28,170 nucleotides of DNA from IMG/VR virus record IMGVR_UViG_3300006104_000055, positions 1 to 28,170 of that record. One strand, written 5' to 3'. This stretch comes from a virus. Shown piece by piece: positions 1 through 28,170 of this stretch. The translations under genes and the position numbers were made by a program. Within the stretch, counting starts at the first letter, position 1. Every line of letters begins with the position of its first letter. The notes below the pieces were generated by a model, which ran no database searches, was not told where the DNA came from, and saw only the letters and a program-made list of their open reading frames with translations.

Positions 1-1691
1 TGTGTTTGCGTAGGATAATTTGATCCTGCAGATACCAGATTGACACCCGTTACTTTACCAGATAAAACTGTTGCTATTGCACTTGCGCCTTGTCCTACGT
101 TGACTATTTCGATTGCTGGTAATTCATTTGAATATCCAGAACCTTCTGTTAAAACAGTAGCATAAGATATTACCCCATTTACTGCAGCAACAGAAGCAGT
201 TGCCCCGGTTCCATTTCCAATAATAGAAATTGTTGGTGTTGTGTATCCTTGACCGCCATTTGTTATAGTGATAGAAGTTACAGCCCCATTTGTTAAAGTT
301 ACAAAGCCGCTTGCACCAGTTCCTGTTCCACTGCTATCTCCAAAAACAACAGAAGTTGTAGAAGATGAATAACCAGTTCCAGAATTATTAACTATAATTC
401 CTGTTATTACGCCATTTACAATTGTTGGTGTTGCTTTTGCCCCAGATCCAGGAACACCAATAATGACATTGGCAGATGAGTAATTTTGACCACCATTTGT
501 TACTATAATAGATTGAATTATTCCGCTTGCTATTGCAGTTGCAGAAGCAAATCCATCCCCATCCCCATTAATTTGTATTATGGGATTGATATACCCACTT
601 CCACCGTTTGAAATTACTATACCAGTAATTATACCACCAGTAACAATCACATATCCTGTTGCACCTGTTCCTGGACCACCATTCGAATCACTGAAAGTTA
701 CTGTTGTATGAGCAGATGTATATCCTGTACCGCCATTTAAAATATTGATGTGTGTTATTACGCCAGAAGTAATAACTGGAACTGCTGTTGCGCCATATCC
801 ACCTATTGTAACATATGCCTGTGTATATCCACTTCCACCATTACTAACATCAATATGTGATATTATTCCATTCGTTATTATAGGATTAGCGGTTGCAGAA
901 CTTCCGCCGCCACCTGAAAATGATATATTTGTTGTTGTCGGTAAATATCCTGAACCTCCATTGACAACATTAATGTTTGAAACAACACTATTTTGAGTTG
1001 TTGTTGTCATTTTTATGATAGTTTTACCAATTCCATCACCAACCCAAGTTGAAAATGGTGGGAGTAATATTGGTCTTGATATGATATATGTTCCTGCTGG
1101 GAAATACAGCTTTCTTCTGCTTGATGTTATTTGTTCACCAGTAGAATTTCCATTTGGATCCAAAAATCCAGAAACATTGTCGCCAGCATTGGTTTGTATT
1201 ACGTCTATGGCTGCGGACCATATGGCATATGTATCATCTGTCACTCCATCGCCGACAGCACCATATGATTTAACAGATACAACTTCATCCAATCTTTCTT
1301 GAATGTATCTCGTTACAGTTTGATTGTCAGATGTCCAAGGTTTAGCCTGGTCATAAGTCCAGTCAATTCCATTTCCTGGACCAGGAAACGATGGATTGGA
1401 CGATAAATTTCTATATCTATAGGTATATTGGATTAACTCTTCAGTATTTCTTGTTGTTTCAGTTAATATCTGCAGATTTCCATAAGGAAATTCACCTGAT
1501 GGATTATCTGCTGTTGGTTTTCTGGATTGAATTGCCAATAAATTTGGAGCACCTACATATAGCCCTCCAGTATCAACAGCAAGACCTAATTCCCCTTCTT
1601 CTAATCCTATATTGTTATCTGGAGTTCCACTAGGAATATCTGTTACTGGTCCGCGTCTTATTTGAATCTGGGAAATTTGTAAAACTGCCAT
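1..1691 (-). CDS. Tail spike/fibre with beta-helix start and Gly-rich repeats (3'-partial)
   Basis: The reading frame stays open from the ATG at 1691 to the left edge (563 codons), so the C terminus is missing. Residues 1-50 (QISQIQIRRG, then EEGELGLAVDTGGLYVG) resemble the N-terminal domain of the phage tropism determinant Mtd and other fibre anchors. Residues 138-230 look like the start of a pectate-lyase-type beta-helix: VKSYGAVGDGVTDD at 140-153, then FPAGTYIIS and GDGIGKT. From about residue 244 the protein becomes nine glycine-rich repeats. The start has an AGAGGT ribosome site, and a late-type box lies 29 nt upstream. The likely role is host-surface or polysaccharide recognition; enzyme activity cannot be judged because the rest of the helix is outside the window. 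Confidence 0.8.
   Translation of the reverse strand, partial: MAVLQISQIQIRRGPVTDIPSGTPDNNIGLEEGELGLAVDTGGLYVGAPNLLAIQSRKPTADNPSGEFPYGNLQILTETTRNTEELIQYTYRYRNLSSNPSFPGPGNGIDWTYDQAKPWTSDNQTVTRYIQERLDEVVSVKSYGAVGDGVTDDTYAIWSAAIDVIQTNAGDNVSGFLDPNGNSTGEQITSSRRKLYFPAGTYIISRPILLPPFSTWVGDGIGKTIIKMTTTTQNSVVSNINVVNGGSGYLPTTTNISFSGGGGSSATANPIITNGIISHIDVSNGGSGYTQAYVTIGGYGATAVPVITSGVITHINILNGGTGYTSAHTTVTFSDSNGGPGTGATGYVIVTGGIITGIVISNGGSGYINPIIQINGDGDGFASATAIASGIIQSIIVTNGGQNYSSANVIIGVPGSGAKATPTIVNGVITGIIVNNSGTGYSSSTTSVVFGDSSGTGTGASGFVTLTNGAVTSITITNGGQGYTTPTISIIGNGTGATASVAAVNGVISYATVLTEGSGYSNELPAIEIVNVGQGASAIATVLSGKVTGVNLVSAGSNYPTQT
3..965 (-). repeat. Nine degenerate glycine-rich repeats in the spike
   Basis: The translated minus strand holds nine units about 30-45 residues apart. 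Each has a turn of the type N-G-G-S-G-Y (variants NGGTGY, NGGQNY, NSGTGY, NGGQGY, TEGSGY, SAGSNY), then a beta-rich stretch, a G-x-G-A segment and V-x-x-G-x-I-x-x-I. The units differ widely in DNA sequence, so they are old protein repeats rather than recent tandem copies. One further unit occurs in the protein at 24236-24895. Confidence 0.8.
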
Positions 1692-1720
1692 TTTTATACC
1701 TCTAATATAATATTATATGG

Positions 1721-1728
1721 TATTTATC
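1721..1728 (-). promoter_or_regulatory. Late-type promoter box GATAAATA
   Basis: The minus strand reads GATAAATA, one base from the T4 late -10 consensus TATAAATA. It ends 29 nt before the spike start codon, the same distance as the box before the 3782 gene. Confidence 0.6.
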
Positions 1729-1730
1729 CA

Positions 1731-1759
1731 TTGACTTCTTGTTTTTCATAAATTATAAT
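1731..1759 (+). promoter_or_regulatory. Sigma70-type promoter for the CoaE-like operon
   Basis: TTGACT (1731-1736) and a perfect TATAAT (1754-1759) are separated by 17 bp. The expected transcript start is near 1766, ahead of a GGGAGGA ribosome site and the ATG at 1785. It lies back to back with the late box of the spike. Confidence 0.65.
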
Positions 1760-1784
1760 CGAGTAAATATTTTGGGAGGATAAT

Positions 1785-2381
1785 ATGAAAATTATTGGAT
1801 TAACCGGATCAATGGGAATGGGAAAATCATTTGTTGGGAAAGTTCTCAAACGAATGCGAATTCCTGTTTTCGATTGCGATGCAGAAATTCATGAATTTTA
1901 TAAGAATATCTTCAATATTAATTATAAAAACCATTCTAAAATATTCAATACACATTTTCATGAATTTGTGGTAGATGGTGTCGTCAATCGCAAGTTATTA
2001 GCAAATTATGTATATGCAAATCCAGACAAAAGAAAACTACTTGAATCAATAATGAAACATGTATTGGTCGACCAACTTCTTAAATTTGTTAGAACTTGCA
2101 GAATGAATAATAAAAAAATTATTGTGTTAGATGTGCCATTGTTGTATGAAACAAGAATGGACAAATTCTGCGATTTTGTAATGGTAGTAGCTTGTCCTGA
2201 TTTTTTACAGGAACAGCGAGTTCTGTCAAGAGCCGGGTATACAAAACAACGATTGGAAGATGTTAAAAAATTACAACTACCATCAAAAGAAAAAATCAAA
2301 AGATCAGATTTTTTTATTAATACAGGCGGAAGTAAAGGCGCAACTTGTAAAGCGGTTAAAAAGATTTTATTAAAGCTATGA
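1785..2381 (+). CDS. coaE: Dephospho-CoA kinase-like P-loop kinase (CoaE family)
   Basis: CoaE phosphorylates the 3'-hydroxyl of dephospho-CoA, the last step of CoA synthesis. The 198-residue length is normal for the family. The P-loop GLTGSMGMGKS is at residues 5-15, followed by the family motifs DCDAE (about 31-35), VPLLYE (about 120-125), R-A-G-Y near 150, and a C-terminal QLPSKEKIKRSDFFINTGG matching the usual Q-x-P-x-x-x-K-x-x-x-A-D-x-x-I-x-N-x-G. In T4 the comparable place in metabolism is held by the gp1 deoxynucleotide kinase, which is structurally related, so the real substrate could be a dNMP. It has a strong GGGAGGA ribosome site, a sigma70-type promoter and overlaps the next gene by 4 nt. 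Confidence 0.8.
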   Translation: MKIIGLTGSMGMGKSFVGKVLKRMRIPVFDCDAEIHEFYKNIFNINYKNHSKIFNTHFHEFVVDGVVNRKLLANYVYANPDKRKLLESIMKHVLVDQLLKFVRTCRMNNKKIIVLDVPLLYETRMDKFCDFVMVVACPDFLQEQRVLSRAGYTKQRLEDVKKLQLPSKEKIKRSDFFINTGGSKGATCKAVKKILLKL

Positions 2382-2608
2382 TTATCAAAGAATTATCTGA
2401 TCATAAATTCACTGTAATGTTTTCTGATGAATATGGACCAGAAGGCATGAAATATGCTTTAAATTACATTAATAATGTTGCAAAATGGTGTAAAAAACAT
2501 ACGGGGAACGAATATGAAACATGGGATATTATTCAAGAAGAACATGGACCAACATTTCATTTCGATGATGCAAAAATTGAAATGCTATTTAAATTAACCT
2601 GGTTATAA
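2378..2608 (+). CDS. Small hypothetical protein with F-K-L-x-W C terminus
   Basis: A 76-residue protein of unknown function, translationally coupled to the CoaE-like gene through ATGA. No membrane segment or enzyme motif is visible. Its C terminus (F-H-F-D-D-A then LFKLTWL) resembles that of the protein at 23261-23677 (F-S-F then DAMFFKLIWG), suggesting a small family of phage proteins sharing this ending. Its stop codon directly abuts the stop of the convergent nuclease gene. Confidence 0.7.
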   Translation: MIIKELSDHKFTVMFSDEYGPEGMKYALNYINNVAKWCKKHTGNEYETWDIIQEEHGPTFHFDDAKIEMLFKLTWL

Positions 2609-3280
2609 TTAACCATAGAACATTTCTAATCTTGAAAGCCACATGTCATTATATTTTTCATATTCATGACCAGCAATAACAAATGTTTCGAATTCTAAAT
2701 CACGAGTTACCATAAAAATCACTCCTTGTTTTATATTTGTTCCAAACAAATGATTATGTGCCATAGAATATGCGCATAACTGTAAAAAATAATTTTCAAT
2801 GTCTTTTTTTGATTTTATTTTTTTAGCAGTTTTATAATCGAGTATTGCTGGTTCATCATTATATTTTGCAATAAGATCACTGGTTCCCGCGTATAATCCG
2901 TCGTAGTAAAGTTGTGATTCCAAACCCCACACTTCACTCACATGTATTAAACCACGATTGATTATTTGGTCTGCCATATTATGAGCTAGTTTTCTTACAA
3001 TATTTGATCCGGATGGTCTAGGAATATTTTGTATATGATTTTCTAGATGTTCATGCATCAAACTTCCAAGAGCACATGATTCGGCACTTATTTGATCTGC
3101 TTTTTTATCACCAACCCTTGCTCTCCATGCAATTAAACCAGATTTGTCGCTAGTAGCATCAAGAATTGTCGTGACAGATGGAAGTAATGATCCTGTTGGG
3201 GATTGATATAAACGATTACCATGTTTATCTTCTGTTTTATCTAACTTTTTATAATCATAAATTTTATTTATTGTTATCAT
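2609..3280 (-). CDS. PD-(D/E)XK nuclease, RecB/Cas4/MGME1-like exonuclease
   Basis: Probably a DNA exonuclease acting in phage recombination, repair or host DNA breakdown. The family motifs appear in order in 223 residues: PSVTTIL at 34-40; a G-x-x-M-H-E-H-L-E helix with His76; the acidic residue in YAGTSDLIA (Asp135); the core ILDYKT (Asp148 and Lys150); and the Q-x-x-x-Y helix QLCAYSMA (Gln167, Tyr171). No iron-sulphur cysteine set of the Cas4/AddB type is seen, which favours the simple MGME1-like class. Its ribosome site AAGG is 6 nt from the ATG and lies inside a hairpin arm. A sigma70-like promoter lies upstream. Confidence 0.85.
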   Translation of the reverse strand: MITINKIYDYKKLDKTEDKHGNRLYQSPTGSLLPSVTTILDATSDKSGLIAWRARVGDKKADQISAESCALGSLMHEHLENHIQNIPRPSGSNIVRKLAHNMADQIINRGLIHVSEVWGLESQLYYDGLYAGTSDLIAKYNDEPAILDYKTAKKIKSKKDIENYFLQLCAYSMAHNHLFGTNIKQGVIFMVTRDLEFETFVIAGHEYEKYNDMWLSRLEMFYG

Positions 3281-3286
3281 TGTGTG

Positions 3287-3308
3287 CCTTAGTAATATTC
3301 AACTAAGG
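3287..3308 (-). promoter_or_regulatory. Leader hairpin covering the nuclease ribosome site
   Basis: CCTTAGT and ACTAAGG form a perfect 7-bp stem with an 8-nt loop. On the mRNA the 3' arm contains the AAGG ribosome site 6 nt before the ATG at 3280. The predicted transcript start (near 3304) falls within the 5' arm, so the full hairpin depends on initiation slightly upstream; it could equally be a DNA operator. Confidence 0.45.
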
Positions 3309-3310
3309 TT

Positions 3311-3340
3311 ATTATAATATATATACAAGCAATACTTCAA
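3311..3340 (-). promoter_or_regulatory. Sigma70-type promoter for the nuclease gene
   Basis: On the minus strand TTGAAG (3340-3335) and a perfect TATAAT (3316-3311) are spaced by 18 bp. Confidence 0.5.
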
Positions 3341-3353
3341 TATTATTGAACGA

Positions 3354-3782
3354 TTATTTCCATTTTACTGTAATTCCGTTTCTATCTTGCATTATAGTTC
3401 CATCAAATTTAATAATCAAATCATGAATACTCGATAAATTATACTTTTCTGCTAATTCAGACATTTTTGTGGCTATTTGAGCTTTGACACTTTCTTTATC
3501 TGAATATTTTACTGATTCTTTAATAAGACGTATCAATAATTGTTTATCTTTTTCACTAGATGCGGAACTTTCCATTATTCTCGATGGAGCTTTTTTTATT
3601 GGTTGAATAGTATTCAATTCTTTCAATAGTTTTCTACCAGATGATATTGCCAAATCAGTTTTTTTATTTTCGAGACCAATTGCAGTATCCAGTACTTCAA
3701 TGATATTTTTTTGTGGTTTTCTTGTCTCATCTTCTGCTTTTTTTAATCCAGCTAGGCAAAGCATTCTTTCAAAATCATTCAT
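3354..3782 (-). CDS. Hypothetical virion/assembly protein with LAGL-type N-terminal tag
   Basis: A 142-residue, charged, largely helical protein with no recognised domain. Its first residues, MNDFERMLCLAGLKKAEDE, resemble an internal peptide of the large gene at 9541-11901 (LNRMRELAGLRSG), suggesting a shared sorting or assembly tag. The start has an AGGAAA ribosome site, and a perfect TATAAATA late box lies 29 nt upstream, which suggests late expression. The gene ends before the nuclease promoter. Confidence 0.7.
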   Translation of the reverse strand: MNDFERMLCLAGLKKAEDETRKPQKNIIEVLDTAIGLENKKTDLAISSGRKLLKELNTIQPIKKAPSRIMESSASSEKDKQLLIRLIKESVKYSDKESVKAQIATKMSELAEKYNLSSIHDLIIKFDGTIMQDRNGITVKWK

Positions 3783-3811
3783 AGTAGTTTCCTATATAAT
3801 TAATATATTAT

Positions 3812-3819
3812 TATTTATA
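3812..3819 (-). promoter_or_regulatory. Late-type promoter box TATAAATA
   Basis: Exact match to the T4 late -10 consensus on the minus strand, 29 nt before the ATG at 3782. Confidence 0.6.
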
Positions 3820-3862
3820 ATAATTATCTTATTAATTGATAATATACCTTGTTTTTAATAAT

Positions 3863-4180
3863 TTACCACGCAATAACCCAATTAAATAATCCAGGAGAAT
3901 CAGCATTTTCTATTTGAGCAATATTATATCCTAAAAGCGTGAAATAATTTACAACCTGTTTCATCTGATCATCTAATGTCTGATTTGGTTGTGTTTTTTG
4001 CCAAGAACTATAATAAGCATGATTTGTTGTAAATGTTGTATTTGTAACAGTGGTTGTTAATAATCCAGAATTTACTGCTAATAGAATTTGATGTTCTATA
4101 TCTCTCGTTTCATTAAATATCACTATATTATTACGACTACCTGAACGAGCATCTTGTGCAGTTAAAAATGGTGCTGCCAT
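3863..4180 (-). CDS. Small virion-type protein, conserved T4-like style
   Basis: A 105-residue protein beginning MAAPFLTAQDARSG with an aromatic C terminus (LFNWVIAW). It is rich in Thr and Asn with little charge, like small structural proteins of T4-like phages of aquatic bacteria. No catalytic motif, signal peptide or membrane segment is visible. A strong TAAGGAG ribosome site precedes the ATG, and the upstream tagged gene ends 11 nt away, so both are probably co-transcribed. A structural or assembly role is inferred from context. Confidence 0.7.
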   Translation of the reverse strand: MAAPFLTAQDARSGSRNNIVIFNETRDIEHQILLAVNSGLLTTTVTNTTFTTNHAYYSSWQKTQPNQTLDDQMKQVVNYFTLLGYNIAQIENADSPGLFNWVIAW

Positions 4181-4191
4181 ATTAAATCTCC

Positions 4192-4581
4192 TTAAATTAG
4201 TGGATTGTCGCCTTTAACATTCTTTTTTGCTTGATCAGTTGCATTTTTCTCGAGATGATCCTTTTTCTTTTCTGCATCATCTTCGCCACTTGCATGTGGA
4301 TATGGTTCTTTTGATTTGAACCATATCATCATTACATCAGTATCTTCATCAGGCTCGACTTTATCAACAAATGACAATTTTGTAAGTTGATCCATATAAA
4401 AATCATCATCAATATCCATTAATTTTGTTATATCTGGATTCTGTTCCATTTTAGATTTAAATTGTTTAAATGAAACACTAGGTAATTTTTTCTTGTAAAG
4501 CGGGATTAATAAATCCATAGCATACGACTGCACCTTCTGCTCAAAAGACATTTTCTCATTTATAATTTCAATCCATTTCAT
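4192..4581 (-). CDS. Hypothetical protein with capsid-targeting-like N terminus (MKWIEIINE)
   Basis: A 129-residue, highly charged protein. The first nine residues, MKWIEIINE, closely resemble the T4 capsid-targeting peptide (MKTYQEFIAEA type) and end in I-N-E, a plausible site for the prohead protease, which cuts after (L/I)-x-E. The same start occurs at 8385-8591 and, in variant form, at 14697-14915 and 20934-21506. The C terminus is rich in Lys, Asp and Glu. The AAGGA ribosome site is well placed. If the tag works as in T4, this is an internal head protein; the function of the mature part is unknown. Confidence 0.7.
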   Translation of the reverse strand: MKWIEIINEKMSFEQKVQSYAMDLLIPLYKKKLPSVSFKQFKSKMEQNPDITKLMDIDDDFYMDQLTKLSFVDKVEPDEDTDVMMIWFKSKEPYPHASGEDDAEKKKDHLEKNATDQAKKNVKGDNPLI

Positions 4582-4593
4582 TATATTTAATCC

Positions 4594-6498
4594 TTATTTT
4601 TGAAATCCAAGTTTACCAAGTTTTGCATCTTTTGATAATTTATCAGTTGTTGCAGTCAGTGTTTTTTTGTCTGTTATAGGTGTTTGCTGATTATTTTGAT
4701 TTGTTTTCATACCATTTTGCTGATTAGATGGTATTACTTCGCCAGTTTGTGTTGTTGGTGTGGTGGGTGTTGTTGGTTTTGTTTGTTTTACACCGGGGGT
4801 ATTTGGCGTTGATGGAGCGGTTCCAGTCCCATTATTCTGCTGTTGTTGTCCATTTGCCTGCGCAGCCTGTAATGCTTTACTTTGTCTAGTAACTTCATTT
4901 TTCAATTTATTCTGAAATTTTTGACCAGTGGGATCGTTTTGCTGATCTGCAGTGGATGTTTGAGCAACAATTGAAGCCAAATCTTTAACTGCATCATTAC
5001 TTACAGTATCTTCAGAAGGAAATCTGTCACGAATCATATTTTCTATTTCTTCTTCGGGAATCATATTTCCTCTATCTTCTAGCATACCATAGATTTCATC
5101 CATCATTTCGTCATGACTTTTTGATCCAACACGTCTAGATGCCTCAAAATTTAAATAATCACTTATCAAACTATATGCTGCTTCCCTGCGAGAATCCACA
5201 TAATCCATTCTTGCGTCATCTTGATCATATTCTTTTAATAATAACTGTCCATCGACCATTTCAACCAATTTCTTTTTTGTTAAACTATCAATAGATTCTT
5301 TCACAAGATTTTTCAATCCTTCCTTACCAAACATTGATCTTTCTTTGAATATCGTTTTAATATGATTCAATAAACTTTCAACTGTTATTGGTGTTTCTGG
5401 TTGACCTAGCATATAATCATATGCTACTGGTTCAACATCATTTACTGGTTCATCAAATTCTACAGTTTCAAGGTCATCAATTGCAGATTCAATTCGATTT
5501 AATTCTGGTTCAGATACCTGATCAATCATATCATCGCCTGTATTGTTATCGATTACAGCAGTAATTACATATGTTTTTCCATCTCTTGTGGTAAATGATT
5601 TTGGTTGTTTATCAATTTCAATATCCATTTCAGGAACTGGGTTCCCAACATCATCTATTTTTATTGGATCATTATCAAATTCTTCCAATTCTTCTCTTTT
5701 ATCAATAACATTCAATTCTGCTGGTTCTACTTCATAAGTCGTTTCATCAACAACAATTTCACCATCTGGAATTTCATCGTCATCATTATCTAATTCCATA
5801 TATTCTACTGTTACCGGTATTGATTTTCCGGATTCGTCTGTGACAAATGTGTCTAATGAAGTGACTACATCTGAATTCATTTCTTCCATATCAGTATCAC
5901 CGATATCATCAGGCATAATAATTTCACCATCTGCAATATCATCTAAATCTTCAGATACAAATTCAGTATTATCAGTCAACGCAGCAGTTAGATGTTCTGG
6001 CATTACTCCATACTGATGTGCTATTCTTGTTATTGTAGCAGCATCATCAACGTCAGATGCGTGAACTGCTTCGACAGCATCATTTATTTTCATATCATAT
6101 TCTGTCGATTCCGTTGGTTCTAGTGTATCATCACCATATAACATGTCCAATATTTTATCATAATCAGCCGCATCCATATCTTCTGGATTATCAAATAATA
6201 TTTCACCAGTTTCTGCATCTTCAACATATGTCGGTTCTTTTTCATCATTAACAATATCGAAATAAACTTTTACTGTCTGTTCTTTACTACCCAACATTAT
6301 TGTAGTTTCAATAAAATTTGGTTCTTCCTCTAAATCCTCAGTCATTGACGTCGAATCATCAACACCTCTTTTAAATTCTGAGTATTGTGGTGATCCTTTT
6401 GGGAATTTATTTGGAATTGAACGAATTTGACCTTTGAAATATTGTGTCCCTAATTCTCTTCCAAGATCATATGGATGTAATGCTTCTTCATGTGACAT
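4594..6498 (-). CDS. Large acidic virion/assembly protein, probably made by -1 frameshift
   Basis: The ATG-started frame gives 634 residues. Roughly the first 330 are very acidic, with related segments such as D-G-E-I repeated; the middle is helical; and the C-terminal 120 residues are a Gln/Asn/Thr/Pro linker-like region. The frame is open a further 64 codons upstream of the ATG, with protein-like composition and no ATG, GTG or TTG start, back to a 9-A run in the 3' end of the 6681-7370 gene. The ATG at 6498 also lacks a good ribosome site, unlike most neighbours. I infer expression as a fusion of about 925 residues through the slippery site at 6690-6696. A sequencing error in the homopolymer is the main alternative. 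The function is unknown; position and composition suggest head assembly. Confidence 0.75.
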   Translation of the reverse strand: MSHEEALHPYDLGRELGTQYFKGQIRSIPNKFPKGSPQYSEFKRGVDDSTSMTEDLEEEPNFIETTIMLGSKEQTVKVYFDIVNDEKEPTYVEDAETGEILFDNPEDMDAADYDKILDMLYGDDTLEPTESTEYDMKINDAVEAVHASDVDDAATITRIAHQYGVMPEHLTAALTDNTEFVSEDLDDIADGEIIMPDDIGDTDMEEMNSDVVTSLDTFVTDESGKSIPVTVEYMELDNDDDEIPDGEIVVDETTYEVEPAELNVIDKREELEEFDNDPIKIDDVGNPVPEMDIEIDKQPKSFTTRDGKTYVITAVIDNNTGDDMIDQVSEPELNRIESAIDDLETVEFDEPVNDVEPVAYDYMLGQPETPITVESLLNHIKTIFKERSMFGKEGLKNLVKESIDSLTKKKLVEMVDGQLLLKEYDQDDARMDYVDSRREAAYSLISDYLNFEASRRVGSKSHDEMMDEIYGMLEDRGNMIPEEEIENMIRDRFPSEDTVSNDAVKDLASIVAQTSTADQQNDPTGQKFQNKLKNEVTRQSKALQAAQANGQQQQNNGTGTAPSTPNTPGVKQTKPTTPTTPTTQTGEVIPSNQQNGMKTNQNNQQTPITDKKTLTATTDKLSKDAKLGKLGFQK

Positions 6499-6680
6499 TT
6501 CGTTAATATCTTCAGATGATGCTTTTTTTAATTCTGTTTGAGTGGCACCGGCTTTTCTTGCATTTTCTGCATCTTTGGAAGATTTTGATTTAGCATATTT
6601 TGCTAATAATTCTTTTCTGGTTCCTCCATGAGAAGGGGATTTCCAATCAGTTACATCTGTTTTTTCATTTAATGTTTCTT

Positions 6681-7370
6681 TTAGATTCTCTTTTTTTTTG
6701 CGGATTCTGAAAGTGATTTTCCTTTGTTTCTGAATGATTCTTTCTTAGCACGTCCTAAAGGTTCGCCTGTTGCTGCAGATTCATCACCACCAAATAAATC
6801 ATCTGATCCTTCTGAATCTTCGTCACTACCTAAATCTAAATCTAAGTCACCAGAATCATCTCCAGTACCTTCTTCATCTTCGCCACCTAAATCTAAATCT
6901 AAATCACCAGAATCATCACCTTCAGTACCTTCGTCATCATTCATCATATCATTTGTTGGCATTGCATCTTCATCAGATACTTTACCTTCCATACGAAGAA
7001 CCTGAGTATTCAATTGATCTTTTGCAGTACGAATTGCTTCTAGTCCAGCAGCCAACTGTTCATTTGCTACCTGCTCAAACTGATCCGAAACTTCAGTTCC
7101 AAAAATACCCTTCATATTATCTGAAATTGGCATAATGTCTTCAGCAGTCATTTTTGCTAAATCTTCAGCCATTTTTTGAAGACGATCAAGAACATCTTTT
7201 GCTGCCAAAATAATTTGAGCTTTTTCCAATTCACCTTCAAACAATGAAGCTAAACTATTTTTCTTTTCAGCAATCATTTTTGCTTTCTTTGCTTCTTTTA
7301 AAGCAGAAAGTTTTGAATTCATTTCTTCTTTCAATGCACGAAGTTTTTGAATTTTTTTAATGTCTCTCAT
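6681..7370 (-). CDS. Coiled-coil/acidic scaffold-like protein
   Basis: A 229-residue protein. Residues 1-50 are a Lys/Glu/Leu-rich coiled coil, residues 50-130 are helical, and residues 140-200 are an extremely acidic Asp/Gly/Ser region with a 19-residue tandem repeat containing DSGDLDLDLG. The C terminus turns basic (KKESFRNKG then AKKKRI). This layout resembles prohead core or scaffold proteins of T4-like phages, but no specific family is recognised. The AGGAGA ribosome site is strong. The gene ends at the A-run where the ribosome may shift into the next gene, giving a short product (229) and a long one (about 925 residues). Confidence 0.75.
   Translation of the reverse strand: MRDIKKIQKLRALKEEMNSKLSALKEAKKAKMIAEKKNSLASLFEGELEKAQIILAAKDVLDRLQKMAEDLAKMTAEDIMPISDNMKGIFGTEVSDQFEQVANEQLAAGLEAIRTAKDQLNTQVLRMEGKVSDEDAMPTNDMMNDDEGTEGDDSGDLDLDLGGEDEEGTGDDSGDLDLDLGSDEDSEGSDDLFGGDESAATGEPLGRAKKESFRNKGKSLSESAKKKRI
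6690..6696 (-). other. Candidate -1 frameshift site A AAA AAG
   Basis: In the frame of the upstream gene the codons are GCA AAA AAA AAG AGA ATC TAA. The heptamer A AAA AAG is the same as the E. coli dnaX slippery site, and the stop follows two codons later. Slipping back one base gives K-K-E-N-L-K-E and enters the open frame of the 4594-6498 gene. The run of nine A's could also cause RNA polymerase slippage. No strong downstream hairpin was found by eye; an AAGGA lies about 20 nt upstream. Confidence 0.55.
6829..6942 (-). repeat. Two 57-bp tandem repeats (DLDLDL region)
   Basis: Two adjacent near-identical 57-bp units encode two copies of a 19-residue acidic unit containing DDSGDLDLDLG in the scaffold-like protein. 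They differ by a few bases, so the duplication is fairly recent but not fresh. Confidence 0.7.
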
Positions 7371-7383
7371 CTCTATCTCCTAA

Positions 7384-7665
7384 TTAGCGTCTAACTTTTC
7401 TTACACGCTTTGGTGCTATTTCAACCAAATAAATTTGTATTGCTTCCATTATGAGTGTTGCTTTAACATATTCTTGATTTGAATGATACGAATTAAAATT
7501 GGATTCCTGAATTATTTTATCTTTTATTTCCTTGTAGGAATCATAAGAATCTTTCAATACAGTTGTATCAATAAATTTAATATCAATCCCATACTGATTA
7601 TTCAATATATTCATGATCTTTTTCAATTTATAATTTTCAGGCACCGTAATATCATTCACTATCAT
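7384..7665 (-). CDS. Small basic-tailed hypothetical protein
   Basis: A 93-residue protein from the ATG at 7665. A GTG at 7680 would add five residues but would leave only about 10 nt of leader after the late box and has no ribosome site; the ATG lies 32 nt from the box with a weak GTGAG ahead of it. The middle is polar and helical, and the C terminus is strongly basic (EIAPKRVRKVRR). No domain is recognised. The gene is first in a unit followed by the scaffold-like gene 13 nt downstream, so a head-assembly role is possible. Confidence 0.65.
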   Translation of the reverse strand: MIVNDITVPENYKLKKIMNILNNQYGIDIKFIDTTVLKDSYDSYKEIKDKIIQESNFNSYHSNQEYVKATLIMEAIQIYLVEIAPKRVRKVRR

Positions 7666-7697
7666 AATTTTCTTACTCACTTAGGAATATCTTAATT

Positions 7698-7705
7698 TAT
7701 TTATC
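7698..7705 (-). promoter_or_regulatory. Late-type promoter box GATAAATA
   Basis: The minus strand reads TGATAAATAAAT here, 32 nt before the preferred ATG at 7665. It lies in the short gap after the 7710-8372 gene. Confidence 0.55.
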
Positions 7706-7709
7706 ATTA

Positions 7710-8372
7710 TTATAATTTTTCATATAATTTTGCTATGTTTGATTTTGCCCCAAGTGCTAAACTTCTCGACTGGTCGTATCTACTTTCCATTATTTCTGCT
7801 GTGGTGTAATCTCTTGTTTTTAGACTTTCCTGATATCTTTTCTTAAAACGAATCGCATCCAATCTATTTCTTGTATATTGTTCCTCGAAATTTAACATTT
7901 CACGAATAGCAGAACTGGTTAATGTTTCGCCACGATTTAATAACATTACCAATCCATGTGCTGCTTCATAAAGATATAAGTCTTTAGCAATAGGTTCGTT
8001 GCTATGAATATTTACAACATCGTATGTTTTTATTTCTTTACCAAGTTTTTCAAAAACATTAACATTTATTTCCCATGATCCAACTCTTGATCCAGTATCT
8101 GTTCTTTCTGTTTCCAATGCTTCTCTAACTTCACGATCATATGTTGATTGTTCTTTCATTGTTTTTGCAGTATTATTGGCAACAGAATTAAAACTCTCCA
8201 ATATTTTCTTCATTGCTGCTGAATCCGGTGTGTTATCAATAATAATAGGACCATTGTTCTTCTTGTTAATATCAGTTTTAACTGATGAAGATTTTTCAGG
8301 TTCGCCACCATTCATTATATTTAATAAATTTTTCATTGCTTGCGTGTCTTGATACGAAGGTCCAGAAACCAT
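7710..8372 (-). CDS. Helical hypothetical virion/assembly protein
   Basis: A 220-residue protein, polar at the N terminus and helical and charged at the C terminus. Two short internal peptides, AMKNLLNIMNGGE (residues 12-24) and AMKKILESFNS (53-63), resemble each other and loosely resemble the R-K-L-M-E-S-L tag of the neighbouring genes. Residues 100-220 form a compact region with LYLYEAAHGLVMLLNRGE and a long Arg-rich helix. No known domain is recognised. The ribosome site is AGAGGT. It is the last gene of the run of tagged genes between 8385 and 9538. Confidence 0.7.
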   Translation of the reverse strand: MVSGPSYQDTQAMKNLLNIMNGGEPEKSSSVKTDINKKNNGPIIIDNTPDSAAMKKILESFNSVANNTAKTMKEQSTYDREVREALETERTDTGSRVGSWEINVNVFEKLGKEIKTYDVVNIHSNEPIAKDLYLYEAAHGLVMLLNRGETLTSSAIREMLNFEEQYTRNRLDAIRFKKRYQESLKTRDYTTAEIMESRYDQSRSLALGAKSNIAKLYEKL

Positions 8373-8384
8373 AATATTTACCTC

Positions 8385-8591
8385 TTAAAGTTCATTAACT
8401 GTGTATATAATTATATCATCTTTATTTATACGATTCAAAATTCCCTTTGAAGTCATTTTTCTAGCAAGTTCATTTTCACGTTCATTTAAAGATTTGCTTG
8501 ATATTTCTTCTTGTTCTTGTATTTTTTTAACAAGTTGATTTTCTTCATTTGATATAATCGTTTGAATTCCAGATATTTCAATCCATTTCAT
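8385..8591 (-). CDS. Small protein with capsid-targeting-like N terminus (MKWIEISGI)
   Basis: A 68-residue, charged, helical protein. It starts MKWIEISGIQTIISNEE, sharing MKWIEI with the 4192-4581 protein, and has acidic sites in the first 20 residues that could serve for prohead-protease cleavage. The rest is coiled-coil-like (Glu/Gln/Lys rich), then a short Ile-rich C terminus. It overlaps the preceding gene by ATGA and has an AAAAGGA ribosome site. An internal head role is inferred from the tag only. Confidence 0.65.
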   Translation of the reverse strand: MKWIEISGIQTIISNEENQLVKKIQEQEEISSKSLNERENELARKMTSKGILNRINKDDIIIYTVNEL

Positions 8592-8863
8592 TTGAAATCC
8601 TTTTTATAAGTCCATTCGATCCAGTTTTCCATCATTTTAAACTGTTTTTTCAATTGACTAATATAAGATGGTGATCTAAATTGTCCGCCCATTTCTACAC
8701 ATTTTTGAATGCCTTCGAGTGCCAACGTATTTAATTCATTTTGTAAATGATGTAAATATTCAGCAAATTCTTCCTGTTCGCCATCGCTATATGTTCCATC
8801 GGGATTGGCTTCAGAAAGTGTTTCGAGGCTTTCCATTAGCTTTCTCATGTCTTGGCCACTCAT
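8588..8863 (-). CDS. Tagged small protein A (MSGQDMRKLMESL)
   Basis: A 91-residue protein. I place the start at the ATG of MSGQDM (8863), with GGAGG 9 nt upstream, because that gives the same first 13 residues as the next two genes. After the tag, L-S-E followed by Ala is a good match to the T4 prohead-protease site. The mature part is a soluble helical domain with aromatic residues near the end (NWIEWTYKKDFK). It overlaps both neighbours by 4 nt. No function is recognised. Confidence 0.7.
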   Translation of the reverse strand: MSGQDMRKLMESLETLSEANPDGTYSDGEQEEFAEYLHHLQNELNTLALEGIQKCVEMGGQFRSPSYISQLKKQFKMMENWIEWTYKKDFK

Positions 8864-9111
8864 TCTCCACATCCTCCAATACCTATATCTACAACCATTT
8901 CACCATTTTCATCATAGCTGGTTATAAGCATAAATGCAGTTTTATCGTAATGCTTTCCGCCATAACCATCAGTAATAACTACTTTCATATTTCTGTCAAA
9001 TTTTGATAAACGATCAATTAAATTACCAACTGTTATTGTGGTTTCTGGTGAAATTTCTTCATTAATATTCTTTAATGATTCCATTAATTTCCTCATATCT
9101 TGACCACTCAT
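8860..9111 (-). CDS. Tagged small protein B (MSGQDMRKLMESL)
   Basis: An 83-residue protein. The tag is followed by K-N-I-N-E, a possible cleavage point. The remaining 60 residues contain TVGNLIDRLSKFDRNMKVV and then D-G-Y-G-G, the pattern of a small domain common in phage and plasmid proteins (T-V-G-x-L-I-x-x-L-x-x-x-D), whose function is not established. The start at 9111 uses GGTGAT upstream and sits just inside the end of the preceding gene. Confidence 0.7.
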   Translation of the reverse strand: MSGQDMRKLMESLKNINEEISPETTITVGNLIDRLSKFDRNMKVVITDGYGGKHYDKTAFMLITSYDENGEMVVDIGIGGCGE

Positions 9112-9115
9112 TGTA

Positions 9116-9538
9116 TCACCATTTATCATTTTTTAATGATCTTGCTGTATTATCTATCCATTCCTTCTCGTCTAAATGTTTGCCTATATTTTTATCTATA
9201 AAGTTATAGGCAATTACAGCTTGTTCTATACTTGTTCCCCTATATAATACGATATCAGGTTGATGATAATTTTTTGTTGTAAATGTCATATACACGCCTT
9301 CTTTTATATTATAATTTATTATTTTCCATCCACTATAATTATACATTTCATTATTGTATGTTACACTTGCTAGACGAAATTTTGGTATCATTAAATTTTC
9401 TAATTCTTCTACAGTAACTTTATCTTTTGAAATTGGATTGTTATAGGCTTCTAAACGTTCTCTGTCTTCATTTATAACTGATTCTTCTTTAATGAAAGTC
9501 AATGATTCCATTAATTTTCTCATGTCTTGTCCACTCAT
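9116..9538 (-). CDS. Tagged small protein C (MSGQDMRKLMESL)
   Basis: A 140-residue protein with the same 13-residue start as the two downstream genes, then T-F-I-K-E-E and V-I-N-E-D, both possible prohead-protease sites. The mature region is a mixed alpha/beta domain with many Tyr and Asn (NNEMYNYSGWKIINYNIKEG) and no recognised family. A GGAAAA ribosome site precedes the ATG, 2 nt after the stop of the large gene. The tag suggests head packaging. Confidence 0.7.
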   Translation of the reverse strand: MSGQDMRKLMESLTFIKEESVINEDRERLEAYNNPISKDKVTVEELENLMIPKFRLASVTYNNEMYNYSGWKIINYNIKEGVYMTFTTKNYHQPDIVLYRGTSIEQAVIAYNFIDKNIGKHLDEKEWIDNTARSLKNDKW

Positions 9539-9540
9539 AA

Positions 9541-10056
9541 TTATTTTTCCTTTCTCAAAATTGTTTCCCCAAGATATGTCTTTCCAGATGATCTTGCTGC
9601 CTGAAGAATTTCTTCAAGTCTTTGAATCATCAATTTATATTCTGATAAACGAACATCAGGCATTAATCTTTGAATACCATTTAAATGGTTCTGAATCTCT
9701 GTATAAGCATCACCTACAACAGTTAAAGGTTCTTCTGGTATTTCTTCTACAGGATCAGAACCAATGCTTCCTGGCATACCGGAATCCATATCAGGCTCAA
9801 TATCCATATCAATATCATCCATGTCATCCCCAAACTCATCAGTTGGCATGTCAACAGGCATTTCGCCTTCATCATCAAATGGTAATTCTGATGGTAATGG
9901 TTCGTAATCCTCTGCGTCATCGACTGAAACTGTGTTTATTTCTTCACCTGGCATTTCCGGAATACCTTCGATTGTTGAAAATTCAGTTAGTTTAGCTGGA
10001 CCACTTCTTAATCCTGCTAATTCACGCATACGATTTAAATTAGGAATATTTACCAT
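9541..10056 (-). CDS. Possible nested in-frame product (171 residues)
   Basis: Inside the large gene, AAGGAG (10070-10065) stands 8 nt before an in-frame ATG at 10056, one of the best ribosome sites in the window. The product would start MVNIPNLNRMRELAGLRSG, with the LAGL tag that begins the 3354-3782 protein, and then be an acidic scaffold-like chain. In phage lambda the scaffold Nu3 is similarly nested in the 3' end of gene C. Expression of this form is inferred. Confidence 0.5.
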   Translation of the reverse strand: MVNIPNLNRMRELAGLRSGPAKLTEFSTIEGIPEMPGEEINTVSVDDAEDYEPLPSELPFDDEGEMPVDMPTDEFGDDMDDIDMDIEPDMDSGMPGSIGSDPVEEIPEEPLTVVGDAYTEIQNHLNGIQRLMPDVRLSEYKLMIQRLEEILQAARSSGKTYLGETILRKEK

Positions 10057-11901
10057 ACCTATAACTCCTTCAGTGAGATGAACATCTTCTTTATCAAACA
10101 TTTTTACTTTTCCATTAATTGCTACACCCACTGTTCCTGCTGGTCCATTTGGTATTTTGATTGTTCCTGATTCACCACATACAGTAACTTCGTCACCATA
10201 TTTGAAATCTTCATCAATTTTATCTTGAAGTAATTCAGGATCCTTTTTATGTTTTGCCGAACGATCAAGTGGATCATTTTGTTTATCTTTTTCTTTTTTT
10301 GATTTTTCAATTCTTGGTGAATATTTTCCTGATCCAAGTTCTTTTGCCATAGGGTTATGTTTTGATGGTTGTTTTTTTGTAGATTCAGAAACAATGCCTG
10401 CATTTTTAAGCATATTTGACATAGATGATGTGAATTCAGATTCGCACATTTCGTCGTCAATCTGGCAACCTGCTTCATCCATAATACGTTCTTGTGTAAG
10501 TACATCCAAAGTATCAAAATCATAATCAATTCCATTCGATCCTGTTATAGAAAGAATGTTTATTCCTCTATTTTCATCCTGTTCACGTTGATATGGATCA
10601 CGAATTCCTCTATAACCACCCCATAATCTTGCTACTACAGTAACAGTAATTTCCTCATTTGTATTTTGGTCTTCTATAAAAGTACCGAACGTAAATGGTT
10701 TAGATTGATTTCCAGTTGATGGCCAATATGCTTCTTCTACTTTTTTCTTTTTCTCTTCTGGTTCTTCCGTTTCGTCATCTTCGTTATCATCAAAATCAGA
10801 ATCGTCTTCAGTTTCATCTTCATCTTTTGGTTTAGACTCTGTTTTTTCTTTTGGTTCAAAATTTTGTTTTTTAGGTTCTTTCTTTGGTTCCGAATCTTCT
10901 TCCGTTTCTTCTGTATCACCATCAACCTGTGCTAAACCTTCGTTGTCATCATCACTGTTTTTTGTAGATTTGAAATCTCCGGTCTTTTTAAATTCTCCTT
11001 TACCATGAATATTTCCTTCGCCATCAACAGCAAATAAATCATCATCTAATAATGAATCAATTGTTCTGCCGCCTGCAGTTACTTTATTATCCATAGCATC
11101 GCCCATATCAACTTCATGATCTGGTTCTTGAATTGCACTTTTATATTGTCCTTTTGAATCTATTTCCCATCTTGGTGCATTTATATTATTTTCATCGGTT
11201 GCTTCAAGGAAAGTATTAACTTTATCAATTTTCGATTCTGATATTTTAATATTAAAATTTCCATCTAAATCGGCAAGATATTTAATATTATTGCTTTCAA
11301 GAAAATCCATAAATTTATCTGTATTCATTCTTGATAAAGATACATAATGTGTATAGCCTTTATTAATTAATGATGATTTATTTGAAATATTTTCTGCCAA
11401 TTGTGTTGGTATCAAAATTCCTCTAGCTGACTTCATTTTTCCACCTGTAATGTTTTTATATACTTCATTTGCTAAAAATGATTCTGTTAATGAATAGTCA
11501 TTAATAGTTGTTGTTCTTTTATTTGCTTGGGCATATAAATCAATTAACATGGGTTTACCCATTTTTGGCCATATATCAGACCAAGTAGCCTGCGACACAT
11601 TTTTTAATGATTCCTTTATTGATTTAAGTCCACCAGTTCTATAGCCATTTTTTACAGTAAGCCACAATTTTGTTGTATTCATTTTTTTACCTTCCTGAAA
11701 ACTCTCGCCAAGTTTGGCTTTCCATTTATCATATTCAATTCTTGCGTTTGCCATTTTATCAGTATTTTCTGACGTGATATTATCAACAACACTTTTTAAT
11801 ACATCAAGAGGCATATGTTGTATAATATGTGTTACGACATCTTCAGAATCGCCAGTCACTTTAACAAGTACATCTTTAAAAGAATTCTCATTTAATCGCA
11901 T
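9541..11901 (-). CDS. Large multidomain virion/assembly protein with nested start
   Basis: A 786-residue protein. I prefer the ATG at 11901 (MRLNENSFKD) with GGAG 7 nt upstream; an in-frame TTG at 11913 would overlap that ribosome site. Residues 1-230 are helical and soluble, about 310-395 are a highly charged Glu/Asp/Lys linker, 395-500 are a mixed domain with WGGYRGIRDPYQRE, and about 565-615 are a beta-rich segment (YGDEVTVCGESGTIKI) resembling a KOW/SH3 fold. The last 171 residues are very acidic and end in a helix. A late box lies 26 nt upstream. No family is firmly recognised; length and location suggest a head or internal protein. Confidence 0.75.
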   Translation of the reverse strand: MRLNENSFKDVLVKVTGDSEDVVTHIIQHMPLDVLKSVVDNITSENTDKMANARIEYDKWKAKLGESFQEGKKMNTTKLWLTVKNGYRTGGLKSIKESLKNVSQATWSDIWPKMGKPMLIDLYAQANKRTTTINDYSLTESFLANEVYKNITGGKMKSARGILIPTQLAENISNKSSLINKGYTHYVSLSRMNTDKFMDFLESNNIKYLADLDGNFNIKISESKIDKVNTFLEATDENNINAPRWEIDSKGQYKSAIQEPDHEVDMGDAMDNKVTAGGRTIDSLLDDDLFAVDGEGNIHGKGEFKKTGDFKSTKNSDDDNEGLAQVDGDTEETEEDSEPKKEPKKQNFEPKEKTESKPKDEDETEDDSDFDDNEDDETEEPEEKKKKVEEAYWPSTGNQSKPFTFGTFIEDQNTNEEITVTVVARLWGGYRGIRDPYQREQDENRGINILSITGSNGIDYDFDTLDVLTQERIMDEAGCQIDDEMCESEFTSSMSNMLKNAGIVSESTKKQPSKHNPMAKELGSGKYSPRIEKSKKEKDKQNDPLDRSAKHKKDPELLQDKIDEDFKYGDEVTVCGESGTIKIPNGPAGTVGVAINGKVKMFDKEDVHLTEGVIGMVNIPNLNRMRELAGLRSGPAKLTEFSTIEGIPEMPGEEINTVSVDDAEDYEPLPSELPFDDEGEMPVDMPTDEFGDDMDDIDMDIEPDMDSGMPGSIGSDPVEEIPEEPLTVVGDAYTEIQNHLNGIQRLMPDVRLSEYKLMIQRLEEILQAARSSGKTYLGETILRKEK

Positions 11902-11927
11902 ATTATACTCCAAAACACATTATATCT

Positions 11928-11935
11928 TATTTATC
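11928..11935 (-). promoter_or_regulatory. Late-type promoter box GATAAATA
   Basis: The minus strand reads CTGATAAATAAG, 26 nt before the ATG at 11901. This distance supports the ATG over the TTG at 11913. Confidence 0.6.
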
Positions 11936-11969
11936 AGCTTTAAAAAAAAACTTAATTTCAACGTGTTCT

Positions 11970-11977
11970 GATAAATA
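11970..11977 (+). promoter_or_regulatory. Additional late-type box, plus strand
   Basis: CTGATAAATATT on the plus strand, 101 nt before the membrane-protein start. It may be a second promoter; the box at 12037 is closer to that gene. Confidence 0.3.
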
Positions 11978-12036
11978 TTATTGAAGTTTGATGCAGGTTT
12001 TTTTAACTTTATATAGTAATTTAATTATGCATTGAT

Positions 12037-12044
12037 TATAAATA
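12037..12044 (+). promoter_or_regulatory. Late promoter TATAAATA for the membrane-protein gene
   Basis: Exact T4 late consensus within GATTATAAATAAATA, 34 nt before the ATG at 12079. Confidence 0.6.
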
Positions 12045-12078
12045 AATATCTTTGAAAACGCGACGAAAGGTAGTATTC

Positions 12079-12324
12079 ATGGAACAAGTAATTGAAACAG
12101 TTATAACAATGATCGCAACTGGTGGACAGGGAGCAATGATCGCCATCTTGATCGCTATTATTGTTTTTCTTGTTTGGGACAGAAAACGTCTCACTGACAT
12201 AATTACCAAAAAAGATGAAAAAATAGAAAGTATCATCGATAATTATTATCGCGGAAATTTGACATTATCTGAAGCATTGAGTGGTCTTAAGCTAGTTTTA
12301 ATAGAAATCAAGTCAAAATTATAA
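12079..12324 (+). CDS. Small single-span membrane protein, holin-like
   Basis: An 81-residue protein from the ATG at 12079 with AAAGG upstream; an in-frame TTG at 12052 would give a basic leader but has no ribosome site. Residues about 16-36 (GGQGAMIAILIAIIVFLVW) form one membrane helix followed by D-R-K-R, predicting an N-out, C-in orientation. A charged coil and an amphipathic C terminus (LSEALSGLKLVLIEIK) follow. Size and layout fit class III-type holins or other small phage membrane proteins. No endolysin is in the window to support a lysis role. It has its own late promoter and precedes the PAS gene. Confidence 0.65.
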   Translation: MEQVIETVITMIATGGQGAMIAILIAIIVFLVWDRKRLTDIITKKDEKIESIIDNYYRGNLTLSEALSGLKLVLIEIKSKL

Positions 12325-12381
12325 ATTCAACAATTATTCAATCAAATAATTATAATAGTTTATTTCAATACCTTAAACATA

Positions 12382-12389
12382 TATAAATA
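12382..12389 (+). promoter_or_regulatory. Late promoter TATAAATA for the PAS gene
   Basis: Exact match to the T4 late consensus, 26 nt before the ATG at 12416. Confidence 0.6.
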
Positions 12390-12415
12390 TTATATATTGT
12401 GATAAAGGATATATT

Positions 12416-14053
12416 ATGGGATTTTTCAAAAAAAATAAAAAAGTAGAAACTGAAAAAAAGTTTGAAGATTATCAAGAAATACATAAAAATTTCATTGATA
12501 TAGCAAACACAACCATATCAGTTTCTAAAGATTTGACCAATCATATGACAAGTAAAATCGATTCATATTTAAGACATATTTCAACAACAGCAAAAATTTT
12601 AACAGATGCTCTAATTGTTGTAGATGATTGCGGATTAATACATAGAATAAATCCAGCTGGTGAAAAAGTTTTTGGATGGGAACAATCAGAATTGCGAGGC
12701 AAAAGAATAAGCAATTTATTTCAGTCAAATACTGAAAAAACGATTGATTTTACAAAATTTATAGACACTCTTAAATTAGAAGGATGTTACGATGGTACTA
12801 CTTCAGCATTGACTACAATTAAGGGCGTCAAAAAAGATAAAACTACATTTATTGTTAATATATCTGCATCGACTTATGCGGATACAGATGGTCTTTTAAT
12901 CACTTTATTACTGGTTAGAGACATAACTGAACAGGAAACAACAAAATTAAAACTAAAAGAAAATGAAGAATTTTACAGAACAATTTTTGAAATGAGTTTT
13001 GATGCGATTGGAATTATTGAGGATTTTAAAATAATCAAAGCAAACCATAGCCTATTAAATTTATTTGGAGTAAAAATAATCCAGGACGTCGATTTCAGAG
13101 TATTCATCAGAAATGAATATATGGAACAATTTCAACTCGCACATAGCAGTCACATAAACGGCGAAGATTGCGCTTTTGAATTTGAATTGGGTTGTAAAAA
13201 AATCGACGGCAAACCACTAAGTCTTATATTTGGGGGCGCATTAGTTAAATACGAGGGCAGAAACACATCACTAATAACACTAAAAGATATAACTTTCAGA
13301 AAAAATTATGAAGATAAAATGAGAACATCCCTAGAAATGAAAAATCTTTTATTTAAAACATTACCACATCCGATCTTCATAAAAGACAAATATGGAAAAT
13401 ATTCAGACGCCAATGATGCTTTTGCTTCTTATTGTGGTTTGCCAAAAGAAAAAATAATTGGTGCATACCCGTATGAAATATTTCCTGATCATCTCGCCAA
13501 ATTATACTCAGAAACGGATGATGAGCTACGTGATTTTCACGTGGAATGGCTCAAATATAAAGGTCAACTTTTGAATCAAAAAAATGGAAATCTTATAAAT
13601 GGGATGTTTTACAAAAATTCCATGATATTAAATGATACATTTAATGGCGTCATGGGATTATTTGTTCCTATGCAAAATGACCAAAAACAACTGGTTACAT
13701 TAAACGAAAAAATCAATATGGCAATAAGTTCAATATTGGAATTAAAATTTCAGCTAGAAACTTCATTGATATATGAACAAAAAATAAACGTAGAAGAATT
13801 ATTAAATTCAGAAACACATCATTTGAGTTTATTAATTAAAAATCCACAGATAACAGAAACATTTGGGGGGAACAAATATTACATTAATGTGATTGCAACT
13901 TATAATGATTTCTACAAATTAACTTGTCAATTGGCAAAAAATGAAGAGTTATTAAAAACAAATATTGATGATTCGAATTCACAATACAATATCATAACAA
14001 ACAATCTAATAAAATCCCTAGTAATTTGGAAAAATAAAAATAACGAAAAATAA
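12416..14053 (+). CDS. Triple-PAS-domain protein without output domain
   Basis: A 545-residue cytosolic protein. PAS1 is about residues 57-175 (ALIVVDDCGLIHRINPAGEK, then VFGWEQSELRGK and RDITEQ), PAS2 about 183-297 (FYRTIFEMSFDAIGII, then LKDITFRKNYE) and PAS3 about 311-425 (LPHPIFIKDKYGKYSDAND, then GLPKEKIIG). The N-terminal 50 residues and residues about 430-545 are helical; the latter shows no HisKA H-box, ATPase G-box, GGDEF, EAL or DNA-binding motif. PAS domains sense ligands, redox state or light, or mediate dimerisation. An AAGG ribosome site and its own late promoter precede it, and a strong terminator follows. The gene is probably acquired from bacterial signalling proteins and could act by binding a host kinase or cyclase. 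Confidence 0.85.
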   Translation: MGFFKKNKKVETEKKFEDYQEIHKNFIDIANTTISVSKDLTNHMTSKIDSYLRHISTTAKILTDALIVVDDCGLIHRINPAGEKVFGWEQSELRGKRISNLFQSNTEKTIDFTKFIDTLKLEGCYDGTTSALTTIKGVKKDKTTFIVNISASTYADTDGLLITLLLVRDITEQETTKLKLKENEEFYRTIFEMSFDAIGIIEDFKIIKANHSLLNLFGVKIIQDVDFRVFIRNEYMEQFQLAHSSHINGEDCAFEFELGCKKIDGKPLSLIFGGALVKYEGRNTSLITLKDITFRKNYEDKMRTSLEMKNLLFKTLPHPIFIKDKYGKYSDANDAFASYCGLPKEKIIGAYPYEIFPDHLAKLYSETDDELRDFHVEWLKYKGQLLNQKNGNLINGMFYKNSMILNDTFNGVMGLFVPMQNDQKQLVTLNEKINMAISSILELKFQLETSLIYEQKINVEELLNSETHHLSLLIKNPQITETFGGNKYYINVIATYNDFYKLTCQLAKNEELLKTNIDDSNSQYNIITNNLIKSLVIWKNKNNEK

Positions 14054-14086
14054 AAATAGTTTACTATTTTACAGCAAATTTACAGC

Positions 14087-14121
14087 AAAAAAGCAGGAAT
14101 ATTTTTATTCCTGCTTTTTTT
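14087..14121. terminator. Bidirectional intrinsic terminator
   Basis: GCAGGAATA (14093-14101) pairs with TATTCCTGC (14106-14114) across a TTTT loop, flanked by six A's and seven T's. It can end the PAS transcript rightwards and the 14146-14586 transcript leftwards. Confidence 0.9.
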
Positions 14122-14145
14122 AATTTGTTATTTTAAATTCAACGA

Positions 14146-14586
14146 TTAAAGATCGGTGAACTCAACGATTGAAACGTTATTATGGGTTGTTGGTGTTGTA
14201 TAAACAAATGCATTGATACCATCTAATGATTCCATCAATGAATTAACATCCCATGCCATATTGTGTTCAATTGCGAAACGCAATGTATAAACAGTAACTG
14301 AACCACTTGCTGCTGGAAGATCAGCTGGTGATGTTTCTGTTGTTGTTGCAACTTGTCCAAGAATAATTGGTTGTGCACGTGTTGAAATGATTTCAACAAG
14401 TTGATCCAATGCCAATTGTGTTCCTGCTGTTGGGTTTGCACCTGTTGGTGTTCCATATACGTCAGCAACTGCTGTTGGATCAACAGTGATGTTAACCAAT
14501 GTACGAAGTGTGAAATAATTCAAACTTCCTGTAAGTCCTTGATAGTTGTAACTAACTCCGTTTACTTTTGTTACTCCATGTGTCAT
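14146..14586 (-). CDS. Probable abundant virion structural protein
   Basis: A 146-residue protein rich in Thr, Val, Ala and Gly with few charges, typical of phage beta-sandwich structural or decoration proteins. It begins MTHGVTKVNGVSYNYQG and has EIISTRAQPIILG near the middle. The codons are more uniform and GC-richer than in neighbours, as often seen in highly expressed genes. It stands alone: a GATAAATA box 37 nt upstream, GAGAGG ribosome site, and an immediate terminator. No family is firmly named. Confidence 0.7.
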   Translation of the reverse strand: MTHGVTKVNGVSYNYQGLTGSLNYFTLRTLVNITVDPTAVADVYGTPTGANPTAGTQLALDQLVEIISTRAQPIILGQVATTTETSPADLPAASGSVTVYTLRFAIEHNMAWDVNSLMESLDGINAFVYTTPTTHNNVSIVEFTDL

Positions 14587-14623
14587 TTTAAATACCTCTC
14601 ATAAAATAGGTTTCTGATATATT

Positions 14624-14631
14624 TATTTATC
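14624..14631 (-). promoter_or_regulatory. Late-type promoter box GATAAATA
   Basis: The minus strand reads GAGATAAATAAATAT here, 37 nt before the ATG at 14586. The rest of 14640-14696 is AT-rich with no clear gene or hairpin. Confidence 0.55.
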
Positions 14632-14696
14632 TCAATAAGTAAAAAACATATCAAAAATGTTAATATTATATAATTTATATTATATAAAATTATTTA

Positions 14697-14915
14697 TCAT
14701 TTATCATTATTTTTACGTTTGTTTTTTTTAGAACTTTGTTTCTTGGAATATATACCCATTCCTGTTGGATCAAAAGGGCTTTGCCCAAAGAATTGTCCGC
14801 CATTGGATTGACCTCTGCTCAACATTGCGCCAGTGGATTGCGGAACAACGGCAATTGCCGATGCACAAGTTGCACCCACAGAAGCCATTTCATTTACTAT
14901 TTCATGCCATCTCAT
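14697..14915 (-). CDS. Small tagged virion-type protein (MRWHEIVNE)
   Basis: A 72-residue protein. The ATG at 14915 gives MRWHEIVNEMASVG, a variant of the MKWIEI tag ending in V-N-E; a longer frame from 14948 would only add residues overlapping the previous gene. The middle is rich in small residues (GATCASAIAVVPQSTGAM), then an exposed Gly/Gln/Ser region and a strongly basic tail (KKQSSKKNKRKNN). The basic tail could bind packaged DNA. GGA lies ahead of the ATG, and the gene starts 14 nt before the end of the upstream gene. Confidence 0.7.
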   Translation of the reverse strand: MRWHEIVNEMASVGATCASAIAVVPQSTGAMLSRGQSNGGQFFGQSPFDPTGMGIYSKKQSSKKNKRKNNDK

Positions 14916-16110
14916 GTTTTTGTTCCTTTTGTTTAGCCACCAAATCAAGAAGTGTTTTAAATATTTTAATAAGTTGTTGTTGATTTAATTCAGTATCAGA
15001 CTTCATGTTTACACCAGAAGTTTTAAATGCACTTGCCAGCATTTTATCATTACTTATAGATGCATGACCTTTTAACCATTTCAAAGTATTTTTAATATTC
15101 ATATCAACATTAGCTGAATCTATATCATGTTTATATGCTGAAAAAATCTTTTTTGCACGATCTGTATTGTCAGGCTGCGATGGATCCGCTGCTACTGCTG
15201 CAGCGCCACCGCCAATAATAGGTCCAAGAACATCACCTATTTTTTTAACCAAATGAGTAATCTTAAATTGATCCTTAACAGCATCCAATCTAATATATAA
15301 ATTTGCCTGTATGGTTGCATCATTTTGATAATCGTTAAGAGCCTTAACATATTTAATCCAAGCACGGTCATAACTACTATCATTAATATCCAAACCTAAA
15401 TTAGCAGGGTTTAACGCCTCTAATTTTGCCATTTTTTCTGGTGTGGCTAACATATCATAACTAAATGTTTTTCCATCCAAAGTCAAAGTACCTCTATATT
15501 CCGAAATCCCTGCGGCAAGGTCTTTTCCATGCATTACTATATCCGGGGATATACCCGCTGCAATAACATTAGTCAATCCATGTATAACATCTTTAGCTAC
15601 TTCACCGCCAATAACGGAAATAGCTGCCATTCCTATTGCTTTACCTGCAGCAGTAGATAATTTTTCACCTTTCATCATTCCTGCACTTGTTCTTAATAAA
15701 CCAGCAACCATCATTCCTGCGGCCGGCGTTCCCAACACAGAAACCGCTCCTGCTAAAGCACCAATTCCAAAATTCGTCCATTTTGGGTGTTCTTTAGCAA
15801 AATTTCCAATCTGCTGGGCATATTTTACTGCTTTATGATTATCACCAAGTTTTGCTTTTATTTTCTGAATAAATTCATCTGCTTTTTGATCAGCCATTTT
15901 AATAGGGGCAGAATTTTGTGCCTTATCTTTTACTTTTGTTAATATGGATTTTATTTTTGATATAGTACCATCATCTTCATTGAGTGATGATAATACCGGA
16001 AGCAATTCTTCATCTATTATTCTAAACATTTCATAATGCGATTCGTTGATTGAAGATTTATTCATTAACGAGATAGTGTTATAATTGGGAGACAATTCGT
16101 ATAGACGCAT
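14902..16110 (-). CDS. Internal/membrane-active virion protein candidate
   Basis: A 402-residue protein. It starts MRLYELSPNYN with an I-N-E at about residues 21-23, so may also carry a sorting peptide. Residues 115-195 hold two Gly/Ala-rich hydrophobic segments (FGIGALAGAVSVLG, then AAGKAIGMAAISVIGG) of the kind found in colicin-like, holin-like or ejection proteins, and a second short one lies near 295-305 (LGPIIGGGAAAVAA). The rest is helical and charged. It forms an operon with the genes upstream (1-nt overlap, GGGGG ribosome site). A role in membrane passage of DNA is a speculation from these segments. Confidence 0.65.
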   Translation of the reverse strand: MRLYELSPNYNTISLMNKSSINESHYEMFRIIDEELLPVLSSLNEDDGTISKIKSILTKVKDKAQNSAPIKMADQKADEFIQKIKAKLGDNHKAVKYAQQIGNFAKEHPKWTNFGIGALAGAVSVLGTPAAGMMVAGLLRTSAGMMKGEKLSTAAGKAIGMAAISVIGGEVAKDVIHGLTNVIAAGISPDIVMHGKDLAAGISEYRGTLTLDGKTFSYDMLATPEKMAKLEALNPANLGLDINDSSYDRAWIKYVKALNDYQNDATIQANLYIRLDAVKDQFKITHLVKKIGDVLGPIIGGGAAAVAADPSQPDNTDRAKKIFSAYKHDIDSANVDMNIKNTLKWLKGHASISNDKMLASAFKTSGVNMKSDTELNQQQLIKIFKTLLDLVAKQKEQKHEMA

Positions 16111-16886
16111 TATTTCCCCCTGTTTTTTATAATGTTATATACAACCCCCGCTGCCATTCCTGTGGCAATTGCTCCAAGTGTTTTAAGAAATTTATTTCCT
16201 TCTTTTTTAGGTTCATGATCATGTGAATCTTCACCAGTTTCAGCATTGGCTACATTATCTAATTCCAATTTTTCTTGTTTTGCCAACGAATTAAGATATG
16301 GTAAAAGTTCACTTTTTCTGTATCTTGCTCTGAATGCTTGAAGTAATCTAGTCATAACAAGCTGTTTATCATGTTTTTTTAAATCAGACCATTCTATAAT
16401 CAGTCTGCGCATACTTCTGTAATTTGCATTATCTATACATAATTGTGTTTGCATATTAAATAGGCAGCGTTGTTCATATGAATCATTAAGTTTTGGTGTT
16501 TCAAAACTTTGGAGTAATCTTCTTAACATTGTTTGATCAACATGTATTCTCGATCTTAATACATTATTTGCTTCATGATCGGAAAGATGCTTATTCATAT
16601 CATCATTATTGCCTATTAATAGTGTGAGCATTATTCTTAGATCTGATGCTCCTGTCATAAAACTATCAAAATGACCATTCATATATGTTCTATAAGCATA
16701 TTTTTTTACTATCGGTGCATAATTAAATTCATGTTTAAGAATATAAAGTGTCAAGAAATATAAAAAAACACCATCAGTAATATCCTTTAATGAATATGAA
16801 GATATGTGTGATTTACTAGGAATCAAATAGCTTTCATTTAATTCTTGCAAAAATGTTATTTGTGGTTTCACTTCAAAATCTATCAT
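16110..16886 (-). CDS. Hypothetical protein with C-terminal membrane segment
   Basis: A 258-residue protein. The first 210 residues are a soluble helical domain with many Arg and Leu (for example RLLQAFRARYRKSELLPYL); a charged linker (HDHEPKKEGNK) follows, and residues about 235-253 (FLKTLGAIATGMAAGVVYN) form one membrane helix ending in a basic tail. The upstream overlap is ATGA and the downstream one TAATG, indicating tight coupling with both neighbours. With its hydrophobic partner it may form part of an internal head or ejection complex. No family is recognised. Confidence 0.65.
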   Translation of the reverse strand: MIDFEVKPQITFLQELNESYLIPSKSHISSYSLKDITDGVFLYFLTLYILKHEFNYAPIVKKYAYRTYMNGHFDSFMTGASDLRIMLTLLIGNNDDMNKHLSDHEANNVLRSRIHVDQTMLRRLLQSFETPKLNDSYEQRCLFNMQTQLCIDNANYRSMRRLIIEWSDLKKHDKQLVMTRLLQAFRARYRKSELLPYLNSLAKQEKLELDNVANAETGEDSHDHEPKKEGNKFLKTLGAIATGMAAGVVYNIIKNRGK

Positions 16887-17806
16887 TCTACATCTTTCCC
16901 TGCTAATGTTTTCAAAAATGCAAAACCGACTTTAGGTAATTTATTGTTGTTTTTTGCATCTTTATATGATATATCTTTAAATTCATCTGCTAAATCATCT
17001 ATTTTTGCTGTAATTCCTATGGATTTCAAATTTTGTCTTAGGTGCTGTTTATCTAGTTTATGCTGATTTCCAGAAGATCGATTTTGTGTTTTTCCATGAT
17101 TTTCTTGTTCTGTATCTTCATCATCATCATCATCTGAATCTGAAGCAGAACCATTTTTCATTTGTGTTACAATTTTTGATTGTAATTGATCGATAAATGG
17201 TGATTGTTTTTTCATTTCTTCACCATAAAGAACGAGACTGCAGCAAAATTTCATCAGTTCTTTATCCTTGAGATTAAATCCTTCAATTAAAAATTCTTTA
17301 CTTTCGCCAAGATATTTTTGTAAATTATTATACGATGCAAAAAGATCTTCTTTTGGTGTATTGTTTTCCTGGCTATCTTTGGATTTTTCTATTTGTTTTT
17401 GTTTTTCTAATGCTGCTTTCGCGTTGCTAGTATCAGTTTTTTCATTCGATCTATATGCTGATTTTGCTTGTTTTCCTATCGACTGTAATGCTTTTGCTAC
17501 TACTGCTTTATCGCACTTTAGTTTATGTATTGCCCACTGCGTTAATGTAGAAATATAATCATCTTCATTTTCAATGTTTTTCCCTGTTGTTTGTAGTTGC
17601 CCAATATAATTTATCCAAGCGGTCTTTATAGTTTTTGCTTCTTTTGTTATTAAAACACGCCCCTTTGCTTTGTCGCTAAATTTTGCCAGCACAGTATCCA
17701 GCAGTTCAGAGAAGAAACCTTCCTCAAGAATATCTTCGTTATTAATATTTTCATTAATAATCTGCAAAGAGTTCATTAAATTTCTTATTTGTGCAGCATC
17801 ACTCAT
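16883..17806 (-). CDS. Tagged hypothetical protein (MSDAAQIRNLMNSL)
   Basis: A 307-residue, charged protein. Its start MSDAAQIRNLMNSLQIINEN aligns with the MSGQDMRKLMESL-x-x-I-N-E start of three genes at 8588-9538. The body is helical, with a Lys/Gln/Glu linker near 130-150, a run of six acidic residues (SDSDDDDDED) near 225 and a C-terminal helical domain. The ribosome site is GGAGAG. It is coupled by ATGA to both neighbours. An internal head protein is the best guess. Confidence 0.65.
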   Translation of the reverse strand: MSDAAQIRNLMNSLQIINENINNEDILEEGFFSELLDTVLAKFSDKAKGRVLITKEAKTIKTAWINYIGQLQTTGKNIENEDDYISTLTQWAIHKLKCDKAVVAKALQSIGKQAKSAYRSNEKTDTSNAKAALEKQKQIEKSKDSQENNTPKEDLFASYNNLQKYLGESKEFLIEGFNLKDKELMKFCCSLVLYGEEMKKQSPFIDQLQSKIVTQMKNGSASDSDDDDDEDTEQENHGKTQNRSSGNQHKLDKQHLRQNLKSIGITAKIDDLADEFKDISYKDAKNNNKLPKVGFAFLKTLAGKDVE

Positions 17807-18090
17807 TTCTTTACTCTCCGATGTTGTTCTTTTAGTATTTGCCCATCACGTTCCTTAAATTCTCTTATTTTGCGTGTGAATTTATTTTCATCTTCACCTT
17901 TTATCGAATTGAGCAAACGTCTTTTTAGTTCATCTGCATCTTCAGCAGAAAAACTTTCATCTATCAATTTTAATAAATTAACGGCTGATGCTATGACATT
18001 TCTTGCACGGGATTCTATAACCAGATGTTTATCACGATCAGGAACAAATTTATCCAATTCATTTAAAATAGAGGAAAATTTATCAGCCAT
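17803..18090 (-). CDS. Small conserved helical phage protein
   Basis: A 95-residue protein from the ATG at 18090 (MADKFSSILNELDKF), with GGGAG 7 nt ahead; an upstream in-frame ATG at 18108 lies within the preceding gene and has no ribosome site. It is entirely helical and charged, with E-S-R-A-R-N-V-I near residue 30 and DELKRRLLNSIKG in the second half. The pattern recalls small conserved proteins of T4-like phages; no role is known. It overlaps the next gene by ATGA. Confidence 0.65.
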   Translation of the reverse strand: MADKFSSILNELDKFVPDRDKHLVIESRARNVIASAVNLLKLIDESFSAEDADELKRRLLNSIKGEDENKFTRKIREFKERDGQILKEQHRRVKK

Positions 18091-18091
18091 T

Positions 18092-18364
18092 TTATAATCT
18101 CCCATCAAGATGATGTTTTAAAATATTTTCAAGTAATTCGCAAGCCATTGATAATCCAACTTCAACCCCCATTGCATAGGATTGATCGGAACTATTTTCT
18201 TGATATGTTTTCATTTTAACGAGGACACTTTCTAAATCTTCCATTAACAATTCATCGGTATTTTGAACTGGTAATGATTGTGTTTCAATTATAACATCTT
18301 GTTGTTTTTGCAGTGAGCATTCATGAATGAATAATCTCATTTCATCTATATGATTTCTCAACAT
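18092..18364 (-). CDS. Small helical hypothetical protein, first in late operon
   Basis: A 90-residue protein with a GGGAG ribosome site and a late box 28 nt upstream; it leads the operon running to 14697. It is acidic and helical with four Met in the second half (YAMGVEVGLSMACELLENIL), and no recognised motif. The next gene's start overlaps nothing but uses a ribosome site inside this gene's end, so the pair is coupled. Confidence 0.65.
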   Translation of the reverse strand: MLRNHIDEMRLFIHECSLQKQQDVIIETQSLPVQNTDELLMEDLESVLVKMKTYQENSSDQSYAMGVEVGLSMACELLENILKHHLDGRL

Positions 18365-18392
18365 GATCTCCCAAATTTAATACTTTATAAAC

Positions 18393-18400
18393 TATTTATC
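18393..18400 (-). promoter_or_regulatory. Late-type promoter box GATAAATA
   Basis: The minus strand reads CTGATAAATAGT here, 28 nt before the ATG at 18364 and just after the helicase stop. It marks the switch from replication to structural genes. Confidence 0.6.
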
Positions 18401-18406
18401 AGAATG

Positions 18407-19813
18407 CTACTGATCGTTTAATTTTTTAAATCTGTTCCTTATATCGACACCTCTAGATTTTATATCTTCATCTTTTTTAATAACTGTCGAAGTCGATTTG
18501 GATGTGAACGCTTGTCTTATTTCATCATTTGTTTTTGAACGTGTTTCAACTGTTTGATCTTCAGACATATCAGTTAATTTCAAACAATTAGGATCATACG
18601 CCAGCATAACTTTTTGACCTACGCCCGCAGATAAACGAGTCTTAATAAAATGAATTTGTGTTTCACCTTTTTCTTTCATACTCGGTGGCGCAAATATAAC
18701 AATAGCATTATCAACAGTATTGATTTTAGATATACCACCAGCAACATGACTTGAATCGAATTCAACCAGTTCATAGCTTCCTCTTTGCATTTGACTTGCC
18801 GACCAAAATATAGCATTTAATTCAAATGCCAACCCGCGCAATTCTTCAGATACATATTTGTCTTTAGAAAATAAATTTGTAGTGTCAATTTTTTTACTAT
18901 TAGGACGCATCAAATCAAGATAATCAACCAAAACAACATCTGGTTTAATACCAAATTGAATTTCATATTCTTTTAAATATGCTCGAATATCATTTGAACA
19001 AGTCGATGATTCAGGTAACTTTTTGATTCTTAATGTTCCACCTTTATGTGTTTTTCTGAACATTCCTAATCTCATTTCGGTTTCATCAATATCATTCCAG
19101 ATTTCTTTCGTCGTCATTCCTGTAACCATTGGATCAATTCTATTTGCGACGAATGTTTCTGCCAATTCAAGACTTATATAAACAACATGCAAACCCATCT
19201 CAATATAATTAACTGCCAAATTTTGTAAAAATAAACTTTTACCACCACCCGCATGGCCCAGAACAATATTAAGTGTTTCTCTTGGTATTCCTTTACCAAA
19301 TTTATAATCTAATGTTTTTAATCCACATGAAATCATATTGCTAGTATCTTTCATTGCAACTAATCTTTCTTTTGCCCCAAAAAAATAATCAATACCTAAA
19401 TTTTTTTGTAATGATATAGTCATTGCTAGTTTTGCACGGTTTTCAACTTCAGAATGCAATCCCTTAGCTAATAAATCTGGACCGTCAAGAATTAATGATT
19501 CGAGTTCTTTGTGTCGACAAAATAATTCAATATTTTCCAAAAACCATTTTTTGAAACCCTCATCAACATTAACGATTTCCAGTTTTTTCTTGCTTTCTGG
19601 TGCAGCAGCAAATACCTGTTCAGGTAAAGGCAACGCTTTATACTGATCAACATAGTCTAGTATAAATCTTAATGTTGATCTATATTTTGACATAAAATAT
19701 TTGTCTCGTAATATAGGAGAACATCTTAAAAATAAATCTTGATTGCTTATTAATGCTTGTAAAAATAATATTTGGTGTTCTTCTGTAAATTCTTCTTTTT
19801 TATCTTCACTCAT
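18407..19813 (-). CDS. 41: Replicative DNA helicase, DnaB/T4 gp41 family
   Basis: Hexameric 5'-3' helicase that unwinds DNA at the fork and works with the primase encoded just upstream. In 468 residues the RecA-like motifs appear in order: Walker A GHAGGGKS (186-193), Walker B DVVLVDYLDLM (282-292), the sensor segment SASQMQRGSYE (338-348) and a K-T-R element in FIKTRLSAGVG near 390. The N-terminal 150 residues are the helical primase-interacting domain. Length matches T4 gp41 (about 475). The AGGAG ribosome site is 5 nt from the ATG, and it overlaps the primase gene by 8 nt. Confidence 0.95.
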   Translation of the reverse strand: MSEDKKEEFTEEHQILFLQALISNQDLFLRCSPILRDKYFMSKYRSTLRFILDYVDQYKALPLPEQVFAAAPESKKKLEIVNVDEGFKKWFLENIELFCRHKELESLILDGPDLLAKGLHSEVENRAKLAMTISLQKNLGIDYFFGAKERLVAMKDTSNMISCGLKTLDYKFGKGIPRETLNIVLGHAGGGKSLFLQNLAVNYIEMGLHVVYISLELAETFVANRIDPMVTGMTTKEIWNDIDETEMRLGMFRKTHKGGTLRIKKLPESSTCSNDIRAYLKEYEIQFGIKPDVVLVDYLDLMRPNSKKIDTTNLFSKDKYVSEELRGLAFELNAIFWSASQMQRGSYELVEFDSSHVAGGISKINTVDNAIVIFAPPSMKEKGETQIHFIKTRLSAGVGQKVMLAYDPNCLKLTDMSEDQTVETRSKTNDEIRQAFTSKSTSTVIKKDEDIKSRGVDIRNRFKKLNDQ

Positions 19814-20870
19814 TTATTCTCCTCATTTTATTCTTTATATTATTATATTGTGTTTTTATATTCAATCCATCGACGCCACATTCTATTATAGAATAAAGTG
19901 TATATAATCTTCCATATTTCTTGCATGCTTCAGCAGCATCTTTGATATTCGTATCCCACAATCCATCGCCTCCAAGCCGATCCATCCAGGGATATGAAAC
20001 CATCCATTCATTTTCAATAGCAATATCAATTAATTCACTACTTTTCATATCCCTATCTGGAAGATATATAACTTCTTTACCAGATCTTTTAATCCATTCA
20101 ATTTGAACTTTCGATAATTTTTCACCCAATGTTGCAACCCCATCGATGGCAATAGCATCAAATGGTCCTTCCACGATGATTACATATTTTCTTTCATAAT
20201 TATAAAGAACATCATTATTAAACAGGAAATTTGGTTGAACATTTGTATAATATCTTAATTTTGCATCAGATTTTATTGATCTTGCTGTCCATCCAACAAT
20301 TTTTCCTTGATATTTAAATGGAATAATAACGCGGCTATATAATCCATTATCTCCAGATGGTGACCAATAATATTCAAAATTATTAAATATATCTTCACCA
20401 CGATTTATCACATAATCAACAACACCAAGAAACGAATTGCTTACTTTATTTCCTTCACCCCATTCAGTAAAACTTTTTGCATCTGTAGGAAGTGTTTTTG
20501 TTTCAAATTTTAATGAAAAATCCAAAGTTGCTTTTTCTGATTGCTCTTCATTTTTCAATTGGGCTTGATATAACTGATAATTTACTTTTTTTATGTCTTC
20601 ATCTGAAGCCCCATGCCATGTTAAAACTTTTCGCATTGCTTGTGACAGCTGGTGTCCTTTACTCCAGCTGGCTTTAAAACCACAATTGAAACAGTTATAA
20701 ACAATAGTTTCGTCAGCAGTTACCATTAACCCAGCGCGTTTTTTTGTATCTGCCCTTGGCTGATGATTATGAACGCAGCAATGGCCAGAAAAACCTTCCC
20801 ATCCGGACGCAGTTTTTTTCCTACCAAAAGGCAATACAGTATTAAGTAAATCAAGTAAAGGATTGGACAT
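19806..20870 (-). CDS. 61: DNA primase, T4 gp61/DnaG type
   Basis: Makes RNA primers for lagging-strand synthesis as part of the primosome with the adjacent helicase. Residues 31-36 (C-C-V-H-N-H) and 60-63 (C-F-N-C) form the N-terminal zinc site. The Toprim core follows: VEGPFDA (233-239, catalytic Glu234) and the D-x-D in YLPDRD (Asp272, Asp274). Length (354) is close to T4 gp61 (342). The ATG at 20870 has no clear ribosome site. A sigma70-like promoter lies in the 63-nt gap upstream. Confidence 0.92.
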   Translation of the reverse strand: MSNPLLDLLNTVLPFGRKKTASGWEGFSGHCCVHNHQPRADTKKRAGLMVTADETIVYNCFNCGFKASWSKGHQLSQAMRKVLTWHGASDEDIKKVNYQLYQAQLKNEEQSEKATLDFSLKFETKTLPTDAKSFTEWGEGNKVSNSFLGVVDYVINRGEDIFNNFEYYWSPSGDNGLYSRVIIPFKYQGKIVGWTARSIKSDAKLRYYTNVQPNFLFNNDVLYNYERKYVIIVEGPFDAIAIDGVATLGEKLSKVQIEWIKRSGKEVIYLPDRDMKSSELIDIAIENEWMVSYPWMDRLGGDGLWDTNIKDAAEACKKYGRLYTLYSIIECGVDGLNIKTQYNNIKNKMRRINE

Positions 20871-20902
20871 TTATAAAACCATAATATTTCTTCATTGAAT
20901 CA

Positions 20903-20931
20903 ATATTACAGTAATTATGATTAATTATCAA
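20903..20931 (-). promoter_or_regulatory. Sigma70-like promoter for primase-helicase
   Basis: TTGATA (20931-20926) and TAATAT (20908-20903) are spaced by 17 bp in the gap before the primase. The match is weaker than at 1731-1759 and the region is AT-rich. Confidence 0.35.
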
Positions 20932-20933
20932 TA

Positions 20934-21506
20934 TTAGATTCGTTTTCCATAATCATTATTAAATGGTGTTTGTATTAGCCCATCAAAATGCAGTGTAGTT
21001 AGTGGTGGTTTTATTCTTCCTGACAACAATAATGTTTTTATTTTCATTATTTTATCATCATATTCCTGACGCTTTAATTCACAATCATCAAATGATATTG
21101 ACACATGTGGCACCCAATCACTATATTTTTGTGGTATTTTTCCTGATGGCGTTAACATACTACCTGGTAATATGCTGCGTAATATTTCATGCCTATATTT
21201 CACCAACGCACCAGTTCCGACACATCTTAAAAAAACTGCATTTCTAATACCTTTTTCTGGCAATGTAAAAAATCCCCATGTAGTATAGTTATCTATTTCC
21301 ACTGAAAAATTTAAAGATTGAAGATTATCTGGTAAAGGAATATTTTTATGTTTGAATAATGTCATATGATATTCATTTTTTGGTAAAGGATCGATTTCGA
21401 GTTCATGACAAAAATTTATTAATATATTTTCATCTGCTGCTGATAATTTTGCGGCAATAAAACAACCTTTCACATCATTGTTTTCAATTATTTCTTGATA
21501 TCTCAT
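20934..21506 (-). CDS. Tagged 2H phosphoesterase (possibly Acb1-like)
   Basis: A 190-residue protein with the two H-x-(T/S) motifs of the 2H phosphoesterase superfamily: His47-Met-Thr49 (EYHMTLF) and His134-Val-Ser136 (WVPHVSISFD). Superfamily members act on 2',3'-cyclic or 2'-5'-linked nucleotides; T4 Acb1 (gene 57B) degrades the cyclic nucleotide signal of CBASS immunity. The first nine residues, MRYQEIIEN, form a variant of the capsid-targeting-like tag. This pairing suggests packaging and injection at infection, which is inference. An RNA-end or ADP-ribose-product phosphodiesterase is also possible. The ribosome site is weak (AAGAATTA), and the ATG lies 1 nt after the upstream stop. Confidence 0.75.
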   Translation of the reverse strand: MRYQEIIENNDVKGCFIAAKLSAADENILINFCHELEIDPLPKNEYHMTLFKHKNIPLPDNLQSLNFSVEIDNYTTWGFFTLPEKGIRNAVFLRCVGTGALVKYRHEILRSILPGSMLTPSGKIPQKYSDWVPHVSISFDDCELKRQEYDDKIMKIKTLLLSGRIKPPLTTLHFDGLIQTPFNNDYGKRI

Positions 21507-21507
21507 A

Positions 21508-22464
21508 TTAATTCTTATACAATATTTTCGTTAATTTTCCGCGATTTTTAAAATCACTTTGAACAGCAAACCTAATCCACATAGCATTTGTTTTAAAATT
21601 AAATGCTTCTATGCCAGTAAATTCTTTCATAAGTAACGATGTATTGTCTGGCATACCATTTGTTATGTTTATCATAGGAATTTGAACTGGCGATGATGGA
21701 AATGGATTGCTTATAGGATCGAGCCAATTTTCATCAGGAGGATTAACATTATGATTATATTTTTCTTGACTATTTCCACTCAAAACATCATTTGAATTGA
21801 GACTTATTGGAAACCAATGGGATGGATCATTGTTTGGTTGATTTTCTAAATTTCCTTGTAAAACCAATTTTCCAGAAAAATTATCTGCATATATTGCTAT
21901 CGTTTGTAAATTATTTATATAACCAACTTGTGCAGATGATGGATATGCTTGTGACACATAATATGTGACTTCATATTGGTTCCAGTTTTGTGGTAAGAAT
22001 TTATCTGTATAAGCAACATATGCTTCATCTGGTCTTGGCTGAACACTTTCAATTACTTCAAAATAACCACCAGAATCAAAAAGATCATCAAGATATAATA
22101 ATGTAATATCACCATCAATATTTTTTATTGATAAACTATACTTATGAAAACCCAAATTCCACATTACGCTATCTTGCGGAAATAATTTAAGTAATACTTT
22201 ACCTTTAGTGATATCTATAATTTGTAAATCACGATGAAGCATTTTTTCACCAGTTTCTTCATCCACAAAAATTATTAATACTTCTTTACCAACCAAATTA
22301 ACTGGTTTTCTATCATTATTTTTTATCTGAAATTCTACTTCAATTGGTGAATTTTTATAAATTTTAAAAGTCGATTGTGTCATAGTCATATTATTGTTTC
22401 CTAATCCAGGCACCACACAAGTAGCAAAAACTTTTTGTCGAATATTGTATATATCTATCGCCAT
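21508..22464 (-). CDS. Virion structural protein with BppU-like N-terminal domain
   Basis: A 318-residue, mostly beta protein. Residues about 33-135 (STFKIYKNSPIEVEFQIKN, then MWNLGFHKYSLSI and DLFDSGGYFEVIESV) form a beta-sandwich like the N-terminal domain of phage baseplate and fibre proteins (BppU family). The C-terminal 180 residues are also beta-rich with many Asn, Pro and Tyr, ending AMWIRFAVQSDFKNRGKL. No cysteine cluster or enzyme motif is seen. A baseplate or fibre-connector role is likely. An AAAGG ribosome site precedes the ATG. A possible late box CATAAATA lies 65 nt upstream. Confidence 0.7.
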   Translation of the reverse strand: MAIDIYNIRQKVFATCVVPGLGNNNMTMTQSTFKIYKNSPIEVEFQIKNNDRKPVNLVGKEVLIIFVDEETGEKMLHRDLQIIDITKGKVLLKLFPQDSVMWNLGFHKYSLSIKNIDGDITLLYLDDLFDSGGYFEVIESVQPRPDEAYVAYTDKFLPQNWNQYEVTYYVSQAYPSSAQVGYINNLQTIAIYADNFSGKLVLQGNLENQPNNDPSHWFPISLNSNDVLSGNSQEKYNHNVNPPDENWLDPISNPFPSSPVQIPMINITNGMPDNTSLLMKEFTGIEAFNFKTNAMWIRFAVQSDFKNRGKLTKILYKN

Positions 22465-22504
22465 CCATTACCTTTTTGTAATAATTATGTAATTTTTTGA
22501 CTGT

Positions 22505-22512
22505 GATAAATA
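22505..22512 (+). promoter_or_regulatory. Late-type promoter box GATAAATA
   Basis: TGTGATAAATAAAA on the plus strand, 22 nt before the ATG at 22535. Confidence 0.5.
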
Positions 22513-22534
22513 AAATTACATTTATTGTATATTT

Positions 22535-22942
22535 ATGAAAGATTTAAAAAACATGGACGATAATATCAAAAAAACACTTGAACAATTTCCTTTTTTATCT
22601 TACGGTGAGTATTTAGAACAGGAATATCTTGGAATAATAGGAAATAGCGATAATCAATTTTTATCCATGTATATATTCAATTTATTACCATCAGATGATT
22701 TAAAGAAAGAATTTATATATTTAGGCGAAATATGGTGGTGGGAATCTAACAGAACAATAGGCATAAATTTATTTCATCACGCCAAATGGTCAATTTTTAG
22801 ACCATATTTAAGAACATTTATTCGTAAAGATTTCAATTTAATACACGGACCTTGCGTATCATTACAGGATATTATATCAAAAAGAATTAAAAAACGCAGT
22901 ATAACTTTATTCAGACCTGAAGAGAATCTTTCATTTGATTGA
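22535..22942 (+). CDS. Lone hypothetical protein, aromatic-rich
   Basis: A 135-residue protein. Two ATGs compete: 22535 with almost no ribosome site and 22553 (MDDNIKKT) with GAAAG at 11 nt. The body is rich in Tyr, Phe and Trp (FLSYGEYLEQEYLGIIGNSD, then EIWWWESN and FRPYLRTFIRKD) with a basic C-terminal third. The style recalls small conserved T4-like proteins, but no function is recognised. It is the only plus-strand gene in this stretch and its 3' end overlaps the convergent gene by 12 nt. Confidence 0.6.
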   Translation: MKDLKNMDDNIKKTLEQFPFLSYGEYLEQEYLGIIGNSDNQFLSMYIFNLLPSDDLKKEFIYLGEIWWWESNRTIGINLFHHAKWSIFRPYLRTFIRKDFNLIHGPCVSLQDIISKRIKKRSITLFRPEENLSFD

Positions 22943-23257
22943 TTCAATAAGATAAACTATAGTTGCTAAAAAAACACGTTTGTCTTCATCATCTATATCT
23001 TTTAATGTATTTCTTTTATCTAAAATAAAAGTACATAATTTAATTACATCATTTTTATTATTTTTTAAATACCCACTTCTATCAAATTTATTACAAGTTG
23101 TTAAAACCCAATTATAATATCCATAATTATCATGATATTTTTGTGATAATTCATCAATCTGAATATCAGATAAATTAATATTTAAAAGCAGTTTTAGATC
23201 AGGTGGTAATGCTGCAAAAACATCATATTTCATAACCCATAACACAATTGATGACAT
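22931..23257 (-). CDS. Small hypothetical protein, last in operon
   Basis: A 108-residue protein with a GGGGGTGA ribosome site, 3 nt after the upstream gene's stop. The N-terminal 50 residues are hydrophobic-helical (MSSIVLWVMKYDVFAALPPD), the middle has Tyr-rich YHDNYGYYNWVL, and a helical C terminus follows. No domain is recognised. It ends the operon that starts at 26897. Confidence 0.6.
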   Translation of the reverse strand: MSSIVLWVMKYDVFAALPPDLKLLLNINLSDIQIDELSQKYHDNYGYYNWVLTTCNKFDRSGYLKNNKNDVIKLCTFILDKRNTLKDIDDEDKRVFLATIVYLIESIK

Positions 23258-23260
23258 TTT

Positions 23261-23677
23261 TCACCCCCAAATCAATTTAAAAAACATCGCATCAGATTTT
23301 TGTTCAAATGAAAATATAATATCGCCATTGTCTGCTGAATAAAATTCAAATTCGACACTCCATTTTCCCTTAATATTTTTTGATATTAATTCAACATATT
23401 TTGTTGTTTCTTCAAATAAATTTTTTCTTGGAGGTAAATTGGAGACAGCAGTTATACCAGGATGACGCATACTAATTTTTATTTTATTTTCAAATTGTTG
23501 CATTGAAAAATTTTTAAATCTTCCAGTAGTTAAAGTTTCATTGTCATGTAACAATATCAATGGACAAGAATATAAAGGACAGTGTTTATCAGAATGATGA
23601 TATACGTCCCACATCAAAATATTACCTTTTGGATATTGCGATCTTATAATATTTGGTTCATCTGTTATTCTTAACAT
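23261..23677 (-). CDS. Hypothetical protein with F-K-L-x-W C terminus
   Basis: The ATG at 23677 shares its A with the upstream TGA and has GGAAG ahead; an in-frame TTG at 23680 is disfavoured. The 138-residue protein has a beta-rich C terminus (VEFEFYSADNGD, then DAMFFKLIWG) like that of the 76-residue protein at 2378-2608. A segment rich in His and Cys (YHHSDKHCPLYSC, about residues 25-37) could bind a metal. Function unknown. Confidence 0.65.
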   Translation of the reverse strand: MLRITDEPNIIRSQYPKGNILMWDVYHHSDKHCPLYSCPLILLHDNETLTTGRFKNFSMQQFENKIKISMRHPGITAVSNLPPRKNLFEETTKYVELISKNIKGKWSVEFEFYSADNGDIIFSFEQKSDAMFFKLIWG

Positions 23678-24246
23678 CAATCTTCCATTAAATTATCAAT
23701 TATTAATTGCATATGAACAATCACAGCATGGGCATAGCTAAGAGAATGACTATATTTGAAATTATACGTTTCTGTTTTAATCCATATTTCTTTTTTAATT
23801 TCTTCCCATTTTCTTCCCATTAAATATCTTTTTTCTGGCAATCTTAATGCTAAACACATTGCTAATTCTTCGACACTTTTTGGTTTCATTTGTTTGAGAA
23901 CATAAAAATGATCTTTAAAATGCAACAATTCCTGATCCACAACAAAACTTTCCATCAAGAAAAAATCCCAAGGAATTTCTCTATTCATTAATTCTATGAG
24001 ATGCTGTTCAGATTTCACCTGTTTATATATATGAAGATTTAAAAAATCCATTTTCCACCAACCGCGTTCTTCTGCAGTTTTAAATGGAATTGTTGATATT
24101 CCTGATTCAGTATCTACTGGTATATTTTGAAAATAAACACCAGAATTATGTTTTGATAATTTATTTCCAGTAATCATGGATGCCGGTATATGTTTTACAA
24201 TTTCTAATATATCTTTTCTTTCACTGCAGTCAATATCAATATCCAT
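23677..24246 (-). CDS. Miniature DNA polymerase III alpha-like protein
   Basis: A 189-residue protein from the ATG at 24246, with GGGG 6 nt upstream. It keeps, in order, the landmark motifs of bacterial DnaE: D-I-D-I-D at residues 2-6 (DnaE PDxDxDF, catalytic aspartates), S-K-H-N-S-G-V-Y-F (31-39, DnaE H-A-A-G-V-V-I), WWKMDFLNL (63-71, DnaE K-x-D-F-L-G-L), KPKSVEELAMCLAL (121-134, DnaE P-x-S-F-E-D-L-I-A-L) and FKYSHSLSYAHAVIV (143-157, DnaE F-N-K-S-H-A-x-A-Y). DnaE is about 1,100 residues, so all else has been lost, including the PHP and clamp-binding parts. Whether it can synthesise DNA is unknown; it may be a small regulator or polymerase mimic. Confidence 0.7.
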   Translation of the reverse strand: MDIDIDCSERKDILEIVKHIPASMITGNKLSKHNSGVYFQNIPVDTESGISTIPFKTAEERGWWKMDFLNLHIYKQVKSEQHLIELMNREIPWDFFLMESFVVDQELLHFKDHFYVLKQMKPKSVEELAMCLALRLPEKRYLMGRKWEEIKKEIWIKTETYNFKYSHSLSYAHAVIVHMQLIIDNLMED

Positions 24247-24895
24247 CATTTTCCCCATATATCAATGTAATATGAATTAATAATTTATTCATCAATTTTA
24301 TTATTTTATCATCCTCAGAGGCAATAATTTTTTCAATAATTTTTTCATTGGTCAAATTATCATGATTTACTGCTGATAACAATTCATCATATAATTTTGT
24401 AATATGAATATTATCCGAATTATATGCTTTTTGTAATAAAATTTCTTTTTTTGATTTAGGACTCCCCCAAGTTCCATTTGAAGATATTCCCATTTGTTGA
24501 TTCGTTGAAACCAATAACCATGTATTACCATCAAATATCATTATTTCACTTGTATTGGTGTTATAAAAGCATTCTCCGGCAACTGGATGAATTGGATGGG
24601 ATATTCCTGCATATGTTCCAGAATTTATGGTAACAACAGGAGAACTCGTATAACCAGAACCGGAATTAGTAATGTTTATTGATGATATGTTACCATTAGT
24701 CATAGTAATAGTTGGTGGTGTAAATGTTGAATTATATCTTGCGTATGGTCTTACTTCTACATTAGATATATTACCAGTAAAATATTCATTTGATACACTT
24801 TCATTTACATATGCTGTGGTAGCAATTTGTGTATCTTGTTTTGGTGTGTTTACATAACCTTCGGTCAAATCAAGGTGTCTTGGAAATTCATTCAT
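24236..24895 (-). CDS. Tail-fibre-like protein with one Gly-rich repeat
   Basis: A 219-residue protein starting at the ATG at 24895 (MNEFPRHLDLTEGY), which overlaps the upstream gene by 8 nt. Residues 15-45 include DTQIATTAYVNESV, similar to the D-x-x-x-I-A-T-T-A-(Y/F)-V unit of phage tail fibres. Residues about 60-100 hold one N-S-G-S-G-Y repeat like those of the spike. FYNTNTSEIMIFDGNTWLLV follows (a beta-hairpin motif common in fibre proteins), and the last 80 residues are a charged helical tail. It is probably a minor fibre or baseplate component despite lying among replication genes. Confidence 0.65.
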   Translation of the reverse strand: MNEFPRHLDLTEGYVNTPKQDTQIATTAYVNESVSNEYFTGNISNVEVRPYARYNSTFTPPTITMTNGNISSINITNSGSGYTSSPVVTINSGTYAGISHPIHPVAGECFYNTNTSEIMIFDGNTWLLVSTNQQMGISSNGTWGSPKSKKEILLQKAYNSDNIHITKLYDELLSAVNHDNLTNEKIIEKIIASEDDKIIKLMNKLLIHITLIYGENDGY

Positions 24896-25376
24896 TTGCT
24901 TTTGTATTATCCACAATAATTTTTATACCATTATTACCATTACCATTTAATTTCTTTTTTGGGAGTTCTAATTGAAGACAAGAACTACCATGATGAATAA
25001 AATTAATATTATCATCTGTAATACGATCAATTCTTAATAATTCAATAGATGAATTTGTATTGATGTTTAAACACTTAATTAAACCTGTTATTAAAAAATG
25101 AAGGCTGTTAACAACAGAATTTGTCTCATCCATTTGTTCATCTTCATTGAGCATGTCAAATTTTGATAAATTTTTTGTTATAAGAACTTCATAATGTATT
25201 GGCTGCAACTCAGACCACATCGTCTTTCCTTTAAAAATAGATGTATCAGATAAATCAACCAATAATTGATCCTCAGCATTCCAATTGGAATTTATAGTTA
25301 CAAATTCATCATCAGTAAAAACCAAATGAAAATGTTTATTATGCAAGTAATCAGATAATAAAACTGTTGTTGCCAT
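24888..25376 (-). CDS. Hypothetical protein in replication operon
   Basis: A 162-residue protein. The ATG at 25376 (MATTVLLSDYLHNK) has AAAGGA about 8 nt upstream; an ATG three codons earlier has its ribosome site too close. The sequence is mixed alpha/beta with many Asn and Asp, a central MWSELQPIHYEVLI and an Asn/Gly-rich end. No recognised family. Confidence 0.65.
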   Translation of the reverse strand: MATTVLLSDYLHNKHFHLVFTDDEFVTINSNWNAEDQLLVDLSDTSIFKGKTMWSELQPIHYEVLITKNLSKFDMLNEDEQMDETNSVVNSLHFLITGLIKCLNINTNSSIELLRIDRITDDNINFIHHGSSCLQLELPKKKLNGNGNNGIKIIVDNTKANE

Positions 25377-25388
25377 TGTTGTCATCCT

Positions 25389-25709
25389 TTATTCACCAAA
25401 GGTATTATTCATTTTTTTGGAAAGTTCTAATTTGAGTGTTGAAATATCATTCATGATTTTTGCTAATGATTTGGACAATCTTGATATTGTACTGTCTTGT
25501 TCACGAACTAATCCCCTTAAATCACGTATTTGACTTTCTAAAATTTTAACATATGTTACACTAGGAACTTCAATAGTTTGATTTCCTATCTGAATTTTCG
25601 TCGTTTCGCTACCAGTAATTTTTAAACCAGCGAGATATTTTGTTGGTGTCGCTTCAGTTTCTTGTTTTCTTTTTTTATCACCAAACATATCAGATAATGT
25701 AAATGGCAT
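25389..25709 (-). CDS. Small coiled-coil protein
   Basis: A 106-residue protein with a TAGGAG ribosome site. The N terminus (MPFTLSDMFGDKKRK) is basic, residues 30-55 are beta-rich, and from residue 55 a coiled coil runs to the end (VKILESQIRDLRGLVREQDS and so on). The heptad pattern suggests an oligomer. No known domain; it belongs to the operon led by the gp62-like gene. Confidence 0.7.
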   Translation of the reverse strand: MPFTLSDMFGDKKRKQETEATPTKYLAGLKITGSETTKIQIGNQTIEVPSVTYVKILESQIRDLRGLVREQDSTISRLSKSLAKIMNDISTLKLELSKKMNNTFGE

Positions 25710-25729
25710 AATATTCTCCTAGTATATCA

Positions 25730-26410
25730 TTAAAGATTAAATTCTGCTAATGTTTTTTTCAAAAAAACAACATCAGATTTCGCAAGTTTCATTTTTGCTT
25801 TCCATAATGCTGGATCAAGTAATTCCTGAACTAAACCCAACTGTTCATCATTCATTCTATCAAACATGTCATTGGCGCTTTTTGCAGAATAAATGATCCA
25901 AGGTGATATTCTTCCTGTTTTAATCCATAAAACAGCTAAAGACGGATCAATCTTTCTAAAAAAATCATACCATGCCTCGCCAGTTTCTGTACTCCAAGAC
26001 TCCATTAGTAGTATATTTCTTTCTAAAGCATTATCCGGTGATTCTTTTTTAAGTGTCTCTCTGACGAATAATTCATAAACAGATGGTTTAGTCCAATCAT
26101 CAATTTTAATGTTTTTAATAAGAAAATCTATAAACTGGTCACGATTAATAACATGCGTATTGATAACATATTTACCAAATTTTACAAAAGCAATATAAAA
26201 TTTACTATTCATAAATGCTTTATAGTCAGGTGGTTTTTTACCAGGATATTGCATTTCATAAAAACGACGATATGCACCAAAACCAATTCTAACATGCAAT
26301 TCATCTTTATTTAAAAATCTATTCTTTTTTTCGCAAGCATGTATCAATAATGTATTTTCACTTGAAAAATCCTTTTTACAATGTTCACAATAAAATCTGT
26401 CTTCATTCAT
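25730..26410 (-). CDS. Zinc-finger protein, conserved T4-like type
   Basis: A 226-residue protein. Residues 8-26 form a zinc finger of C2HC type (Cys8, Cys11, His24, Cys26; FYCEHCKKDFSSENTLLIHAC). The rest is a helical domain with Y-R-R-F-Y-E-M, FYIAFVKFGKYVI, and a Trp-rich second half (GEAWYDFFRKIDPSLAVLW, then GRISPWIIY). This combination is a recurring hypothetical protein of T4-like phages of aquatic bacteria as I remember it. It probably binds nucleic acid, maybe as a transcription or replication factor. It overlaps the gp62-like gene by 8 nt. Confidence 0.75.
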   Translation of the reverse strand: MNEDRFYCEHCKKDFSSENTLLIHACEKKNRFLNKDELHVRIGFGAYRRFYEMQYPGKKPPDYKAFMNSKFYIAFVKFGKYVINTHVINRDQFIDFLIKNIKIDDWTKPSVYELFVRETLKKESPDNALERNILLMESWSTETGEAWYDFFRKIDPSLAVLWIKTGRISPWIIYSAKSANDMFDRMNDEQLGLVQELLDPALWKAKMKLAKSDVVFLKKTLAEFNL

Positions 26411-26897
26411 TTTTTAATAATTTCCATTCATCCATTATTAAATCTATTGTTTTATCATCATATGCCATATCAAGAGCTAATTGCTTAATATCGTCAGCGG
26501 TATGTTTATTTAATAATAACTCTAATTCTGCTTTATTAGATAATGGATATTTAGACATTAACATTTCTTCAATTTTGCCTTTTTTATTCTTTTTTGATAT
26601 AGGTATCCATTCATGTCTCATTTTCTTTCCAGATCCAACCAATGTCATTAGCAAATATTGTAACTCCGGATGTTTATATAAATCCCAAAAACCAACATTA
26701 ACAATTTCATTAGTCATTAAACAATAATATTCAGATAAACCAGAACTGTCTGTTACAGATGATAACCATCTTGCAACGACAGATGGAGTAAAAAGTTTTT
26801 TCTCATCGTCTGTTAAATTTTTATAGTATTTCTTATCATTTAAATCTATAGCGGTCAATGTTCTAAATATATCAAGACGTTTTTTATCTTCAGCCAT
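26403..26897 (-). CDS. 62: Clamp-loader small subunit-like protein (gp62 type)
   Basis: A 164-residue protein from the ATG at 26897 with AAAGGA upstream. Its layout matches the small clamp-loader subunit of T4-like phages: an N-terminal helix, V-A-R-W-L-S-S-V near 45, and HPELQYLLMTLVGSGKKMRH near 83-102 that parallels the T4 gp62 H-x-x-Y-L-x-x-x-V-x-x-G-K-R segment, followed by a charged helical end. gp62 helps gp44 load the gp45 clamp; neither gp44 nor gp45 is in the window. Recognition is by pattern only. A sigma70-like promoter lies upstream. Confidence 0.55.
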   Translation of the reverse strand: MAEDKKRLDIFRTLTAIDLNDKKYYKNLTDDEKKLFTPSVVARWLSSVTDSSGLSEYYCLMTNEIVNVGFWDLYKHPELQYLLMTLVGSGKKMRHEWIPISKKNKKGKIEEMLMSKYPLSNKAELELLLNKHTADDIKQLALDMAYDDKTIDLIMDEWKLLKNE

Positions 26898-26920
26898 AAT
26901 TATCCTTTCATAATCAATAA

Positions 26921-26949
26921 ATATTAACAAATTATGATAATATAGTCAA
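26921..26949 (-). promoter_or_regulatory. Sigma70-type promoter for gp62-led operon
   Basis: On the minus strand TTGACT (26949-26944) and TAATAT (26926-26921) are spaced by 17 bp. It uses the same TTGACT box as the CoaE promoter. Confidence 0.5.
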
Positions 26950-26964
26950 AATTATAAGTGACGT

Positions 26965-26972
26965 GATAAATA
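26965..26972 (+). promoter_or_regulatory. Late-type promoter box GATAAATA
   Basis: CGTGATAAATAAAT on the plus strand, 31 nt before the ATG at 27004, back to back with the gp62-operon promoter. Confidence 0.6.
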
Positions 26973-27003
26973 AATAAAAGAAAACATTTAAGGAGTATAA
27001 CAA

Positions 27004-27399
27004 ATGGGAAGACCAATTAATCAACGCTTTTATGATGCAAGCCTTGGAAATTCACCGGTAATCATGTTATCTGATGCATGGATTCCAGGTAATGCAGCAG
27101 CTTCAGCAGCAAATAGCGTTCATATAGTTAAACAAATAAGTAGAGTTCGTTTTTTAGTATCAGACGGAACAACAGTTGGTGAAATTACATTACAAGATGG
27201 ACCAGTTGTAGCGGCAGGACAAGGAAGAATATCAGTAACACCTTTCGGCGGCGGACCAGTTGAATACGCTTCAAAAATAATGAATAAAAAAGTTGATACT
27301 TTTGAAGATCATACTTATAGCTGGAATTTATATGCAACACCAACAGTACTTGGTCAAGCTACATTAAGTAATTCTGGCGGTCCAGTAGTTCAACTTTAA
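27004..27399 (+). CDS. Virion structural protein (MGRPINQR type)
   Basis: A 131-residue protein starting MGRPINQRFYDASLG with a strong AAGGAG ribosome site. It is beta-rich with Gly/Ala loops (AWIPGNAAASAANSVHIVKQ) and a C-terminal Gly/Pro end (LSNSGGPVVQL). Similar M-G-R-P-L-N starts are known to me from structural proteins of T4-like cyanophages; that resemblance is from memory, not a search. It is a single-gene unit: late box upstream, terminator downstream. Confidence 0.7.
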   Translation: MGRPINQRFYDASLGNSPVIMLSDAWIPGNAAASAANSVHIVKQISRVRFLVSDGTTVGEITLQDGPVVAAGQGRISVTPFGGGPVEYASKIMNKKVDTFEDHTYSWNLYATPTVLGQATLSNSGGPVVQL

Positions 27400-27420
27400 T
27401 TTTTATTTAAATTTGTTAAA

Positions 27421-27448
27421 AAAAACAGGGCAAAAGCCCTGTTTTTTT
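27421..27448. terminator. Bidirectional intrinsic terminator
   Basis: CAGGGC (27426-27431) pairs with GCCCTG (27436-27441) across an AAAA loop, with five A's before and seven T's after. It ends the 27004 gene and, on the other strand, the hydrolase gene, whose stop overlaps the T-run. Confidence 0.9.
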
Positions 27449-28170
27449 ATCTCTTGAAGTCTGATAAAGTATCACCATTAATAAATGCTCTGATTAGTGG
27501 CGCATTGTTTAAATTCCTGTACGAGTACCAATGATTTCTGGTTAATGAATCTATAAAATCACTTCCATCGTCGCCTTCTATATCCCAACCTCTAGCTTTC
27601 GCTATAGTAATTGCTACATCATCATCAATAATAATGTCAGTCCAATTAACAGGAGCTTTATCTTCAAGACCAATATGACCTATGCAAGCACCAGTTCCAT
27701 CGCCCGAAAATTTAGATCCAAGATCAGCAAGGACGCCATCATTTTTAACTGCAATATTAAGAACTGGACAAGTTATGCTTGGTAAAAATGGCATTACGTT
27801 TTCAACAAGTTCCGCTCCATTCAATAAAATTATTTTATCAATACAATTCATTGATTGTGTGGCTGTTTCAAGAACCATTCTTGTTCCTAGTGAATGTCCA
27901 ATAAGAATCAGTTTTTCACCAGTTCTAGCATAATTATCATTTATAGCTTTTGTTAACCCAGGCTGTGCATGTCTAACCAATTCGTTGTAACACCAGCTAT
28001 ACGGATCAGCATAACCTTCATACCAAGAACGAACCCACACCTTTATTGTGTTATATATAGAATAAAATGTTTCTCTCGGCGCATTCAATCCAAATGGGGC
28101 AGAGTACCATTGATAAAGTTCCACAGGTTGTCCAACCAATGTTTCGATCTGTGGTCGAAAATCTAAATTT
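27447..28170 (-). CDS. Alpha/beta hydrolase (5'-partial)
   Basis: The frame runs off the right edge; the TTG at 28139 has no ribosome site and the codons before it (reading LDFRPQIETLVGQP) continue the protein. The nucleophile elbow G-H-S-L-G-T lies about 27899-27882, with the serine as candidate catalytic residue, preceded by a hydrophobic strand (KLILI). Candidate acid and histidine residues are in VKNDGVLAD and HIGLED. Ester, lipid or peptide bonds are possible substrates. The role in infection is unclear: envelope lipid, capsule or host-metabolite hydrolysis are all possible. The gene ends at a terminator. Confidence 0.75.
   Translation of the reverse strand, partial: NLDFRPQIETLVGQPVELYQWYSAPFGLNAPRETFYSIYNTIKVWVRSWYEGYADPYSWCYNELVRHAQPGLTKAINDNYARTGEKLILIGHSLGTRMVLETATQSMNCIDKIILLNGAELVENVMPFLPSITCPVLNIAVKNDGVLADLGSKFSGDGTGACIGHIGLEDKAPVNWTDIIIDDDVAITIAKARGWDIEGDDGSDFIDSLTRNHWYSYRNLNNAPLIRAFINGDTLSDFKR

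Follow-up and report, generated by a model that had tools for sequence, protein, structure and literature searches.

Three adjacent and otherwise unrelated genes of a jumbo phage begin with one and the same 13-residue peptide, followed in each case by xx[LI]xE in a fixed register. We consider it likely that the peptide and the site together act as a variant of the T4 capsid-targeting signal (CTS), an N-terminal label that would address cargo proteins to the prohead, with which they would be packed and from which they would then be cut. The observed basis of this reading is the identity of the tag, its selection at the protein level, its modularity, its recurrence in related jumbo phages, the virion operon in which it lies, the enrichment and placement of the [IL]xE site, and the gp21-type protease encoded by relatives.

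Source DNA and Related Phages

The DNA analyzed here (the window) is a complete IMG/VR virus record of 28170 bp and represents a 28-kb fragment of a jumbo myovirus. Its placement with Sinorhizobium phage Phosso, Agrobacterium phage Atu_ph07, and Pseudomonas phage PA5oct rests on DnaB and on the structural ORF 6681-7370, and its gene order is that of Phosso 315-350 kb and Atu_ph07 20-66 kb. A protein search of IMG/VR with the tagged ORF 9116-9538 and DnaB as queries found no close relatives. Because Phosso genes 454 and 455, the counterparts of the genes flanking the three tagged ORFs, adjoin each other, the three tagged genes are additional at this site in the window; L020 has a different small gene at this position. 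The features of the window are listed in Table 1.

Table 1. Features of the window discussed in the text; a slash follows the Glu of a putative cleavage site.
Feature	Position	Strand	Remarks
Class-1 tag protein	4192..4581	-	MKWIEIINE (I-N-E); counterparts MRLIDLLES (Atu_ph07), MKIKDILVES (PA5oct)
Virion structural protein homologue	6681..7370	-	phrog_14154, E=2.5e-31; anchor for finding relatives
Conserved virion-cluster protein	7710..8372	-	Two tag-like motifs: AMKNLLNIMNG (8307-8345, near N terminus), AAMKKILESFN (residues 52-62, 8187-8225)
Small protein, class-1 (M[KR]-type) start	8385..8591	-	MKWIEISGI; Atu_ph07 homologue gp46 annotated as virion structural protein
Tagged ORF 1, 91 aa	8588..8863	-	MSGQDMRKLMESL-ET-LSE/A; tag and site at 8810-8863
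Tagged ORF 2, 83 aa	8860..9111	-	MSGQDMRKLMESL-KN-INE/E; tag and site at 9058-9111
Tagged ORF 3, 140 aa	9116..9538	-	MSGQDMRKLMESL-TF-IKE/E; tag and site (residues 1-18) at 9485-9538; transcribed first of the three
Large acidic mosaic protein	9541..11901	-	Adjoins the tagged trio on its upstream side; partly homologous to Phosso gp454
Small membrane-type protein	12052..12324	+	Inside virion cluster; also in Phosso and Atu_ph07
PAS-domain sensor-like protein	12416..14053	+	Inside virion cluster; also in Phosso and Atu_ph07
Class-1 tag protein	14697..14915	-	MRWHEIVNE; start set at internal ATG of ORF 14697-14948
N-terminal FLQELNES protein	16110..16886	-	Counterparts keep FLQxLxx[LI]xES; N-terminal extensions vary in length
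Variant-tag ORF, 307 aa	16883..17806	-	MSDAAQIRNLMNSL-QI-INE
RNA-ligase/2H-like protein	20934..21506	-	Class-1 start MRYQEIIE

The Tagged ORFs of the Window

An initial annotation of this DNA had claimed that three neighboring genes share an identical 13-residue start, that the rest of each protein is unrelated, that the peptide itself is under selection, and that a variant tag begins the 16883-17806 protein, and all four points were borne out. The three ORFs all start with MSGQDMRKLMESL. Past residue 18, the bodies lack significant mutual similarity (best E above 1). The 39-nt tag DNA copies show 4, 8, and 10 nt differences, all of which are synonymous, and the 40 nt upstream of each tag are unrelated among the three. 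The start of ORF 1 overlaps the stop of ORF 2 by 4 nt, ORF 2 and ORF 3 are separated by 4 nt, and all three share their strand with the large acidic ORF upstream and with the virion-type genes downstream. Chance is excluded because the reversed tag pattern has 0 matches in the window and 0 in 15 tag-bearing contigs, against 34 tag matches in these contigs, which were picked for carrying the tag.

The same annotation had named L-S-E, I-N-E, and K-E-E as the sites after the tags; the first two stand, and the third is actually I-K-E. What it overlooked is the common register: in ETLSE, KNINE, and TFIKE alike, xx[LI]xE places its Glu at residue 18 (three of three tags). The variant ORF, in which the peptide and site read MSDAAQIRNLMNSLQIINE, keeps the spacing of these tags (SL, two residues, then I-x-E).

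As for the bodies, residues 23-70 of ORF 2 resemble weakly the small phage families phrog_3939 and phrog_11236, while a Pfam search with the three bodies and a tblastn search of phage records with the ORF 2 body gave nothing useful. AlphaFold2 models of ORF 3 and ORF 2 (pLDDT 36.5 and 57.7, respectively) are too poor for fold searches; both place a helix over the tag, to which we give little weight at such pLDDT.

Occurrence of the Tag in Other Phages

Since a loose motif regex gave only weak N-terminal enrichment across the relatives, stricter patterns were used. A degenerate scan of IMG/VR DNA for MRKLME-x-hydrophobic-xx-hydrophobic-xE, in which no N-terminal position was required, found 17 matching stretches, and 13 of them are MN[DE]-MRKLME at an ORF start with the MRKLME core at residue 4. 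A scan for MN[DE]-MR-x-LME found 56 stretches. The scan matches were deduplicated and joined by a few one-residue variants from the same loci, giving 63 different tagged proteins of the MN[DE]-MRKLME type, which fall into 38 unrelated BLAST clusters when the first 20 residues are removed. This search for the tag in proteins of related phages, a check that the initial annotation had suggested, thus shows a tag far more widespread than the window does. Up to eight tagged proteins occur on one contig, often in one operon. A homologue of the structural ORF 6681-7370 is encoded by 8 of 23 tag contigs, among them every one longer than 200 kb. On L068 and L100, primase, DnaB, and a gene of 90-100 aa are followed by tagged and class-1 tagged genes, which is the order in the window around 16883-17806. 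Forms bridging to MSGQDMRKLME of the window are MSDMRKLME (G006) and STEQMRKLME (G004, at the contig end).

The pattern M-[S/T/..]-G-Q-D-M-R-K-L-M-E had no match outside the window, and the strict tag was not found in three isolates with sequenced genomes; a tblastn search of isolates with the 20-residue tag found nothing, the method being weak for so short a query. In 257 Gb of bacterial genomes, five MNEMRKLME matches were one 24-codon ORF present in five genomes and were rejected as a tag system. In a full-text search of a library of papers, MRKLME was mentioned nowhere. One tagged protein (L061) carries the phrog_2650 domain, which is probably Pfam DUF7448 and which occurs also in Bacillus phages without the tag; the 132-aa protein of Bacillus phage Goe25 begins near this domain and therefore cannot hold the tag.

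A recent tandem duplication, in which the N-terminal coding DNA would be alike by chance or gene conversion, would account for three tagged genes that adjoin each other. It is already contradicted by the differences between tag copies, all synonymous between unrelated flanks, and by the occurrence of nearly the same peptide in other phages, where it heads dozens of unrelated proteins, and we regard it as hardly credible.

The [IL]xE Site and Mosaic Proteins

Among the 63 tagged proteins, the Glu of an [IL]xE is at residue 16 in 31, and an [IL]xE lies within residues 10-18 in 41, compared with 5-10 in later windows of nine residues. When one protein per cluster is counted, 23 of 38 have the site within residues 12-18, compared with 1-5 in later windows. 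This enrichment is not due to ascertainment, because the MN[DE]-MR-x-LME pattern left those residues unconstrained. In addition, residues 7-9 (LME) form an L-x-E of their own, with A, T, or S after it, so that an alternative cut there is possible.

The start of L103 reads MNEMRKLMESVEQIEE/GYFSRLATEMDEL, where the second part begins a module GYFSR..., and L105 has the same module internally as ESVGKIDE/GYFSRMAAAIDEL. Since the module recurs behind another [IL]xE, the Glu at residue 16 is a module joint. In mosaic proteins, ends of shared segments lie at a median of 8 residues from an [ILV]xE compared with 27 for random points, the ends not being independent of each other, and the count of [ILV]xE[GAS] in these proteins is not above that of shuffled sequence. 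The large tagged proteins (L063:1115-3517, L083:2076-4658, L103:7527-9473, L105:4009-6045, and L109:3633-4574) are such mosaics, assembled from shuffled modules with joints near [ILV]xE, which gives them the look of cargo polyproteins that would be processed inside the prohead.

The tag could instead be a docking peptide without processing, a helix that binds a virion or core protein and is retained in the mature product, with [LI]xE being incidental. About a third of the 63 tagged proteins have no [IL]xE in residues 10-18, as would then be expected, and the 7710-8372 family has a related motif in its interior, AAMKKILESFN, which is kept in Phosso, Atu_ph07, L007, L008, L009, and L016 without a clear [LI]xE. 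The enrichment of the site at one exact position and its use as the module junction in L103 and L105 argue against this explanation, which we judge unlikely. The AAMKKILESF segment is the best-conserved part of the N-terminal half of the 7710-8372 protein across the clade, and this helix may be the origin or the partner of the tag.

Intermediate Forms

At the position of the 16883 ORF, Phosso has MTNDIRKHMDMLNEA and L007 has MTDRNTDMRRIADQIAEA; homology is weak (E=0.008 and E=0.006, respectively) and is supported by synteny. These counterparts start with MTND-IRKHMDMLNE/A and MTDRNTD-MRRIADQIAE/A, a 415-kb relative has the start MAD-IRKFMDMLSE/E, and an Atu_ph07 ORF near its protease has MS-IRKFLNIINE/S. 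In all four, the distance from the core M/I to the Glu equals the T4 spacing, whereas the site of the MRKLME form is three residues further from the core. Because homologues with these intermediate forms keep the T4 core-to-site spacing, the short sequences compared suggest that the tag is a T4-type signal lengthened at its N terminus, and not a second class of unrelated origin. The proposal of a second class of capsid-targeting peptide in the initial annotation is therefore accepted in part: a selected peptide on unrelated proteins, a virion operon, gp21-type sites, and a protease in the clade agree with a capsid-targeting role, which is predicted, while the label “second class” fits poorly with the intermediate forms.

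Virion Operon and Prohead Protease

The Atu_ph07 cluster syntenic with the window (CDS 31-76) contains 29 virion proteins identified by ESI-MS/MS (PMC6102473), and most of PA5oct gp245-258 are marked as detected by ESI-MS/MS. The PA5oct counterpart of the 4192-4581 protein is MS-detected too. Because both syntenic clusters are verified by MS, the neighborhood of the tagged ORFs is a virion-protein cluster. In PA5oct, an N-terminal M[KR] with [hydrophobic]xE accompanies MS detection in the expected direction, which is not significant (5/63 vs. 3/139, p=0.11).

A protease of the gp21 type (PF03420, S77) scored over the cut-off in Phosso, Atu_ph07, and PA5oct, and was also found in 4 of 15 tag contigs, of which two exceed 300 kb, as well as in another two relatives; these six sequences are G001, G006, G007, G008, G018, and G019. 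No prohead protease gene was recognized within the 28-kb fragment.

These data bear on a third explanation, that the peptide is a signal for sorting, stability, or assembly that has nothing to do with the head and is directed, for instance, to a replication compartment or a host protease. Some tagged genes are indeed outside the structural cluster, and the bodies of tagged proteins have almost no annotated function, but many tagged genes are in the virion operon beside tags like the T4 CTS, and relatives encode the gp21-type protease; we consider such a signal quite improbable.

Class-1 Tags and Neighboring Genes

Class-1 tags are M[KR]-type N termini ending in [ILV]xE, represented in the window by MKWIEIINE, MRWHEIVNE, and MRYQEIIE and in relatives by starts such as MRAYEILNE and MKIRELLTE. 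They look like the T4 CTS; the N-terminal sequence of a T4 IP is MKTYQEFIAE. Ten tandem paralogues of Atu_ph07 (gp53-62, L005:19485-29508) start with MRWEQLTE and related sequences of the form M[KR]W-x-QL-x-E. The bodies of these paralogues resemble repeated T4-Alt-like effectors, as candidates only (YRGM motif).

A further motif, RM-x-x-LAG[LV], recurs as FERMLCLAGL, NRMRELAGLR, and TRLRQLAGVVTE, either N-terminal or internal. Its loci are 3354-3782 (N terminus) and 9541-11901 (internal) in the window and L020:7857-8171, and it is conserved in Phosso gp454.

Proposed Mechanism and Significance

In the proposed address tag for the prohead, the peptide would probably form a short amphipathic helix through which the cargo docks onto the core while the prohead grows. 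A gp21-type protease would then cut after Glu 18 (Glu 16 in the MNEMRKLME form), and this cleavage would release the cargo within the head; injection of the DNA may then carry the cargo along. The tag would be a module passed among cargo genes, so that the bodies turn over and the tag stays. More tentatively, and with somewhat less than even confidence, we suggest that this clade of jumbo phages loads its heads by two addresses, the extended MRKLME-type and the M[KR]-type tags being placed on separate, fast-changing sets of cargo, which might include mosaic polyproteins released in the prohead at repeated [ILV]xE joints.

We conclude that the tag is real and widespread in uncultured jumbo phages and that it is probably a variant, hitherto undescribed, of the way in which T4 targets proteins to its capsid. 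If so, the head cargo of jumbo phages, mostly annotated as hypothetical, could be recognized directly from sequence by a strict and searchable peptide, which would also supply new minimal labels for loading proteins into large capsids. The internal-protein strategy of T4 would prove to be far more widespread and more heavily used than known.

Comparison with Known Systems

In T4, the CTS is found on IPI, IPII, IPIII, and Alt (Mullaney and Black, 1996; see PMC9026906). For packaging, IPIII needs only its first 10 residues, and gp21 cuts after L/I-x-E (PMC9026906). The tags described here share with the T4 CTS a short N-terminal peptide common to otherwise unlike small proteins, an M-[KR]-x-hydrophobic core, an L/I-x-E end of the kind cut by a gp21-type protease (in all four window tags), a location among virion genes, and modular cargo with turnover between phages. 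While the T4 core is at the initiator Met and the cut is about 10 residues in, the core here is 3-6 residues in (after MN[DE]-, MSGQD-, or MSDAAQ-) and the site is at 16 or 18; even the counterparts with T4-like spacing from core to site are N-terminally extended. The exact conservation is also much longer than in T4 and the carriers per phage are many more, and packaging is a prediction from sequence here.

SPN3US gp53 and gp54, whose N termini are identical, are likewise proteins of a giant phage with an N-terminal propeptide region conserved beyond the rest, processed there by a gp21-related protease (PMC5694885). They are, however, paralogues with propeptides of over 100 residues (PMC5694885), whereas the tag here is under 20 residues and its bodies are unrelated. 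In P1, N-terminal residues of DarB send the protein and a reporter into the head (PMC9024508), which resembles the role proposed here; unlike the present tag, the Dar proteins have no shared consensus that was found and no described relation to [LI]xE (PMC9024508). Another parallel is given by the class-1 tags (M[KR]W-x-QL-x-E and M[KR]-x-x-EIL-x-E, as in Atu_ph07 gp53-62 and window 4192-4581), which differ in having M[KR] at residue 1 and lacking the MRKLME core, and which share with the MRKLME tag the same operons, the N-terminal position, and the [ILV]-x-E end.
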